Shown piece by piece: positions 1 to 64,000 of a stretch of 64,000 bases of DNA. The DNA comes from Mesorhizobium sp. M8A.F.Ca.ET.218.01.1.1 (GTDB lineage Bacteria > Pseudomonadota > Alphaproteobacteria > Rhizobiales > Rhizobiaceae): contig NZ_SRUZ01000004.1 in the NCBI RefSeq assembly GCF_004791165.1, positions 496,001-560,000 on the forward strand, written 5' to 3'. Each line of letters starts with the position of its first letter. The stretch's first letter is position 1. A model generated the notes under the pieces. The model was not told the origin of the DNA and searched no databases. It was given only the letters and a program-made list of their open reading frames with translations. Made by a program: the position numbers and the translations under genes.

Positions 1-282
1 GCGGAAAATGACGACGGGACTGCGGATCAGCCTGCCGGTCGCATCGACAATACGCATCACCTTCAAGGGGGCGGCCTTGGGCTCGATGTCCTCGAGCACG
101 CCCAGCCGTTCGAGCACTTTCAGGGCAGGCGTCATGAGCGCCGTGGTGCGACCGTCGGGAGCCGAAACCTCAGGCCCGGCAATCGTCACCGGAAAGCCGG
201 CATCGGCGAAGGCAAGCGCGGCGATCAATCCCGCCGGCCCGGTGCCTGCGATCAGTATCCGCGCTGTTTCCTGATGCTCCAA
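1..282 (-). CDS. UbiH/UbiF-family FAD hydroxylase, N-terminal part
   Basis: Only the first 94 codons are in the window; the gene runs off the left edge. The protein opens with ARILIAGTGPAGLIAALAFA, a Rossmann fold with a GxGxxG-type turn that binds FAD. It is followed by the GRTTALMTPALKVLERLG segment typical of UbiH/UbiF ubiquinone-ring monooxygenases. No ATG fits this frame. A TTG at 282, preceded by GGAAG, is the likely start, because the frame is closed by a TGA a short way upstream and the nearby ATG is in another frame. Which ring carbon it hydroxylates cannot be told from this fragment. It is divergent from the DUF2182 gene. Confidence 0.75.
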   Translation of the reverse strand, partial: MEHQETARILIAGTGPAGLIAALAFADAGFPVTIAGPEVSAPDGRTTALMTPALKVLERLGVLEDIEPKAAPLKVMRIVDATGRLIRSPVVIFR

Positions 283-354
283 GATCGGCTTCCGGCTTGC
301 TGTGCGAGGCGGCCATCAGGCCTGCCCAGTCGAGAGACGCATATAGGGCAGATC

Positions 355-1284
355 ATGCGGCTTGATCAACGCGGCGATTCGGCCCATTCGAGTGTCATGA
401 CCGGCCAACAGGACGATTTCAGCCACCTCGACCGCGCCGGCCGCGCCACGGCAAACGTCGCGCGCAAGCCGCGCTGGACGGTCAACGTCGTCGTCGGTGC
501 AAGCATCGCACTGGCCTGGCTGCTGCTTGCCGCGATGGCGATTCGCGGCGCCGAGGCCCAGATCGGCGCGCCAGGCGACACTTTGTTGCGTAACTTGCCG
601 CAACTGCCGTTACCGGCCGTGCTCGAACGGTTCTTCGTACTCTGCCTTTCACCTGCGCCGCTGGACGCTAGCATCGGCCCGCGTACCCTGGCGCTCATCC
701 TCATGTGGTTTCTCATGGCGATCGGCGCGATGCTGCCATCCGCGGCGCCAATGATCCGCACCTATTGCGAGATCGCCGATACGGCGCGGATCAAGGGGGA
801 GCCAGTCGTCCATCCGCTGGTGCTGGTTGCCGGCTACCTCAGCGTCTGGCTTGCCGCCTCGATGCTGTTTGCGGCAGTGACACTTGCCGTCCACGCATTC
901 GCCGCCACGGGAGGGATATTCGATCCGCTGCTTGGCGCTGCCGGTGGGCTCGCCTTGCTGGTTGCCGGCCTCTACCAGTTCAGCGGCCTCAAGGAGGCCT
1001 GCCTGAAGAAATGCCGGAATCCGTTCTCGATCCTGTTTTCGAACTGGAGCGCGAGAACCGTCCGCGTCTTCCAGCTCGGCGTCGCGCAAGGCATCTGGTG
1101 CCTCGGCTGCTGCTGGGCATTGATGCTGGTGATGTTCGCAGTCGGCGTGATGAACGTCTTCTGGATGGCGCTGATCGGCGTGTTCACCCTGATTGAAAAA
1201 CAGACGACGGGCAGTCTTCCAACCCGGCTGGCTGGTGCGATACTGCTTGTCTGGGCAGCCGCGCTGCTAGTAGTCTCGCTATGA
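355..1284 (+). CDS. DUF2182 multi-pass membrane protein
   Basis: About 309 residues. A hydrophilic N-terminus of about 70 residues is followed by several hydrophobic segments typical of DUF2182 (predicted metal-binding integral membrane protein). Family-like pieces are the MWFLMAIGAMLPSAAPMI helix, a YQFSGLKEACLKKCRNP stretch with two cysteines, and a cysteine-rich helix WCLGCCWALM. The ATG at 355 follows AGGG at a good distance; an internal ATG at 397 is an alternative. Its stop overlaps the start of the DUF1326 gene by ATGA. DUF2182 and DUF1326 genes commonly travel together, which suggests one membrane-associated function, possibly metal related. That role is inference. Confidence 0.85.
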   Translation: MRLDQRGDSAHSSVMTGQQDDFSHLDRAGRATANVARKPRWTVNVVVGASIALAWLLLAAMAIRGAEAQIGAPGDTLLRNLPQLPLPAVLERFFVLCLSPAPLDASIGPRTLALILMWFLMAIGAMLPSAAPMIRTYCEIADTARIKGEPVVHPLVLVAGYLSVWLAASMLFAAVTLAVHAFAATGGIFDPLLGAAGGLALLVAGLYQFSGLKEACLKKCRNPFSILFSNWSARTVRVFQLGVAQGIWCLGCCWALMLVMFAVGVMNVFWMALIGVFTLIEKQTTGSLPTRLAGAILLVWAAALLVVSL

Positions 1285-1913
1285 GTGGGGGAAATTCGAT
1301 GGCAGATCAGAGCTGGGCAATGAAAGGAGAGCTCGTACTCTCCTGCAATTGCACGGTTTTTTGCCCTTGCGTGCTGTCGCTTGGCAACCATCCTCCGACC
1401 GAAGGTTACTGCCAGACCTGGGCGGGTTTTCGTATCGACGCCGGCCATTTCGGCGAGGTCGACCTCTCCGGTCTCAATCTTGGGCTGATCATGGAAATCC
1501 CCGGTTACATGAGCCGTGGCAACTGGACCGCGGGCCTGTTCATCGACGTCAGGGCCTCTGTCTACGCGGTCAAGGCCTTGACCAAGATATTCACCGGCAA
1601 AGCCGGCGGAACGACGTCGCTGCTCTCGATCCTGGTCGGCAAATTCCTGGGCGTCGAACAGGTGCCGATCACCTACGAGACGCGCGACAAGACGCGTATT
1701 TTCCAGATACCCAGGATTATCGACGGGGCGGTCACACCAATCGCGGGCAAGGACCGCGAGAAGGATACGGTGATCACGAATTCCGAATACTGGATCGCGC
1801 CGGAGATCATCGTGGCCAGGTCCGACAAGAGCAAGATGCGGGCCTTTGGCCGCAACTGGAATTTCGCCGGCCGCTCGGCCGAGATATGCAAGCTGGATTG
1901 GCGGGGCCCGTGA
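1281..1913 (+). CDS. DUF1326 domain-containing protein
   Basis: 210 residues if translated from the overlapping ATG at 1281; an ATG at 1299 (MADQSW) is also possible. The N-terminal region WAMKGELVLSCNCTVFCPC, with its cysteine cluster (CNC, CPC), is the signature of DUF1326. The rest is a soluble domain without a signal peptide. It is translationally coupled to the DUF2182 gene upstream (ATGA) and to pcs downstream (GTGA), so the three are likely one transcript. The function is unknown. The clustered cysteines suggest metal binding or redox chemistry, which is inference. Confidence 0.85.
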   Translation: MSGGNSMADQSWAMKGELVLSCNCTVFCPCVLSLGNHPPTEGYCQTWAGFRIDAGHFGEVDLSGLNLGLIMEIPGYMSRGNWTAGLFIDVRASVYAVKALTKIFTGKAGGTTSLLSILVGKFLGVEQVPITYETRDKTRIFQIPRIIDGAVTPIAGKDREKDTVITNSEYWIAPEIIVARSDKSKMRAFGRNWNFAGRSAEICKLDWRGP

Positions 1914-2728
1914 GGAAGAACACAAAGGCCCGCAAGATCGCCGAGAAGATCACGGAACGGATTCCGCGACCGAAGAAGAAGGTCACTTGGCCGCAGGCGC
2001 GCGCGTTTTCGGTGCATCTGCTGACCGCTTCCGGTTCGTTCCTGGCTTTCCTGTCGCTGGTGGCGGCGAGCGAGGAGCGCTGGACGGCCATGTTCTGGTG
2101 GCTGGGGCTGGCGCTGTTCGTCGACGGTATCGATGGGCCGATCGCCCGAAAGCTGGAGGTCAAGGAAATCCTGCCGACCTGGTCGGGCGAACTTCTCGAC
2201 AACATTATCGACTATGTGACCTACGTGCTGATCCCGGCCTTCGCGCTCTATCAGCGCGGTTTCATGGGCGAAGGCCTGTCGTTCCTGTCGGCGGCGATCA
2301 TCGTGGTCTCAAGCGCGATCTACTACGCCGACACCGGCATGAAGACGAAGGAGAATTTCTTCAAGGGATTCCCGGTGGTCTGGAACATGGTGGTGTTCAC
2401 GCTGTTCGTTATCGAGCCGGGACAATGGGTTTCGTTCGCCGTGGTGGTGGTGGCCGGCATTCTGACTTTTGTGCCGATAAACTTCATCCATCCGGTGCGG
2501 GTGAAGCGGCTGCGGCCGATCAATCTCGGCATGACGCTGTTGTGGTGCGCCTTCGGCGCGCTTGCGCTTGCGCAGGCGGCGCTCGCCGCCTTCTACGACG
2601 AGATCGGCGTGCTGGGTGAGCAGGTCAGCACTTTTACCAAGATCGGTATTACCATCACGGGGCTCTACCTGGCCTGCATTGGCGGCATTATGCAGTTCTT
2701 TCCAAAACTCGGCGCCAAAAAGGCCTGA
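1910..2728 (+). CDS. pcs: phosphatidylcholine synthase (CDP-diacylglycerol-choline O-phosphatidyltransferase)
   Basis: Condenses choline with CDP-diacylglycerol to make phosphatidylcholine in the inner membrane, the one-step pathway of rhizobia and Brucella. About 272 residues with multiple membrane helices. The CDP-alcohol phosphotransferase motif is visible: DGIDGPIAR, then GELLDNIIDYVTYV, giving the DGxxAR...GxxxD...D pattern. AFSVHLLTASGSFLAFL and FFKGFPVVWNMVVFTLFVI match rhizobial Pcs as recalled. The frame has no early ATG. The GTG at 1910 overlapping the DUF1326 stop gives a basic N-terminus and is the best start. Slightly longer at the N-terminus than the Sinorhizobium enzyme. Confidence 0.93.
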   Translation: MRKNTKARKIAEKITERIPRPKKKVTWPQARAFSVHLLTASGSFLAFLSLVAASEERWTAMFWWLGLALFVDGIDGPIARKLEVKEILPTWSGELLDNIIDYVTYVLIPAFALYQRGFMGEGLSFLSAAIIVVSSAIYYADTGMKTKENFFKGFPVVWNMVVFTLFVIEPGQWVSFAVVVVAGILTFVPINFIHPVRVKRLRPINLGMTLLWCAFGALALAQAALAAFYDEIGVLGEQVSTFTKIGITITGLYLACIGGIMQFFPKLGAKKA

Positions 2729-2755
2729 TCAGCCGCTCTTCAAGGAATCCTGTCC

Positions 2756-3733
2756 ATGTCCAAAGCCATCCGAATCCACGCCAATGGCGGCCCCGAAGTC
2801 CTGACTTACGAGGACACCGATCCCGGCCAGCCCGGTTCGGGGCAGATCCTGATCAAGCATACCGCGATCGGTCTCAACTTCATCGATGTCTATCATCGCT
2901 CGGGCCTCTATCCGCCGCCCGGCGGATTTCCGCTCATTCCCGGCAGCGAAGCCGCCGGCGTGGTGCTGGAAGTCGGCCAGGGCGTCGACTGGTTGAAGCC
3001 GGGCGACCGGATTGCCTACGCCGTGACGACGGGTGCTTATGCGCAAGAGCGCGTCATCGATGCCAGCAAGGTCGTCAAGGTGCCGGACGGCATCAGCGAC
3101 GAACAGGCCGCCGCCATGATGCTGAAGGGCATGACCGCGGAATATCTCCTGCGCCGGACCTTCAAGGTCAAGGCAGGCGACACGATCCTGTTTCATGCCG
3201 CGGCTGGTGGCGTCGGGCTCATTCTAGGCCAATGGGCAAAACACCTCGGCGCAACGGTCATCGGCACCGCCAGCTCCGCCGACAAGATCGAACTGGCCAA
3301 GGCACACGGCTTCGACCATGTCATCAACTACAAGGAGCAGGATTTCGTCGCCGGCGTCGCCGCCATCACCGGCGGCAGGAAATGCGACGTCGTCTACGAT
3401 TCCGTGGGTAACGACACATTCCCGGCCTCGCTCGACTGCCTGAAGCCGCTCGGCATGTTCGTCAGCTTCGGCCAGTCCTCGGGACCCATCCCGCCGTTCT
3501 CGATGTCGCTGCTGGCGCAGAAGGGCTCGCTGTTCGCAACGCGGCCGACACTGTTCGTCTACAATGCAAAACGCGAGGACCTCGATGCCTCCGCCGCCGC
3601 ATTGTTCGAGGTCGTGCTCAGTGGTGCCGTCGAGATCAAGATCAATCAGCGTTATGCGCTGAAAGACGCGGGCAAGGCGCATCAGGATCTTGAGGGACGC
3701 AGAACGACAGGCACGACCATCCTGGTTCCCTGA
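2756..3733 (+). CDS. NADPH:quinone oxidoreductase, zinc-independent MDR family
   Basis: 325 residues, the usual length for QOR. An N-terminal GroES-like domain (GLNFIDVYHRSGLY, PLIPGSEAAGVV) is followed by a nucleotide-binding domain with AAAGGVGLILGQWAKHLGA. The protein lacks the zinc-ligand cysteines and histidines of true alcohol dehydrogenases. It probably reduces quinones or enones with NADPH in the cytoplasm. It lies 27 bases after pcs and could be cotranscribed with it, although no functional link is evident. A gap of about 230 bases with no recognisable gene follows before the ABC operon. Confidence 0.9.
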   Translation: MSKAIRIHANGGPEVLTYEDTDPGQPGSGQILIKHTAIGLNFIDVYHRSGLYPPPGGFPLIPGSEAAGVVLEVGQGVDWLKPGDRIAYAVTTGAYAQERVIDASKVVKVPDGISDEQAAAMMLKGMTAEYLLRRTFKVKAGDTILFHAAAGGVGLILGQWAKHLGATVIGTASSADKIELAKAHGFDHVINYKEQDFVAGVAAITGGRKCDVVYDSVGNDTFPASLDCLKPLGMFVSFGQSSGPIPPFSMSLLAQKGSLFATRPTLFVYNAKREDLDASAAALFEVVLSGAVEIKINQRYALKDAGKAHQDLEGRRTTGTTILVP

Positions 3734-3961
3734 CGATAGTCTGCCTTGGTTTTCAGCGTCCCGCCGCAGCCGCGGGCTTGGTTTGCACGAAAAGTCGGCC
3801 AGCCACATGCTTGTGCGAGGCAGGCTGATCTTTGCCCTTGAGTTTCCGCTGAAATTCTTGAAGCTCTTTCAAGTCGGGTGCTGCTTTCGCACGAGAGCCG
3901 GCCGCGCATACGATGCTTGCGGGAACACAGAACATGTCCGGCAATCCGGATGGGAGGCACT

Positions 3962-5527
3962 GTGAGTGCAAATCATGATGGAGCGAACCTGCTCGAGGTT
4001 CGTGGCCTGACCAAGATATTCGGCACGCTGACGGCGTGCGACCATATCGACCTCAACATCGCCAAAGGTGAGATCCACGCTTTGCTCGGCGAGAACGGCG
4101 CCGGCAAGTCGACGCTGGTCAAGATGCTGTTCGGCTCGCTCGAGCCCAATTCCGGCGAGATTTTCTGGAACGGCCAGGCGGTGCGGATCACCAGCCCGGG
4201 CGTTGCCAAGAAGCTCGGCATCGGTATGGTGTTCCAGCATTTTTCGCTGTTCGAGGCGTTGACGGCCGCCGAGAACATCGCGCTGTCGCTGGATGACGGC
4301 TCGCCGATCAGCAGCATCGCGGCCAAGGCGAGGGCGCTTTCCTACAGCTATGGCCTGCCGCTCGATCCGGAATCGCTGGTCGGCGACCTTTCGGTCGGCG
4401 AGCGCCAGCGCATCGAGATCATCCGTTGCCTGCTGCAGACGCCGCAACTCATCATCCTGGACGAGCCGACATCGGTGCTGACGCCGCAGGAAGCCGACAA
4501 GCTGTTCGAGACGCTGGAGCGGCTACGCGCGGAAGGCAAATCGATCCTCTACATTTCGCACCGGCTCGAAGAGGTCAAACGCATCTGCGACCGCGCCACC
4601 GTGCTGCGGCACGGCAAGGTGGTCGGCCACTGCAACCCGCGCGAGGAGACCGCCTCATCGCTCGCCCGCATGATGGTTGGCAGCGAGGTGCAGGCTGTGG
4701 TGCGGGCGCCGGTCGAGGGGATCGAGACCGCGCAGCCGCTGCTCGAAATCCGCGGCCTCGGCCGCAAGCCGGCAACGCCGTTTTCCATTCCTCTCAAGAA
4801 CATCAGCCTCAATGTCCGCGCCGGCGAGGTGATCGGCATTGCCGGCGTCGCCGGCAATGGCCAGGGCGAGTTCTTCGAATCCGTCTCCGGCGAGGTTTTG
4901 CAGCAGGATGCCGCCTCGGTGCGCATCCGCGGCAAGGACGCCGGCGGCCTCACCATCACCGGGCGGCGCCTGCTGGGAGCGGCGTTCGTGCCGGAAGAGC
5001 GCCTTGGCCATGGAGCGGCACCGCGCATGAAACTCTCGGAAAACCTGCTGCTGTCGCGCCATGCCACCGACGGCAAGGCTTTTGTCGGCACCGGCGGCAT
5101 GGTCAAGAGCGGCGCCGTCTACGCGGCATCGCAACGCATCATCGAAGCGATGGATGTGCGCAAGAGCGCGCCGGATCCCGAAGCGGCGGCACTTTCGGGC
5201 GGCAATCTGCAGAAATTCATCGTCGGCCGCGAGCTCGACCGCCGCCCAAGCGTGATGGTGGTGAACCAGCCGACATGGGGCGTCGACGCCGGAGCCGCGG
5301 CGCACATCCGCCAGGCCTTGATCGAGCTCTCTCGCAGCGGATCGGCCGTACTGGTGATCAGCCAGGATCTGGACGAGCTGTTCGAGATATCGGACGCGAT
5401 CGCGGTCATGCACAATGGCGAGCTCTCGAAGCCGATGCCGATCGCCGAAGCGACTTTCGAGAAGGTCGGCTTGCTGATGGGCGGCGCCGAACCCGGCCAC
5501 GCCGAACATACGTTGGAGACGGCATGA
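3962..5527 (+). CDS. ABC transporter ATP-binding protein, tandem-domain (BMP/nucleoside-type importer)
   Basis: 521 residues with two ATPase halves, as in RbsA/YufO-type subunits. The first half has Walker A GENGAGKS (about 43-50), signature LSVGERQ (about 143-149) and Walker B LIILDEPT. The second half is degenerate at the P-loop (GVAGNGQGEF) but keeps LSGGNLQK. The GTG at 3962 is preferred because GGGAGG at 3952-3957 sits five bases upstream; an in-frame ATG at 3950 would overlap that site. It energises the two permeases that follow; with the BMP-family binding protein the likely cargo is a nucleoside or similar. The stop overlaps the next start (ATGA). Confidence 0.92.
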   Translation: MSANHDGANLLEVRGLTKIFGTLTACDHIDLNIAKGEIHALLGENGAGKSTLVKMLFGSLEPNSGEIFWNGQAVRITSPGVAKKLGIGMVFQHFSLFEALTAAENIALSLDDGSPISSIAAKARALSYSYGLPLDPESLVGDLSVGERQRIEIIRCLLQTPQLIILDEPTSVLTPQEADKLFETLERLRAEGKSILYISHRLEEVKRICDRATVLRHGKVVGHCNPREETASSLARMMVGSEVQAVVRAPVEGIETAQPLLEIRGLGRKPATPFSIPLKNISLNVRAGEVIGIAGVAGNGQGEFFESVSGEVLQQDAASVRIRGKDAGGLTITGRRLLGAAFVPEERLGHGAAPRMKLSENLLLSRHATDGKAFVGTGGMVKSGAVYAASQRIIEAMDVRKSAPDPEAAALSGGNLQKFIVGRELDRRPSVMVVNQPTWGVDAGAAAHIRQALIELSRSGSAVLVISQDLDELFEISDAIAVMHNGELSKPMPIAEATFEKVGLLMGGAEPGHAEHTLETA

Positions 5528-6654
5528 TGCGCCTCGAACTCGTCAAACGCCCGCAGCGCTCGGCGCTGTTTTCGATGCTGTCGCCGTTCATCGCCTTCGC
5601 GCTGACCATCATTGCCGGCGCCATTATGTTCGCGCTGCTCGGCGTCAACCCGCTCAACGCGTTCCATATCTACTTCATCGAGCCGATCAGCCAGGTCTGG
5701 CAATTGCACGAGCTGGCGATCAAGGCAGCCCCCCTGATCCTGATCGCGGTCGGCCTGTCGGTCTGCTACAAGGCCAACATCTGGAACATCGGCGCCGAAG
5801 GCCAATTCATTTTCGGTGCCATCTTCGGCTCCATCATTCCGGTGCTGTTTCCGCAATTCGAAGGCCCGCTGGTGCTGCCGCTGATGCTTCTACTCGGCAT
5901 GGTCGGCGGTGCGGCCTACGCTGCGATCCCGGCCTTGCTGAAGACCCGGTTCTCCACCAACGAAATCCTCACCAGCCTGATGCTGGTCTATGTCGCACAA
6001 CTCTTCCTCGACTGGCTGGTGCGCGGGCCGTGGCGCGATCCGCAGGGACACGGCTTTCCACAAACGATCCAGTTCGGCGACTCGGCGGTGCTGCCGGAAC
6101 TGATGCCCGATGCCGGGCGTGCCAATTGGGGCTTCGTCTTCGCCCTTGTGGCAGCGGTGCTGATCTGGATCCTGATGGGCCGCATGCTCAAGGGTTTCGA
6201 GGTCCGCGTGCTGGGCTCCAGCCCGAGAGCAGGGCGCTTCGCCGGCTTTGGCCTCAACCGCATGGTGTTCTTCGCCTTCCTGCTGTCGGGTGCGCTGGCC
6301 GGCCTTGCCGGCATCTCGGAGGTCTCCGGCGCCATCGGGCAACTGCAGCCCGTGATTTCGCCCGGCTATGGCTTCACCGCCATCATCGTGGCCTTCCTCG
6401 GCCGCCTCAATCCGCTCGGCATCGTCGCCGCCGGCCTGGTGCTGGCGCTGACCTATCTCGGCGGCGAGGCGGTGCAAAGCGCGCTCGGCATTTCCGACAA
6501 GGTGGCGAGGGTGTTCCAGGGCATGCTGCTGTTCTTCGTGCTCGGCTGCGACACGCTCATTCATTACCGCATCCGATTGATCGGCCTGGCGCTGACCAAA
6601 CAGGAAGCCCCCGCGAAGCTCGAGGCCGCGCCAAAGTTGAAGGAAGCCCGCTGA
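5524..6654 (+). CDS. ABC transporter permease 1 (BMP/nucleoside-type)
   Basis: 376 residues with about eight to ten hydrophobic segments. Family landmarks are KANIWNIGAEGQFIFGAIFG and LLKTRFSTNEILTSLMLVY, then GFGLNRMVFFAFLLSGALAG, the pattern of BPD_transp_2 permeases of nucleoside/sugar importers. The start ATG at 5524 overlaps the ATPase stop, and an adjacent ATG at 5527 is equivalent. A hydrophilic C-terminal tail rich in Lys, Glu and Ala follows the last helix. It forms the membrane channel with the next permease, which starts on its own stop codon. Confidence 0.92.
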   Translation: MMRLELVKRPQRSALFSMLSPFIAFALTIIAGAIMFALLGVNPLNAFHIYFIEPISQVWQLHELAIKAAPLILIAVGLSVCYKANIWNIGAEGQFIFGAIFGSIIPVLFPQFEGPLVLPLMLLLGMVGGAAYAAIPALLKTRFSTNEILTSLMLVYVAQLFLDWLVRGPWRDPQGHGFPQTIQFGDSAVLPELMPDAGRANWGFVFALVAAVLIWILMGRMLKGFEVRVLGSSPRAGRFAGFGLNRMVFFAFLLSGALAGLAGISEVSGAIGQLQPVISPGYGFTAIIVAFLGRLNPLGIVAAGLVLALTYLGGEAVQSALGISDKVARVFQGMLLFFVLGCDTLIHYRIRLIGLALTKQEAPAKLEAAPKLKEAR

Positions 6655-7574
6655 TGGACATTACCGTCAACATCCTCTTGACCATTGCCACGGCGGCGAC
6701 GCCGCTCTTGATCGCGGCGATCGGCGAACTGGTGGTCGAACGTTCCGGCGTGCTCAATCTCGGCGTCGAAGGCATGATGATCATGGGTGCCGTCGGCGGC
6801 TTCGGGGCCGGCTACCTGACCGGCTCGCCCTGGATCGGCCTCCTGGCGGCAATCATCATGGGAGCAGTTTTCTCGCTGCTGTTCGCCGTCATGACGCTGT
6901 CGCTGGCCACCAACCAGGTGGCGACCGGATTGTCGCTGACGCTGCTCGGCCTCGGCCTCTCCGGCATGATCGGAACGCGCTTCGTCGGCCAGCCTGGCGT
7001 CCGGCTCCCCAACCTTGATATTCCCGGCCTCAGTTCGCTTCCGATCGTGGGCAGACTGCTGTTTGGCCAGGACCCTGTGTTCTATATTTCGATCGCGCTG
7101 ACGGCCGCGGTGATGTGGTTCCTGTTCAAGACGCGTACCGGGCTGACGCTGCGCTCGATCGGCGACAGCCATACATCGGCGCATGCGCTTGGCATCAAGG
7201 TCATCCGCTATCGCTACCTCGCGGTCATCTTCGGGGGCGCCTGCGCCGGTCTTGCCGGCGGGCATCTGTCGCTCGTCTATACGCCGCAGTGGGTCGAGAA
7301 CATGTCCGCTGGCCGCGGCTGGATCGCGCTCGCCCTGGTGGTGTTCGCATCCTGGCGGCCGTGGCGGGTGCTGGCCGGCGCCTACATCTTCGGCGCGGTG
7401 TGGATCGGCCAGCTTCATGCACAGGCTTTTGGCATTCCGGTGCCCTCGCAGATGCTTTCTTCTCTGCCCTATCTGGCAACCGTCGTGGTTCTCGTTCTAA
7501 TCTCGCGCGACAAGCGTCTGACGATGATGAACACGCCGGCATCCCTGGGGCAGCCATTCGTTCCGGATCGTTGA
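6654..7574 (+). CDS. ABC transporter permease 2 (BMP/nucleoside-type)
   Basis: 306 residues, shorter than permease 1, as is usual for the second subunit of this importer class. ERSGVLNLGVEGMMIMGAVG and LATNQVATGLSLTLLGLGLSG are the conserved segments, and the protein is hydrophobic throughout. The ATG at 6654 shares bases with the upstream TGA (TGATG), so translation is coupled. A 51-base spacer separates it from the binding-protein gene, which is the last gene of the unit. Confidence 0.92.
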   Translation: MDITVNILLTIATAATPLLIAAIGELVVERSGVLNLGVEGMMIMGAVGGFGAGYLTGSPWIGLLAAIIMGAVFSLLFAVMTLSLATNQVATGLSLTLLGLGLSGMIGTRFVGQPGVRLPNLDIPGLSSLPIVGRLLFGQDPVFYISIALTAAVMWFLFKTRTGLTLRSIGDSHTSAHALGIKVIRYRYLAVIFGGACAGLAGGHLSLVYTPQWVENMSAGRGWIALALVVFASWRPWRVLAGAYIFGAVWIGQLHAQAFGIPVPSQMLSSLPYLATVVVLVLISRDKRLTMMNTPASLGQPFVPDR

Positions 7575-7625
7575 CAACAAGAACAAGACGGGAAGCTCCA
7601 AGGCTTAACTCAGAGAGGTAACACA

Positions 7626-8693
7626 ATGAAAAAACTGCTTATTGCCCTGATGACCACGACTGCCGCAATGTCGCTGGCGGCGTCCGCGCAGGCCGCCGAC
7701 AAGTTGAAGGCGTGCTGGGTCTACACCGGCCCGATCGGCGATTTCGGCTATTCCTACCAGCACGACCAGGGCCGCCTCGAGGTCGAGAAGGCGCTCGGCG
7801 ACAAGGTCGAGACCGCCTATCTGGAGAACGTCTCCGAAGGCCCAGACGCCGACCGTGCTTTCGAGCGTCTGGCGCGCGAAGGCTGCAAGATCATCTTCGG
7901 CACCTCGTTCGGTTTCATGGACGCCGAAGTGAAGGTCGCCAAGAAGTTTCCCAAGGTGATGTTCGAGCACGCCACCGGCTACAAGACCGGGGATAATCTC
8001 GGCATCTACAATGCGCGCTTCTATGAAGGCCGCTACGTGCTCGGCCAGATCGCCGCCAAGGAATCGAAGTCCGGCGTCGCCGGTTACATCGTCTCCTTCC
8101 CGATCCCGGAAGTGGTGATGGGCATCAACTCCTTCATGCTCGGCGCGCAATCGATCAACCCGAACTTCAAGGCCAAGATCGTCTGGGTGAACTCGTGGTT
8201 CGATCCGGGCAAGGAAGCCGACGCCGCCAAGGCACTGTTCGACCAGGGCGCCGACATCATCGTCCAGCACACCGACTCGACCGCTGCCCTGCAGGTGGCC
8301 GAAGAGCGCAAGCTGCACGGCTTCGGCCAGTCGTCCGACATGATCAAGTTCGCGCCGAACGCGCAGTTGACGTCGCTGACCGACGAATGGGGCCCGTATT
8401 ATATCAGCCGCGTACAGGCAGCCATCGACGGCAGCTGGAAGCCGGACAATGTCTGGCTCGGCATCAAGGACGGCGCGGTCAAGCTCGCGCCCTACACCAA
8501 CATGCCCGACGACGTGAAGGCGATGGCCGAAGCGAGCGAAAAGAAGATCGCCGGCGGCTGGAACCCCTTCACCGGACCGATCGCCAAGCAGGATGGCTCG
8601 GCGTGGCTGAAGGATGGCGAGGTCGCCGACGACGGCACGCTGCTCGGCATGAATTTCTACGTCAAGGGCGTCGACGACAAGCTGCCGCAATAA
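7626..8693 (+). CDS. BMP-family ABC transporter substrate-binding protein
   Basis: 355 residues. The N-terminus MKKLLIALMTTTAAMSLAAS ending in AQA is a Sec signal peptide cleaved near residue 23, without a lipobox, so the protein is a soluble periplasmic one. The mature part (GPIGDFGYSYQHDQG, SEGPDADRAFERLAREGCKI) is typical of the Bmp/PnrA family, whose known ligands are purine nucleosides. GAGAGG at 7613-7618 precedes the ATG. It is the last gene of the ATPase-permease-permease-binding protein operon; a strong terminator stands 28 bases after the stop. The exact ligand is not readable from sequence. Confidence 0.93.
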   Translation: MKKLLIALMTTTAAMSLAASAQAADKLKACWVYTGPIGDFGYSYQHDQGRLEVEKALGDKVETAYLENVSEGPDADRAFERLAREGCKIIFGTSFGFMDAEVKVAKKFPKVMFEHATGYKTGDNLGIYNARFYEGRYVLGQIAAKESKSGVAGYIVSFPIPEVVMGINSFMLGAQSINPNFKAKIVWVNSWFDPGKEADAAKALFDQGADIIVQHTDSTAALQVAEERKLHGFGQSSDMIKFAPNAQLTSLTDEWGPYYISRVQAAIDGSWKPDNVWLGIKDGAVKLAPYTNMPDDVKAMAEASEKKIAGGWNPFTGPIAKQDGSAWLKDGEVADDGTLLGMNFYVKGVDDKLPQ

Positions 8694-8720
8694 ACGGCAG
8701 AACACATTTCGATCTGCAGA

Positions 8721-8742
8721 GGGCGCCGCGAGGCGCCCTTTT
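8721..8742 (+). terminator. rho-independent terminator of the BMP importer operon
   Basis: GGGCGCC, loop GCGA, GGCGCCC, then TTTT. This is a perfect seven-pair GC stem 28 bases after the binding-protein stop. Read on the other strand it has no T-run, so it serves the plus-strand operon and not rimO. Confidence 0.88.
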
Positions 8743-8769
8743 CATTTGGATGGAGAAGCTGGCGGGAGC

Positions 8770-10083
8770 TCAGACGGCCGAGCCGTAGAGGTCGTAAGCG
8801 TCGGCGCGCTCGATCTTGACGGTGACGATGTCGCCGGCGCGCATCGGGCGGCGCGACTGGATGTGGACCGAACCATCGATCTCGGGCGCGTCATATTTGG
8901 TGCGGCCCTTCGCAGAGGTGCCCTGCGCCTCGTCGATCAGCACCGGCAGACGCTTGCCGACCTTCCTGGCAAGCTGCGTCGCCGAGATCTTCTGCTGGCG
9001 CTGCATGAAGCGATGCCAGCGCGCTTCCTTGACTTCCTGCGGCACCTGCTCAAGGCCGAGATCGTTGGAACGGGCGCCTCTGACCGGCTCGTATTTGAAG
9101 CAGCCGGCGCGATCGATTTTCGCTTCATCCAGCCAATCGAGCAGCATCTCGAAATCGTCGTCCGTTTCGCCGGGGAAGCCGACGATGAAGGTCGAGCGGA
9201 TGGCGAGATCCGGGCACACATCGCGCCAGCCGCGAATGCGCTCGAGCGTCTTCTCGCCATGGGCCGGCCGGCGCATGTTCTTCAGCACCTGCGGCGAGGC
9301 GTGCTGGAAGGGGATATCCAGATAGGGGAGGATTTTTCCATCGGCCATCAGCGGGATGACGTCGGCGACATGCGGGTAGGGGTAGACATAATGCATGCGC
9401 ACCCAGATGCCGAGCTTGCTCAGTTCCTCCGAGAGATCGAGGAACTTCGCTCGCACTTCGCGATCGCCGAACATGGACGTCTGGTATTTGATGTCGATGC
9501 CGTAGGCGCTGGTATCCTGCGAGATGACGAGCAGTTCCTTGACGCCGGCCTTGGCGAGTTTCTCGGCTTCACGCAGCACATCGGCCGCCGGCCGCGAGAC
9601 GAGATCGCCGCGAAGGGCTGGAATGATGCAGAAGGTGCAACGGTTGTTGCAGCCTTCCGAGATCTTCAAATAGGCATAGTGGCGCGGCGTCAGCTTGACG
9701 CCCTGCGGCGGCAGGAGGTCGATGTAGGGATCGTGCGAGGGAGGGGCCGCCTCATGGACGGCGGCCATCACGCTCTCATAGGCCTGCGGTCCGGTGATCG
9801 CCAGCACGTTGGGGTGCTTCTCGCGGATCACGTCCGGCTCGGCGCCCAGACAGCCGGTGACGATGACCCTGCCGTTTTCCGAAAGCGCGGAGCCGATGGC
9901 GTTGAGTGACTCGTCGCGGGCGGAATCCAGGAAACCACAGGTGTTGACGACAACGAGATCGGCGCCGTCATGCTTGCGGGCGATCTCGTAGCCCTCGGCC
10001 CGCAGACGCGTGATGATGCGCTCGGAATCGACAAGGGCTTTGGGACAGCCGAGACTGACGAAGCTGACGCGTGGGGCGGACAT
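8770..10083 (-). CDS. rimO: ribosomal protein S12 (aspartate) methylthiotransferase RimO
   Basis: 437 residues. Adds a methylthio group to the conserved aspartate of ribosomal protein S12 by radical SAM chemistry. An N-terminal UPF0004 domain has three cluster cysteines at about 13, 49 and 78 ([26 protein letters not shown]). The radical SAM motif CNNRCTFC is at about 145-152, and a C-terminal TRAM domain follows. [12 protein letters not shown] and the shorter TRAM region favour RimO over MiaB. The start at 10083 ([15 protein letters not shown]) fits the family; longer in-frame starts add unrelated residues. Confidence 0.95.
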
Positions 10084-10215
10084 GGGCAATTTTCCAATGG
10101 ACGCGAACCGGAAACATCGATCCGGCCCGCAGTCTCGACATATAACGGTTTGCATGGCTCCTAGCAGGAGCTCAATTCGGGCGGCGCAATAGCACGGCTT
10201 CCTCAATCAGGCAAA

Positions 10216-10233
10216 CGGAGCCCTGCGGCTCCG
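10216..10233 (-). terminator. probable terminator after the TerC gene
   Basis: On the minus strand CGGAGCC, loop GCAG, GGCTCCG, then TTTG. The seven-pair stem lies nine bases after the TerC stop. The T-run is short, so termination may be partial. Confidence 0.5.
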
Positions 10234-10241
10234 CCTGTGCG

Positions 10242-10928
10242 TCAGTGCCCGCTTGACCCGAACCAGGGTGACAGGAAGGCGAAATGATCGGGGAATTGCT
10301 GCACAGCCCCATCCAGCAGCATCTTGACCGCGACATAGAGGATGATGACCAGGCCGATATAGGCAATCCAGCGGTATTTGTGCAGCAGGCGCGCGACGAA
10401 CGACGCAGCAAAGCCCATCAAAGCGATCGACAGCGCCAGCCCGACAATCAGCACCGTCGGATGGTTCATGGCCGCGCCCGCCACGGCCAGGACATTGTCG
10501 AGGGACATCGAGACATCGGCAATGACGATCTGCCAGGCGGCCTGCGAGAAGGTTTTGCTCGGCCCCTTGCCGCCAATGGCACCATCCTTGTTGAAGTCGC
10601 CGTTCGACAGCGCTTCGGTGGCGTCGCGCTCCTCGTCGTGGGTGACACGCAATTCGCGCCACATCTTCCAGCAAACCCACAGCAAAAGCAGGCCGCCACC
10701 GATAAGCAGCATGGGACCAATGGTCAGCAGCCATTGCGTGATCAGGGCGAAGAAAATGCGAAGAACGGTGGCCGCCGCGATGCCGACCAGAATGGCTCGC
10801 TGGCGTTGGCTGGCCGGCAAGCCTGCAGCGGCGAGGCCGATGACGATGGCATTGTCGCCCGCGAGCGCAAGGTCGATGGCGATGACCTGAAGGAGAGCCG
10901 AAAAGCCGGCGGCGGTAAATATTTCCAT
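10242..10928 (-). CDS. TerC-family integral membrane protein (YjbE type)
   Basis: 228 residues from the ATG at 10928 (MEIFTAAGFSALLQ). Seven or so hydrophobic segments are present. The two family motifs with buried acidic residues are visible: IDLALAGDNAIVIGLA near the N-terminus and IADVSMSLDNVLAVAG in the second half. A charged loop rich in Glu and Asp separates the halves. TerC/YjbE proteins are linked to metal ion (for example manganese) export and tellurite resistance; the substrate here is not determined. Codons upstream of 10928 in this frame look non-coding. Confidence 0.88.
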   Translation of the reverse strand: MEIFTAAGFSALLQVIAIDLALAGDNAIVIGLAAAGLPASQRQRAILVGIAAATVLRIFFALITQWLLTIGPMLLIGGGLLLLWVCWKMWRELRVTHDEERDATEALSNGDFNKDGAIGGKGPSKTFSQAAWQIVIADVSMSLDNVLAVAGAAMNHPTVLIVGLALSIALMGFAASFVARLLHKYRWIAYIGLVIILYVAVKMLLDGAVQQFPDHFAFLSPWFGSSGH

Positions 10929-11108
10929 CGACCTGGAAGCCCTTCGTCGAGTGTTCGTCGTCGATCGTCCGAACGGGCCTAAAGGCATGGTCTGCTGGCG
11001 TCAAGCCGCAGCACCGGACAACGCTGGAAAACCATTTTCGTGGTGGTGGAATTACGGAAGATTCTCAACATGCGCCGGCGGCAAGCCAATGCGGCAAGCC
11101 CGCGAGAA

Positions 11109-11498
11109 CTAATCGTAGAGATTGTACTTCGGCCAGTCGGCTTCAGGGATCTCATCCCCGATCCGATAGCGGAGCTGGAGAACTTCCATATGATCCGGCC
11201 CCGTCTGGCATTTGAACTTCAGCCGATACCACTGTCCCTTGCTGCGGAACGCCGCACCGGGGCTCCGGATGGCGTCGGCGCTCATCTCTGGCGTCGCGAA
11301 GGCGTAGGCGACGACGCGGTCGGCCTTGAACTTGCGATCATCATGGGTGATCCGGTCCAGGACTTCGGCATCGCAACGCTGCTCGAGGCGGGTCTGCGGA
11401 TCAAGTTTCATCAGTCCGGAGCGCAAGGCGTTGTCCATCGCACTGGCCGGAAAAGCCAGCGTCAGGGACGCAATGGCCATCATGCATAGTGTCTTCAT
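11109..11498 (-). CDS. DUF930 domain-containing secreted protein
   Basis: 129 residues. MKTLCMMAIASLTLAFPASA is a signal peptide. The mature domain begins LDPQTRLEQRCDAEV and contains DRVVAYAFATPEMS, PGAAFRSKGQWYRLKFKC and IPEADWPKYNLYD, the recognisable DUF930 pattern common in rhizobia. Two cysteines (QRC, FKC) could form a disulfide. The function is unknown. It stands alone on the minus strand between terC and the DUF2161 gene. Confidence 0.82.
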   Translation of the reverse strand: MKTLCMMAIASLTLAFPASAMDNALRSGLMKLDPQTRLEQRCDAEVLDRITHDDRKFKADRVVAYAFATPEMSADAIRSPGAAFRSKGQWYRLKFKCQTGPDHMEVLQLRYRIGDEIPEADWPKYNLYD

Positions 11499-11572
11499 GG
11501 GCGGGACAAGCAGCATGTTTTGTCTGAAAGATCAACCAACAGGGGCGGTTCATGCTCGGCAAACCCCGGTAT

Positions 11573-12271
11573 TCAGAGGCCCGGCGCAATCAAAATCTCG
11601 TGTCGGGCTTCATCATGCGGGACCTGCGGCCAACGAACCAGCGAGGCGCGGCCGGCATCCGTGAGATCGTAAAGACCACGCTCGACCCTTGCGAACCAGC
11701 CATAGACATTGTGCTGCAGAATCTTCGGCGCGATCGGCGTCAAGGCTTTCAGATCGCGCGGCCGTTTGGGGCCGTCCGAAAGCGCGGCGGCGCAGGCGAG
11801 GGCGCTCTGCCGGTAGGCGGTCATGATCGGAGCGCGCGATCCGCCGCCGGCGACAGGATCGCCGCGGCGGCGCTGGTGCTCGTCGACAAGGCGAGATCGC
11901 CGTCGCGCATTCTTGCGCGGCGCCACGGCGATCGGACTGAGAAGCAGTTCGACCCGATCACTGGCGGTTACGCCAATCAGGCCGAAGCCGAGCCGACGGC
12001 AAAGGTTGCGGAACCTGGCATCGCTTTCGCGCCCCTTGCCTCGCGCCGACATGCGCGCCGCCAGCCACACTTCATCGCAAGCAGCCGCACGGTCGACGCC
12101 CTGCAGAACCAGTTCGAGATTGAACTGCAGCTTCAACTCGCAGATGACGACGATCTGCGGCTCCCCTTCGCGCAACGCGACGATATCGCAGCCGCCGATT
12201 TCCCCCTTCACGACGAAGTCGAGATTTTCGAGGAAACGCTTCACCGGCGCATAGAGTGAGGTCTCGTTCAT
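11573..12271 (-). CDS. DUF2161 protein, putative PD-(D/E)XK-type phosphodiesterase
   Basis: 232 residues. MNETSLYAPVKRFLENLDF is followed by GGCDIVALREG and VVICELKLQFNLELVLQGVD. This gives the D...ExK core of a PD-(D/E)XK nuclease fold followed by the QxxxR-like helix. The C-terminal half (KILQHNVYGWFARVERGLYD, LTDAGRASLVRWP) looks like a winged-helix DNA-binding part. The start at 12271 is set by the family N-terminus. DUF2161 proteins are chromosomal in Rhizobiales and their substrate is not known. Confidence 0.83.
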   Translation of the reverse strand: MNETSLYAPVKRFLENLDFVVKGEIGGCDIVALREGEPQIVVICELKLQFNLELVLQGVDRAAACDEVWLAARMSARGKGRESDARFRNLCRRLGFGLIGVTASDRVELLLSPIAVAPRKNARRRSRLVDEHQRRRGDPVAGGGSRAPIMTAYRQSALACAAALSDGPKRPRDLKALTPIAPKILQHNVYGWFARVERGLYDLTDAGRASLVRWPQVPHDEARHEILIAPGL

Positions 12272-12372
12272 ATCGCAAGGTCTAGCCGATTCGACATGAA
12301 AAGCCTCGCAGGCGAAATGGTGTGTCGCGTGCCTGGGCCAGAGCGGGGATTCCGGAAGCGGCGAGGCAGGGC

Positions 12373-13179
12373 TCAGGAATGAAGTTCTGCGAGGAAAGCC
12401 AACAGCACGCGGTTGAACTGGTCGGGACGCTGCAAGGGCGCGAAGTGACTGACCTCGGGCAGCATCACCAATTCCGATCCCGGTATGCTGCTGGCCAGAT
12501 AGGTGGCGTGCTCGTCCTTGATAAACTCGTCGTGCTCGCTTTGGACGACCGCAACGGGCACGCGGATCTCTCCCAGCTCGGTGGCGCCATAATTGGGTTC
12601 GCTCTTCATCATCAGGCCGACAGCTTTGACAAATGCATCGAATTGATCTGGCGTGGCCGACAGCTCGGCATAGTCCTTTTTGTGCCGGCTGAAACACCGC
12701 TCGATGACCGGACTGGCCTCGAAGTCCTTCGTGCCGCTGGGATCCATATTGCAGCCGAAGAAGAACACACCGGCGATGCGATCGGCGGCCTTCATGCCAA
12801 GGATCAGCGCAACGCAGGCGCCATCGCTCCAACCTACAGCGATGGCCTTGTTCAATTGCAGGCGATCCATCACGGCCAGGACATCCGAGGCCATCAGCTC
12901 GTATTTGCATGGCCGTTCGTCGCGGGTGCTGCGTCCATGGCCACGGCTGTCGATGGTGACGACCTGATAGCCGCGCTCGACCAATGATGGGACCTGAAAT
13001 CCCCAATTGCCGCTATGGCCAAGGCCGCCATGCAACAAGATCACGGGAAACCCCGCCCCAAAGGTGGCGTACCAGATTCTCGCACCCTCATGCTCCACAT
13101 GGCCTTCGTCCGCCGCGGCCGGCAAAGGAGCGGCACCATGCGCTTCGAATTTGGTGAGGTCGTCATCGCGATAGTCCAT
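12373..13179 (-). CDS. alpha/beta hydrolase
   Basis: 268 residues. HGGLGHSGNWG at about 50-60 is the oxyanion-hole region, VGWSDGACVAL holds the nucleophile Ser118 in GxSxG, and the catalytic His is in EVSHFAPLQRP near the C-terminus. HDEFIKDEHA supplies the likely acid region. There is no signal peptide. The start at 13179 (MDYRDDDLTKFEAHGAAPLP) is preferred; the upstream extension is unlike the family. Substrate unknown. It is monocistronic on the minus strand. Confidence 0.88.
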   Translation of the reverse strand: MDYRDDDLTKFEAHGAAPLPAAADEGHVEHEGARIWYATFGAGFPVILLHGGLGHSGNWGFQVPSLVERGYQVVTIDSRGHGRSTRDERPCKYELMASDVLAVMDRLQLNKAIAVGWSDGACVALILGMKAADRIAGVFFFGCNMDPSGTKDFEASPVIERCFSRHKKDYAELSATPDQFDAFVKAVGLMMKSEPNYGATELGEIRVPVAVVQSEHDEFIKDEHATYLASSIPGSELVMLPEVSHFAPLQRPDQFNRVLLAFLAELHS

Positions 13180-13298
13180 GCCGAAACAGCCTCTTGGCAA
13201 ATGCGCAGGGCTTATGTTTATCGCCGGCCCCCACCGAGACCAACCCGCAAGGCAATTTCTGCTGCCATCAGGCGACACGACAGGGGAGATTGCATTGC

Positions 13299-14165
13299 CT
13301 AAGGGCCGATATTGACCGCACCTGTTGCCGTTCGATCCTGCTTGTTTCGCGCCGGCTGATTTTCGTGGAGGGCTTCGCCGTCACGCACTGCCCGATCCGA
13401 TCGTGTCCTGCGGCGCCGCAGCGGATAGCCGATCTGTCCGAAGTAGCTGGAGGGGACTGGATCGTCGACGCCATATTTCTCAGGCACTTTGTTGCCAGTC
13501 GCATTGTACGTGCCGAACACCACGTCGAGGAAGGGCAACTGTCCGGCGAAGTTCTTGTCGTAGGCTTCGCGCTGGTTGGCATGGTGCCAGCGATGGAACT
13601 GCGGGCTGGCGATGAGCCACTTCAAGGGGCCGAACGGAATCCGCAAGTTCGAATGAACAAGCAGCGTGTGCCAGAAGTAGATGATGGAAAAGACAGCGAT
13701 CGAGGCTTCGGAGAATCCGAGAAAAAAGATCGGTGTCAGCGAAATTGCCTTCGTGACGATGGCGTCGACGGGATGAGAGTGGAATGCGCCGAGCCAATCC
13801 AGTTCCTCAATGCCGTGATGAACCGCATGGAACTTCCACAGCGCGGGGATTTCGTGAAACGCACGGTGTGCCCAATAGACGCCTATATCGGAAATCACGA
13901 TGATTTCGGCGACCTGCAGCCAGATGGGCTGGCCGCCGACCGCAAGCGTTACCGATCGCGGGATCAGCATCGCAGCGGCTTCGAGTGCGTTGGCCGCTAT
14001 CAGAATTATTACTGCCTTTACCACGAGGCCGTTGAACAGCACGTAGATCAGGTCGACACCCAGGCCCTTGCGCAGGATCTTCTGCGGTCGCTCGGCAAAC
14101 AGATGCTCGAACGGAATGAAGATCAGCGCGCAGATCAACAGCCCCTTGATGCCAAAGATATCCAT
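13299..14165 (-). CDS. sterol desaturase/fatty acid hydroxylase family protein
   Basis: 288 residues. Four membrane segments surround the histidine boxes of the di-iron family: HRAFH, HAVHH and HRWHH, with a further His in HSHP. The protein starts MDIFGIKGLLICALIFIPFE and has a polar basic C-terminal tail. It probably hydroxylates a lipid or terpenoid in the inner membrane. The exact substrate (fatty acid, hopanoid, carotenoid) cannot be judged. The start at 14165 is the only ATG ahead of the first helix. Confidence 0.87.
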   Translation of the reverse strand: MDIFGIKGLLICALIFIPFEHLFAERPQKILRKGLGVDLIYVLFNGLVVKAVIILIAANALEAAAMLIPRSVTLAVGGQPIWLQVAEIIVISDIGVYWAHRAFHEIPALWKFHAVHHGIEELDWLGAFHSHPVDAIVTKAISLTPIFFLGFSEASIAVFSIIYFWHTLLVHSNLRIPFGPLKWLIASPQFHRWHHANQREAYDKNFAGQLPFLDVVFGTYNATGNKVPEKYGVDDPVPSSYFGQIGYPLRRRRTRSDRAVRDGEALHENQPARNKQDRTATGAVNIGP

Positions 14166-14299
14166 TCGACCGCTATCGCCTTGCCTTTGGTCAGCGCACC
14201 CGGCGCTTCAGCTCCCGAACAGAACCACATTTCTCCTTTCCAAAGGCTTGATGCCGACCGCTTGCATCGTTCCTCGCTTGTCATGTGACAAACGCGCTC

Positions 14300-14418
14300 G
14301 CCGGGTGTCACATCCGTGTCGCAAGCTGGCGCTACCTGGTCGGCGCGCGCTTGTCGAACGCAGCGCAACGCGCGTCCTCCCAGGACTAACCCCTCCGGTC
14401 CCTGCCGGCGGGGTTTTT
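14300..14418 (+). ncRNA. candidate small RNA ending at an orphan terminator
   Basis: The 325 bases between the divergent genes at 14165 (minus) and 14492 (plus) contain no protein gene, yet hold a strong plus-strand terminator at 14390-14418. Neither flanking gene could use it, so some plus-strand transcript must end there. The segment just before it carries CGCGTCCTCCCAGG, a C-rich, anti-Shine-Dalgarno-like stretch seen in several rhizobial sRNAs. The 5' end is a guess; no clear promoter was recognised. Family membership is not claimed. Confidence 0.35.
14390..14418 (+). terminator. orphan rho-independent terminator
   Basis: CCCC, mismatch T, CCGG, loop TCCCTG, CCGG, mismatch C, GGGG, then TTTTT. 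The stem is strong and the T-run exists only on the plus strand. It lies upstream of the divergent gene pair, so it ends a short unannotated transcript. Confidence 0.8.
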
Positions 14419-14491
14419 CATTTCCAGAACCATATTGTCGGTCGCGAGTTGTCCTTGCTATTATGGCATTACGGTCAGCACAGGGACGCCC

Positions 14492-14728
14492 ATGACGGAC
14501 GCGAGTGAAATGAGTGCGATCGGCGACACCCTCATGAGGATCGTCACGCCCGGCATGTCTCCCAAGCAGCTTGTCAAAGCCGCCCGGAAGGCCCACCCCA
14601 AGGCCTCGAAGAAGGATATTGCCAGAGCAGCCTTCTTCTCGATCATCGCAAACGCGGATCAGGACATCGGCAAGGCCAGGAACCTGCAGGCATTTGCCAT
14701 CGCGGAGCGCACACAGCAGTCGGACTGA
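14492..14728 (+). CDS. small hypothetical protein (78 aa)
   Basis: Starts MTDASEMSAIGDTLMRIVTP after an AGGGA at 14482-14486. The protein is soluble, helical and lysine/alanine rich (MSPKQLVKAARKAHPKASKK, DIARAAFFSIIANADQD), with no membrane segment or cysteine. The composition and good codon use look like a real small gene. I do not recognise the family and assign no function. It follows the orphan terminator by about 70 bases. Confidence 0.6.
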   Translation: MTDASEMSAIGDTLMRIVTPGMSPKQLVKAARKAHPKASKKDIARAAFFSIIANADQDIGKARNLQAFAIAERTQQSD

Positions 14729-14781
14729 GCAGGTCGCCGCTTGGCATGGCGTGGGCTTGCCGTCGTTGCGTGATCACGCCT

Positions 14782-15710
14782 TCATCGCCGCGCATATGCC
14801 GCCCGGCAGGCCGACATCACGGTATCGCGCAGCCAACGATGGGCCGGGTCGGCGTCCATGCGAGGATGCCACATCGCCGATATCTTGAACTGAGGAATGG
14901 GAAGCGGGAGCTCGAAACTCTCGAGACCTGCCGTGATGGCGTGGTCGCCTGCACTTGTGCTGCCGAAACACGAGCCCGGCACGGTCGCGACCAGATCCGA
15001 CTGTCGCACAATCCGTATCGCATCGGGGTAGCCGGGCACGACAACCACGACGGTGCGTCCAAGGCCGAGCTTCTGCAAGGCGCCATCGATCGGCTCGGCG
15101 ACATTGCCTTCCCGTGACGCCACGACATGCTTGCAGGCGGCATAGCGTTCGGGCGTAACGCCGGCGTCTGTCAGAAGCGGATGTCCAGCCCGGGCCACGC
15201 CGACATATTTGTCGTGGAACAGGAACTGGGTGCGTATCTCGGGCGCGGACGTTCCAAGCAAACCGATCTCCAGATCGATGAGGCCTTCCCGAAGCGGGCG
15301 CGCGTCCTTGTCGGGCTTGGGTGCGAAGCGTAGGCGGACACGAGGCGCCGCACGGGTGACCGCATTCACGACCGGGCCGGCAAGGAATTCCAGGAACGCT
15401 TCGCTGGCGCGAATGGTGAACGTCAATTCGAGCCCGGCCAGGTCCACGCGCATGTTTTGCGGCCGCAGGACTGATCTTACATCCCGGGTAACTCATGGAC
15501 GCGATCGCGCAATTCCGTAGCGTGCGGCGTGGGCACAAGTTCGCGTCCGGCTCGCACGAGCAGCGGGTCGCCGGTGGCAGCGCGAAGTCGTGCGAGTGTC
15601 CGGCTCATCGCCGAGGTGCTCAAGCCGAGCCGGCGGGCCGCCCCCGTCACGCTGCCTTCGGCGAGCAAGACGTCGAGCGCTACGAGAAGGTTCAAGTCCA
15701 CATTGTCCAT
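14782..15710 (-). pseudogene. LysR-family transcriptional regulator, one-base frameshift
   Basis: The N-terminal part (MDNVDLNLLVALDVLLAEGS, then SAMSRTLARLRAATGDPLLV) is a LysR helix-turn-helix and runs from 15710 to about 15487. There the frame hits a stop. The next frame continues without loss as TRDVRSVLRPQNMRVDLAGL and the complete effector-binding domain to 14782. Restoring one base in GAGTTACCCGG (for example GAG TTG ACC CGG) rejoins both parts into a normal-length regulator of about 309 residues. It is divergent from the SDR gene at 15844, its likely target. Either a recent inactivation or a sequencing error. Confidence 0.85.
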
Positions 15711-15843
15711 GGCACACAGCCTTATCGCAGGTGTTTTGCCAGACATAGCGTCGGATGCAACCATAGTTTGAATCTGGCGCGCCTGGCGCATGGCTTCCGC
15801 TTGCCCATATCTGCGGTCACCAACCAACGAAAGAGATCGCCCA

Positions 15844-16557
15844 ATGCCCGCAAGCGTTTTGAACACCCCGTCAGGTACAGTCCTCATCATCGGCGCGTCG
15901 CGCGGCCTCGGCCATGCAATGGCGGCCGAGTTCCTCGGGAAAGGCTGGAACGTCATCGGCACGGTCCGGGAAGGCGGCCGGACCAAGCTGCACGACCTCG
16001 CGGACGCGTTCGAAGGCCGGCTCGAAATCGAGACAGTCGACATCTGCGAACCCGATCAGGTCACGGCCTTGCGCGACCGGCTGTCGGGCAGGGTGTTGGA
16101 CATGGTGTTCGTCAATGCCGGCGTGAGCAACAACCCCGCTGAGACGATCGCCGATGTGACGACCGACGAGTTCGTGCGCGTGATGATCACAAATGCACTC
16201 AGCCCGATGCGTGTTCTCGAGAGCCTGGCGCCATTTGTTCCAGCTGCCGGCCTGATCGGCGTGATGTCGTCCGGGCAGGGGAGCATCTCCAACAACGAGA
16301 CAGGTCAACGTGAGGTCTACCGGGGCAGCAAGGCGGCGCTGAACATGTTCATGCGAAGCTTCGCCGCCCGCCATGCCGCAACATCGCGTGCCATGGTGCT
16401 GATGGCGCCCGGCTGGGTCCGTACGGAGCTGGGAGGGCCGGATGGAAGGCTGAGCATCGAGGAAAGCGTGCCGAGCCTCGTCAACGTTCTGCTTGCCAGG
16501 AAGGGAAGCCAGGGATTGCACTATGTCGACTATCTCGGACGCACCGTCCCCTGGTAA
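15844..16557 (+). CDS. SDR-family oxidoreductase
   Basis: 237 residues. GTVLIIGASRGLGHAMAAEF is the N-terminal TGxxxGxG-like NAD(P)-binding turn (here GASRGLG), with VNAG at about 90-95 and YRGSKAALNMF carrying the catalytic YxxxK. The serine appears in MSSGQGS. It is a classical short-chain dehydrogenase with an unknown substrate. The start at 15844 (MPASVLNTPSG) follows AAAGAG. The divergent partner is a LysR regulator gene that is frameshifted, so normal control of this gene may be lost. Confidence 0.88.
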   Translation: MPASVLNTPSGTVLIIGASRGLGHAMAAEFLGKGWNVIGTVREGGRTKLHDLADAFEGRLEIETVDICEPDQVTALRDRLSGRVLDMVFVNAGVSNNPAETIADVTTDEFVRVMITNALSPMRVLESLAPFVPAAGLIGVMSSGQGSISNNETGQREVYRGSKAALNMFMRSFAARHAATSRAMVLMAPGWVRTELGGPDGRLSIEESVPSLVNVLLARKGSQGLHYVDYLGRTVPW

Positions 16558-16656
16558 ATCCCATCGCGATGCCTGCGCGGCGACGAGCGCCAGCTTGTCC
16601 GCGGCCACACGAAATAAAGTGGTACCGCGACCGCTGGCGGCTTCTGCATCTGGCCC

Positions 16657-16890
16657 TTATTGAGCCGCCGTCATGGCGATGAGCTTTCGGACCTGGACGT
16701 ACTCTACGCAGTGAACAGGAAAATCCGGCCGGGTGGCCTTCGCGCAGTCTTTCGCGGTGGCGACAGGTTCATTCAGCGGAACGCTCGATGCCTGCGTGGA
16801 CGCTGATGAAAAAAGCAGCGTTTGGGTGGTCAATGCCGAGACGGCAGCGACTTGTATGAGAAGCGCGGCGAAGGCGATATTTTTGAGCAT
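16657..16890 (-). CDS. small secreted hypothetical protein
   Basis: About 77 residues from the ATG at 16890 (MLKNIAFAALLIQVAAVSAL). The N-terminus is a signal peptide or anchor. The mature part has two cysteines (ATAKDCAKATRPDFPVHCVE) that may pair. No family is recognised. It is isolated between the SDR gene and tRNA-Ser. Confidence 0.5.
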   Translation of the reverse strand: MLKNIAFAALLIQVAAVSALTTQTLLFSSASTQASSVPLNEPVATAKDCAKATRPDFPVHCVEYVQVRKLIAMTAAQ

Positions 16891-17072
16891 GCGCGACAAC
16901 GCGCCTACCTGCTACAACGTTCCAGTTAGTCGGGCCGCTTTGGGGGCTTTCTTACTTCAACCGCCCATCTTGCGGCGGCGTCCCACGTTATTTCGGGCAT
17001 TTTGCTCCCCCACGTCACCTGGTCGAAACCGATTTTCCGGGCAGGGGTCACAGGCGTACATTGCCGTCGTTC

Positions 17073-17162
17073 TGGCGGAGGGAGTGGGATTCGAACCCAC
17101 GGTGAACTTGCGCCCACGCCGGTTTTCAAGACCGGTGCCTTAAACCGCTCGGCCATCCCTCC
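17073..17162 (-). tRNA. tRNA-Ser (UGA)
   Basis: The minus strand folds into a class II tRNA. The acceptor GGAGGGA pairs with TCCCTCC, the anticodon arm is CCGGT-CTTGAAA-ACCGG with anticodon TGA, the long variable arm is GCGTGGGCGCAAGTTCACCG, and the T loop is GTTCGAATC. The 3' CCA is encoded (17073-17075). It reads UCA-type serine codons. No integrase or island is attached to its 3' end here. Confidence 0.96.
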
Positions 17163-17427
17163 GGTGACTGCCGGCCACTGCTCTAGTGTGCCCGGCAAAG
17201 GCCTGTCAACCGGCTTGCGTGAAGCGGCGCTTCTCCAAGCCCCGGGACAGGACAAGCCGCGTCACAATCTTGCCCGGTTCCGGCCACAATCGGTTAATAC
17301 CGTGATAAACAATTCCTGCGCACAAAGGATCGGGGTCCGAGACGTCGTTGGCATTGTCGAGTGAGCGCGTGGCTCTCTGATGGTCGGACACGATGTTGTT
17401 GGTCGAGACTTTAGGGGGCAATCAAGA

Positions 17428-18651
17428 ATGCAGGCTGTGACGCACCCGCGTCTTCGTCGCGTTGCCACGGTTGCGTTGCTTGCGGCGTCGGCTGCATTGC
17501 TTGCCGCTTGCGCGTCGCAGCCCGAGCCGAAGGGCATGGTCTACAAGAAGACCCGCTCCAAGGAATATTTCGCCGAGACCGAATATGGGGTGAAGGCCAG
17601 TCCGCGCGCTGCCTTCATGCGGCGCGGCGGCGGCCGCGACCAGCTCGGCAAGCCGTATCAGGTGCGCGGCAAGTGGTATTATCCCAAGGAAGAGAAGCGC
17701 TACGCCAAGGTCGGCCTGGCTTCGTGGTATGGCGACGCCTTCCATGGCCGGCTGACCGCCAACGGCGAAGTCTACGACACGGCGCAACTAACGGCGGCGC
17801 ATCCGACGATGCCGCTGCCCAGCTATGCCCGCGTCACCAACCTCGAAACCGGCAGTTCGGTCATCGTGCGCGTCAATGACCGCGGCCCATACCATGAGGG
17901 CCGCATCATCGACGTCTCGGAGCGTGCCGCGCAGATGCTCGACTACGACAAGGTCGGCACCGCGAAGGTGAAGGTCGAATATGTCGGCCGCGCGCCGCTC
18001 GACGGCAATGACGATCAGTACCTGATGGCCTCTTACCATCCCGGCAACCGCATACCGGATCCATCGGATGGCCTGCCGACCGGCGTCATGGTGGCCATGA
18101 ACGGACCGTCGCCGAGCCTTCCGGTGGGTTCTGCCGCCGTGCCGTTTCCAGGTCAGCTGACCGATGCCGCGATCCCGGTCCAGGCGCAGATGTCCGCGCA
18201 GTCGCCGGCCTTCGGCGATCTGGCGCTGCCCGATTTCGGACCGATCGTGCCGGAACGTCCCGAGATCGGCTTGCCGCCGCAATCGCCGTTCGCCATGGCC
18301 TCGCTGTCCTATGCGGATGAACGCGTCCATCGCGCGGATGTCTTTGCTGCGCTGGACGACAGCGGCATGTCACCCGCAGACATCCTGCGGTCCTGGAAAA
18401 AGACCGATCGCCAAGCGACGCCGTCCAGCTCCGACTATGTCGCCGCCGGCACGTTCGACGATGCCACCGAGGCCAAACGTGTGGCCTCGGCGCTAAAGTC
18501 CTTCGGCAGAATAGAAATCCAGCGCTCCGATCTCGACGGCAATGACTGGTATGCGGTCAACCTCTATCCGGACGGCCATGGCGACCTGGACGAGTTGCTG
18601 AAGGCGGCATGGTCCCACGGCGCGCCCGACGCGCTGGTCGTGCGCGACTGA
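17428..18651 (+). CDS. RlpA-family septal ring lytic transglycosylase, lipoprotein with SPOR domain
   Basis: 407 residues. LLAASAALLAAC gives a lipobox with Cys28, so the protein is lipid anchored, probably in the outer membrane. A double-psi beta-barrel (VGLASWYGDAFHGRLTANGE, RVNDRGPYHEGRIIDVSERA) contains the RlpA catalytic region. A low-complexity Pro/Ala linker and a C-terminal SPOR domain (SDYVAAGTFDDATEAKRVAS) follow. Homologues cleave naked glycan strands at the division septum. The start at 17428 gives a compact signal peptide. The gene precedes the carboxypeptidase-like gene, the usual rhizobial order. Confidence 0.9.
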   Translation: MQAVTHPRLRRVATVALLAASAALLAACASQPEPKGMVYKKTRSKEYFAETEYGVKASPRAAFMRRGGGRDQLGKPYQVRGKWYYPKEEKRYAKVGLASWYGDAFHGRLTANGEVYDTAQLTAAHPTMPLPSYARVTNLETGSSVIVRVNDRGPYHEGRIIDVSERAAQMLDYDKVGTAKVKVEYVGRAPLDGNDDQYLMASYHPGNRIPDPSDGLPTGVMVAMNGPSPSLPVGSAAVPFPGQLTDAAIPVQAQMSAQSPAFGDLALPDFGPIVPERPEIGLPPQSPFAMASLSYADERVHRADVFAALDDSGMSPADILRSWKKTDRQATPSSSDYVAAGTFDDATEAKRVASALKSFGRIEIQRSDLDGNDWYAVNLYPDGHGDLDELLKAAWSHGAPDALVVRD

Positions 18652-18745
18652 TCCGAGAGCCGGCGTGCCGCCGGCAGTTGATCCCTCGCCGAAAAAGCCC
18701 GATAGTTTCGGCACGCCGGAGGGGCCGGCCAACGGGTCGCTTTTC

Positions 18746-19909
18746 ATGCAATTTCGCTTGCTACAGCCTTTCGCCGGGTTTGTTCTCCTTGGCCTGCTGC
18801 TTATGCTTTCGCCGGCCCAAGCGCAGCTTTTCGAAACCAAGGCCGCACAGGCCTTCATGATCGATGCCGACACCGGCACGGTGCTGTTTTCGAAAGATGC
18901 CGACAAACCCATTCCGCCGGCCTCGATGGCCAAGCTGATGACGATGGAAGTGGTTTTCAACGCCCTCAAGTCCGGGCGCCTGAAACTCGACGATACGTTC
19001 GTGGTCAGCGAGAACGCCTGGCGCAAAGGTGGCGCGCCGTCGGGGACCTCGACGATGTTCGCCAAGCTCAAATCGGCGATCCGGCTCGAGGACCTGATCC
19101 AGGGGGTGACCGTGCAGGCCGCGAATGACGGCTGCATCGTCATCGCCGAAGGCATGGCCGGGTCGGAGGATAATTTTGCCGAAGAGATGACCGAACGCGC
19201 GCGCCAGATCGGCCTCAAGACTTCGACTTTCGTCAATTCGACCGGCCTGCCGGCCGATGGCCAGCAGACAAATGTGCGCGAACTGGCGCAGCTCGCGCTC
19301 CATCTGCGGCGCGAATACCCCGATTTCTATCGCTACTATGGCCTGAAGGATTTCACCTGGAACAAGATCTCGCAGAGGAACCGCAACCCGCTGCTGGCGA
19401 TGGACATCGGCGCCGACGGCCTGGCTGTCGGCGCAAGCGAGACATCCGGCTTCGGCATCGTCGCTTCGGTCAGCCACGACGGCAAGCGGGTGATCGCTGC
19501 AATGAGCGGGCTGGTCAATGACAAGGAGCGTGCCGAAGAGGCGCGCAAACTGCTCGATTGGGGCGTTCGTTCGTTCGAGAAGACCGAGATTTTCGCCAAG
19601 GACGAGGTGGTCGGAGAGGCCCAGGTCTTTGGCGGTGCGAAATCCGGTGTGACGCTGAAGGCAAAGGGTCCGATCGACATCTTCCTGCCGATCACCAACC
19701 GCGACAAGCTGACGGCGAGAATCGTCTACACCGGGCCGGTCGCCGCTCCGGTGGAGGAGGGGCAACCGGTGGGCGCCCTGCGCGTCTGGATCGGTGACAC
19801 GCTGAGCCAGGAGACACCGTTGTTCGCCGCCGAAACGATCGGCGTCGGCACGTTGCCGCAACGCGCGCTCGATGCCGTCAAGGAACTGGCTATCGGCTGG
19901 CTTCGATAA
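18746..19909 (+). CDS. D-alanyl-D-alanine carboxypeptidase-like protein (PBP5/6 family), degraded active-site motifs
   Basis: 387 residues with a signal peptide ending near AQA (residue 26). The SxxK motif is present as SMAK (60-63). The second motif reads A-A-N (125-127) where SxN is expected, and the third reads A-V-G (227-229) where KTG is expected (ADGLAVGASETSGFG). The C-terminal PBP5-type beta domain is complete. The fold is therefore a class C low-mass PBP, but normal DD-carboxypeptidase chemistry is doubtful. The start ATG at 18746 follows a region with no better signal. Next gene downstream is tmk. Confidence 0.85.
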   Translation: MQFRLLQPFAGFVLLGLLLMLSPAQAQLFETKAAQAFMIDADTGTVLFSKDADKPIPPASMAKLMTMEVVFNALKSGRLKLDDTFVVSENAWRKGGAPSGTSTMFAKLKSAIRLEDLIQGVTVQAANDGCIVIAEGMAGSEDNFAEEMTERARQIGLKTSTFVNSTGLPADGQQTNVRELAQLALHLRREYPDFYRYYGLKDFTWNKISQRNRNPLLAMDIGADGLAVGASETSGFGIVASVSHDGKRVIAAMSGLVNDKERAEEARKLLDWGVRSFEKTEIFAKDEVVGEAQVFGGAKSGVTLKAKGPIDIFLPITNRDKLTARIVYTGPVAAPVEEGQPVGALRVWIGDTLSQETPLFAAETIGVGTLPQRALDAVKELAIGWLR

Positions 19910-19990
19910 CACCGACGGCATGGACGTTTTCCCGAACGCGGACTATCTAGAGCGCAACAATCCACTCGAACACGAACAAAGGCCCTCGGT

Positions 19991-20665
19991 TTGGCGCGCG
20001 GATTTTTCATCACCTTCGAAGGCGGCGAAGGCGCAGGCAAGTCGACACAGATCGAGCGGCTGGCCACAAAGATGCGCGCCAAGAAGTATGATGTCCTGCG
20101 CACGCGTGAACCGGGCGGCTCGCCGGGCGCCGAAGCGGTCCGGCATGTGCTGCTTTCAGGTGCTGCCGAACCGTTCGGGCCGAAGATGGAAGCGCTGCTC
20201 TTCGCCGCCGCGCGTTCCGACCATGTCGAGCAGGTCATCCGTCCGGCCGTCGAGCGCGGCTCCATCGTGCTTTGTGACCGCTTCCTGGATTCCTCGCGTG
20301 TCTATCAGGGCGTTACGGGCGGGATCGATCCGGCGTTCATGACCATGCTGGAACAGGTCGCCATCAACGGCATGATGCCCGACATGACGCTGATCTTCGA
20401 TATCGACCCGGCCGAGGGTCTGAAGCGCGCGACCTTGCGGCGCGGCAGCGATGCCGCCGCCGACCGCTTCGAAAAGGAGACGGTGGCCATCCACCAGGCC
20501 CGCCGCGAAGCGTTCCTGGCGATCGCGGCGGCAGAGCCGGAGCGCTGCATCGTCGTCGATGGGTCCGCCGATCCGGACACGGTGGAGGACGTCGTCACCG
20601 CGGCCGTGTTCGCGGCACTGGAGGCAAGGGCGCCCGAGCGCAACAGGCAGGTCGCACCGGTATGA
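19991..20665 (+). CDS. tmk: thymidylate kinase
   Basis: 224 residues. Phosphorylates dTMP to dTDP with ATP. The P-loop [11 protein letters not shown] is at about 9-19, the DRF-type motif is [13 protein letters not shown], and the lid region is [20 protein letters not shown]. There is no ATG at the family start. The TTG at 19991 ([14 protein letters not shown]) is required to include the first beta strand. The stop overlaps the holB start (ATGA), and the pair tmk-holB is a conserved replication unit. Confidence 0.95.
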
Positions 20666-21717
20666 TTTTCGAACGCATCGCGCCGGAACAGCACGATACG
20701 CTGGACGGTGTGCCGGAACCCTCCGAAACGCCGCGTCTGGTGGGGCACGGGCAGGCCGCCACCATGTTGGCCGCCGCCTATCGGGCGGGAAAGCTGCCGC
20801 ATGCGCTGATCTTCGCCGGACCTGTCGGAATCGGCAAGGCGACGTTTGCCTTCCACCTTGCCCATCATCTTTTGAAGCACCCGGCCTTCGACCAGGCACC
20901 CGGCAACCTGGCGGTTCCCGATCCGGCCTCGCCGCTGTTTCGCCAGATCGCCACCGGGGCGCATCCCGGAGTGCTGCACCTGACCCGCCCCTTGAACGAC
21001 AAGACCAAGAGCTTCAAGACCGTCGTCACCGTCGACGAAATCCGCAAGGTCAGCCGCTTCCTGTCGCTGACGTCGCACGACGGCAGCTACCGGGTGGTGA
21101 TCGTCGATCCGGCCGACGACATGAATGCCAATGCGGCCAATGCCTTGCTGAAGAATCTTGAGGAACCGCCGGCACGAACCCTGTTCATTCTCATCGTCCA
21201 TGCGCCGGGCAGTCTGCTGCCGACGATCCGCTCGCGCTGCCAGGTGGTGCGGCTGACACCGCTCGACGCCAACGAGCTGATGGCGGTGCTGGAGACCGCG
21301 GAACCGCCGCCGCCGGACGATCCGGCCGCGCGAGCCGCGCTGGTCGAGCGGGCAGGGGGAAGCGCCCGCAGCGCGATCCTGTTGACGCAATATGGCGGGT
21401 TGGAGATCGCACAGACGCTCGATGGCCTGGTGGCGAAGGGAAAGAGCGATATTGGCGGCGCCTATCGCCTGGCCGAAGCCGTCGCGGGCCGAGATCAGGC
21501 GATCCAGTTCGACATCTTCAACCGCCGGGCACTGGACCTTCTGTCAGACGCGGCAAGCCAGGCGGCGCTGGCCGGCGACCTTGCGCGGGCCAAGACACTG
21601 TCGGACAGCTGGCATGAGGCGCTGGACGCCATATCGGAAACCGATACCTACAATCTCGACAAGAAGCAGCATGCCTTGACCATGATCGATCGACTGAATT
21701 CGGCTATGCGCGTGTGA
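20662..21717 (+). CDS. holB: DNA polymerase III subunit delta'
   Basis: 351 residues; a clamp-loader AAA+ subunit. [20 protein letters not shown] is the P-loop region. [20 protein letters not shown] and LPTIRSRCQ are the sensor and arginine-finger (SRC) region of delta'/gamma proteins. It overlaps tmk by four bases. In related genomes metG normally follows directly. Here a two-gene minus-strand cassette intervenes, and the last part of this gene is repeated in decayed form at 23843-23956. Confidence 0.93.
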
Positions 21718-21781
21718 CGGTCATCTGGGGCGGCAATCGCCACCCGTTGGCAGCCGTTGGACCGGATCGCGGCCGGGCTAT

Positions 21782-22645
21782 TCAGATCGTCATCCGCGCC
21801 GGCTTGCTCGCGGCACCGTTGAGCGCGGCATCATATTTGGCGCGATTGGCCCAATAGATCGTGGCGAACAGCAGCGCCTGGTCGCGGAAAGGAATGTGGT
21901 CCACGGCATCGCTGGCGGCCTCGGCTTCGATCCAGTCGACATGGAAGTCGGCGGCCCCCTTCCTGTCGCCGCCATGTGCCATCTGCTGGAACCGATGCAT
22001 ATGGTCCTCGATGTCGGGATAGCGGTCGGCCCAGACGATCGACCATTGCCGGTTCTGCATGGTGAATTTGCGGATCCAGCGCTCGCTCAGGTCCATGTCG
22101 CCTTCGGGCTTCGAGTACATGACGTTTCGCCGCGCTTCGAGCAGCGTGTTGGTGGCGACGACTTCGTTCTCGCGCCATAGAAGCCGCATGGCCGGATCAT
22201 TGAGAAACCGGTCCGCATAAATGGGATGCGGAAACGCGCTTTCCCTCAGTCCATCGATCTTGAAATAGACCAGCAGTTCGGAAGCGACGCTCGCTTCCAG
22301 CTCGTTGCGCTCCATCTTGCCGTGGAACGCCTCGAACCCGATGCCCGGTATGAAGGGCATGTGCGCGGCGTGCCAGATTTCATGCAGAATGTAGAGATCC
22401 TCGACGGCCGCGGCGGCATAGTCGTCCCGGCGCATCGTCAGCCCCCACCAGGTGCAGAAGTGCGCGCGTTCCAGGCGGTCGTTGGTGGTCTCGCAGGTGA
22501 AGCGCGGCAGGCGGGCGTACTGATCGACGACGTCGTAGATGTAGCCGCCCTCGCGATGCGAGGATCGGAATGCATCCGTTTTCCAGTGAGCCAGGCAGTG
22601 GGCATGGACGTCATCGCGGGTGACCAGCGGGATTAGATGCTTCAT
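21782..22645 (-). CDS. uncharacterised protein with HEIWH motif, cassette gene B
   Basis: 287 residues, soluble, starting MKHLIPLVTRDDVHAHCLAH. The striking segment is DLYILHEIWHAAHMPFIPG, preceded by LERAHFCTWWGLTMRRDDY and followed by GKMERNELEASVASELLVYF. The HEIWH could be an HExxH zinc site. Equally, its ExxH plus the downstream glutamates could be a ferritin-like or heme-oxygenase-like di-metal site, because the surroundings look all-helical. I do not recognise the family. It overlaps the PLP-type gene upstream by ATGA, so the two proteins are made together. The substrate and pathway are unknown. Confidence 0.7.
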   Translation of the reverse strand: MKHLIPLVTRDDVHAHCLAHWKTDAFRSSHREGGYIYDVVDQYARLPRFTCETTNDRLERAHFCTWWGLTMRRDDYAAAAVEDLYILHEIWHAAHMPFIPGIGFEAFHGKMERNELEASVASELLVYFKIDGLRESAFPHPIYADRFLNDPAMRLLWRENEVVATNTLLEARRNVMYSKPEGDMDLSERWIRKFTMQNRQWSIVWADRYPDIEDHMHRFQQMAHGGDRKGAADFHVDWIEAEAASDAVDHIPFRDQALLFATIYWANRAKYDAALNGAASKPARMTI

Positions 22646-23736
22646 GAAACCGGTCCAGGAGGGGCCATGCCGATCCGCTCCGCCATGCCTGGCGTGAGAC
22701 ACAGGCGGGGCCGAGCACCGATCGCGCCAGGGGCGCGGGTAAGGTAGGAGGCCATGTCCGAATCCCCGTCCGCCCCTGCCGATGCCTGGGCAAGAATGAA
22801 GACGTCCGCCGGCACCAGGGCGAGGCCGAGAGCCTGGCCGGCATGTTCTGCAGCGCCATGTTGAACCGCGCCGTAGCGGCGCGCCATGGCGAACACGTCA
22901 AACCGCTCCATCAGCCGGATTCCCAGTTGCAGCGACGTCAGGTTCTTGAACCATTGATTGCCGAACAGGCCGAGATTCTCCGATCGGCAAAACACACCGC
23001 CTATGCGGTCGTAATAGGTGCCGAACGGTTTGGACAGGCTGATCACCACGGCACTCACGCAAGGGGCGTCGGCGAGGATCGTTTCCGACGGTGGCTCGGC
23101 GGTTGCCCCGACATAGGTCAAATCCAAGACGACCTGGGCCGGGTTCGCGCGCCCGCTGAGCCGGCGAAGAAATGCGTTGGCTTCGGGCCATACCATTCCG
23201 TCAATGGCCGAGGGTTGGCTGAGACACAGCAGATGCTGGGGATCGATGGTGTCGGCCGTATCGCGCCAGTCGTGGCGGTCATATTCCGTCACCGGAATGC
23301 CGCAGGCTTCAGCATAGGCTCTGTAGCCCTCATACTCGCCACGAAAGATTGCAAGGCGAGGGGAGAACCCATCGAGGCGCGCGCGGTTGCCGTAATCGGC
23401 AATCAGGTGAAAAAGCGGCTCGCTTGCACCCGCGGTCGGATAGCTGAATGGAAAGTCAGCCGTGTTCAACGGCGCCATCGGCTTCGCCCAACCGAGCCAG
23501 GTGTCGAAGAACCGTTTGTGCAGCGCGTTCTGCTTTCCGGTCCAGGCATGGCGAAACTGATCGAGATAGGCCGCACGGACCAGGTCCGGGCCATTTCCGG
23601 TATTGTTGCCGAGCAATTCGGCCTTTACCGCCTCGATCTCGGGGGTGACGAGGGCGTAGACGGTTTTGCTCGCGCCGGCCTGGCGCAAGCGCAGATCGAG
23701 ATTCGGTCGCGGATCATATTGTGTGGTCGTGGCCAT
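22642..23736 (-). CDS. PLP-dependent fold-type I enzyme, aminotransferase-like, cassette gene A
   Basis: 364 residues. The layout of a fold-type I PLP enzyme can be followed: PTAGASEPLFHLIADY (phosphate-binding turn), FRGEYEGYRAYAEACGIPV, LCLSQPSAIDGMVWPE (in place of NPxNPTG), VVLDLTYVG (Asp for the pyridine nitrogen) and SLSKPFGTYYDRIGGVF with the likely Schiff-base Lys. The protein has no signal peptide. It does not match a named aminotransferase that I can recall. First gene of a two-gene unit with the HEIWH protein, inserted between holB and metG on the opposite strand. Confidence 0.72.
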   Translation of the reverse strand: MATTTQYDPRPNLDLRLRQAGASKTVYALVTPEIEAVKAELLGNNTGNGPDLVRAAYLDQFRHAWTGKQNALHKRFFDTWLGWAKPMAPLNTADFPFSYPTAGASEPLFHLIADYGNRARLDGFSPRLAIFRGEYEGYRAYAEACGIPVTEYDRHDWRDTADTIDPQHLLCLSQPSAIDGMVWPEANAFLRRLSGRANPAQVVLDLTYVGATAEPPSETILADAPCVSAVVISLSKPFGTYYDRIGGVFCRSENLGLFGNQWFKNLTSLQLGIRLMERFDVFAMARRYGAVQHGAAEHAGQALGLALVPADVFILAQASAGADGDSDMASYLTRAPGAIGARPRLCLTPGMAERIGMAPPGPVS

Positions 23737-23842
23737 GCGGATCTGCCTTTGCCCGTCACGACCCTAAGGGAACGTGGCCCGACTTTGCAACGGCCTGCCG
23801 CCAGACCATGGTGATGAATGCGCAGGTCAGGCAAGCGGTCTG

Positions 23843-23956
23843 GACTTGGCATGAGGCCCTGGACGTTATATCTGAGGCCGACACCCTGCAATCTCGACAA
23901 GAAGCAGCACGCCCCGACCATGACCGACCGCCTGAATTCTGCAATGCGAATGTGAC
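23843..23956 (+). pseudogene. decayed duplicate of the holB 3' end
   Basis: This stretch aligns with 21605-21719, the last 38 or so codons of holB. It reads WHEALDVISEADT, then after one extra base [20 protein letters not shown] followed by a stop and the same GACGG. The intact gene has [20 protein letters not shown] and ends [12 protein letters not shown]. The copy has the same orientation, many substitutions and a one-base insertion, so it is non-functional. It lies on the metG side of the cassette and marks an insertion or duplication event. Confidence 0.85.
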
Positions 23957-24096
23957 GGCCTTTTTTGGTGCATGCCGTTGCCCCCAAAACCGGGGCAGCT
24001 TTTGGGCGGCATGCATTGGTCTCGGGATGGCAATCGCCATTCCGATGCGATATCCACCGCCACGGCTCCCATTCAGACATTCATGACGGTTCATTC

Positions 24097-25650
24097 ATGT
24101 CACGCAACACATTCTACATCACGACCGCGATTTCCTATCCGAACGGCAAGCCGCATATCGGCCATGCCTACGAGCTGATCGCCACCGACGCGCTTGCCCG
24201 CTTCCAGCGGCTTGACGGCAAGCAGGTCTTCTTCCTCACCGGCACCGACGAGCACGGCATCAAGATGCTGCAGACGGCCAAGCGCGAAGGCATTTCGGCG
24301 CGCGAACTGGCCGACCGCAACTCGGCTGAGTTCAAGCGCATGGCGACCGCGCTCAACGCCTCTAACGACGATTTCATCCGCACCACCGAGGAGCGGCATT
24401 ACGCGGCTTCGCAGGCGATCTGGAAGGCGATGGCCGCCAATGGCGACGTCTACAAAGGCGGCTATGCCGGCTGGTACTCGGTGCGCGACGAAGCCTATTA
24501 CGGCGAGGAGGAGACCGAGGTCCGTCCCGACAATGTCCGCTACGGGCCGCAGGGAACGCCGGTCGAATGGGTCGAGGAAGAGAGCTACTTCTTCCGGCTG
24601 TCGGCCTATCAGGACAAGCTCATTGCGCTTTACGAAGGCCAGCCCGACTTCATTGGCCCGGCCGAGCGACGCAACGAGGTGATGAGCTTCGTCAAGTCGG
24701 GACTGAAGGACCTGTCGATCTCGCGCACCACATTCGACTGGGGCGTGCCGGTACCTGGCGACGAAAAGCATGTCATGTATGTGTGGGTCGACGCGCTGAC
24801 CAACTACATCACCGGCGTCGGCTATCCCGATGAAAAGGCTGATAATTGGCGTTTTTGGCCGGCCGATGCGCACATCATCGGCAAGGACATTGTGCGCTTC
24901 CACGCGGTTTATTGGCCGGCCTTTTTGATGTCGGCCGGCATTCCGCTGCCGAAGCGTGTCTTCGGCCACGGCTTCCTGTTCAACCGCGGCGAGAAGATGT
25001 CGAAATCGGTCGGCAACGTCATCGACCCGTTCACCATGGTCGACCATTACGGCCTCGACCAGGTGCGCTACTTCTTCCTGCGCGAAGTGCCGTTCGGGCA
25101 GGACGGCAGCTACAGCCATGAAGCGATCGTCAACCGCACCAATGCGGATCTGGCCAATGGTCTCGGCAATCTGGCGCAGCGCTCGCTGTCGATGATCGCC
25201 AAGAATTGCGGCGGCGTGGTGCCGAAGCGCGGCGATATGGCGGAAGCCGACAAGGTGATCCTGGATCAGGCGATCGACGCCCTCGTCACCGCGCGCAAGG
25301 CAATGGCTGAGCAAGGCATCCATCTGGCACTGGCGGCGATCTTCGGCGTGGTTGCGGAAGCGGACCGGTATTTCGCCGGGCAGGAACCCTGGGCGCTCAA
25401 GAAAACCAATCCGGAGCGCATGGAAACGGTGCTGTGGACGACGGCCGAAGTGGTCCGGCGCGTGGCGGTTCTATGCCAGCCCTTCATTCCGGGCTCGGCC
25501 GGCAAGCTGCTCGACCTCCTGGCGGTGCCGGCGGACAGCCGCGATTTCGTGCATGTCCACGCCGACCATGCGCTTGTGTCCGGCACGCAGCTGCCTGCGC
25601 CGGAGGGCGTGTTTCCGCGCTATGTCGAACAGACGGACGCGAACGCCTGA
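24097..25650 (+). CDS. metG: methionyl-tRNA synthetase
   Basis: 517 residues. Charges tRNA-Met. The class I signature [13 protein letters not shown] is at about 19-31 and [14 protein letters not shown] (KMSKS) near residue 300. The zinc-binding knuckle cysteines of the long MetG form are absent, as in the short alphaproteobacterial type. There is no C-terminal tRNA-binding appendix. The start at 24097 ([20 protein letters not shown]) is the family start. The stop overlaps the TatD-type gene (TGATG). This synthetase, hydrolase and MBL trio is conserved in rhizobia. Confidence 0.96.
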
Positions 25651-26450
25651 TGCTCGTCGACAGCCATTGTCATCTGGACTTTCCGGACTTTGCCGAGGAG
25701 CGGGCGGCCATTGTCGCCCGCGCCAAGGCGGCCGGTGTCGGCCGCATGGTGACGATCTCCACGCGCGTGAAGCGGTTTCAGCAAATCCTTGAGATCGCGG
25801 AGACTTTCGACGAAGTCTATTGCTCTGTCGGTACCCATCCGCACAATGCCGCCGAGGAGCTCGACGTCACCACGGCCGACCTTGTCCGCCTGTCTGCTCA
25901 CCCGAAGGTGGTGGCGATCGGTGAAGCGGGGCTCGATTTTTTCTACGACAAGGCACCTCACGAGGCGCAGGCGCAGGGTTTTCGCGCTCATATCGCCGCA
26001 GCCCGCGAGACCGGGCTGCCTCTCGTCATCCACTCGCGCGATGCCGACGATGACATGGCCGCCATTCTCGAGGACGAGACGGGGAAGGGCGCCTTCCCGT
26101 TCATCCTGCATTGCTTTTCGTCGGGACGGCGGCTCGCCGAAATTGGCGTGTCGTTAGGCGGCTATGTGTCGTTCTCGGGCATCCTGACTTTCAAGAACTC
26201 AGCCGAATTGCGCGCCATCGCCGCCGATGTGCCGCATGACCGGCTGCTGGTCGAGACGGACGCGCCATATCTGGCGCCGGTACCGTTTCGCGGCAAGCGA
26301 AATGAGCCGGCCTATGTCGCGCAGACCGCCAAGGTGCTGGCTGATACAATTGGCATCAGCGAGGCTGAAATCGCAGCGTTGACGACCAACAATTTCTTTC
26401 GGCTGTTTGGAAAAATGCCACGCCCGGACCAGCGGGCGCCAGAGGCATGA
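25650..26450 (+). CDS. TatD-family metal-dependent hydrolase (YcfH-type DNase)
   Basis: 266 residues. [20 protein letters not shown] supplies the HxH metal site. IGEAGLDFFYD, IHSRDADDDM, ILHCFSSG and LLVETDAPYLAPVPFRGKRN are the other TatD metal and family motifs. Homologues have 3'-5' exonuclease or deacylase-type activity; the exact substrate is uncertain. Starts on the last base of the metG stop and overlaps the MBL gene by ATGA, so the three are one operon. Confidence 0.93.
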   Translation: MLVDSHCHLDFPDFAEERAAIVARAKAAGVGRMVTISTRVKRFQQILEIAETFDEVYCSVGTHPHNAAEELDVTTADLVRLSAHPKVVAIGEAGLDFFYDKAPHEAQAQGFRAHIAAARETGLPLVIHSRDADDDMAAILEDETGKGAFPFILHCFSSGRRLAEIGVSLGGYVSFSGILTFKNSAELRAIAADVPHDRLLVETDAPYLAPVPFRGKRNEPAYVAQTAKVLADTIGISEAEIAALTTNNFFRLFGKMPRPDQRAPEA

Positions 26451-27268
26451 GCGACCGGCTGCGCCTGACCATTCTCGGCTGTGGATCGTCGCCAGGCACG
26501 CCACGCATCACCGGCGACTGGGGCAATTGCGACCCCACCAATCCCAGGAACCGGCGCATGCGCACGGCCGCGCTTGTCGAGCGCATTGCCGCCGATGGCG
26601 GCCGCACCACGGTCGTCATCGACACCGGGCCGGATTTCCGCGAGCAGATGCTGATGGCTTCAGTCAGGCGCATCGATGGCGTGATCTACACGCATCCGCA
26701 CGCCGACCACATCCACGGCATCGACGATTTGCGCGGCTATGTGCTGGAACAACGGCATCGCATCGCCATCCATGCCGACGAGCCGACCATGCTGCGGCTG
26801 CGCGAGGCGTTCGGCTATTGCTTCGAGACGCCGCCAGGCAGTTCCTATCCGCCGATCGTCGACGCCCACATCATCGACCATGCCAGGCCGGTTGTGATCG
26901 AAGGAGAGGGGGGTGCCCTCACCTTCGAGCCGCTGCCCCAGATCCATGGCGACATCATTTCGCTGGGTTTCCGCATCGGCGGGCTCGCCTACTGTCCCGA
27001 TATCAGCGACTTTCCGGAAGCCACCGCAGAGCGGCTGCACGGTCTCGACATGCTGGTCATCGACGCGCTGCAATACCATACCCATCCCAGCCATCTGTCG
27101 CTTAGCCAGGCACTTACCTGGATCGAAAAGCTGGCGCCCAGAAATGCCGTGCTGACGCACATGCATGTGCCGCTGGATTACGCCACGGTGATGACCGAGA
27201 CTCCCGACCACGTGGTGCCGGCCTATGATGGCATGGTGATCGAAATTCCTTACGAGTCAAAGCGATAG
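26447..27268 (+). CDS. MBL-fold metallo-hydrolase (PhnP-like)
   Basis: 273 residues. LTILGCGSSPGTPRITGDWG and the metal motif THPHADHIHGIDDLRG (HxHxDH) place it with the PhnP/lactamase_B_2 group. Further ligands are in PLPQIHGD and LTHMHVPLDY. The cysteine-containing GCGSSPGTP and GNCDP pieces are usual for this metG-linked clade. It probably hydrolyses a phosphodiester, substrate unknown. It is the last core gene before the accessory island, and the next 220 bases hold no gene but a Xer-like site. Confidence 0.92.
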   Translation: MSDRLRLTILGCGSSPGTPRITGDWGNCDPTNPRNRRMRTAALVERIAADGGRTTVVIDTGPDFREQMLMASVRRIDGVIYTHPHADHIHGIDDLRGYVLEQRHRIAIHADEPTMLRLREAFGYCFETPPGSSYPPIVDAHIIDHARPVVIEGEGGALTFEPLPQIHGDIISLGFRIGGLAYCPDISDFPEATAERLHGLDMLVIDALQYHTHPSHLSLSQALTWIEKLAPRNAVLTHMHVPLDYATVMTETPDHVVPAYDGMVIEIPYESKR

Positions 27269-27414
27269 AGAAAGCTGCTCAGTCGGCTTATCCAGTCGCC
27301 GTTCGAACGTTGGGCGATGGGTTCGAGGTCGTGAAGTGCCGCTAGAGTGCCGTCCACGATGGTTGCCCGCCAAGGGCCGAAACCGCAGCAATTCCGGGGT
27401 TACGCCCCGTACGC

Positions 27415-27450
27415 TAGTTCCATAATCTATCTTATGCGACTTTTGTCGCA
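27415..27450. other. Xer/dif-like 11-6-11 site overlapping a perfect hairpin
   Basis: TAGTTCCATAA, spacer TCTATC, TTATGCGACTT has the shape of a XerC/XerD site (CATAA-6-TTATG core, as in dif). The second arm runs into TGCGAC-TTTT-GTCGCA (27435-27450), a perfect six-pair hairpin. It stands between the last core gene of the metG operon and the Imm11-like gene, near the left edge of the island. It may be a recombination target. No second copy was found at the right edge, so this is a candidate only. Confidence 0.4.
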
Positions 27451-27487
27451 ACGTGAAAGCGTCTCGAATCCATCTCGCAGCCCTGCC

Positions 27488-28147
27488 TTACAGACCTGCC
27501 TTCCGACGCAGACCGGCCCAAAAACTTCTGAGCGAATTCGCGGATGAGACAGGTGCACGCTCCACGCCGCGGTATTCGATCCTGTCGCGACCGACCGTTT
27601 CGTCATTCCAGACCAACTCAAAGGCGATGCCTTTGAGCCCGAGTTCTCCGATCTGACGCACGATGGTGTCTTGCAGATAGATATTGGATACTCGCACGCC
27701 ATCGGCACGCTCCGGCAATTTGAATATCTCGGCCCCGCCGATAGCCTCCGCCCGAAGGACGAGGTTTTCGATCGTCATGATGCCGCCATCGTCAAAGCGG
27801 ACGATTCTTGAACGCTCTTCGTCCAGCGCATCGACCACAGTGGTGACGTTGAAGAGCCATATGGGCTCGTCACCACGAAGCGACAGGAATTCGCCATACC
27901 GTTCGAGAATCGGCCGTAGCGACTTCAACGCCGTGGCCCTCAGAATGAGCACATGCTCGCCAAGCCAGGGAAAATCCGAATATAACCGGGATGTTCCGTC
28001 TTCTTGCTCGTGCAGGAATTTCATCCGGGGCGAACGCCATCGCTTCTGGCTCCGGCCGCCGAGGGTCGCGAATAGCCGGTAGTCGTCGGTTTGTTCGGGA
28101 AGAACCCATTCCTGCCCCTCCACTACACTCGGAACATAGATCTTCAC
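27488..28147 (-). CDS. Imm11-family (DUF1629-like) putative immunity protein
   Basis: 219 residues from a GTG at 28147 with GGGAGG just upstream. YSDFPWLGEHVLILRATALK, LKSLRPILERYGEFLSL, NVTTVVDALDEERSRIVRFD and LGLKGIAFELVWND follow the Imm11/DUF1629 pattern associated with polymorphic-toxin loci. The protein is soluble. No toxin gene is adjacent, so it is an orphan, or its partner has been lost. The first 21 codons lie inside direct repeat A and are copied at 40125-40187. Immunity function is inferred from the family only. Confidence 0.7.
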   Translation of the reverse strand: MKIYVPSVVEGQEWVLPEQTDDYRLFATLGGRSQKRWRSPRMKFLHEQEDGTSRLYSDFPWLGEHVLILRATALKSLRPILERYGEFLSLRGDEPIWLFNVTTVVDALDEERSRIVRFDDGGIMTIENLVLRAEAIGGAEIFKLPERADGVRVSNIYLQDTIVRQIGELGLKGIAFELVWNDETVGRDRIEYRGVERAPVSSANSLRSFWAGLRRKAGL

Positions 28148-28607
28148 CCGACCTCCCGACCCTCGCACGCTTCCAGGCAGTGAAGCCCCCCTAACGCTGC
28201 GCACAGCGGCCTCGCAGCGGATTTTCGAGCACGCCGCCGATACCGACGCGTCGATCGAGACTATACATCCGTTTTGCGGACCGCCCGCACCCAACATATC
28301 ACTGTAGATGACGCGGCGGTGCCGCGCGATGCTCTGTTCCTGTATCCGGGTCGGATCAGCGCACCTCCGCCGGTCGCAGGATGCGATGGATCTGGATGCG
28401 CTCGATGGAATCCGGCATACAAAGCAACTACCTGCCCCAATCCGTTCATCACGCGTCGGCGGGACTGAAGGCCATCAGAATGACCACTCGATCTTCCTTT
28501 CTAGGCTTGCCCGATCGCCTCGCCGATGGCACGGTGCCCCGCGCGGTAATCTTCGGAACTGGTCACGGCAGCACCTATCCCGGCAAAGACAGCAATGGTC
28601 ACGCCTT
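28085..28607. repeat. direct repeat A, left boundary of the accessory island
   Basis: Nearly the same sequence as 40125-40660, in the same orientation, with scattered substitutions and small indels. It carries the first 21 codons of the Imm11-like gene (minus), about 330 bases of intergenic DNA with no recognisable gene, and the first 43 codons of the agmatinase-like gene (plus). Here the Imm11 side is intact and the agmatinase side is cut. In repeat B the opposite holds. The right end is the junction with a phnA stump. Confidence 0.93.
28480..28607 (+). pseudogene. 5' stump of the agmatinase-like gene
   Basis: The reading frame starts MTTRSSFLGLPDRLADGTVP and matches the intact gene at 40533 for 43 residues, to KDSNGHAL (KDSSGHAL in the intact copy). 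It then passes into unrelated sequence. All metal-binding motifs are missing. It ends exactly where direct repeat A ends, so it is a by-product of the repeat-forming event. Confidence 0.88.
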
Positions 28608-28682
28608 GACCTTGAGATCCTTAATGAGCGTCACGGAATCTCCGTCACTCAGAGGTGTGCCGTTGCTGTCTTTGACCTTCAT
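28599..28682 (-). pseudogene. 5' stump of a phnA (YjdM)-type gene
   Basis: The frame reads MKVKDSNGTPLSDGDSVTLI then KDLKVKA and a stop. It matches the start of the PhnA-domain core (KDSNG.PL.DGDSVTLIKDLKVKG) and is cut at the point where repeat A begins. The ATG overlaps the stop of the small gene upstream by ATGA, so the two once formed an operon. The remaining conserved half of the domain is absent, and no function is expected. Confidence 0.75.
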
Positions 28683-28861
28683 GGTTTCACTTCCTGCCTT
28701 TGTGCATTCAGCCCGTTGAGGAGATCGGCGAGTTCCTCGGCATCGGGTCGGTTCATTCCAACGATGGTCCGACTCCCCATCTCGGCGGGCCGCCCGGTCC
28801 GAGCATCATTGACGGCCCAGGTGCCAGTCGGCTCCTGAAAAGGTTCGTAACGATGAGTCAT
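28679..28861 (-). CDS. small conserved hypothetical protein (EPTG type)
   Basis: 60 residues from the ATG at 28861 (MTHRYEPFQEPTGTWAVNDA); an in-frame GTG six bases upstream is an alternative. A related beginning (RRYTEHQEPTGSWSV) occurs as a stump at 40077-40124, which supports real coding. The second half (GMNRPDAEELADLLNGLNAQ) is a charged helix. It is translationally coupled to the phnA stump and divergent from the first XRE gene. Function unknown. Confidence 0.6.
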   Translation of the reverse strand: MTHRYEPFQEPTGTWAVNDARTGRPAEMGSRTIVGMNRPDAEELADLLNGLNAQRQEVKP

Positions 28862-28923
28862 TGGCACAGGATAGTCGCCAAGGCTCTCCCTGCCAAGATC
28901 AAATCATTATTTTTTCGCCCTGT

Positions 28924-28952
28924 ATTGATGTTTTATGCATCAATGATACGAT
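28924..28952 (+). promoter_or_regulatory. candidate promoter and operator of the first XRE gene
   Basis: TTGATG (28925-28930), 16-base spacer, TACGAT (28947-28952) is a plausible sigma-70-type promoter. It is overlaid by a perfect seven-base dyad ATTGATG-N7-CATCAAT (28924-28944). A dyad over the -35 and spacer suits autorepression by the XRE protein encoded 40 bases downstream. The region also lies between divergent genes. Confidence 0.4.
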
Positions 28953-28991
28953 AGAGGATATCATTTCTCATACCAAGACGATGATTCCTCG

Positions 28992-29264
28992 ATGATCACG
29001 GCTTCCCAGCTTCGCGCCGCTCGCGCCCTTCTCAACATCGACCAGAAAACCCTGGCGGAAATGGCAGGCGTCTCGCTGCCAACGATCCAACGAATGGAGG
29101 CCAGCCAAGGCAATGTGCGAGGCGTTGTCGACAGTTTGATGAAAGTGATCAACGCGCTGAACCGCGCCGGCGTTGAACTTCTCAGCGAACATATGCGCAG
29201 CGACGATGGAGGTCGTGGCGTGAGGTTCCGGCATCCGGACACGCTATTGGGCAAGCCGAACTAG
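28992..29264 (+). CDS. small XRE-family HTH regulator 1
   Basis: 90 residues. MITASQLRAARALLNIDQKT, LAEMAGVSLPTIQRMEASQG forms a Cro/CI-type helix-turn-helix. A short C-terminal part (VDSLMKVINALNRAGVELLS) and a glycine-containing tail follow (DDGGRGVRFRHPD). Two paralogues with the same architecture lie at 31238 and 39710. It precedes the YoaK-type gene by about 140 bases in the same direction. Confidence 0.85.
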   Translation: MITASQLRAARALLNIDQKTLAEMAGVSLPTIQRMEASQGNVRGVVDSLMKVINALNRAGVELLSEHMRSDDGGRGVRFRHPDTLLGKPN

Positions 29265-29401
29265 ACCATACAAAGTGGACCTCCGGCGCCCGCGCAATCA
29301 CCGTCTTTCGTCTCCTTTTCCTTCCAGAAACACCCAATGAGCCTCTCCCTGCACGTCAACTTGTGGTTCCGCTTTTCCACACGGAAAGGCAGGGTTCGCC
29401 C

Positions 29402-30160
29402 ATGATCCTCTATCTGCGTCGGCTTGCCGGGAAGGAACGGAGCGACAGGACCGATCGACATCTCGCCCGTTTCCTGACCTTTGTCGCGGGGGCGGCCAAT
29501 GCTGGAGGATTTCTGGCGGTCCAGCAGTATACGTCCCATATGTCAGGCATCGTTTCGTTGATGGCTGATCACTTGGCACTCGGCAACGTCGAGCTCGCGC
29601 TTTCCGGATTCGGAGCCTTGCTGTCGTTTGTCTCTGGCGCGGCCTGTTCAGCGATGCTGATCAATTGGGGGCGACGGCAGCATCTGCAGAGCGAATATGC
29701 GTTTCCGCTTGTCCTGGAAGCGATCTTGCTGATCTGTTTCGGCCTTCTCGGCGGCCATCTCGCGCGTCATGAAGCGCTTTTTGTACCAATGACGGTGATG
29801 CTGCTTTGCTTCATCATGGGGTTGCAGAACGCCATCATTACAAAGCTATCGGAAGCCAGAATCCGGACGACGCATATCACTGGCCTGGTGACGGACATGG
29901 GCATCGAACTCGGCAAGCTGCTTTATTGGAACATCTCAAGAAGTGACTCGGACGAGCTGTTCGTGAAGGCAGATCGAAGAAAGCTGAGACTGCTTGCATC
30001 GCTTGTCGCATTGTTCTTTGTCGGCGGTGTCATCGGCGCTGTGGGTTTCAAGCACATTGGCTTTGCAGCGACGCTGTTTCTCGCAGCCATTCTCCTCGTG
30101 CTGGCCTCCATGCCAGTCCTGGAAGATATCTCCGTTCGCATGAAGCAACTCTGGCAGTAG
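29402..30160 (+). CDS. YoaK/DUF1275 family membrane protein
   Basis: 252 residues with about six hydrophobic segments. FLTFVAGAANAGGFLAVQQY, TSHMSGIVSLMADHLALGN and LCFIMGLQNAIITKLSEARI, then RTTHITGLVTDMGIELGK, are the DUF1275 landmarks. Function unknown; some members are linked to stress. The ATG at 29402 is the first sensible start. No terminator was seen after it, and it converges with the spermidine-synthase-like gene. Confidence 0.88.
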   Translation: MILYLRRLAGKERSDRTDRHLARFLTFVAGAANAGGFLAVQQYTSHMSGIVSLMADHLALGNVELALSGFGALLSFVSGAACSAMLINWGRRQHLQSEYAFPLVLEAILLICFGLLGGHLARHEALFVPMTVMLLCFIMGLQNAIITKLSEARIRTTHITGLVTDMGIELGKLLYWNISRSDSDELFVKADRRKLRLLASLVALFFVGGVIGAVGFKHIGFAATLFLAAILLVLASMPVLEDISVRMKQLWQ

Positions 30161-30218
30161 CTCAGCGGAGTTTTTGCACCTGCCCGGTCGCACCCCAAGG
30201 ATTACGCTGTCTGTTGCG

Positions 30219-30944
30219 CTAGCGCCAAGGCCTGAACACCAATTGGCTGAGGTCATTTGCGATCTCGTCGGCTCCGACCGCCGGCGGTATCAACAATATT
30301 GGCTGGACGAGGTCCCGCACCTTACCCGCCATGACGAGCGCGTTGCGATCCGGAATACCGCGCGTGTCGAGCAGTCTCACGTTCTCCCAGATATTACTGA
30401 GTTTGGCAGCAACACGATCCGGCATGATGTCAAGGTCGTGTCGAGCATGAACGTTCCCGATCAGAATACCGGACGAGCTGAGACGCGTCTGCGCCAAGCC
30501 GAAGAATGTCTCGGCACACAAGTGGTCTGGAATGCGCCTCCCGGAATATGCGTCCAGAACAATCGCATCGTAGCGATGACGGCCGGCGCGCAGAAAATCC
30601 CGCCCGTCGGAGATGCAACAGCGAACTCCACGGGGTAGCCCAAAATATTTCTGGGCGATCTGGAAAGCCTTCGGGTTGATGTCGACGATCGTGACACGCA
30701 CGCCAACCCTATCCAGCATCGTCCCCAGGCTGCCGCCGCCACAACCGATCATCAAGACATCGGACGCCTGCGCTTGCGCGAGGAGGCCAAAGATCGCGTG
30801 GATGTAGGGCACGACGCTGACGCCATTCGGATCGCACTCACTTTGATAGCAGCCACCTTGGCGATAAATGAACGAACCGGAGTCCTTGGCCCGCAGAACC
30901 TCGATGTTGCCGAAATCGGTATGATATTTCGCAACCCGGATCAT
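30219..30944 (-). CDS. spermidine synthase-like SAM-binding protein
   Basis: 241 residues. VLMIGCGGGSLGTMLDRVGV is the nucleotide-binding loop, VTIVDINPKAFQIAQKYFGL the acidic-loop strand and YDAIVLDAYSGRRIPDHLCA the polyamine-synthase-like active-site region. The N-terminus keeps a shortened version of the strand domain (FGNIEVLRAKDSGSFIYRQG). It may be a spermidine synthase homologue or a small methyltransferase. Alone on the minus strand inside the island, it is divergent from the Hyf operon promoter. The 290 bases upstream hold no gene, only regulatory sequence. Confidence 0.75.
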   Translation of the reverse strand: MIRVAKYHTDFGNIEVLRAKDSGSFIYRQGGCYQSECDPNGVSVVPYIHAIFGLLAQAQASDVLMIGCGGGSLGTMLDRVGVRVTIVDINPKAFQIAQKYFGLPRGVRCCISDGRDFLRAGRHRYDAIVLDAYSGRRIPDHLCAETFFGLAQTRLSSSGILIGNVHARHDLDIMPDRVAAKLSNIWENVRLLDTRGIPDRNALVMAGKVRDLVQPILLIPPAVGADEIANDLSQLVFRPWR

Positions 30945-31139
30945 GCCTTGTCACCACAGCTGAGTTCCTAAGTCCGCTGTACCGCCGGTTTCACGAACTT
31001 TCTTTCTGTCAGCACTCACGCGGAGCCCAGGGATTCCTCCCTCATCGCAGCAGGCTCCGCTTCCAGTTGCAGGGCAACCAATCGGCGAGGCTCAGCGCCT
31101 CCCAACTCGTATCTCCCAGTTTTCTACAACTTCGAGACA

Positions 31140-31187
31140 GATGCGTCACGCATCATTATTTGAATGCGCCGCATTTTAATATATGCT
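31140..31187 (+). promoter_or_regulatory. candidate promoter/operator of the XRE-hyf operon
   Basis: A dyad GATGCG-TCA-CGCATC (31140-31154) lies directly upstream of TTGAAT (31160-31165), a 16-base spacer and TATGCT (31182-31187). The stretch is notably AT-rich compared with its surroundings. Part of the dyad (GCATCATT) resembles the operator candidate of the first XRE gene (GCATCAAT). Likely control by the coupled XRE regulator is inference. Confidence 0.4.
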
Positions 31188-31237
31188 GCAGCGCTTAGAG
31201 ATAATACGTCAAAGCTGATCGAAAAGGGGATGCGACC

Positions 31238-31552
31238 GTGATAACTGCTCCACAGTTGCGTGCCGCGAGGGCGCTCCTTGGCATCGACCAGCGCAGGCTT
31301 GCCGAATTATCAGGCCTTTCGGTGCCGACAATTCAACGTATGGAAGCCAGTGAGTCGATTATCCGAGGCAACGTCGATTCCCTCATGAAGCTGATTGGGG
31401 CTCTTGACCTTGCCGGCGTGGAATTGATTGCTGAAGGCGCCTCCAGCCAAATCGGTGGGCGCGGCGTGCGACTGAAAGCAGATTTTGATCCCGCCAAAAT
31501 TCTGGGCGGGATCGATACGGACGCCAAACTCCCCGTGAGGAGCGTGGCGTGA
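31238..31552 (+). CDS. small XRE-family HTH regulator 2, first gene of the hyf operon
   Basis: 104 residues from a GTG with AAAGGGGA eight to fifteen bases upstream. MITAPQLRAARALLGIDQRR, LAELSGLSVPTIQRMEASES is the helix-turn-helix, and the tail has the family piece IGGRGVRLKADFD. It is the longest of the three paralogues. The stop overlaps the hyfB GTG start (GTGA), so the regulator is translated together with the membrane complex. This suggests it controls its own operon. Confidence 0.85.
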   Translation: MITAPQLRAARALLGIDQRRLAELSGLSVPTIQRMEASESIIRGNVDSLMKLIGALDLAGVELIAEGASSQIGGRGVRLKADFDPAKILGGIDTDAKLPVRSVA

Positions 31553-33570
31553 TTTCGAGCGCCGCGGTCCTCCTGTGGGGCGTTGCTGCGCTCTTGGGGA
31601 CCGCGGTGCTTGCGGTTTCGGAAAGCCGTAGATCTGGCTCGGGAACACGCCTGATCTACGGCTTGACGCTAGGCATATCGGCGGCCGTGCTCCTGGTTCT
31701 CGCGAGCCGCATCGCCAATGATCCCGTCACCCCGTCGACTGCCGCGCTGCCTCTTGGGTTGCCATGGATTGGCGCTCATTTCCGCTTGGATGCGCTCTCG
31801 ACTTTCTTCCTTGCCGTCGTCAATTTCGGCGGCGCCATGGCCAGTCTTTACGGCCTCGGCTACGGCAGGCACGAGTCCGCGCCGCATCGCGTGCTGCCGT
31901 TCTTCCCGGCCTTCCTTGCCGCAATGAACCTTGTCGTGATGGCAGACGACGCCTTCACCTTTCTGCTGTCCTGGGAATTCATGTCGCTCGCCTCCTGGGC
32001 GCTCGTCATGGCGCACCATCGCGAACAGGACAATGCGCGGGCGGGCTACATCTATCTCGTGATGGCGAGTTTCGGAACGCTCGCACTGCTGCTTGCGTTC
32101 GGTCTCCTGTCAGGCCCTGGCGGGAACTACACGTTCGAAGCGATGCGTGCCGCCTCCCCCACCCCGCTCGCCACCGCTTTCGTCCTGGCTCTTATGCTGC
32201 TGGGCGCAGGCTCCAAGGCTGGCCTCGTACCGCTGCATGTTTGGCTGCCACTCGCTCACCCGGCCGCGCCGAGCCACGTCTCGGCTCTGATGAGCGGCGT
32301 CATGACCAAGGTCGCCGTCTATGGCTTCATACGCGTTATTTTCGACCTCCTCGGCGAGCCGGCATGGTGGTCAGGCGTTGTTGTGCTTTTCCTCGGCGGC
32401 CTGACGGCGGTTCTCGGCATCCTCTACGCGCTGATGGAAAAGGACCTGAAGCGGCTGCTTGCCTATAGCACCATTGAAAATGTCGGCGTCATCTTCGTGA
32501 GCCTTGGCCTTGCGCTAGCATTCAGGGCGAATGCCATGCCATCGGCCGCGGCGCTGGCGCTCACCGCCGCGCTGTTCCACGTCCTCAATCATTCCTTCTT
32601 CAAGAGCCTGCTGTTTTTTGGCGCGGGCGCCGTGCTGACGGCAACCGGTGAGCGTGACATGGAGAAGCTGGGCGGCCTCATCCATCGCATGCCCCTTACA
32701 AGTTTTGCCTTTCTCGTCGGCTGCGTCGCGATCTCGGCTCTTCCACCCTTCAACGGGTTCGTCTCCGAATGGCTAGCCTTCCAGGCCATATTGCAGAGCC
32801 CCGACCTGCCAGAATGGGGACTGAAGGTCATGGTGCCCGCCGTCGGTGGTCTGCTGGCACTCTCGGCGGCGCTGGCCGCGGCCTGCTTCGTGAAGGCGTT
32901 CGGGATCACATTCCTCGGCAGGCCGCGCTCGGCCGCGGTGGAACCGGCGCACGAGGTCGACCGCTACTCGCTGACTGCAATGTTCAGCCTCGCGGCCCTG
33001 TGTCTGCTTGCCGGCATCGTTCCAGGTCTTGTAATAGACGGCCTATCATCGGTGACTCTCCCGCTGATTGGCAGCCGGATGCCCGTGCAAATGGCGCAGC
33101 CCTGGCTGTCGATCGTGCCGATTGCGACAAGCCGCAGTTCCTACAACGGCCTGCTGGTGTTTCTGTTCATCGCGTTTTCAGCAGCCGCAGCAGCATATGC
33201 CATCCACCGTTTCGCGTCGCATGCAATCCGTCGGGGTCCTGCCTGGGGTTGTGGCTTCGCGGATGTGACCCCAAGCTCGCAATACACGGCCGTCAGCTTC
33301 GCACAGCCTATCCGCCGCGTCTTCGGCACGTTCGCTTTCCGTGCGAGGGAAACCGTCGAAATGCCGCCCCCCGGCCAAACCGGTCCGGCTCGCCTGGATG
33401 TCGAAATGCATGATGTGATCTGGGAGACGCTGTATCTGCCCATCGGCAAGGCCCTCGACTTTGCGACCGACCACCTGAACCATCTCCAGTTCCTGACGAT
33501 CAGGCGCTACCTGACCCTCGTCTTTCTCTTTCTCGTTGTCTTGCTCCTGGTGCTCGCACTATGGCCCTGA
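31549..33570 (+). CDS. hyfB: Hyf/complex I-like proton-translocating subunit HyfB (NuoL/MrpA family)
   Basis: 673 residues, about 16 membrane segments. DAFTFLLSWEFMSLASWALV carries the conserved Glu of antiporter-like subunits. SKAGLVPLHVWLPLAHPAAP and HVSALMSGVMTKVAVYGFIR hold the conserved Lys and channel His/Pro pattern. EKDLKRLLAYSTIENVGVIF and LNHSFFKSLLFFGAGAVL match HyfB/HycC. The start is a GTG overlapping the regulator stop. Together with HyfF it would form the ion-pumping arm. Confidence 0.92.
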   Translation: MISSAAVLLWGVAALLGTAVLAVSESRRSGSGTRLIYGLTLGISAAVLLVLASRIANDPVTPSTAALPLGLPWIGAHFRLDALSTFFLAVVNFGGAMASLYGLGYGRHESAPHRVLPFFPAFLAAMNLVVMADDAFTFLLSWEFMSLASWALVMAHHREQDNARAGYIYLVMASFGTLALLLAFGLLSGPGGNYTFEAMRAASPTPLATAFVLALMLLGAGSKAGLVPLHVWLPLAHPAAPSHVSALMSGVMTKVAVYGFIRVIFDLLGEPAWWSGVVVLFLGGLTAVLGILYALMEKDLKRLLAYSTIENVGVIFVSLGLALAFRANAMPSAAALALTAALFHVLNHSFFKSLLFFGAGAVLTATGERDMEKLGGLIHRMPLTSFAFLVGCVAISALPPFNGFVSEWLAFQAILQSPDLPEWGLKVMVPAVGGLLALSAALAAACFVKAFGITFLGRPRSAAVEPAHEVDRYSLTAMFSLAALCLLAGIVPGLVIDGLSSVTLPLIGSRMPVQMAQPWLSIVPIATSRSSYNGLLVFLFIAFSAAAAAYAIHRFASHAIRRGPAWGCGFADVTPSSQYTAVSFAQPIRRVFGTFAFRARETVEMPPPGQTGPARLDVEMHDVIWETLYLPIGKALDFATDHLNHLQFLTIRRYLTLVFLFLVVLLLVLALWP

Positions 33571-34517
33571 TCCTTGAGTTGGCCGTTCAGGGCGCACAGA
33601 TGATCCTGGTGCTTTTACTGGCGCCACTCCTGACTGGCTTCGTGCGCAAGGTGAAGGCGAGACTTCTGCGGCGCCAGGGTCCCTCTCTCGTCCAGCCCTA
33701 TCGCGACCTCCTACGGCTCATGCGCAAGGAGGTCGTCCTGGCGGATAACGCCTCCTGGCTGTTTCGCGTGACGCCCTATCTGATCTTCGCCACGACCTGG
33801 GTCGCGGCTGCGCTCATCCCGACATTCGCTACCGGGCTCACCTTCAGTTGGACTGCGGATCTCATAGCCATCGTTGCACTGCTTGGGAGCGCTCGGTTCT
33901 TCCTGGCGCTGGCGGGGATGGACGTCGGCACCAGCTTTGGCGGCATAGGTTCGAGCCGCGAGGTCATGATCGCTTCCCTGGCCGAGCCCGCAATGCTTCT
34001 GATCGTGTTCAGCCTGGCGCTTGTTGCCGGAGCGACGCAGCTGTCCACGGTCGCCGCCTTCATGGGCTCGCCGCAAGTTGGGCTGCGGGTATCGCTCGGG
34101 ATGTCCCTCATCGCCCTGGTGATGGTGGCGGTCGCCGAAAACGCCCGCATACCAGTGGACAACCCATCGACCCATCTGGAACTCACCATGGTTCACGAGG
34201 CGATGGTGCTGGAATATTCAGGTCGCCATCTGGCGATGATCGAGTTCGCGGCCTTCCTCAAGCTCCTGCTCTATATGTCGCTGATTTGCTGCGTCTTCCT
34301 ACCTTGGGGACAGGCGACCGCCGAGGCAGGACCGGAATCCCTTGCTCCAGGTGTCGTTGCCTATATCGGCAAGCTTGCCGTCTGCGGCATTCTGCTCGCC
34401 GTGTTTGAGACTGCCATCGCCAAGATGCGCGTCTTCCGCGTCCCGGATTTTTTGGGCGCCGCACTCATGCTGGCGCTGCTCGGCACGCTCCTGCTGTTCG
34501 TCTCGCGGAGTCTGTGA
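33561..34517 (+). CDS. hyfC: HyfC/NuoH-like membrane anchor subunit
   Basis: 318 residues with eight hydrophobic segments. VKARLLRRQGPSLVQPYRDL (quinone/peripheral-arm loop) and ENARIPVDNPSTHLELTMVH then EAMVLEYSGRHLAMIEFAAF are diagnostic of HycD/HyfC/NuoH. This subunit connects the soluble arm to the antiporter-like subunits. The start overlaps hyfB by ten bases. Confidence 0.92.
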   Translation: MALILELAVQGAQMILVLLLAPLLTGFVRKVKARLLRRQGPSLVQPYRDLLRLMRKEVVLADNASWLFRVTPYLIFATTWVAAALIPTFATGLTFSWTADLIAIVALLGSARFFLALAGMDVGTSFGGIGSSREVMIASLAEPAMLLIVFSLALVAGATQLSTVAAFMGSPQVGLRVSLGMSLIALVMVAVAENARIPVDNPSTHLELTMVHEAMVLEYSGRHLAMIEFAAFLKLLLYMSLICCVFLPWGQATAEAGPESLAPGVVAYIGKLAVCGILLAVFETAIAKMRVFRVPDFLGAALMLALLGTLLLFVSRSL

Positions 34518-35179
34518 TGAACGGTCTCACCTTCGACATCGCTCATTTGCTCGCCGGCGGCCTGGTGCTGGTCAGCTTCATGATGCTCTATCAGGATCGC
34601 CTTTTCGCGCTGATCAACGTCTTTGCGCTGCATGCCGTCGTGCTTGCGCTGTCGGTAGCCTGGCAGGCATACATTCAGGACGCCCATCATCTCTACGTCA
34701 CCGCGGCGATCGCTCTCGTTTTCAAGGCGATCGTCATTCCCGTCGGGCTTCATCGCATCATCCAGCGGCTCGGTATCCATCGCGACATCGAGACAGCCGT
34801 CGGGATCGGTCCGACGATGCTTGGGGGAATAGGCCTGGTGGCCCTGTCCATGGTGTTGATGCTGCGCGTCACGCCCGAAGCTGACCCCCTCGCCCGCGAG
34901 GACCTGGCCTTCGCGCTGTCCATCATACTGCTGGGCCTTCTGGTGATGGTCACCCGCCGGAATGCCGTGAGCCAGGTTGTCGGATTCATGTCGCTCGAGA
35001 ACGGTCTGGTCCTTGCCGCCACGGGGGCAAAGGGCATGCCGCTGGTCGTCGAGATAAGTGTCGCCTTCTCGATCCTAATCGCCTTCATCGTCATCGGGGT
35101 TTTCCTGTTCCGTATACGCGAGCGGTTCGACTCGGTGGATGTCGGCGCGCTCGACGATTACAGGGGAGAACACCGTTGA
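34517..35179 (+). CDS. hyfE: HyfE-type subunit (NuoK-related)
   Basis: 220 residues, hydrophobic. VTRRNAVSQVVGFMSLENGL is the HyfE/NuoK-like segment with the conserved Glu, and VAFSILIAFIVIGVFLFRIR follows. It is longer than NuoK, as HyfE is. The ATG at 34517 shares a base with the hyfC stop (TGATG); a GTG at 34514 is also possible. It was scored as HyfE from the gene order between hyfC and hyfF. Confidence 0.88.
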   Translation: MNGLTFDIAHLLAGGLVLVSFMMLYQDRLFALINVFALHAVVLALSVAWQAYIQDAHHLYVTAAIALVFKAIVIPVGLHRIIQRLGIHRDIETAVGIGPTMLGGIGLVALSMVLMLRVTPEADPLAREDLAFALSIILLGLLVMVTRRNAVSQVVGFMSLENGLVLAATGAKGMPLVVEISVAFSILIAFIVIGVFLFRIRERFDSVDVGALDDYRGEHR

Positions 35180-36627
35180 CCGCGTTATCCCTCGATGCGG
35201 TGGCTGCCGTTTTGCTGATACCAGCCAGCGCGGCCGCACTTCTGGCGTCGCTGCCGAACTACCGGATATCGGCGGGCCTCAATGTCGGCGCGAGCTTGCT
35301 GACCTTGCTCGCCGCGGTGTCGCTCTTCGTCACGGATCGGCCGCTGCCGGGCCAATACCTGCTCGTCGACGATCTCAATATCGTCTTCATCGTGCTCAAC
35401 GCATTCGTCGGTTTCACGACGAGTGTCTTCAGCGCCTCCTACATTGCGCACGAGCTCGAGACAGGGCGGCTGACCGTACCAAACTTGCGATTTTATCACG
35501 CTATGTACCAGATCATGATGTTCGGCATGAACCTGGCGTTCGTGTCGAACAATATCGGCCTGATGTGGGTGGCGGTGGAGCTTGCTACACTGACCACCGT
35601 GCTCATGGTCGGGATCTACCGCACGCACGAAGCGCTGGAAGCCGCCTGGAAATATTTCATTCTGGGAAGCGTCGGCATCGCGCTTGCGCTCTTCGGTACC
35701 ATCCTCGTCTATATGGCCGCCCAGCCGGTTGTCGGCGAGGGCACGAATGCCATGGTCTGGACGGTGCTCATCGAGCATGCGGCGCGCTTCGACCCGGCCT
35801 TGCTGAATGTCGCCTTCGTTTTCCTGCTGCTCGGCTACGGTACGAAGGTTGGCCTTGCGCCCTTGCATGCCTGGCTGCCGGATGCGCACGCGGAAGGCCC
35901 GACGCCGATTTCCGCGGTGCTGTCAGGCCTGCTGTTGAACGTCGCGCTCTATGCAGTGCTGCGCTTCAAGCTGCTGCTTGCGGCTAGCCCCGAAGCGATC
36001 GCGCCTGGGCCATTGATGATCACGATGGGGCTGACGTCGCTTGTTTTCGCGGCCTTCATGCTCTACCGCCGTCGCGACATCAAACGTCTGTTCGCGTACT
36101 CTTCGATCGAGCACATGGGCATCATCGTGTTCGCTTTCGGCATGGGTGGCCCGCTCGCCAATTTTGCCGGTCTGCTGCACATGGTCATGCACAGCCTGAC
36201 CAAGTCGGCGATCTTTTTTACGGTAGGCCACATTGCCCAGGTCAAGGGAACACAGAATATAGCCGAGATCCGGGGGCTGACGGAGACGCATCCGGGGCTC
36301 GGCTGGGCGCTCGTCATCGGGGTCGTTGCCATTGCCGGCCTCCCTCCGCTCGGCATCTTCATGAGCGAATTCCTGGTAGTGAGCTCGACATTCGCCAGAC
36401 ACCCTCTCTTGGCGATGCCGTTGGTGTTCGGGATTCTGCTCGCTTTTGGAGCCCTGCTGCTCCGACTGACCGGTGTCGCTTTCGGCGAACCGCGCGGCAG
36501 CACCGCACCCGCCGAGGCGTCCTATATACCGATGTATTCCCACTTGGCGCTGGTATTTGCCGCCGGCATCTATCTGCCGCCATCGCTGGTCACATGGTTC
36601 CAGCATGTCGCAAGTATCCTGGGATGA
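35176..36627 (+). CDS. hyfF: HyfF proton-translocating subunit (NuoM/N-like)
   Basis: 483 residues, about 14 membrane segments. ATLTTVLMVGIYRTHEALEA with AAWKYFILGSVGIALALFGT, GYGTKVGLAPLHAWLPDAHA and RRDIKRLFAYSSIEHMGIIV are antiporter-like landmarks with the conserved Lys and Glu. The start is a TTG at 35176 with GGGGAGAA upstream, overlapping the hyfE stop (TTGA). Second antiporter-like subunit of the complex. Confidence 0.92.
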   Translation: MTALSLDAVAAVLLIPASAAALLASLPNYRISAGLNVGASLLTLLAAVSLFVTDRPLPGQYLLVDDLNIVFIVLNAFVGFTTSVFSASYIAHELETGRLTVPNLRFYHAMYQIMMFGMNLAFVSNNIGLMWVAVELATLTTVLMVGIYRTHEALEAAWKYFILGSVGIALALFGTILVYMAAQPVVGEGTNAMVWTVLIEHAARFDPALLNVAFVFLLLGYGTKVGLAPLHAWLPDAHAEGPTPISAVLSGLLLNVALYAVLRFKLLLAASPEAIAPGPLMITMGLTSLVFAAFMLYRRRDIKRLFAYSSIEHMGIIVFAFGMGGPLANFAGLLHMVMHSLTKSAIFFTVGHIAQVKGTQNIAEIRGLTETHPGLGWALVIGVVAIAGLPPLGIFMSEFLVVSSTFARHPLLAMPLVFGILLAFGALLLRLTGVAFGEPRGSTAPAEASYIPMYSHLALVFAAGIYLPPSLVTWFQHVASILG

Positions 36628-38156
36628 GAAAAAAAACCGTGCCCGAGCTGATCGATCTCATACTTGATGGCCGACGTGTAAAAAAGCATCTCCCCTGGCC
36701 ACGCGCCGTGGTGCCCCCCCAAATATGGAACTTTGCTGTTGAAAAGCTGGTCGTGAGTCACTGGAGCTTGCTCGGTCTTTGGGGTGAGCCAAGCGTCGTC
36801 CACATGGCGCTTCTTGACGAAACGGCCGGGAACATCGGCGTTATCAGCCTGAAATGCCCGGACGGCCGCTACCCATCGGTCGGTCGGCTGCATCCGCCGG
36901 CATTGCGTCTCGAACGTGCGGCCGCTGACCTTTTCGGCCTCTTGCCACAAGGCGCGCCTGATACGCGACCGTGGCTTGATCATGGCCACTGGGGTGTCAG
37001 CTATCCATTGAATACCCACGTCCGGACGTCTGCTGCAACGGTGTCCCCGTACCCTTTCCTGTCAGCCGAGGGGGAAAGCCTGCATCAGATCCCGGTCGGG
37101 CCCGTGCATGCCGGCATCATCGAGCCAGGGCATTTTCGATTTACAGCGAGCGGCGAAACGGTCGTCCGGCTGGAGGAGCGCCTCGGATACACGCACAAGG
37201 GCATAGAAGGCTTGATGGCGGGGTCCGATATCGACCGTGCAGCCAAACTGGCGGGCAGGACCTCTGGCGACAGCACCGTGGCGTATTCACTGGCTTTTGC
37301 CCGCGCGGTCGAAACGGCGCTGGGTGTCGAGATTCCCTCACGAGCAATCTGGTTGAGAGCGCTCATGGCCGAGTTGGAGCGCCTGGCCAACCATCTGGGC
37401 GACATCGGAGCCATTTGCAATGACGCCGCCTTCGCCCTGATGCATGCCCACTGCGGAGTGCTGCGTGAGCGTGTGTTGCGGGCAAGCGATATAGCCTTCG
37501 GCCATCGTTTGATGCGCGACCGCATCGTGCCGGGAGGGGTGGCAAGCTTCCTCAGCGATGAGGGGGCGACAGCGGTCAGGTCTCTGATCGCAGAGATCAG
37601 GCGGCGGTTTCCCGCACTGGTCGAACTCTACGACAACACGGCGTCGCTCCAGGATCGGACAGTCGCAACTGGCCGGCTGAAGGTGGAGCTTGCTCGCCAA
37701 TATCGTGCTGGAGGGTATGTCGGGCGGGCCTCCGGCCGGGACTTCGATGCCCGCCGCAATGTCGCCTATCCACCCTATGACAAGCTCGCCTTCGATGTGC
37801 CTGTCCTCCAGGAGGGCGATGTGAACGCCCGTGTCTGGATTCGTATCCACGAGGTTGAACAGAGCCTATCCCTGGTCGAGCAAATCCTGGCACAACTGCC
37901 AGATGGGCCGATCCGTGTCGACTTCGCGCAGACAGGCGGGCCGCATGAAGGCATGGCGCTTGTCGAAGGTTTCCGGGGCGACATTCTGGCCTGGCTGCGC
38001 ATCGGCAAGGGCGGCTTGGTGGAGCGCTGTCACCTGCGTGATCCGTCGTGGTTTCAATGGCCGCTTCTTGAGGCTGCGATCGAGGGAAACATCGTCGCCG
38101 ACTTCCCGCTGTGCAACAAATCGTTCAACTGCTCCTATTCCGGCCACGATCTCTGA
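36624..38156 (+). CDS. hyfG: HyfG-like NuoC/NuoD fusion large subunit lacking Ni-binding cysteines
   Basis: 510 residues. The NuoC-like part is about 1-150 (LHPPALRLERAAADLFGLLP) and the NuoD-like part about 160-510 (GPVHAGIIEPGHFRF, ERLGYTHKGIEGLMAG). Where [NiFe] hydrogenases have RxCGxC it reads RTSGDS (212-217). Where they have DPCxxC it reads DFPLCNKSFNCSYSGHDL (493-510), close to NuoD. All four nickel ligands are therefore missing. The protein cannot hold a NiFe site and belongs to the Ehr (hydrogenase-related) class. It overlaps hyfF by ATGA. Confidence 0.9.
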   Translation: MRKKTVPELIDLILDGRRVKKHLPWPRAVVPPQIWNFAVEKLVVSHWSLLGLWGEPSVVHMALLDETAGNIGVISLKCPDGRYPSVGRLHPPALRLERAAADLFGLLPQGAPDTRPWLDHGHWGVSYPLNTHVRTSAATVSPYPFLSAEGESLHQIPVGPVHAGIIEPGHFRFTASGETVVRLEERLGYTHKGIEGLMAGSDIDRAAKLAGRTSGDSTVAYSLAFARAVETALGVEIPSRAIWLRALMAELERLANHLGDIGAICNDAAFALMHAHCGVLRERVLRASDIAFGHRLMRDRIVPGGVASFLSDEGATAVRSLIAEIRRRFPALVELYDNTASLQDRTVATGRLKVELARQYRAGGYVGRASGRDFDARRNVAYPPYDKLAFDVPVLQEGDVNARVWIRIHEVEQSLSLVEQILAQLPDGPIRVDFAQTGGPHEGMALVEGFRGDILAWLRIGKGGLVERCHLRDPSWFQWPLLEAAIEGNIVADFPLCNKSFNCSYSGHDL

Positions 38157-38168
38157 AGGCACGTCGTC

Positions 38169-38708
38169 ATGCGCAAGCTTCTCTTCGAAAGCCTGATACG
38201 CCCCCCTCTCACCGAGCGTCCACCGGTGGCACGCGACTCGGCAGTCGAGGAATTGGCGCGTGCCCTCAACGGGTCCGCTCGCAAAAGGCTGGGGAGAAGC
38301 CTGGCCATTCGGGCTGTCGACGCCGGTTCCTGCAACGGTTGCGAACTCGAGATGCATGCGCTCAACAACGCTTTCTACGACATCGAGCGTTTTGGGATCC
38401 GGTTCGTCGCATCGCCGCGCCATGCCGATGTGCTGCTCGTCACGGGTCCGGTCACAAAAAACATGCGCGAGGCATTGAAGCGGACATACGACGCAACTCC
38501 TAATCCCAAATGGGTGGTCGCGCTCGGAGATTGCGCGAAGAACGGCGGCTGTTTCGCCGGCGGCTATGCCGTGATGCGCGGAGTGTCGGAGGCGCTGCCC
38601 GTCGACCTGCATATTCCAGGCTGCCCACCGCCGCCCATCGAAATTCTGAAAGGCCTGCTCGCCTTGCTTGAGGGAGTGAGTTCAAAGGCTGGCGTTGCTC
38701 GAAGTTGA
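38169..38708 (+). CDS. hyfI: HyfI/NuoB-like iron-sulfur small subunit
   Basis: 179 residues. Cysteines at 55 and 58 (DAGSCNGCELE), 122 (GDCAKNGG, with another at 128) and 152 (IPGCPPPPIEILKGL) match the N2-type [4Fe-4S] cluster of NuoB/HycG. It pairs with the HyfG-like subunit at the quinone or electron-acceptor site. It follows hyfG by 12 bases. No HyfA/HyfH-type ferredoxin subunit is encoded nearby, so the electron-input side of this complex is incomplete in this operon. Confidence 0.92.
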   Translation: MRKLLFESLIRPPLTERPPVARDSAVEELARALNGSARKRLGRSLAIRAVDAGSCNGCELEMHALNNAFYDIERFGIRFVASPRHADVLLVTGPVTKNMREALKRTYDATPNPKWVVALGDCAKNGGCFAGGYAVMRGVSEALPVDLHIPGCPPPPIEILKGLLALLEGVSSKAGVARS

Positions 38709-38896
38709 CTATCGATGTGGAGGGCTCTTCCGCCACAAGGGGAGCAAAAGCCTCCAGGCCTAAAATGGCATCCCGACTAACCAGGTTTCGATGTGAAAAC
38801 GGAGCCTTGAACGATCGCAGCGTGAAGCAGAAGCAGGGCAAACTGGTCGACGGGCTGCTGCAGATTGCAAGGGAGCAGGCCGAGATCAGGAAGTGA
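38705..38896 (+). CDS. possible small protein coupled to hyfI
   Basis: 63 residues starting at a TTG that overlaps the hyfI stop (TTGA), the same coupling style used elsewhere in this operon. The sequence is polar and basic (KQKQGKLVDGLLQIAREQAE) with one cysteine and no membrane segment. No family is recognised. The coupling argues for it, while the low-complexity first half argues against. It could be an operon-tail remnant. Confidence 0.3.
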   Translation: MTIDVEGSSATRGAKASRPKMASRLTRFRCENGALNDRSVKQKQGKLVDGLLQIAREQAEIRK

Positions 38897-39101
38897 TGAG
38901 CGCGCTGGACTGCATCAGCCAAGCGGGCAGGAACCATCACCCGACGGGCAGCTAGCTTCCGGTGTTCCTCACGGAACCGATGCCCTCCGCCGTGAACAGT
39001 CGGCGAGATAGCCGCGGCAGGCTTGAGTGCAACGCTCAGGCGTCCTAGTGGGCCTTACGAGTTGGCCGATCATCTGAAATGACAGTCCGCAAGCGCGCAT
39101 G

Positions 39102-39179
39102 GTCAGACAGTGTCCATCTGATGGCGCAGCAGCCCCGCAACCTAACGCTGGACCCGTGCAGCATCATGTCAGACAGTGT
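39102..39179 (+). repeat. two copies of GTCAGACAGTGT in a gene-free stretch
   Basis: GTCAGACAGTGT occurs at 39102-39113 and 39168-39179, 66 bases apart. The second is part of the nine-base palindrome TGTCAGACA. Both lie upstream of the DUF983 gene and may be operator sites or remnants of a mobile-element end. The surrounding 38897-39228 region shows no convincing gene, and its right part is strongly AT-rich. Confidence 0.45.
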
Positions 39180-39228
39180 ATATCTAGGTGTTGAACCATT
39201 GAGTGTCATGTATTATACATTATCATTG

Positions 39229-39615
39229 ATGGACAAAGGAAGCGACATATTTGCACGGCCGACTCTGCCAGTCGCCCTTTCACGAGGCTTGGTGGGCCGA
39301 TGCCCTAACTGTGGTCAGGGGAAATTGTATCGCACCTACCTGAAGCAGGTGGAGCGTTGCGCAGTTTGTGGAGAACACTTTGGTGACATAGAATCTGACG
39401 ATGCGGCGCCTTGGTTCACTATCCTCATTGCGGGCGTATTTGCAGCCCCCTTGTATTTCTTGTTCCAAGGGCTTCTTCTGTCATACTTCGCCGTCACAAT
39501 GGTATTGATCTCTCTTATTATTGTAGCGCTGATACTGCTTTTGTTACCCCGCATAAAAGGCGCTTTGATCAGCGCGTTCTGGTTTTCGCGGCTTAAAAAC
39601 GACGAGCCGGGATGA
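39229..39615 (+). CDS. DUF983 family membrane protein
   Basis: 128 residues from the ATG at 39229 (MDKGSDIFARPTLPVALSRG); ATG at 39208 is an alternative. GRCPNCGQGKLYRTYLK and VERCAVCGEHFGDIESDDAA form the paired CxxC knuckle of DUF983. Two membrane helices follow (WFTILIAGVFAAPLYFLFQG and MVLISLIIVALILLLLP). Homologues often sit near cytochrome oxidase assembly genes. Here it is isolated, and its AT-rich codon use differs from the neighbours, a sign of separate acquisition. Confidence 0.85.
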   Translation: MDKGSDIFARPTLPVALSRGLVGRCPNCGQGKLYRTYLKQVERCAVCGEHFGDIESDDAAPWFTILIAGVFAAPLYFLFQGLLLSYFAVTMVLISLIIVALILLLLPRIKGALISAFWFSRLKNDEPG

Positions 39616-39709
39616 TCCCTTTACTGATCACAATTGCCGTCTTTCCATACGCCGTCGCGTTGGTCGATGACTGTTTCAATGCGGAGCAGCGTAGCCTGGA
39701 GACCAAAAT

Positions 39710-39982
39710 GTGATTAGCGCTTCGCAGATTCGCGCAGCCCGGGCATTGCTTGGAATCGACCAGAAACGCCTAGCTGAGCGTGCCGGCATTTCCCTGTCAG
39801 CCATCCAACGAATGGAGGCCGGCGAGAGCGATCTACCCGGCGCGTTTGACATGCAGAAGAACGTCGTAATCGCCCTCAGAGCAGCAGGGATCGAGCTGAT
39901 TGGCGATCATGAGCGCAGTGGCGGCGGAGGCCGAGGCGTGCGCCTGGCGCATCCTGTCGGTCTGGCAGGCCGGACGCATTGA
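39710..39982 (+). CDS. small XRE-family HTH regulator 3
   Basis: 90 residues from a GTG at 39710. MISASQIRAARALLGIDQKR, LAERAGISLSAIQRMEAGES is the helix-turn-helix, and the tail GGGGRGVRLAHP matches the other two paralogues. The protein appears complete. It is followed by the stump of an EPTG-type gene, whereas the first XRE gene has an intact EPTG gene divergent to it. XRE and EPTG genes therefore seem to form a module. Confidence 0.82.
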   Translation: MISASQIRAARALLGIDQKRLAERAGISLSAIQRMEAGESDLPGAFDMQKNVVIALRAAGIELIGDHERSGGGGRGVRLAHPVGLAGRTH

Positions 39983-40076
39983 TTGCCCCGACGGCGTCGT
40001 AAGGACGGCACCGATCAATCGGCGAGGTCTCGACCTGAGAAGCAGGAAAGATGAACACGTATCATCCAATGGGCCA

Positions 40077-40124
40077 ATGAAGCGACGATACACAGAACAT
40101 CAGGAGCCAACTGGTAGCTGGTCG
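40077..40124 (+). pseudogene. 5' stump of an EPTG-type small gene at the right junction
   Basis: The frame starts MKRRYTEHQEPTGSWSV and then runs into direct repeat B. It resembles the start of the intact gene at 28861 (MTHRYEPFQEPTGTWAV), including the bases GCCAATGA around the start. The gene was cut exactly at the repeat boundary (GTCGG), mirroring the phnA stump at the left junction. Confidence 0.75.
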
Positions 40125-40187
40125 GTCGGTTTGTTCGGGAAGAACCCATTCCTGCCCCTCCACTACACTCGGAACATAGATCTTCAC
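40125..40187 (-). pseudogene. 5' stump of the Imm11-like gene
   Basis: From a GTG at 40187 the frame reads VKIYVPSVVEGQEWVLPEQT, as in the intact gene starting at 28147. It is lost at 40124, where the EPTG stump begins. Only 21 codons remain. The same GGGTCAGGAGG-type ribosome site precedes it. Confidence 0.88.
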
Positions 40188-40660
40188 CCGACCTCCTGAC
40201 CCTCGTCCGCTCCAGGCAGTGAAGCCCACTAATGCCGCTCACCTCCTGAGGTCTTCGGCCTCGCAGCGGATTTTCGAACACGCCGCCGATACCGGCGCGT
40301 CGATCGAGACAATACATCCGTTTTGCGGACCGCCCGCACCAACATATCACTGTAGATGACGCGGCGGTGCCGCGCGATGCTCTCCATGTGTGTTCCTATA
40401 TCCGGATCGGATCAGCGCAGCTTCGAGCAGGATGCGATGGATCTGGATGCGCTCGATGGAATCCGGCATACAAAGCAACCACCCTGCTCCAATCCACTCA
40501 TCATGCGTCGGCGGGACTGAAGGCGATCAGAAATGACCACTCGATCTTCCTTTCTAGGCTTGCCCGATCGCCTCGCCGATGGCACGGCGCCCCGCGCGGT
40601 AATCTTCGGAGCTGGTCACGGCAGCACCTATCCCGGCAAAGACAGCAGCGGTCATGCCTT
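40125..40660. repeat. direct repeat B, right boundary of the accessory island
   Basis: This is the second copy of 28085-28607, in the same orientation. The two share the Imm11-like start, the long intergenic part and the agmatinase start. B has a few extra bases (for example around 40238-40258 and 40384-40392). Here the agmatinase gene continues intact and the Imm11 gene is cut. The 39983-40532 stretch contains no other gene. Confidence 0.93.
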
Positions 40661-41444
40661 GGCCGCCGAGGCCATCCGCTTTGCGAGCCAGGGTGATGCC
40701 GCGCTCGTCGAGCACTGGGATTTCGATCTCGGCGGCCCGCTGTTCGACGGCAGGCCGATCTGCTGCGTCGACGCCGGCGACATCCTGACCATCATGCATG
40801 ACAATGCCGGCAACCGTGCCCGGATCGAGGCGAAGACGCGCGAGATCCTGTCATCGCCGGCCGTGCCCATCCTGCTCGGCGGCGACGATTCCGTGGTCAG
40901 TCCCTTCCTCGCCGGCTTCGCGGATCACGGGCCTGTCTGGATCCTGCAGATCGACGCCCATATCGACTGGCGTGACGAAGTGCATGGCGAGCGCTACGGC
41001 TACTCCAGCCCGATGCGCCGGGCGAGCGAGATGGCGCATGTCGCCGGCATGGTGCAGGTCGGATTGCGCAGCGTCGGCAGCGCACGCCTCGCGGAAATCG
41101 AAGCGGCGCGGCACTATGGCAGCCGTTTCGTCACCGCCCGCGAGGTTCACGCCCTGGGTGTCGAAGCCGCCCTGCGCCATATTCCGGAAGGCGCGCGGGT
41201 CGTCGTCACCTTCGACTGCGACAGTCTCGACCCAGGCATCATGCCTGGCGTGGCCGCGCGTACGCCCGGCGGCCTCACCTATACGCAGATCATCGATCTC
41301 ATCGCAGGCCTCGGCAAGCGGGCGAGGATCGCCGGATTCGATCTTGTGGAGCTCTATCCGCCAGCCGACATTGACGGCCTGTCGGCGCTCACCGCCGCGC
41401 GCCTTCTCATCAATGTGATCGGCGCCGTGGTCCGGCAGGTTTGA
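40533..41444 (+). CDS. agmatinase/arginase-family ureohydrolase
   Basis: 303 residues. The manganese ligands of the family are visible: LLGGDDSVVSP (Asp replaces the usual His of GGDHS), LQIDAHIDWRDEVHG (DAHxD) and FDCDSLDPGIMPGVAARTPG (DxDxxDP). FDLVELYPPADIDGLSALTA is the C-terminal family motif. It probably hydrolyses agmatine or another guanidino compound; the Asp for His exchange makes the substrate uncertain. The first 43 codons are duplicated at 28480-28607. Confidence 0.88.
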   Translation: MTTRSSFLGLPDRLADGTAPRAVIFGAGHGSTYPGKDSSGHALAAEAIRFASQGDAALVEHWDFDLGGPLFDGRPICCVDAGDILTIMHDNAGNRARIEAKTREILSSPAVPILLGGDDSVVSPFLAGFADHGPVWILQIDAHIDWRDEVHGERYGYSSPMRRASEMAHVAGMVQVGLRSVGSARLAEIEAARHYGSRFVTAREVHALGVEAALRHIPEGARVVVTFDCDSLDPGIMPGVAARTPGGLTYTQIIDLIAGLGKRARIAGFDLVELYPPADIDGLSALTAARLLINVIGAVVRQV

Positions 41445-41493
41445 ACCTCGACCTGATGTCGAATACGGCTCCGGTCCGCGGCTTGCCGGAACC

Positions 41494-42378
41494 TTACCGA
41501 GGCCCCTGCTCCAGCCTGATCCGGTAACTCAGCGAACGCTTCGCGCCCGGCGCGATCAGCATCAGGCCCGGCTTGTCGGTGAACTCGCCATCGAAATCCA
41601 GCGGGCTGGCAATGCCGTGCCAAGGCTCGATGCACAGGAACGGTGCGCCGCCAGGTTTGGACCAAATGCCCAGTTCTTGAAATCCCTGCCATGAGACCTC
41701 GATCGCCGGACCGCGATCGGCGCTGTAGCGAACGCTGCTGCTGGCCGGCTGGTCCAGGATCACGGCGTCCCCATCAAACAGCCGTTCGGACAGCTCGAGG
41801 ATATTGCCTTTGACAGGCGTTGGCTGCGGCGTCGCGGTGAGCAGGCCATCCTTCAGCCGGCGGATCGGAGCGCGCTCTGCTTCGGCGAACGTCAGGCGAT
41901 AGGCGTCCTTGGCTACATCGGGCAGAAGCGGCCAGTTGAATGCCGGATGCGCCCCGATCGAGGCCGGCAACGGGTCGTCGCCAGTGTTGGTGACCTCTAA
42001 TCCTATGTCGAGCTGCCCCTCGCCCAGCGTATAGGTCACGGCCAGGCGAAATGCGAACGGGTAGTGCGTTCGGGTTTCCATGTCATCGGTGAGCACCAGC
42101 GTGCAGGACCGGGGCCCCCTCTCCGCCCACGCAAAAGGCTTATCGCGCGCGAAGCCGTGCTGCGTCATCGGATAGGTCTGGCCGCGATGGCGCAGCTGAT
42201 CGCCCTTCAGCCGGCCGACGATCGGAAACAGCACCGGCGAATGGCGTCGCCAGGCCGGTCCGGCCTGCCACAGGAACTCAAATCCTCGTGCATCCCGCAG
42301 CGAAACCAGTTCCGCGCCATCCGCGACGATGGTTGCCGATATGCCGTCACCGTCGAGCGTCAGGCTGTCCTGTCCCAT
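41494..42378 (-). CDS. aldose 1-epimerase family protein
   Basis: 294 residues of the galactose-mutarotase-like fold. FLWQAGPAWRRHSPVLFPIV then GRLKGDQLRHRGQTYPMTQH, GFARDKPFAW and SIGAHPAFNWPL carry the conserved His residues. CIEPWHGIASPLDFDGEF is the C-terminal motif with the Glu. It probably interconverts sugar anomers, as YeaD/LacX-type homologues do. It is separated from the agmatinase gene, which it faces, by 49 bases. Confidence 0.88.
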   Translation of the reverse strand: MGQDSLTLDGDGISATIVADGAELVSLRDARGFEFLWQAGPAWRRHSPVLFPIVGRLKGDQLRHRGQTYPMTQHGFARDKPFAWAERGPRSCTLVLTDDMETRTHYPFAFRLAVTYTLGEGQLDIGLEVTNTGDDPLPASIGAHPAFNWPLLPDVAKDAYRLTFAEAERAPIRRLKDGLLTATPQPTPVKGNILELSERLFDGDAVILDQPASSSVRYSADRGPAIEVSWQGFQELGIWSKPGGAPFLCIEPWHGIASPLDFDGEFTDKPGLMLIAPGAKRSLSYRIRLEQGPR

Positions 42379-42503
42379 ATGTCCTCGCGGTTTGTCTGGT
42401 GTGGCCAGCAGGCTAGCAAATGGCCGGGCTCGAACTCAAGGCCGCCGACCCATTTGCATTTATGAACATCGACGGCGCCGCGGGCCAAGCGTCGTCTCGA
42501 ATG

Positions 42504-42533
42504 AAAAAGTGGCCTGAGGTTTCCTCCGGCCAC
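42504..42533 (-). terminator. rho-independent terminator of the Bax inhibitor-1 gene
   Basis: Read on the minus strand: GTGGCC, mismatch, GAGG, loop AAA, CCTC, mismatch, GGCCAC, then TTTTT. It begins 36 bases after the stop of the gene at 42569. Confidence 0.85.
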
Positions 42534-42568
42534 GGCAGAATGCCAGGTGTTGCCTGCTACGGTTCGGA

Positions 42569-43285
42569 CTATTCCCGCTCGCCGGTGAAATTCAGCAGCA
42601 GCTGGAAGATGTTGACGAAATTCAGATAGAGCGAGAACGCACCGAAGACGGCGAGCTTCTGCCGCGACTCCGCATCGAAATTCTCCGCATACTGCTCCTT
42701 GATCGTCTGCGTATCCCAGGCGGTCAGGCCGATGAACACGGCGATGCCGATCACCGAGATGGCGAACTGCAGCGCGGTCGAGCCGAGGAAAATGTTGACG
42801 ATGCTGGCGATCACCACACCGATCAAGCCCATGATCAGGAAGGACGAGAACTGCGTCAGGTCGCGCCTGGTCGTGTAGCCGTAGAGGCTGGTGGCGCCGA
42901 ACATGGTGGCGGCGATGAAGAAGGTGCGCGCGATGCTGGTTCCGGTGAAGACCAGGAACACCGAGGCCAGCGACAGGCCCATGACGGCACAGAAGGCCCA
43001 GAACATTGCCTGCGCGCTTGCCGCCGACATGGTCTGCATCTTGAACGAGAACAGCAGCACGAAAGCGAGCGGCGCCAGCATCACCACCCATTTCAGCGGG
43101 CTGGAAAAGATCGGCACGTAGAGAGCGGGCGTCGACGACACCAGCAAGGCGACAAGGCCCGTAACCACCAGGCCGAGGCCCATGTAATTGTAGACGCGCA
43201 GCATGTGCTGGCGCAGGCCCTCGTCGTAGACGGCTCCGGTCCGGGCGCCTGTGCCCACCCGGTATCCAAGATTGGGCGTATTCAT
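42569..43285 (-). CDS. Bax inhibitor-1/YccA family membrane protein
   Basis: 238 residues with seven hydrophobic helices. MNTPNLGYRVGTGARTGAVY at the start, FVLLFSFKMQTMSAASAQAM, YGYTTRRDLTQFSSFLIMGL and GLTAWDTQTIKEQYAENFDA are typical of alphaproteobacterial BI-1 members, including the C-terminal Asp/Glu pair linked to pH-dependent calcium leak in BI-1. AGGAGA precedes the ATG. It is downstream of the sigma/anti-sigma pair and might share its stress response, which is inference. Confidence 0.93.
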   Translation of the reverse strand: MNTPNLGYRVGTGARTGAVYDEGLRQHMLRVYNYMGLGLVVTGLVALLVSSTPALYVPIFSSPLKWVVMLAPLAFVLLFSFKMQTMSAASAQAMFWAFCAVMGLSLASVFLVFTGTSIARTFFIAATMFGATSLYGYTTRRDLTQFSSFLIMGLIGVVIASIVNIFLGSTALQFAISVIGIAVFIGLTAWDTQTIKEQYAENFDAESRQKLAVFGAFSLYLNFVNIFQLLLNFTGERE

Positions 43286-43309
43286 TTTCAGGTCTCCTTT
43301 GTGGATCGG

Positions 43310-44083
43310 TCAGTAAAGCGTTCTGGCGAGCGTTTCGGCGGCGCGGTCGAGATCATGAACCTCGCTCTTCGCGACAACCGCGTAGGCGACATCGCCGATC
43401 TGGAAGTATGCCGAGGAGATATCGCCGGAGGGCGCGACGGTCGGTTTGACCACATCGAAAGTGCCCGGCCGGATTGCGAACAGCGACACCAGGCCCATCT
43501 CCTTCGTTTCAACAGCAATCTCGACACTCGGGCCGAAGCGCGACGGATAGATCTGCACGTCGCGGACTTTCCAGTCCGTCGGCAGCGATGGCATGACAAT
43601 GGCGGTGGCGGCGCGGATCTCGCCGGCATTGTAATTGGGCGCCTCGGTCTGCGAGGGCATGTTCTCGCGCAGCAGCGTCGTCCTATGTGCCTGTACCGCC
43701 TCGTCGACATAGGCGGGCGGCTGCGGCGAAGCGACGACCTTTGTCACCGATATCGGCCCGATGATGCCGTTGGCCAGCCAGCCGGCGGCAACGAAAGCAG
43801 CAACCGCCGCCGCGCGTTGCAGCACGCCGAAGATACGGCCCCGGCCAAGTCCCCTCTCCAGCCGCCGTGCGGCATCGGCCGTTGCTGGCCGCGCCATGCC
43901 ATCGGAGCCAGCCAACGCCACGCGCAGTTCGTCGCGGGTGCGCAGATCGGACATCACGCGCGCGGCCGCCGCCGGACGCGCGGCCAGGAAAGCCTCGACC
44001 TCGATGCGGCGGGTGACGTCGAGCTGGTCGTCGACATAGGCGTCGAGATCGGCGTCCGTAACCGGGTCGACAAGAGCGGTCAT
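43310..44083 (-). CDS. anti-sigma factor, membrane anchored
   Basis: 257 residues. The N-terminal DADLDAYVDDQLDVTRRIEV then FLAARPAAAARVMSDLRTRD is the anti-sigma domain, without the zinc HxxxCxxC motif. A membrane helix follows at about 85-105 (VLQRAAAVAAFVAAGWLANG), then a periplasmic domain. The start overlaps the sigma gene stop (ATGA), the standard arrangement for co-produced regulators. It would hold the ECF sigma factor inactive until an envelope signal acts. Confidence 0.88.
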   Translation of the reverse strand: MTALVDPVTDADLDAYVDDQLDVTRRIEVEAFLAARPAAAARVMSDLRTRDELRVALAGSDGMARPATADAARRLERGLGRGRIFGVLQRAAAVAAFVAAGWLANGIIGPISVTKVVASPQPPAYVDEAVQAHRTTLLRENMPSQTEAPNYNAGEIRAATAIVMPSLPTDWKVRDVQIYPSRFGPSVEIAVETKEMGLVSLFAIRPGTFDVVKPTVAPSGDISSAYFQIGDVAYAVVAKSEVHDLDRAAETLARTLY

Positions 44084-44610
44084 GAGTCGCCTCCCACGAT
44101 CCTGAGATGATTTTTGCCACGGGCGGGCGCCTCTTCCATCTGGCGCAAAGCCGCGCGCGCCCTGCCGATACGCGACATCAGCGTGCCCAGCGGCACGCCG
44201 CTGGCATTTGCCGCCTGCTGGTAGGAGAGGCCCTCGATGGCGACCAGATGCAACGCCGAGCGCTGCTCTTCCGGCAGGCTGAAAAAGGCTTCGCGCACCT
44301 GCGCCAGGCGCACGGAATGTTCCTGCGGCGCCGGCGTGCTGCCGTCGGCCAGATATCCGGCCTGTTCCAGCCGCGCCGCTTCCGAACGGCGCGAACGCAC
44401 GCGGTCGATGAAGGTGTTGTGGACGATCGACAGCAGCCATGCCCGCAGGTTTCCTCCCGAGCGGAAGGTGCCGCGCCGCTCATAGGCGCGCACCAGCGCG
44501 TCATGCACGAGATCCTCGGCCTCGACGCCGTCGCGCGTCAGCGAGCGCGCATAGCGCCGCAGCGACCCGAGCTGTCCTATGATGTCAAAGCGTGGCATCG
44601 ACGGTTTCAT
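44080..44610 (-). CDS. ECF RNA polymerase sigma factor
   Basis: About 176 residues. Region 2 is GQLGSLRRYARSLTRDGVEA with EDLVHDALVRAYERRGTFRS and LRAWLLSIVHNTFIDRVRSR. Region 4 is FFSLPEEQRSALHLVAIEGL and SYQQAANASGVPLGTLMSRI. Starts at 44628, 44610 (chosen) and 44598 are all possible; none has a strong ribosome site. It is followed by its anti-sigma gene with an ATGA overlap. The target genes are not visible in this window. Confidence 0.9.
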   Translation of the reverse strand: MKPSMPRFDIIGQLGSLRRYARSLTRDGVEAEDLVHDALVRAYERRGTFRSGGNLRAWLLSIVHNTFIDRVRSRRSEAARLEQAGYLADGSTPAPQEHSVRLAQVREAFFSLPEEQRSALHLVAIEGLSYQQAANASGVPLGTLMSRIGRARAALRQMEEAPARGKNHLRIVGGDS

Positions 44611-44700
44611 GCCCTGTTTACGGAGCATGTGGGGACTTTAATCCCGCTGGCGCCATTTTTTCTTCGCTGGAGGATATGTCGGCGGCTGCCCTCACCTCGC

Positions 44701-45312
44701 TCAGTTGTCGTAGGCGCCCTCTGGTCCAAAGTGTTTTGCCGGTTTGGGAAGCGTTACGCCGCAGGCGCGGAGCATCCACCTGTGGCCATCGCTGCGAAAA
44801 TCCGTGATGCTCAGCGGCTCGACGTCGATCTTCCAACTGGCGGCAAGCGGCGCGCCGAGAACATGCAGGATCGCGGCGCGGATGAAGCTGGCATGCGTCA
44901 CTGCGATCGTGTGACCACGTTCGGCGATTAATCGATCCATCAATCCAGCCGCCCTTTGGGCAACCTCGGCCAGCGATTCGCCACCATGCGGGGCCGCATT
45001 CGGATCCGTGCGCCAGGCGCCGATCTCGTCGGGCTGTCGCGCCTCCACCTCGTCAAGGCTCTTGCCTGCCCATCGTCCGTAGTTCTGGTCCGCCAGCGTC
45101 GGATCGACAGATGCATCCAGCGATAGCGCCTGCGCGGTCTGACGGGCGCGAAGCGCCGGCGCTGTCCACACACGGTCGGCGCGACGCAGCGTCCCGCCCA
45201 TCGCGTTTGCCAATGTCAGCGATCGTGGCTCCAGCGGTTCATCCGAAGGAAACGATCCTTTCCGGGTCGCCGCCGTGGCGCCGGCGCAGATCATGGTCAG
45301 ACGGACGAGCAT
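44701..45312 (-). CDS. histidine phosphatase superfamily protein with altered catalytic motif
   Basis: 203 residues from the ATG at 45312. APALRARQTAQAL (second Arg), QNYGRWAGKSLDEVEA (acid) and VTHASFIRAAILHVLGAP (second His) follow the phosphoglycerate-mutase-like fold. The N-terminal strand, where RHG is expected, reads LTMICAGATAATR, so the catalytic nucleophile His is replaced by Ala. It may lack phosphatase activity or have a changed role. It is divergent from the aromatic aminotransferase gene. Confidence 0.78.
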   Translation of the reverse strand: MLVRLTMICAGATAATRKGSFPSDEPLEPRSLTLANAMGGTLRRADRVWTAPALRARQTAQALSLDASVDPTLADQNYGRWAGKSLDEVEARQPDEIGAWRTDPNAAPHGGESLAEVAQRAAGLMDRLIAERGHTIAVTHASFIRAAILHVLGAPLAASWKIDVEPLSITDFRSDGHRWMLRACGVTLPKPAKHFGPEGAYDN

Positions 45313-45438
45313 GGAGCATGCTTTCTCTGAAGTGGGTGGAAGCTGTACCAACAGTGCCGCCTTTCATGCCGGCGCACCGAAACCGCTGGTGAAACGTCGC
45401 CAATTTGCGTATCACTCCGCCGCGCCAACGGAACCATA

Positions 45439-46626
45439 ATGATGTTCGAAGACCTGCAGCCAGCTCCCGCCGACAAGATTCTTGCGCTGATCGGCCTCTA
45501 TCGCGCCGATCCACGCCCTGGCAAGGTCGACCTCGGCGTCGGCGTCTACAAGGATCGCGACGGCAAGACGCCGGTCATGCGCGCCGTGCGCGAGGCCGAG
45601 AAGCGGTTGCTGCAGGGACAGGATACCAAGACCTATCTCGGCCTTGCGGGCGATACCACTTTCAACACGGTGATGGCCAAGCTCGCCTTCGGTCCGGGTG
45701 CCGACCTGTCGCGTATCCGGGCAGCACAGGCGCCTGGCGGCTCCGGCGCGCTGCGGCTGGTGGCGGAACTGCTCAAGCGCACACGGTCGGACGCGACGGT
45801 CTGGGTCTCCGACCCGACCTGGCCGAACCACATGCCGGTGATGCGTGCCGCCGGCCTGCAGATCCGCGAATATCCCTATTTCGATGCGGCCTCGGGCGCG
45901 GTTCGTTTCGACGATATGCTGGCCGCGCTACGGGGCGCCAACAACGGCGACGTGGTGCTGCTGCATGGCTGCTGCCATAACCCGACCGGCGCCAATCTCG
46001 ACGCGGCTCAGTGGGAGCGCGTCACGGATCTGGTCGTCGAGCGCGGCCTGCTGCCATTTGTCGACATCGCCTATCAGGGCTTTGGCGACGGCCTCGAGGC
46101 GGACGCGCTCGGCTTGCGGCTGTTGGCCGCGAAGGTGCCGGAAATGGTCGTGGCGTCGAGCTGTTCGAAGAATTTCGCCGTCTACCGCGACCGTGTCGGG
46201 GCGGCGATGGTGCTGGCCAGGGACGGCGCGCATGCCGACGTGGCGATGAGCCAGATGCTGTCGGCGGCGCGCGCCATGTATTCAATGCCGCCGGACCATG
46301 GCGCGGCCGCGGTGCGCATCGTGCTGGAAGACGCCGCGCTGCGTGCCGACTGGGAAGCCGAGCTCGAAGAGATGCGCCTGCGTATGCTGCGGCTTCGGGT
46401 CGCGTTCGCCGAGGCATTGCGCCGGCAATCCAATTCCGATCGCTTCGACTTCGTTGCCAGCCATCGCGGCATGTTCTCACGGCTTGGCCTCACGGAAGCG
46501 CAGGTCGAACGGCTGCGCGCCGAGCACGCCGTCTACATGGTCGGCGACAGCCGCATCAACGTGGCCGGCCTGCCCGAGGACGGCATGGATGACCTCGCCA
46601 AGGCGATCGTTTCCGTGCTGGACTGA
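45439..46626 (+). CDS. aromatic amino acid aminotransferase (class I)
   Basis: 395 residues of the AspC/TyrB type: KVDLGVGVYKDRDGKTPVMR, KTYLGLAGDTTFNTVMAKLA, GCCHNPTGANLDAAQW, the Asp/Tyr of FVDIAYQGFGDGLE, and SSCSKNFAVYRDRVGAAMV with the PLP Lys. GLPEDGMDDLAKAIVSVLD is the C-terminus. It transfers amino groups between aromatic or acidic amino acids and 2-oxo acids. Adjacent ATGs at 45439 and 45442 are equivalent starts. Confidence 0.92.
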   Translation: MMFEDLQPAPADKILALIGLYRADPRPGKVDLGVGVYKDRDGKTPVMRAVREAEKRLLQGQDTKTYLGLAGDTTFNTVMAKLAFGPGADLSRIRAAQAPGGSGALRLVAELLKRTRSDATVWVSDPTWPNHMPVMRAAGLQIREYPYFDAASGAVRFDDMLAALRGANNGDVVLLHGCCHNPTGANLDAAQWERVTDLVVERGLLPFVDIAYQGFGDGLEADALGLRLLAAKVPEMVVASSCSKNFAVYRDRVGAAMVLARDGAHADVAMSQMLSAARAMYSMPPDHGAAAVRIVLEDAALRADWEAELEEMRLRMLRLRVAFAEALRRQSNSDRFDFVASHRGMFSRLGLTEAQVERLRAEHAVYMVGDSRINVAGLPEDGMDDLAKAIVSVLD

Positions 46627-46715
46627 TGAAACGGGTACGGTGCAGCTGTGGACAAAGTCCCCTCGCCGGCTGACAGCGTTGGCCGCGCGGCGGTCGGCGC
46701 GATAGCATCCGCCGC

Positions 46716-47540
46716 ATGACGCCATCGAAAGATATTTCACGCCTGATCGAGATCATGGCGGCATTGCGCGCGCCGAAGACCGGCTGTCCGTGGGACATCG
46801 AGCAGGATTTCTCCACCATCGCCCCTTATACGATCGAGGAAGCCTATGAGGTGGCGGACGCCATCGCGCGCGGCGATCTCGACGACCTGCGCGACGAACT
46901 CGGCGACCTCCTGCTGCAGGTCGTCTACCACGCGCAGATGGCGCAGGAGGCCGGAGAGTTCGCGTTTGGCGACGTGGTCCAGGCCATCACCACCAAGATG
47001 ATCCGCCGCCATCCGCATGTCTTTGGCGACGAGAAGGCTCGCAGCGCCGGCATGGCCAAGGGCATGTGGGAGAAGATCAAGGCGCAGGAGAAGGCCGAGA
47101 AGCGGCAAGCCCGCCTCGCGCGTGGCCTCGACCCCGAGGATAATGGCAAAGGCTTCCTGGACAGTGTTCCGGTCGCCCTGCCCGCCTTGACGCGAGCGCT
47201 GAAACTTCAGGAAAAGGCTGCCCGTGTCGGCTTCGACTGGAGCGAGGCCGTTCCCATCCTGGACAAGATCGAGGAAGAGATCGGGGAGTTGCGCGAGGCT
47301 CTAGCCAAGGGCGAAACGGCTGACATCAAGGACGAGTTCGGCGACACGCTGTTTGCCGTCGTCAATCTCGGCCGTCACTTGAAGCTCGACTCGGAAGCGG
47401 CGCTTGCCGGCACCAACGAGAAATTCCGCTCACGCTTCCACTACGTCGAGCAGGCCGTGGAGAAATCCGGCGGCACGCTGGAGGAAGCGACCCTGGAGGA
47501 AATGGAAGCGCTCTGGCAGGAAGCGAAAACCGCGACGTAA
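46716..47540 (+). CDS. mazG: nucleoside triphosphate pyrophosphohydrolase MazG
   Basis: 274 residues with two MazG repeats. The first is CPWDIEQDFSTIAPYTIEEA with EVADAIARGDLDDLRDELGD (ExxE-12-ExxD metal site). The second is VPILDKIEEEIGELREALAK with IKDEFGDTLFAVVNLGRHL. It hydrolyses NTPs to NMP and pyrophosphate, cleaning nucleotide pools. It converges with hflX. Confidence 0.95.
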   Translation: MTPSKDISRLIEIMAALRAPKTGCPWDIEQDFSTIAPYTIEEAYEVADAIARGDLDDLRDELGDLLLQVVYHAQMAQEAGEFAFGDVVQAITTKMIRRHPHVFGDEKARSAGMAKGMWEKIKAQEKAEKRQARLARGLDPEDNGKGFLDSVPVALPALTRALKLQEKAARVGFDWSEAVPILDKIEEEIGELREALAKGETADIKDEFGDTLFAVVNLGRHLKLDSEAALAGTNEKFRSRFHYVEQAVEKSGGTLEEATLEEMEALWQEAKTAT

Positions 47541-47602
47541 GCCTATAGCTCGGCAATGCCGGGCGAAAAACCGCGATACACTTTTCCTGGAGTTGCTGCG
47601 CG

Positions 47603-48991
47603 TTAGCCGTTGTTCTTGCGCCGCAATCGGCTTTCGATCTCTTCGCGAGCGCTTTGCGTGGCCTTCAGTGAAATGGTGGCGCTGCCGTCGTCATTGTCGG
47701 TCCGCGAAACGACGTCACCATTGCGATAAAGCCAATCGACCACGCCAAACTGGGCCGGCTCGATCGTCACCGTCAGGTCTTGCAGCTCGCCGGCCATTCG
47801 CGTTTCGATGACCGCTTTCAGCACATCGATGCCTTCGCCTGATACCGCCGATACGGCGATTGGCGGTTCCTTGCTGCCGTCGGCGCCGTCGGCAAGCAGC
47901 CGGTGCCTGTTGCCTTCGTCCAGAAGGTCGATCTTGTTCCAGACTTCGATGACGCGCTTGGTGTCGCCGGCATCGACGCCGAGGTCGGCGAGGATGCGCT
48001 CGACATCCTCGGCCTGAGCCGCCGTATCGGGATCGGAAATGTCACGCAGATGGATGACGAGATCGGCCTCGACCACCTCTTCCAAGGTCGCGCGGAAAGC
48101 AGCGATCAGATGCGTCGGAAGGTCCGAAATGAAGCCCACCGTGTCGGAAAGTATAATCGGCGTGCCATGCGGCAGGCGTACGCGGCGCAGTGTCGGGTCA
48201 AGCGTGGCAAACAGCATGTCCTGCGCCAGCACCCCTGCCCCGGTCAGCTTGTTGAACAGCGTCGACTTGCCGGCATTGGTGTAGCCGACGATCGCCACCA
48301 CCGGAAACGGCACCTTCTTGCGCTTGGCGCGATGCAGGTCGCGGGTGCGGCGCACGGTTTCCAGCTCGTGCTTCAGCTTTATGATCTTTTCCTGCAACTG
48401 ACGCCGATCGGATTCGATCTGCGTTTCACCGGGGCCGCCGAGGAAGCCGGCACCGCCACGCTGACGCTCCAGATGGGTCCAGCTGCGCACCAGGCGGCCC
48501 TTCTGGTAGTTGAGATGGGCAAGCTCGACCTGCAGCGTACCTTCCTTGGTGCGCGCCCGCTCGCCGAAAATCTCCAGGATCAGGCCGGTGCGATCCAGCA
48601 CCTTGGCGTTGAATTCCTTCTCGAGATTGCGCTGCTGCACCGGCGTCAGCGGATGGTCGACGATGACCACTTCCGCATGGCCCTCCTTGACGATTTCGGC
48701 GAATTCCTCGACCTTGCCGCTGCCCAGCAATGTCGCCGGACGCGGGTCGTTGACGGTCACGACGGCCGTATGGATCAGATCAAGATCGATGGCGCGGGCA
48801 AGGCCGACTGCTTCGTCGTGGCGCGCCTCGGCCGAGCGCGTCAGCCGGGGACGGCTCGTGTCATCGTCATTACGCGGTTGGCGGGTAAGCACCGGTACGA
48901 TGACAACGGCCCGGGTCGGGGCTTCGGCCGCCCCGGGATGATGCGCTGGTTTTCCGCGAACCGTGCCGTCCGCGTCCTTCTCACGTGCCAA
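47603..48991 (-). CDS. hflX: ribosome-associated GTPase HflX
   Basis: 462 residues. The N-terminal HflX domain (VEEFAEIVKEGHAEVVIVDH, LTPVQQRNLEKEFNAKVLDR) is followed by the helical linker (GGPGETQIESDRRQLQEKI). The G domain has GYTNAGKSTLFNKL, DTVGFISDLP and WNKIDLL. It splits stalled ribosomes. The start appears to be a TTG directly after the hfq stop; no ATG lies before the conserved domain. It forms an operon with hfq, as in many proteobacteria. Confidence 0.94.
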   Translation of the reverse strand: MAREKDADGTVRGKPAHHPGAAEAPTRAVVIVPVLTRQPRNDDDTSRPRLTRSAEARHDEAVGLARAIDLDLIHTAVVTVNDPRPATLLGSGKVEEFAEIVKEGHAEVVIVDHPLTPVQQRNLEKEFNAKVLDRTGLILEIFGERARTKEGTLQVELAHLNYQKGRLVRSWTHLERQRGGAGFLGGPGETQIESDRRQLQEKIIKLKHELETVRRTRDLHRAKRKKVPFPVVAIVGYTNAGKSTLFNKLTGAGVLAQDMLFATLDPTLRRVRLPHGTPIILSDTVGFISDLPTHLIAAFRATLEEVVEADLVIHLRDISDPDTAAQAEDVERILADLGVDAGDTKRVIEVWNKIDLLDEGNRHRLLADGADGSKEPPIAVSAVSGEGIDVLKAVIETRMAGELQDLTVTIEPAQFGVVDWLYRNGDVVSRTDNDDGSATISLKATQSAREEIESRLRRKNNG

Positions 48992-49237
48992 TCAGGCGCC
49001 CTGGCTTTCCTCGCCATCGAACATCTGAACCGGCTGGCTCGGCATGATCGTGGAAATGGCGTGCTTGTAGACGAGCTGGGAGTGGCCGTCGCGGCGCAAC
49101 AGGACGCAGAAATTGTCGAAGGAAGTGACCACGCCGGTCAGCTTCACGCCGTTGATGAGAAAGATGGTGAGCGGGTTCTTGCTCTTGCGAACTGAGTTCA
49201 GGAACAGGTCCTGAAGGTTTTGCGATCGTTCCGCCAT
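48992..49237 (-). CDS. hfq: RNA chaperone Hfq
   Basis: 81 residues. [20 protein letters not shown], then [20 protein letters not shown] and [20 protein letters not shown] with IST, are the Sm1 and Sm2 motifs of Hfq (Gln in NLQDLF, and the YKHA motif). Forms a hexamer that pairs sRNAs with mRNAs. The next gene hflX starts right at its stop. The start at 49237 is the family start. Confidence 0.97.
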
Positions 49238-49381
49238 TGTTTTTGTCTTTCGCCGATCCCCTTCGGTTTGCAGCCAATGCGCCAAATTAGCGGGCACATG
49301 TCAAGCGCGCAAACACCCTCTTGCCGTCAGTAACGACAAGCAGAACGAGATATATTGATGTTCATTCCACCTGTGCGGTTA

Positions 49382-50245
49382 TCAGGCTGGACTTTTTTCC
49401 GCAATGTCAAAAAAGGCTTGCCGCAACGAAAGTGTTATTGAGCCGGGGTGTCCATTGGCTATGGGATCACCGTCAATGGCCACGATTGGCATGGCAATAG
49501 TCGTCGCCGAACTGATGAATGCTTCGCGAGCCGCCTTGGCCTCGGCGACAGAAAATCCACGCTCCTCGATCTTCAGGCCGAGCTTTGCGGCGACTTCGAA
49601 CATGGTGGTGCGCGTGATGCCGCGCAGAATGCCATGTTCGGCCGGCCTGGTGACCAGAACGCCGTCCCTGGTAACGATCCAGGCATTCGACGAGCCGCCT
49701 TCCTTGACGTTGCCATCCGTGTCCACGAACCAGGCTTCCTGGGCGCCGGATTCCTTGGCCTTCTGCTTGGCCAATACATTGGGCAGCAGCCCGACGGTCT
49801 TGATGTCGACACGGTCCCAGCGGTTCTCCGGCACGGTAATGACCGCGATACCGGTCTCGGCTCGTTTCGTGCCGGCGGCAGGATCCGCCTTCCTGGCGGT
49901 CACCACCAAAGCCGGCTTCGTGTCCGCCGACGGAAAAACGAAATCGCGGCTGGCGACACCGCGCGTCACCTGAACATAGACCAGACCGTCGACGACATGA
50001 TTGCGGTTGACCACCTCGCGCAGGATCAGCGGCAACACATTGCGTGTCACCGGCCAGGCGATCGACAGCTCGGTCAGCGAGCGGTTCAGCCGGGCAAGGT
50101 GGCGCGGCATGTCGACGATGAAGCCGCGCGCCACCTCGCAGACCTCGTAGACGCCGTCGGCGAACTGATAGCCGCGATCCTCGATATGCACGGAAGCGTC
50201 AGCATGAGCGACGTAGCGCCCGTTGACATAGGCAATGCGCGGCAT
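49382..50245 (-). CDS. dat: D-amino-acid aminotransferase (class IV)
   Basis: 287 residues. IEDRGYQFADGVYEVCEVAR has the RGYQFADGVYE motif, NVLAKQKAKESGAQEAWFVD carries the PLP Lys, and EGGSSNAWIVT with GILRGITRTTMFEVAAKLG binds the phosphate. Typical Dat/PLP class IV, making or consuming D-alanine and D-glutamate. It lies between ntrX and hfq. In Sinorhizobium trkA occupies this position, from memory. Confidence 0.9.
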   Translation of the reverse strand: MPRIAYVNGRYVAHADASVHIEDRGYQFADGVYEVCEVARGFIVDMPRHLARLNRSLTELSIAWPVTRNVLPLILREVVNRNHVVDGLVYVQVTRGVASRDFVFPSADTKPALVVTARKADPAAGTKRAETGIAVITVPENRWDRVDIKTVGLLPNVLAKQKAKESGAQEAWFVDTDGNVKEGGSSNAWIVTRDGVLVTRPAEHGILRGITRTTMFEVAAKLGLKIEERGFSVAEAKAAREAFISSATTIAMPIVAIDGDPIANGHPGSITLSLRQAFFDIAEKSPA

Positions 50246-50341
50246 TGGCGACCCCTGGAAAATTCTCGGGCTTTCTTATGCGATTCCGCCGCCGCCGTAA
50301 CCGGCAAATGCTTGGCCCAGGCGCGGCTGATGGACGCCGCG

Positions 50342-51703
50342 TCAGACGCCCAGCGACTTCAGCTTGCGATGCAAGGCGGAACGCTCCATGCCGATGAACT
50401 CGGCCGTCTTCGAAATGTTGCCACCGAAACGGTTGATCTGGGCTATCAGATAGTCCTTTTCGAACTGTTCGCGCGCCTCGCGCAGCGGCAGCGCCATGAT
50501 GTGCTGGTCCGACTGGTTCGGCGTGCGCGGCATGACGTCGCCGATTTCGGACGGCAGCAGATCGGCGGTGATCGGCGCGTCGACGTCCTCGCCGCGCGCC
50601 AGGATCATCAGCCGCTCGACATTGTTGCGCAGCTGGCGCACGTTGCCCGGCCAGTTGTGCGCCTGCAGCACGGCCAGCGCGTCATCGCCGATACGGCGCG
50701 GCTTGATGCCGGCCTGGCGGGCGATCTGCTTCATGAAATTGTCGACGAGATAGGGGATGTCCTCGCGCCGCTCGGCCAGCCCCGGCACCATGACCGGAAC
50801 CACGGCGAGCCGGTGGTAAAGATCCTCGCGGAAACGCCCGTCGGCGATCATTGCCTCCAGGTTCTGCGAGGTCGAGGAAATGATGCGGACATCGACCTTG
50901 ACCCGCTTCGTGCCGCCCACCCGCTCGAACTGCTGTTCGACCAGCACGCGCAAGATCTTGTTCTGCGTCTCGCGTGGCATGTCGGCCACTTCGTCGATGT
51001 AGAGAATGCCGCGATGGGCCTCCTCCAACGCTCCCACCTTGCGCTCGACCCCGTTCGATTCGGTGCCGAACAATTCGATCTCCATGCGCTCGGGCGTGAT
51101 GTTGGCGGCGCTCAGCGTCACGAACGGCCCGCCCTTGCGGGTCGACAGCGTATGGATGGCGCGCGCCGCCAGTTCCTTGCCCGAACCGGAGGGGCCAACG
51201 ATCATCACGCGGCTGTTGGTCGGCGCGACGCGCTCGATGGTCTGGCGCAACTGGCTCATCGCCGACGACATGCCGATCAGGTCGAAGGTCTCGCCGCTGC
51301 GCAGCTTGAGGTCGGAAACCTCGCGGCGCAATTTCGAGGTCTCGAGCGCGCGTTCGGCAATGAGGATCAGCCTGTCGGCCTTGAACGGCTTCTCGATGAA
51401 GTCATAAGCGCCGCGACGGATGGCGGAAACCGCCGTTTCGATGTTGCCATGGCCTGAAATCATCACCACGGGCAGGTTGGGGTGCATGGTCTTGATCTCG
51501 TCGAGCAACGCCAACCCGTCCAGGCGCGAACCCTGCAGCCAGATGTCCAGGAAGATCAGCCTCGGCGCTCGATCGGCGATGGCCGCCAGGGCGCTGTCGG
51601 CATCGAATGCCGTACGGGTTTCATGACCCTCGTCACTCAGGATGCCCGCGACGAGTTCACGGATGTCTTCCTCGTCATCGACGATGAGAATATCAGACGC
51701 CAT
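50342..51703 (-). CDS. ntrX: response regulator NtrX
   Basis: 453 residues. The receiver domain starts MASDILIVDDEEDIRELVAG with the phospho-Asp in LIFLDIWLQG. The AAA+ domain has GPSGSGKELAARAIHTLSTR and LYIDEVADMPRETQNKILRV. A Fis-type HTH (GNISKTAEFIGMERSALHRK) ends it. The GAFTGA loop is replaced (ESNGVERKVGALEEAH), as expected for NtrX, so it probably does not open sigma-54 promoters. It overlaps the ntrY stop by 11 bases. Confidence 0.95.
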   Translation of the reverse strand: MASDILIVDDEEDIRELVAGILSDEGHETRTAFDADSALAAIADRAPRLIFLDIWLQGSRLDGLALLDEIKTMHPNLPVVMISGHGNIETAVSAIRRGAYDFIEKPFKADRLILIAERALETSKLRREVSDLKLRSGETFDLIGMSSAMSQLRQTIERVAPTNSRVMIVGPSGSGKELAARAIHTLSTRKGGPFVTLSAANITPERMEIELFGTESNGVERKVGALEEAHRGILYIDEVADMPRETQNKILRVLVEQQFERVGGTKRVKVDVRIISSTSQNLEAMIADGRFREDLYHRLAVVPVMVPGLAERREDIPYLVDNFMKQIARQAGIKPRRIGDDALAVLQAHNWPGNVRQLRNNVERLMILARGEDVDAPITADLLPSEIGDVMPRTPNQSDQHIMALPLREAREQFEKDYLIAQINRFGGNISKTAEFIGMERSALHRKLKSLGV

Positions 51704-53978
51704 TACCGACCTTTTCAGTTTCTCTTTCGTGGTCCGCCCTGCTTTCGCCGCGCGGCGGCGCGCCGGTCGCGGGCGGCAGGACGATGCTGATCATCGCGCC
51801 GCGCCCGCCATGGAAATCCGCGGGCGCGTCATGGAGTTCCAGCCTGCCGCCATGGTCCTCCACGATCTTCTTGACGATAGCGAGACCAAGCCCAGTGCCC
51901 TTTTCACGTGTGGTCATATAGGGCTCCAGCAAGCGTTGGCGATTCTCGCGCGGCAGGCCTTTGCCATTGTCGATGACGTCGATGCGAATCGCGCCATTCT
52001 GGCGGCCGGCTTGAATCCGGATTATGCCGTGCGAACCGTCCTTCTGTTCCAGCCCGTCGATCGCCTCGGCGGCATTCTTGATCACATTGCCGAAGGCCTG
52101 AGCCATCAACCGGCTGTCGAAAGTGCCCTTGAGCGGTTCGTTGCCGAATATCCGCTCGAAGGTGATGTCGGCACGGCTGACTTCGACCAGGAAAGAGGCC
52201 TCGCGCAGCGATTCGCGCAGGTCGATGGCTTTCATCTCGGGCTTTGGCATGCGCGCGAAGGCCGAGAACTCGTCGACCATGCGGCCGATGTCCTCCACCT
52301 GCCGGATGATGGTGTCGGTACACTGGTCGAAAACTTCGCGGTCTTCGGTGATGACCTTGCCGTAGCGGCGCTTGATACGCTCGGCGGAAAGCTGGATCGG
52401 GGTCAGCGGGTTCTTGATCTCGTGGGCGATGCGCCGCGCCACATCTGCCCAGGCGGACGAACGCTGGGCCTGAACCAGATCGGTGATGTCGTCCACCGTC
52501 ACGACATAGGATTTTTCCTCCGAGCCGTCATCGCCTGCCTCGATGGTGACCTGCACGTTAAAGGTCCGCTCGGCGCCGGCTCGATAGAAAGTCACCTGCT
52601 CGCGATAGACAGGTTTGCCGGACTTGCGGCCGATCTCGAAGACACGGCCGACATGCGGGAGGACCGCGGAAAGGTTTTGCCCGAGCGCCGCGCTGGCGGA
52701 AATGGCCAGCATCGATTCGGCAGAACGGTTGACGATGGTGATGATGCCGTAAGGGTCGACGCCAATGACGCCGGCGGTGACACCGGCAAGCACGGCTTCG
52801 GAAAAACGCCGCCTCTCGTCGATCAGGTCCTTCGCCGACAGAATCTCGTTGCGCTGTGATTTGAGCTCCAGCAGCATCTTGTTGAATGTATCGCCAAGCG
52901 AGGCGACATCGCCATCGGATGGCCGCACCGGCACCGCAACGTCGAGATTGCCGGTCGCGACTTCGTCGGCAGCGCCGATCAGCTGACGGATTGGCCGCAC
53001 CAGCCGGTCGGCAACAGCGATGCCGGTCCAGATCGCCGACAGGATGATGATCAAGGTGAGTGACAAATAGGGCAGCGCAAATGCCACTTGCGAGGTGCGC
53101 CTGTTATCCTCGAGATTGCGATACTCGTCGGTGTTGGACCTGACGATCTGCCGCGCCTTGATCACCTCGGGGTCGACAAGTCGGATAGTGTAGAGATAGA
53201 GGCCCTCGATCTCCCGCAGCTTGACGATGGCGCCCATGATGTTGCGCGTGCGCGGCTCGATCAACACCGGCTTGCCGTCTGTGGCGGTGGCAACCGCTCC
53301 TTCCGGCGGTTCCGGCATGGCGAAATCGGCATCGGTCTTGGCGCTCATGACGAAGGAGCCGTCGGGCTTGATCAGCGCGGCATGCGCCAACGAGCGGCCC
53401 ACGGCTTCCTTGTTCATGAGGTCGAGAAAGCCGGTGCGATCGAGGCCGTAGAGCGTGCGGGACGAATCGAGATCATAGGCCATCGACAGCGTCGTGCCCT
53501 GCAGATTGCGGGCGTTCTCCTGCACATAGGCGTCGGCGATCGACAGTGAAGAATTGACGATCGTCTTGGTGCGAATCTCGAACCAGCGATCAAGGCCGAT
53601 ATCGAGCGTTATCGAGGCGATGATCGCCACCATGATGGCGGGAATGGCGGCAACCAGCGCGAACATGGCAACGATGCGCACATGCAGCCGAGAAGCCGCC
53701 TTGCCATGGCGGCGCGCCATGACGATGCGATGCACCTCCCGCCCGACCAACGCGATGAGAACGAGCACGAAGGCGGCGTTGAGCGCGATCAGCGCCCAGG
53801 TCGTCTTGGCGTCAGGCGCAATCGGCGTCGCTCCGACCAGGATGGCGAACGAGATAGCCGCCATGACCAGGGCACCGACGACCGCCACCACGCCGGGCAG
53901 GGCCAGCAGCCGGCGCCCGTCGCGCGCGCCAGGTTCGCTGAAAAGCGGTTTGTTGAGTACAGGTGCCTGCGGAGCCAT
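51693..53978 (-). CDS. ntrY: sensor histidine kinase NtrY
   Basis: About 761 residues; a longer start at 54023 would give 776. Several N-terminal membrane helices (LALPGVVAVVGALVMAAISF and others), a periplasmic region, then HAMP, PAS (VDPYGIITIVNRSAESML) and kinase domains follow. The phospho-His is in [20 protein letters not shown], and N and G boxes are at NVIKNAAEAIDGLEQKDGSH and DNGKGLPRENRQRLLEPYMT. It pairs with NtrX in nitrogen and redox control. Ribosome sites do not decide the start. Confidence 0.94.
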   Translation of the reverse strand: MAPQAPVLNKPLFSEPGARDGRRLLALPGVVAVVGALVMAAISFAILVGATPIAPDAKTTWALIALNAAFVLVLIALVGREVHRIVMARRHGKAASRLHVRIVAMFALVAAIPAIMVAIIASITLDIGLDRWFEIRTKTIVNSSLSIADAYVQENARNLQGTTLSMAYDLDSSRTLYGLDRTGFLDLMNKEAVGRSLAHAALIKPDGSFVMSAKTDADFAMPEPPEGAVATATDGKPVLIEPRTRNIMGAIVKLREIEGLYLYTIRLVDPEVIKARQIVRSNTDEYRNLEDNRRTSQVAFALPYLSLTLIIILSAIWTGIAVADRLVRPIRQLIGAADEVATGNLDVAVPVRPSDGDVASLGDTFNKMLLELKSQRNEILSAKDLIDERRRFSEAVLAGVTAGVIGVDPYGIITIVNRSAESMLAISASAALGQNLSAVLPHVGRVFEIGRKSGKPVYREQVTFYRAGAERTFNVQVTIEAGDDGSEEKSYVVTVDDITDLVQAQRSSAWADVARRIAHEIKNPLTPIQLSAERIKRRYGKVITEDREVFDQCTDTIIRQVEDIGRMVDEFSAFARMPKPEMKAIDLRESLREASFLVEVSRADITFERIFGNEPLKGTFDSRLMAQAFGNVIKNAAEAIDGLEQKDGSHGIIRIQAGRQNGAIRIDVIDNGKGLPRENRQRLLEPYMTTREKGTGLGLAIVKKIVEDHGGRLELHDAPADFHGGRGAMISIVLPPATGAPPRGESRADHERETEKVGNGV

Positions 53979-54107
53979 GTCGCCGTCTAGAGCCAGTGAT
54001 TGCGTCGGATCTATGCAATGCATTGTGGCGATTATGCAACAAGTGTGACAGCAGCGGGACTCTTTCCCCGTTCGGTCCCCTGAAAAGATCGTGTGCTTGG
54101 CGCGGGC

Positions 54108-55564
<1,457 letters not shown>

Positions 55565-55568
<4 letters not shown>

Positions 55569-56707
55569 TTGCGATCTCCTTCGCCGTCTTGATCGGCGCC
55601 TAGCGCCGTTTCCTTCCAGGCCGGCATCAGCACCCGGAACGTCGTTGCGCGCGGCGTCGAATCGCACTCGATGATGCCGCCATGTTCACCGACGATCTTG
55701 GCGACCAGCGCAAGCCCCAGCCCCGAGCCGTTCGGCTTGGTGGTGATGAAGGGATCGAACAGGATCGGCAGGATATCTTCCGAGACGCCCGAACCATTGT
55801 CGCGCACGCAGAACTCCAGCGGCAGCGATACGCGGTCCTGCGTGCCGGGAACCGAAACGCGAATGCCGGGCCGAAAGGCGGTGGACAGCACGATCTCGCC
55901 GTGGGGATCGCTACCGATCGCCTCGGCGGCGTTCTTGACCAGGTTGAGGAACACCTGGATCAGTTGATCGCGATTGGCGAACACTGGAGGCAATGATGGA
56001 TCATAGTCCTCCAATATCTTGATTTTCTTCGCGAAACCGTTCTTTGCGATTGCTTTCACGTGATCGAGCACGACGTGGATGTTGACGGGATAGCGATCGA
56101 TCGGCCGCTCGTCGGAAAACACCTCCATTCGATCGACCAGCGACACGATGCGGTCCGTCTCGTCGGTGATCAGCCGCGTCAGCGCGCGATCCTCATCGGA
56201 GGCGGACAGTTCGAGCAGCTGGGCCGCCCCCCTGATACCGGACAGCGGGTTCTTGATCTCATGCGCCAGCATCGCCGCCAGGCCGGTCACCGAGCGCGCC
56301 GCGCCCCGATGCGTCATCTGCCGGTCGATCTTGTCGGCCATCGACCGCTCCTGGAACATGACCACGACGGAGCCCGGAAATTCCGGCACCGGCGCGACGT
56401 AGAGATCGACGACCTTTTCGATGCCGAGGCGCGGTGACGAGACGTCGACCCGATATTCGTTGACGGGCGCGCGGCGCTCGCGCACCTGGTCGACCAGCGT
56501 CAGCAACGGGCTGCCGAAAGGTATGAGTTTGGACAAGGTGTTGCGCGCCAGCATGGTCGCGCTGGAGCGAAAGAAATCCTCGGCATCGGCGTTGGCGAAG
56601 ATGATGAACCCTTCCTCGCTGATCATGATCACCGGGCGACGGATCGTATTCAGCACGATCTGGGCGGCATCCGCTATTTCGGTGCCTTGGCCAGCAGTGG
56701 CGGTCAT
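55565..56707 (-). CDS. ntrB: nitrogen sensor kinase/phosphatase NtrB
   Basis: 380 residues, soluble. PAS-like N-terminus ([20 protein letters not shown]), H box [21 protein letters not shown] box [20 protein letters not shown] and G boxes [20 protein letters not shown] and [20 protein letters not shown]. It phosphorylates or dephosphorylates NtrC in response to PII. Start and stop overlap dusB and ntrC (ATGA both sides). Confidence 0.97.
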
Positions 56708-57732
56708 GCGGCGCTCCGCAGGTTCATGGTTTGCGGATCGCGCGGAAACACATCGCGCAGCAAGGCAATGACGCGAGCGGGTTCGAACGCAGTCATTATC
56801 GCTTTTCTACTGTCGCCAGCGACACCCCTGGCATGTCGATCGAGATACCAGCCCAGATGCTTGCGCGCCTGGCGCAGGCCGCTCTCGATGCCGTAAAGCG
56901 CCAGCATGTCCTGGTAATGAGCAATGATATAGTCGGAGAGCGCCTGGCGGGTCTCGGGAACGCCGGGCGAAAATGTCCCGGCGGCGGCCGTAGCGATGCT
57001 GCCGGCGACCCACGGCGCGCCATAGTGGGCGCGGCCGACCATCACGGCGTCGGCGCCGGACTGTTCGAGAATGACCGAGGCTTCAGCCGGGGAGCAGACA
57101 TCGCCATTGGCGACGACCGGGATGGAAACGGCCTCCTTGACGCGAGCAATGGCGCGCCAGTCCGCCTTGCCCTGGTAGAACTGGCAGCGTGTGCGGCCAT
57201 GGACCGTGACCATCCTGACGCCAGCCTGCTCGGCACGGCGCGCAAGGACGGGAGCATTGAGTGCCGCCTCGTCCCAACCCAGCCGCATTTTGACCGTCAC
57301 CGGCACCTTGACGGCGCCGACCACGGCCTCGATCAGCGAGAGCGCGTGGTCGAGGTCCAGCATCAATGCCGAGCCGGCATAGCCGCCGGTGACCTTCTTG
57401 GCCGGGCAGCCCATGTTGATGTCGATGATGTCGGCGCCTTCGCCGGCGGCGATCCGTGCGCCTTCGGCCATATGCATCGCCTCACGGCCGGCAAGCTGAA
57501 CCATATGGACGGGCAGGCCGGAATGACGTATGCGCAGGTCGCAGCCAGCCCTGCCCTTGGCGAGTTCGCCGCTGGCAACCATTTCGGATACGACCAGGCC
57601 GGCGCCGTGCGAATGGGCGCGCTGCCTGAACGCCTCGTCCGTAATCCCGGACATCGGCGCGAGGAAGACGCGGTTGCGGATTCTCACGCCGCCGACGTCG
57701 AGAGGCGCGGCCAATCTGATCAAGTTAACCAT
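56704..57732 (-). CDS. dusB: tRNA-dihydrouridine synthase DusB (NifR3)
   Basis: 342 residues. [20 protein letters not shown] (FMN site), [20 protein letters not shown] with the catalytic Cys, [29 protein letters not shown] and [20 protein letters not shown] are the Dus signatures. It reduces uridines in the tRNA D loop with NADPH. First gene of the nifR3-ntrB-ntrC operon; the start at 57732 ([14 protein letters not shown]) lies 27 bases downstream of a large dyad. Confidence 0.96.
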
Positions 57733-57758
57733 GCACAAAAACCAAGCATGTCCATTCG

Positions 57759-57795
57759 TTGCACATTCTCTAGCCAGATCGAGAGAAATGTGCAA
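57759..57795 (-). promoter_or_regulatory. large inverted repeat in the dusB-ntrBC promoter region
   Basis: TTGCACATTCTCT and AGAGAAATGTGCAA are near-perfect inverted copies separated by ten bases, centred about 45 bases upstream of dusB. On the minus strand TTGCAC (-35-like), 17 bases, TAGAGA (-10-like) can be read across it. The TGCAC half-sites resemble NtrC half-sites, but their distance is much longer than in a classic NtrC box. It is probably an operator or promoter of the ntr operon; ispDF is divergent. Confidence 0.5.
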
Positions 57796-57872
57796 CGCGG
57801 AATGACGCCACATTGAGGCGCAATTGGGAAAATGCTGGCCTTCGGCCTTGGCCGCGACTAGGACCGGACTGC

Positions 57873-59102
57873 ATGACGGGCGCAACTGAAAATCAGGCTT
57901 CGGATCCGGGTGGCAAAGTCGCGGTGGTTATCGTCGCGGCCGGTCGCGGCGCGCGCGCCGGACAGACCGATGGCCCGAAGCAATATCAACGAATTGGCGG
58001 GCGCGCCGTCATCGCGCGCGTCATCGATATCTTTCTCGCGCACCCGCTCATCGGCCGGATCGTCGTGGCCATTCATGCGGAGGACCGCGAGCTTTTTCGG
58101 CAAGCCGTGGGCACCGATGCCGATCGGGTGACGGCAATCGCCGGAGGCGCGACCCGGCAGGATTCGGTTCGGCTCGGGCTGCAGGCGCTGAGAAGCTACG
58201 CGCCCGACAAGGTCCTCATTCACGACGCGGCGCGCCCCTTTGTCGACATGGATCTGATCGACCGCACCATCGCGGCGATCGGCGAACGCGAGGGCGCGCT
58301 TCCCGCCCTCCCCGTCGCCGACACGCTGAAACGCGAATCGGCCACCGGCACCGTCGGCGAAACAGTCCCCAGGAGCGGGCTGCACGCGGCGCAAACGCCG
58401 CAAGGCTTTCCCTTCCTCGCGATCATGACCATGCATGAGGAAGCCTACAACAGAGGCAAGACCGACTTTACCGACGACGCATCGATCGCCGAATGGATGC
58501 AAATGCCGGTAAAGCTCGTTCCCGGCTCGCCGGACAATGTCAAACTCACCTGGGCACGGGACATCGCCATGGCACACCAGCGGCTTTCCAGCGAACGGGC
58601 ACACTTCCCCGATATCCGCACCGGCAATGGCTACGATGTCCATGCTTTCGAGCCCGGCGACCATGTCACGCTCTGTGGCGTCGCCATCCCGCATGACAGG
58701 AAATTGTCGGGCCATTCCGACGCCGATGTCGGCCTGCACGCTCTGACCGACGCGTTGCTCGCGACCTGCGGGGCCGGCGACATCGGCACGCACTTTCCGC
58801 CCTCCGATCCGCAGTGGAAAGGCGCCGCGTCGCGGATATTCGTCGAACATGCGGCAAGGCTTGTGCGCGAGCGCGGCGGGCGCATCGCCAATGCCGATAT
58901 CACGCTGATCTGCGAGGCACCGCGCGTCGGCCCGCACCGCGAGGCGATGACGTCAGTCCTTTCGCAGATGCTGGGCATTTCCGCCGACCGCATCTCGGTC
59001 AAGGCGACGACCAACGAGAGGCTCGGCTTCGTCGGCCGCGAGGAAGGCATCGCGGCGATCGCCACTGCCAGCGTGGTGTTTCCCGGCGAGGTTCCGGAAT
59101 GA
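57873..59102 (+). CDS. ispDF: bifunctional IspD/IspF of the MEP isoprenoid pathway
   Basis: 409 residues. The IspD part (about 1-240): [40 protein letters not shown]. The IspF part (about 250-409): [20 protein letters not shown] with the DxH zinc site, [35 protein letters not shown]. It makes CDP-ME and later cyclises CDP-MEP to MEcPP. The fusion is typical of Alphaproteobacteria. The start at 57873 ([14 protein letters not shown]) is the only local ATG. It overlaps cinA by ATGA. Confidence 0.96.
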
Positions 59103-59590
59103 CCAACAGCGACCTGGCAATCGCCCTGTTTGAGGCCTGCCGCGAGCGCGGCATCATGCTGGCGACGGCGGAAAGCTGCACCGGGGGCATGATCATTGCC
59201 GCGCTGACCGACATTGCCGGCTCCTCCGCCGTGGTCGATCGCGGCTTCATCACCTATTCCAATGAGGCCAAGATGGACATGCTCGGCGTTCGCGTCACCA
59301 CGCTCAACAGGCATGGCGCGGTGTCCCGCGAGACGGCGATCGAGATGGCAGCCGGTGCGCTTGCCCGATCGCGCGCAGGGTTGACCCTGGCGGTTACCGG
59401 GGTTGCGGGACCTGGCGGCGGTTCGGCAGAAAAACCGGTCGGCCTGGTGTGGTTCGGCGTCGGCCTGGCAGGCCAAACGGTGACCGCCGAACGCCAACTG
59501 TTTGCCGACAAGGGCCGTGCTTTCATCCGTGGCGAAACGGTCAGGCACGCGCTGGAGTTGGGTTTGAAGACCTTAGGGGGAGCAGAGTAG
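59099..59590 (+). CDS. CinA-family protein (nicotinamide-nucleotide amidase-type domain only)
   Basis: 163 residues, matching the C-terminal CinA domain without the N-terminal MoCF part. [40 protein letters not shown] and [20 protein letters not shown] are the PncC motifs (Ser in ESCTGG). It probably deamidates NMN to NaMN. It is coupled to ispDF. In related genomes ratA follows; here an AbiC-like gene intervenes on the other strand. Confidence 0.92.
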
Positions 59591-59627
59591 GCACGACCAA
59601 GACTGTAGATTGCAATCAGCCGATCCG

Positions 59628-60413
59628 CTAATCAGGACGATCTTCAAACGCCTGCTGAGAATAACATTTTGTAAGATAGTTACGACCAAATTCGTCAGGG
59701 AGATATTTCAGAAGTCGAAACTCAGTGATCAAATTTGCGAGGTCCTTCGAAACAGGGTTGAGCCCATTGTAGCCGGCTAACGCGACTTCATGGGATGAGA
59801 GCTGGCTACGAAATAGGTTGGCGTAACTTCGTTTTTCAGCAACGGTAAGTTGTTTGTCATTCCTGATACGGAACAAGACTGTATATAGTAGCCGAAAATA
59901 TGGTCCGGTCGTGCTTTCGTAGCGATCAATAACAACCGCCCTGTAGACATTGCTTACATAATCAGACGTTATTTTTTTACTATCAACACCTTCTAACTGC
60001 CATAACATTTCGAAATTCGCCCTGCGTATTGCCTCTATACCTTCACAGAGAGGGTTTTTTCCAATGAGATTCTTCGATGCCACATACCCTCCCCCATACT
60101 TAAATTGAACAACATCGCGAGCTTCTCGAAACAATTTCAGAATTTCAAAATACGTGCTCTCAAAGCGCTGAATATGTTGGTCGCGCTGCGCCTCATTAAT
60201 TTGGCGCTGCTGTAACCGAAGGGTGTAAAAGACAGCTGCAAAAGCAAGTGTCGACATTAACGCGTTGAGCGCACCAAAGCTGTCGCCCCATTGGCCAACC
60301 AAAGTGGCCTCCCATGGGATTAGCATCCTCCGAGCCAGAAATGGATGCAGCGCCCAAACTAACCATAGAATGAAAGCGCCGATTGCGACGTTGCGTACAG
60401 TTTTGTCTTCCAT
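59628..60413 (-). CDS. putative phage abortive infection protein (putAbiC-like)
   Basis: 261 residues. Two N-terminal membrane helices (NVAIGAFILWLVWALHPFLA and LNALMSTLAFAAVFYTLRLQ) are followed by a helical cytoplasmic domain. QRFESTYFEILKLFREARDV, YFRLLYTVLFRIRNDKQLT and YANLFRSQLSSHEVALAGYN match the putAbiC pattern (FExxFF, YFR.LY, RxQLSxxE..LLxYN). The gene is markedly AT-rich against its neighbours and interrupts a conserved core block, so it was probably gained as a defence gene. Antiphage function is inferred only. Confidence 0.72.
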   Translation of the reverse strand: MEDKTVRNVAIGAFILWLVWALHPFLARRMLIPWEATLVGQWGDSFGALNALMSTLAFAAVFYTLRLQQRQINEAQRDQHIQRFESTYFEILKLFREARDVVQFKYGGGYVASKNLIGKNPLCEGIEAIRRANFEMLWQLEGVDSKKITSDYVSNVYRAVVIDRYESTTGPYFRLLYTVLFRIRNDKQLTVAEKRSYANLFRSQLSSHEVALAGYNGLNPVSKDLANLITEFRLLKYLPDEFGRNYLTKCYSQQAFEDRPD

Positions 60414-60557
60414 TGCCTCCCCCGGCAGGCTGGAAACTTCATGCCACGCAACTCACCGACACTTTAACCGTCGCGGAAATGCGTTGGACAGTTGTGGGCC
60501 ACTTTATCGCAATATTGTCAAGTTCGCCCCAACATCGAAAGCTTGGGTTGACTAACC

Positions 60558-61016
60558 TCAGCCTGACGGCGCAACCCCATAGATGACGTCGGCGCGCTTC
60601 TCAAAAGCCTCGGCGAACATGCGGAAGGCACGGTCGAACATCGTGCCCATCAGCGCGCCCAGGATACGGCTCTTGAATTCGTAGTCGATGAAGAAGCGCA
60701 CGGCACAGCCGGCACCGTCTGGCTCGAAACGCCAGACATTGCTCAGATATTTGAACGGGCCATCGATGTACTTCACATCGATGGCGTTTTCGTCGGGCTT
60801 CAGCAGCACCTGGGTCGTGAAGGTCTCACGGATCGCCTTGTAGCCGATGCTCATGTCGGCGACGAGGATGGTGCGCCCATCCCGTTCCTTGCGCGAGCGG
60901 ACCGTCAGCGCCTCGCAAAGCGGCAGGAATTGCGGATAGGTTTCGATGTCGGCGACCAGCGCGAACATCTGCTGCGGCGTGTGAGCAACGCGGCGGGTGG
61001 CTTCGAATTTCGGCAT
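60558..61016 (-). CDS. RatA/COQ10-type START-domain protein
   Basis: 152 residues. MPKFEATRRVAHTPQQMFAL with VADIETYPQFLPLCEAL and LSNVWRFEPDGAGCAVRFFI are the polyketide-cyclase/COQ10 family pattern. In E. coli RatA was described as a toxin that blocks 70S assembly, while COQ10 homologues bind ubiquinone. In rhizobia, next to lipA, a quinone-binding or chaperone role is more likely. It is downstream of lipA on the same strand, 36 bases after its stop. Confidence 0.88.
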   Translation of the reverse strand: MPKFEATRRVAHTPQQMFALVADIETYPQFLPLCEALTVRSRKERDGRTILVADMSIGYKAIRETFTTQVLLKPDENAIDVKYIDGPFKYLSNVWRFEPDGAGCAVRFFIDYEFKSRILGALMGTMFDRAFRMFAEAFEKRADVIYGVAPSG

Positions 61017-61052
61017 GAACCCGGCTCTAGAGGGCGTCGCGTCGAAGACGCA

Positions 61053-62018
61053 TCAGAGCGATTTCGCGAGCTGTGCTTCGCGCGCCGCGCGCAGCCTGGC
61101 GAAATCGTCGCCGGCGTGATGCGACGAGCGCGTCAGCGGGCTCGACGCCACCAGCAGGAAACCCTTGGTCTTGCCGATCGTCTCGAAGGACTTGAATTCC
61201 TCCGGCGTGACGAAGCGGATCACCGGGTGGTGCTTCTTCGACGGCTGCAGATACTGGCCGATGGTCATGAAGTCGACATTGGCCGAACGCAGATCATCCA
61301 TCAACTGCAGGATTTCGTTGCGCTCCTCACCCAGTCCCACCATGATGCCGGACTTGGTGAAGATCGAGGGATCGAGTTCCTTGACCCGCTGCAGCAGCCG
61401 GATCGAGTGGAAATAACGGGCGCCTGGCCGGACCTTCAGATAGTTCGACGGCACGGTTTCGAGATTATGGTTGAAGACGTCGGGCCTGGCCGCCACGACG
61501 ATCTCCAGCGCCCCGTCCTTGCGCAGGAAATCCGGCGTCAGGATTTCGATCGTCGTCAGAGGCGTTGCCGCCCGGATCGCACGGATGACATCGGCGAAGT
61601 GCTGCGCGCCGCCATCGGCGAGATCGTCGCGGTCGACCGAGGTGATGACGACATGGGTAAGGCCCATCTGCTTGACGGCATGCGCGACGCGGGCCGGCTC
61701 GTCCGGATCGAGCGCGGTCGGAATGCCAGTGGCGACATTGCAGAAGGCGCAGGCGCGCGTGCAGATCTCGCCCATGATCATGAAGGTGGCGTGCTTCTTT
61801 TCCCAGCACTCACCGATGTTCGGGCAACCGGCCTCTTCGCATACAGTCACCAGCTTGTGGGATTTGACGATCTCGCGTGTCTCGGCATAGCCTTTCGATA
61901 CCGGCGCCTTGACGCGGATCCAGTCCGGCTTGCGCAACACCTCCTGGTCGGGCTTGTGCGCTTTCTCGGGATGCCGCAGCCGCGGCGCGTTGGCGATCGT
62001 GTCGAGGACAGTGACCAT
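61053..62018 (-). CDS. lipA: lipoyl synthase
   Basis: 321 residues. Inserts two sulfurs into the octanoyl group of E2 and GcvH proteins. The auxiliary cluster motif is [12 protein letters not shown], the radical SAM motif CTRACAFC, and the C-terminal RSSYHA-type sequence is [37 protein letters not shown] precedes the first cluster. It lies in the same block as lpdA, whose E2 partner is lipoylated. Confidence 0.97.
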
Positions 62019-62090
62019 CTGAACCCTGGCTTTTCTCGCGACCGCCCGTCGGCGATCGTCACGTTTACGTCATCTAGGACTTTTCAACAC

Positions 62091-62122
62091 AAAGAAAAAG
62101 GCTGCGGAGGCGCATGCCGCCA
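62091..62122 (-). terminator. weak candidate terminator after the GlsB gene
   Basis: On the minus strand GGCGGCATGCGCC-type GC-rich dyad followed by TTTTTC, about 35 bases after the GlsB stop. The stem is imperfect and the call rests mainly on the T-run. Confidence 0.3.
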
Positions 62123-62155
62123 CAACCGTTTTCGCATAGCCGGGAAGGATATCGA

Positions 62156-62413
62156 CTAGCGGCGCACCAGGCGACCGACCCAGATCAGCAGGCAGGCACC
62201 GATGAAGCCGGTGATCAGATAGGCGGTCCAGCCGACGCCGAACACGCCGATGTTGAGCGCCTGTAGGATGGCATTCAGCACCACCGCGCCAACGATGCCC
62301 ATGATAATGTTCATGAATATGCCGGTGTTGCTCTTCATGACCATTTCGGCGAGCCAGCCTGCCAGGCCGCCGATGATGATGGCTGCGATCCAGCCCACGC
62401 CGTTCAGGTGCAT
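62156..62413 (-). CDS. GlsB/YeaQ/YmgE family stress-response membrane protein
   Basis: 85 residues. MHLNGVGWIAAIIIGGLAGW then LAEMVMKSNTGIFMNIIMGI, VGAVVLNAILQALNIGVFG and YLITGFIGACLLIWVGRLV form three glycine-rich membrane helices of the transglycosylase-associated (GlsB) family. AGAAGG precedes the ATG. Small stress-linked membrane protein of unknown activity, between lpdA and lipA. Confidence 0.9.
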   Translation of the reverse strand: MHLNGVGWIAAIIIGGLAGWLAEMVMKSNTGIFMNIIMGIVGAVVLNAILQALNIGVFGVGWTAYLITGFIGACLLIWVGRLVRR

Positions 62414-62512
62414 ATGCCTTCTCCTTGCGCGCGTAAAAATGCATCCGGAAACGAACTGCCTCGCCGTCGCGATCTCGCGGCCTTCGAAGCTGAGTCTCCT
62501 GCGGCGAATCTA

Positions 62513-63958
62513 TCATGCGTTCAAGGCGCGACCATAGGCGTCGAGCACGCTTTCCTTCATCATCTCCGACAGCGTCGGATGCGGGAAGATCGTGTGCATC
62601 AGCTCTTCCTCGGTCGTTTCAAGGTTTATCGCCACGACAAAGCCCTGGATCAATTCGGTGACTTCGGCGCCGACCATATGCGCGCCGAGCAACTGACCGG
62701 TCTTCTTGTCGAAGATGGTCTTGATGAAGCCCTGGTCCTCGCCAAGCGCGATGGCCTTGCCGTTAGCGGCGAACTGGAAGCGGCCGACGCGAATATCCCG
62801 GCCTTCGGCCTTTGCTTTCGCTTCCGTCAGGCCAACCGAGGCAACCTGCGGGTTGCAATAGGTGCAGCCGGGAATCTTGAGCTTGTCCGTCGCGTGAACA
62901 CCGGGAAAATTGGCGATCTTTTCGATACACACGACGCCCTCATGCTCGGCCTTGTGGGCAAGCATCGGGGGACCGGCGACATCGCCGATGGCGTAGATGC
63001 CGGGCACATTGGTCTTGCCATAACCGTCGATGACGACGCAGCCGCGCTCGGTCTTGACGCCGAGGGCCTCAAGGCCGAGATTCTCGATATTGCCCTGGAC
63101 GCCGACGGCCGAAATCATGCGATCGGCTGATATCTTCTCGACCTTGCCGTCCTTCATCTCGACATGCGCGGTGACGGAGTTCGCCCCCTTCTCGACCTTG
63201 GTCACCTTGGCCTCGAGGATGATCTTCATGCCTTGCTTCTCGAACTGCTTTTGCGCGAATTTCGAGACTTCGGCGTCCTCGACCGGCATGACCGCCGGCA
63301 GCAGTTCGACCACCGTCACCTCGGCGCCCATGGTGCGGTAGAAGGAGGCGAATTCGATGCCAATGGCGCCCGAACCCATCACCAGCAGCGACTTCGGCAT
63401 CTCCTTCGGCACCATGGCTTCAAAGTACGTCCAGATCAGCTTGCCATCCGGCTCGATGCCGGGCAGCGCGCGCGGCCGGGCGCCGGTCGCCAGGATGATG
63501 TGCTTGGCCGTGTAGGTGCCCTCGCCCTTGACGCCTTTCGGCACCGGCGGCTGCGGTTCCATCGGCTTCTTGGCCGTCTTGGAAACAACGATCTCACCGG
63601 GCTTCGAGAGCTTGGCCTCGCCCCAGATGACATCGACCTTGTTCTTCTTCATCAGGAACGCGACGCCGCCATTGAGCCTGAGCGACACTTTCCGCGACCG
63701 ATCGACCACGGCCGCGGTGTCGGCGCTGACCTTGCCGTCGAGCTTCAGGCCATAATCCTTCAGGTGATCCGAATAGTGCATGATCTCGGCCGACCGCAGC
63801 AGCGCCTTGGTTGGAATGCAGCCCCAGTTGAGGCAGATGCCGCCGAGATGTTCGCGCTCGACGATCGCCGTCTTGAAGCCGAGCTGGGCGGAACGGACCG
63901 CGGTGACATAGCCGCCGGGACCGGAGCCGATGATGATGACGTCGTAGTTCTCAGCCAC
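62513..63958 (-). CDS. lpdA: dihydrolipoyl dehydrogenase (E3)
   Basis: 481 residues. Reoxidises dihydrolipoamide of 2-oxo acid dehydrogenase complexes with NAD. YDVIIIGSGPGGYVTAVRSA binds FAD, GGICLNWGCIPTKALLRSAE has the redox disulfide, VMGSGAIGIEFASFYRTMGA binds NAD, and HTIFPHPTLSEMM ends with the catalytic HxxxxE. The GTG at 63958 is the start, because GAAGGAG stands six bases upstream; the in-frame TTG overlaps that site. Confidence 0.96.
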   Translation of the reverse strand: MAENYDVIIIGSGPGGYVTAVRSAQLGFKTAIVEREHLGGICLNWGCIPTKALLRSAEIMHYSDHLKDYGLKLDGKVSADTAAVVDRSRKVSLRLNGGVAFLMKKNKVDVIWGEAKLSKPGEIVVSKTAKKPMEPQPPVPKGVKGEGTYTAKHIILATGARPRALPGIEPDGKLIWTYFEAMVPKEMPKSLLVMGSGAIGIEFASFYRTMGAEVTVVELLPAVMPVEDAEVSKFAQKQFEKQGMKIILEAKVTKVEKGANSVTAHVEMKDGKVEKISADRMISAVGVQGNIENLGLEALGVKTERGCVVIDGYGKTNVPGIYAIGDVAGPPMLAHKAEHEGVVCIEKIANFPGVHATDKLKIPGCTYCNPQVASVGLTEAKAKAEGRDIRVGRFQFAANGKAIALGEDQGFIKTIFDKKTGQLLGAHMVGAEVTELIQGFVVAINLETTEEELMHTIFPHPTLSEMMKESVLDAYGRALNA

Positions 63959-63973
63959 GGTTTTCTCCTTCAA

Positions 63974-64000
63974 TCACAATTCCAGCATGACGCGCACGAC
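63974..64000 (-). CDS. possible 3' end of the gene upstream of lpdA
   Basis: The minus strand reads VVRVMLEL and a TGA 15 bases before the lpdA start. This may be the last eight codons of the preceding gene, as close spacing is usual in this block. Eight codons cannot be assigned to a family. Confidence 0.25.
   Translation of the reverse strand, partial: VVRVMLEL

Follow-up and report, generated by a model that had tools for sequence, protein, structure and literature searches.

A hydrogenase-4-like six-gene set of apparent Ehr type, devoid of nickel ligands and coupled to an XRE regulator gene, in Mesorhizobium

In the window, namely the whole 64,000-nucleotide stretch of Mesorhizobium DNA analysed in this study, a gene for an XRE-family regulator and hyfB, C, E, F, G and I form an operon (31238-38708, all on the plus strand), in which every frame is intact. 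Judged from sequence, and with a 36-row tree that holds no published Ehr sequences (Geobacter, Nitrospira, Margulisbacteria), the encoded complex is of the Ehr type, a class reportedly defined by Marreiros et al. in 2013. On the same kind of evidence, hydrogen chemistry is excluded, as the first-pass annotation had stated, because the nickel ligands of the large subunit HyfG are lost and HypD is missing from the window genome and from 34 of the 42 carriers in the genus; namely, most of the genus carriers are genomes apparently unable to make a NiFe site. We propose, with a probability of about 0.42, that the complex is a proton pump, in which a soluble carrier would feed HyfI directly and a small molecule, perhaps a quinone, would be reduced in the cavity left by the NiFe site.

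The six-gene set itself is already in print for Cupriavidus (2010), and what is new here is the overlap of the XRE gene with hyfB, a palindrome that precedes the -35 box at constant spacing, and a recurring spermidine-synthase-like neighbour. The operon makes a compact six-gene Ehr form available in genetically tractable rhizobia, in whose records the annotation of this set as “hydrogenase 4” misleads. The material on offer comprises a predicted regulator and operator, two candidate partner genes and a natural variant without cluster cysteines, and neighbouring branches with a ferredoxin domain provide a natural contrast.

Results and Discussion

Operon layout and the membrane arm

The frames and profile matches (Table 1) confirm that the six subunits amount to a membrane arm with NuoCD- and NuoB-like subunits, as proposed in the first-pass annotation. 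Its operon end at 38896, in contrast, has to be moved back to 38708, and its claim that all genes overlap is right for five junctions but not for hyfG and hyfI, which are separated by 12 nt. HyfG probably starts at 36624 with an ATGA overlap with hyfF, giving 510 aa; the longest frame starts at 36594 and has 520 aa, and its codon 3 is occupied in 26 of the 83 aligned relatives.

Table 1. Positions of the operon genes, the putative control elements and the two recurring neighbours in the window
Feature	Position	Strand	Support
DUF1275 (YoaK-type) membrane protein	29363..30160	+	PF06912
Spermidine-synthase-like SAM-binding enzyme, divergent from operon	30219..30944	-	NF037959, 52.6 bits (cut-off 40)
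Putative operator GATGCGTCACGCATC, perfect 7+1+7 palindrome	31140..31154	.	Conserved form GATRN7YATC
Putative promoter TTGAAT, 16 nt, TATGCT	31160..31187	+	Sequence
XRE-family (HTH_3) regulator, 104 aa	31238..31552	+	PF01381
HyfB, NuoL-like antiporter subunit, 673 aa	31549..33570	+	NF005086, 887 bits (above cut-off)
HyfC, NuoH-like membrane anchor, 318 aa	33561..34517	+	PF00146
HyfE, NuoK-like small membrane subunit, 221 aa	34514..35179	+	NF008556, 85 bits (below cut-off of 136)
HyfF, NuoM/N-like antiporter subunit, 483 aa	35176..36627	+	NF005043, 909 bits (above cut-off)
HyfG, NuoC-NuoD-like large subunit, 510 aa (probable start)	36624..38156	+	PF00346, PF00329, PF00374
HyfI, NuoB-like small subunit, 179 aa	38169..38708	+	PF01058

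Matches to hyfF, hyfG and hyfI were found in all of 83 relatives, and those to hyfE, hyfC and hyfB in 80, 79 and 77 of them, respectively, with several loci ending at contig borders; these 83 relatives exclude L001 and L002, which belong to the own genome, and L082, the record of which is shared with L003. Because the genes are matched across the 83 relatives and their motifs are nearly unvarying, the grouping of the six genes, as read from these comparisons, exceeds chance. Among the proton-path residues of the membrane arm, E143, K223, K254, H344, H348 and E407 of HyfB are present in 75/75 relatives, E162 and E180 of HyfE in 78/78, and E135, K224, H339 and E398 of HyfF in 79/79. HyfC has E134, E142 and E193 in 78/78 relatives, and E207, E213 and E218 in 77 of the 78.

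The large subunit without nickel ligands

The RTSGDS motif of HyfG aligns to RVCGIC of E. coli HycE/HyfG, and NCSYSG to DPCYSC; the nickel-ligand positions are hence occupied by S224, S227, S514 and G517 (520-aa numbering). The ligand loss that the first-pass annotation had read from RTSGDS stands, whereas C507 and C513 within DFPLCNKSFNC, which it had also placed at the ligands, are not at ligand positions. Of the 83 relatives, one has a single Cys at these positions and the others have none, and no ligand Cys was found in 53/53 HyfG relatives of a second sampling, which has five loci in common with the first. The loss spans the whole family, which disposes of the idea that resequencing of the window might restore the ligand cysteines.

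HyfG ends in GHDL, without the tail found in the E. coli subunits, and hydrogenase-type Glu177 is kept in 83/83 relatives; its counterpart in MbhL, E21, is named key to proton reduction in the accessible part of PMC7684303. The predicted fold of HyfG is closest to 7z0s_E (Z 36.3, rmsd 2.9, 443 aligned), with which NuoCD of E. coli complex I ties (Z 36.0); the mean pLDDT of the model is 73.4, and the loops expected to line the cavity are below 50. A new metal site composed of C507, C513 and H518 was rejected as a general feature, since the residues vary between relatives: C507/C513 are I/L in Cupriavidus, in the second copy of Variovorax and in Burkholderia pyrrocinia, and L or G occurs at these positions in some alpha relatives, while H518 is replaced by Q or V in 14/83.

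The small subunit and electron entry

HyfI has all of the [4Fe-4S] cluster cysteines, C55, C58, C122 and C152, which are kept in 78 of 79 relatives (rows that deviate strongly in length from the window protein being omitted). In the second sampling, with the own genome and five repeats included, 58 of 59 loci keep them. In L071 and L006, the HyfI match runs beyond a stop, which disturbed the HyfI counts of the 83-relative comparison, the cysteines being still present in L071. L076 has an ordinary HyfG next to a HyfI whose frame is open and whose four cluster cysteines are all replaced; also, HyfI of L162 has Ala at the fourth position, and the NuoB-like subunit of a more distant relative, M. 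branderi, is without cluster cysteines. Given these three cases, some members of the family may be without electron transfer.

No HyfA-, HyfH- or NuoI-like gene is present among the genes of the window operon, and no ferredoxin-type subunit was matched within the operon in 84 relative loci, in which the search gave only two weak matches in the flanks (L030 and L076); the first-pass annotation was thus correct in reporting no such Fe–S protein. Nor was an electron-donor gene found linked to the operon. In neighbouring branches, a ferredoxin domain is fused to the NuoB-like subunit, and the window family is without this fusion.

Relation to known systems

In the 36-row tree, HyfG forms a clade with formate hydrogenlyase (bootstrap/SH-aLRT, 97/93), from which the three complex I rows stand apart as a separate clade (100/100); the phylogeny called for in the first-pass annotation therefore places HyfG outside complex I. 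Its description of an Ehr-like non-hydrogenase is likewise borne out across the relatives, which have a group-4-like large subunit without CxxC ligands, a small subunit and Mrp/Nuo-type membrane subunits. Ehr complexes are found in several bacterial groups, with a role that is at most proposed in the accessible parts of PMC6349859, PMC10284858 and PMC8691401. A figure legend in the last of these lists NuoL-like, HyfE-like and large and small Ehr subunits for Geobacter GSU0739-0745. For Ehr of Margulisbacteria/Saganbacteria, formate dehydrogenase and NuoE/F-like genes are the partners proposed in the accessible text of PMC6349859, whereas none of these were seen in the window operon.

The set hyfBCEFGI is recorded for Cupriavidus metallidurans CH34 (Rmet_4666-4671) and C. 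necator H16 (H16_A2196-A2201) in PMC2864759, the accessible part of which regards it as an incomplete operon with a role in lithotrophic growth being very unlikely. CH34 has six genes identical in kind, shares the ligand replacement and the SAM-enzyme and DUF1275 neighbours, and lies in the sister branch of the window family (88/86), but its stretch gave no XRE match and C507 and C513 are replaced by I and L. Our literature search, which covered mostly papers outside subscription, returned no functional study of the six-gene set in the accessible texts; a search for six of the Cupriavidus locus tags gave PMC2864759 as the sole result, and “hyf” is absent from the main text of a report on C. 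necator fitness data (PMC11540253).

The best PDB sequence match is E. coli FHL (Hyc, Hyf; 7z0s), with 207 bits for HyfG and 130 bits for HyfI. FHL is also the closest clade beyond the nickel-free ones, and its small subunit, as HyfI does, carries a CxxC-type proximal cluster; only FHL, however, has the nickel ligands, the ferredoxin subunits HyfH/HycF and HyfA/HycB, formate dehydrogenase and the C-terminal tail (PMC9474812, accessible part), none of which were found here. Fused clusters of the hyc type (M. branderi L090, B. cenocepacia L091, the first copy of Variovorax L088, and Mesorhizobium G042/L102) possess equal kinds of subunits and no nickel ligands, and L090, L091 and L088, the ones included in the 36-row tree, branch beside the window family there. 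They differ in that the NuoB-like subunit, devoid of cluster cysteines in M. branderi, is fused to a ferredoxin domain. We take the rv0082-rv0087 operon of M. tuberculosis to be of this hyc type with a fused ferredoxin-NuoB subunit. That operon appears in the accessible part of PMC6901956.

MBS, the sulfane sulfur reductase of Pyrococcus (6u8y), is a member of the superfamily that left hydrogen chemistry too; according to the accessible part of PMC7684303, it retains two of the four ligand cysteines, and three Cys hold its proximal cluster, whereas the window complex has no ligands and four cluster cysteines. Complex I is alike in its NuoB, CD, H, K and L/M/N-like subunits and in the fold of HyfG, but the operon has no NADH module or NuoI, the small subunit has CxxC instead of adjacent Cys, and H38/Y87 are lacking. 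The low-oxygen (lxa) locus of B. cenocepacia was rejected as a parallel, “hydrogenase” and “NADH” being absent from the main text, as far as accessible, of PMC9104464 and PMC6127331.

Distribution and neighbouring genes

By a match of more than 600 bits, 42 of 99 genomes of the genus carry the operon; at E 0.001, 97/99 genomes match, the remainder of these matches being mostly complex I. At the level of the order, HyfI matches at E 1e-40 or better were obtained in 53 of 397 sampled genomes, and the family was found in Cupriavidus, Variovorax and Burkholderia as well. Rhizobium johnstonii 3841, a laboratory strain, carries the operon on pRL11. HypD (PF01924) was absent from the window genome in a search that was positive in 4/14 control genomes, including E. 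coli; 5 of 12 carriers at the order level do possess it. DabA (PF10070) was also absent from the window genome, the same search being positive in 2/14 control genomes, which speaks against bicarbonate uptake of the DAB type, a possibility touched on in the first-pass annotation.

To call the operon “self-contained,” as in that annotation, is too strong, since the spermidine-synthase-like and DUF1275 genes recur beside it. Among 92 family loci, 24 have the former within the stretch fetched, in varying orientation. In the genus, 9/42 carriers and 1/57 non-carriers have it, when the 10 genomes with E < 1e-30 are counted and 11 weak ones are dropped from the 21/99 that match at E 0.001. The DUF1275 gene lies in the fetched stretch of 12/92 family loci, two of which are beta-proteobacterial (62 and 68% identity). 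A polyamine pathway involving the agmatinase-like gene at 40533 was rejected, with no match to this gene in any of the 92 family loci. With regard to the C1 compounds named in the first-pass annotation, fae adjoins the operon in Methylovirgula, as a single case.

A possible mechanism and its alternatives

In our proposal, the complex would act as a proton-translocating membrane oxidoreductase, with its ancestry in that part of the complex I superfamily to which formate hydrogenlyase belongs. A ferredoxin or flavodoxin, as a small and soluble carrier of single electrons, would dock on HyfI at the place of HyfH, and electrons would move from the single proximal cluster to the former NiFe cavity, which is predicted to be lined by Ser224, Asp226, Ser227, Ser514 and the kept Glu177. 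There, a small organic molecule, for which a quinone is the likeliest candidate, would accept the electrons and be protonated, and the energy of this reduction would drive protons through the membrane arm. Quinone as the acceptor is a guess by analogy, because neither equivalent of the quinone head-group residues H38 and Y87 of Nqo4 is conserved in the alignment of HyfG to Aquifex NuoD (7q5y).

The soluble arm might instead be structural or regulatory, with the antiporter-like subunits swapping H+ for another cation in a non-redox transporter of ions or solutes. An operon without a NuoI-type subunit would suit this reading, as would the missing cluster cysteines of L076 and of the more distantly related M. 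branderi, but we consider it unlikely, because the four HyfI cysteines are kept almost everywhere, and the HyfC carboxylates are kept, too; the ion pump or transporter module of the first-pass annotation is thereby weakened in its non-redox version, with L076 as an exception. Also rather unlikely is a substrate reductase similar to MBS, which would act on an acceptor other than a quinone, either at the proximal cluster or within the cavity; this acceptor might be a disulfide, a polysulfide or some product connected with the SAM enzyme. While MBS attests that the scaffold accepts other acceptors (PMC7684303, accessible part) and the spermidine-synthase-like gene is commoner in carriers and recurs beside the operon, HyfI has four cluster ligands instead of three, all four ligand cysteines are gone where MBS keeps two, and no SAM gene was seen in 68/92 fetched stretches. 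Quite unlikely, in our estimate, is a stepwise loss of cofactors (the nickel site and then both electron-entry clusters) that left a pump with one cluster, or with zero in rare L076-like members, the arm then being powered by something outside the known redox chain, for which a SAM-enzyme product might serve.

Complexes of the complex I superfamily are reversible, and the same complex might run backward, with electrons being lifted by proton-motive force and quinol to a low-potential carrier that could serve, for instance, nitrogenase. Indeed, nifH is present in the window genome and many carriers are rhizobia; nonetheless, nifH is not clearly enriched (31/42 carriers versus 33/57 others, above cut-off; Fisher p 0.14, with genomes treated as independent and kinship uncorrected), the family extends to Cupriavidus, Variovorax and Burkholderia, and reverse running is considered improbable, a link to nitrogen fixation being rejected at this p value. 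The hydrogenase or formate hydrogenlyase of the NCBIfam and RefSeq names is refuted by the sequence, there being no nickel-ligand set in either sampling and no HypD, HyfH or tail. Nor is the decay of a former hydrogenase operon, which the patchy occurrence in the genus might suggest and which the first-pass annotation had named as a danger to its own reading, at all credible for the window: the frames are intact, purifying selection acts on each of the seven genes (omega 0.03-0.16 versus five relatives), and the motifs are near-invariant and the palindrome conserved.

The XRE regulator and its putative operator

In the window, the XRE gene is translationally coupled to hyfB through 4 shared nt, and the two genes have 4 or 7 nt in common at 61 of 72 loci. 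The XRE gene lies in the direction of the operon in 72/83 relatives, 11/83 having none in this direction, and three beta-proteobacterial loci gave no XRE match; the coupling of the regulator, noticed in the first-pass annotation, is thus general with exceptions. The sequence GATRN7YATC occurs within 160 bp before the XRE gene in 49 of 73 loci, the window included, as compared with means of 1.6 both in 200 Markov resamples (max 7) and in 20 draws of random stretches from the same loci (max 4); 10/73 loci have neither form of the palindrome.

Oxygen control through an FNR/FixK box before the XRE gene was rejected as too weak for a general claim: TTGN8CAA is present in 9/73 upstream stretches versus 5.1 in shuffles (6 versus 1.3 for a stricter form), and the spacing of the common palindrome differs from that of such a box. 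A generic promoter scanner prefers 31176-31205, and promoter-like sites are no commoner than in shuffles. The XRE protein would bind the palindrome and control its own operon, and the position of the palindrome suggests activation by this protein; indeed, the -35 box of the window begins 5 nt after the palindrome, and TTG[AC][CTA] is found at exactly this distance in 41 of the 49 loci.

Loss of the nickel site

When HyfG of the window was aligned with HycE and HyfG of E. coli, the two ligand motifs, RVCGIC and DPCYSC in the E. coli proteins, were found to be RTSGDS and NCSYSG, respectively; also, the window protein ends with GHDL and lacks the C-terminal tail of the E. coli proteins. The four lost ligand positions (S224, S227, S514, and G517) are occupied in the 83 relatives by Ser (82, with one Cys), Ser (82, with one Ala), Ser (83), and Gly (83). 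In a second sampling (58 loci, HyfG being in reach in 53, and five places repeating the first sampling), they are Ser in 53, 51, and 51 and Gly in 53 relatives; the remainder is Ala or Thr, and no Cys occurs. Asp precedes the second ligand position of motif 1 in all 83 and all 53 relatives. As read from the sequence, the NiFe site is gone from the window complex.

HypD was not found in a search of the window genome (7.13 Mb). Among 99 genomes of the genus, HyfG of the window's family (>600 bits) was present in 42, the carriers, and HypD in 17, namely in 8 of the 42 carriers versus 9 of the 57 non-carriers (Fisher p 0.79). At the order level, HypD occurs in 5/12 carriers versus 33/138 others; those five include the three most divergent carriers, whose HyfG motifs are nevertheless still SGDS and NCSYSG.

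Class and phylogeny

The energy-converting hydrogenase-related (Ehr) complexes are a known class, and the name rests here on features of the window complex, because the large-subunit tree (36 rows; IQ-TREE, LG+C20+F+G4) was built without published Ehr sequences. In this tree, the window's family (22 rows, support 98/99) is joined at 88/86 by a beta-proteobacterial sister of three rows, and both form one clade (100/99) with three rows of the fused type, i.e., hyc-type clusters with a ferredoxin domain joined to the NuoB-like subunit, which split into two branches. Formate hydrogenlyase adjoins this nickel-free clade (97/93), and complex I is set apart (100/100); the former relation is less sure than the latter because of a long-branch warning, which was also raised between formate hydrogenlyase and the nickel-free clade. 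Nearest to the window HyfG is that of Mesorhizobium (88% identity), in agreement with the tree, which makes Mesorhizobium the probable genus. The structure predicted for HyfG most resembles that of E. coli HycE (7z0s_E, Z 36.3), with E. coli NuoCD practically level (Z 36.0).

Group-4-like large subunits that lack the ligands go by the name Ehr, and two papers give their function as unknown or only proposed (PMC10284858, PMC6349859). A 2010 paper describes the same six genes, without the other hyf genes, in Cupriavidus metallidurans and C. necator, and a role in lithotrophic growth was judged very unlikely (PMC2864759). The window operon is a well-documented case of this known kind (Ehr and the Cupriavidus six-gene set). 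The XRE coupling, the palindrome, and the SAM-enzyme neighbour did not come up in the open-licence literature, which was searched with queries not naming these features.

Conserved residues and the route of electrons

The four proximal-cluster Cys residues of HyfI, in the hydrogenase-type CxxC form, are kept in 78 of 79 relatives and also in 58/59 loci of the second sampling (the own genome and five repeats counted), where the exception is L162, in which a two-residue gap adjoins the fourth position and the residue there is Ala. Charged residues in the membrane subunits, of a type established to carry protons in this superfamily, are invariant or nearly so: E143, K223, K254, H344, H348, and E407 of HyfB in 75/75 relatives, E135, K224, H339, and E398 of HyfF in 79/79, two Glu of HyfE in 78/78, and six Glu of HyfC, each in at least 77 of 78. 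Glu177 of HyfG, found in all 83 relatives, is the counterpart of MbhL E21, which is described as key for proton reduction in a passage of PMC7684303. Selection acts on the whole operon, omega against five Mesorhizobium relatives being 0.03 to 0.16 in all seven genes. The sequences thus show one cluster site, intact proton-path residues, and purifying selection.

No HyfH-, NuoI-, or HyfA-like protein was matched inside the operon at the 84 loci searched, and weak matches of these types were seen solely in the flanks of L030 and L076; judged by its coding content, the operon lacks entry clusters. In the neighbouring types, in contrast, a domain of this kind is fused ahead of the NuoB-like subunit; they occur in Burkholderia cenocepacia, a Mesorhizobium genome (G042), Mycobacterium branderi, and, as a second cluster in tandem, Variovorax. 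In the window complex, a small carrier would dock directly on HyfI, and electrons would pass into the old NiFe cavity, where a small acceptor, by analogy perhaps a quinone, would be reduced, while the complex may pump protons. The acceptor is not fixed as quinone, because the complex I quinone residues are absent from window HyfG in the alignment.

The fused subunit of the hyc-type cluster on the M. branderi plasmid lacks the proximal-cluster Cys residues, and its ferredoxin domain is degenerate, with much of the motif gone. Within the window's own family, the Mesorhizobium metagenome bin L076 shows an open HyfI frame whose four cluster positions read S, S, E, and N, next to an ordinary HyfG; it is a predicted natural cluster-free variant and the sole one without any of the four Cys among the HyfI sequences examined. 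Variovorax plasmid 3 carries two distinct nickel-free complexes close together, one with the fused ferredoxin domain and one without.

Operon layout and neighbouring genes

Five junctions of the operon overlap by 4 to 10 nt, and hyfG and hyfI are separated by 12 nt; no further operon gene was seen in the window downstream of hyfI.

Features of the window and of related loci (L-numbers)
Feature	Position	Strand	Remark
XRE regulator, hyfB, hyfC, hyfE, hyfF, hyfG, hyfI	31238-38708	+	seven consecutive genes in this order, by family matches
HyfG start	36624	+	most likely; ATGA overlap with hyfF
Palindrome, perfect copy	31140-31154		then TTGAAT and TATGCT; from sequence
Spermidine-synthase-like SAM enzyme	30219-30944	-	operon neighbour
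DUF1275 gene	29363-30160		in 12/92 family loci
DUF983 gene	39079-39615		downstream
Small XRE gene	28992-29264
Small XRE gene	39710-39982
Weaker palindrome	28927		65 nt upstream of XRE gene 28992-29264
M. branderi fused ferredoxin-NuoB	L090:12309-13103
Cluster-free HyfI	L076:11539-12057
Variovorax, two complexes	L088:1-13105
Methylovirgula plasmid	L004:1756-8318 and 16290-16808

In 24/92 family loci, the fetched stretch contains the spermidine-synthase-like gene, which in Mesorhizobium is divergent from the operon and upstream of it, and in Bradyrhizobium co-directional and downstream; it also adjoins the Cupriavidus and Variovorax operons and, by annotation, is near that of Burkholderia pyrrocinia. 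In the genus, it was found in 9/42 carriers versus 1/57 non-carriers (p 0.0017, with kinship uncorrected and weak matches dropped), the sole non-carrier match being split over two frames and all nine carrier copies lying within about 10 kb of hyfG. DUF1275 recurs in two beta-proteobacterial loci (62 and 68% identity), and a DUF4365-type gene, its family shown for one, stands close behind hyfI in 12 Rhizobium-side loci. None of the three is an obligatory linked subunit, because each is missing from most loci in the stretch covered. The DUF983 gene has relatives in 3/92 family loci (L005, L009, and L103). On the Methylovirgula plasmid, the operon is flanked on one side by the genes of an F-type ATP synthase (in the order beta, epsilon, AtpI-like, a, c, delta, alpha, gamma), which form an operon, and on the other by fae, the gene for formaldehyde-activating enzyme.

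The XRE regulator and its palindrome

An XRE gene precedes hyfB in the same direction in 72/83 relatives, and in 61 of those 72 the two genes overlap by 4 or 7 nt; the three beta-proteobacterial loci gave no match to the XRE gene. The palindrome GATRN7YATC occurs within 160 bp before the XRE gene in 49 of 73 loci, the window counted (resampled sequences: mean 1.6, max 7). In 41/49 loci, a -35 box of the TTG[AC] type begins at a distance of exactly 5 nt behind it, the chance expectation anywhere in 16 nt being about 4 (max 10), and a fuller -35/-10 pair with a spacer of 16-18 nt is found in 30/49. Among the 24 loci without GATRN7YATC, a related palindrome of the TTGATTTNANACATCA type was seen in 14, from Rhizobium and its kin (raw count), and 10 have neither. 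As read from the sequences, the regulator arrangement at the operon is constant. Since the pairing of gene and palindrome is constant, the XRE protein probably binds the palindrome, and the position of the latter before the -35 box suggests an activator.

The two further small XRE genes of the window are related to the hyf regulator, and the weaker palindrome of the same form reads GATGTTTTATGCATC. XRE-like frames outside but near the operon were also noticed in 25 loci.
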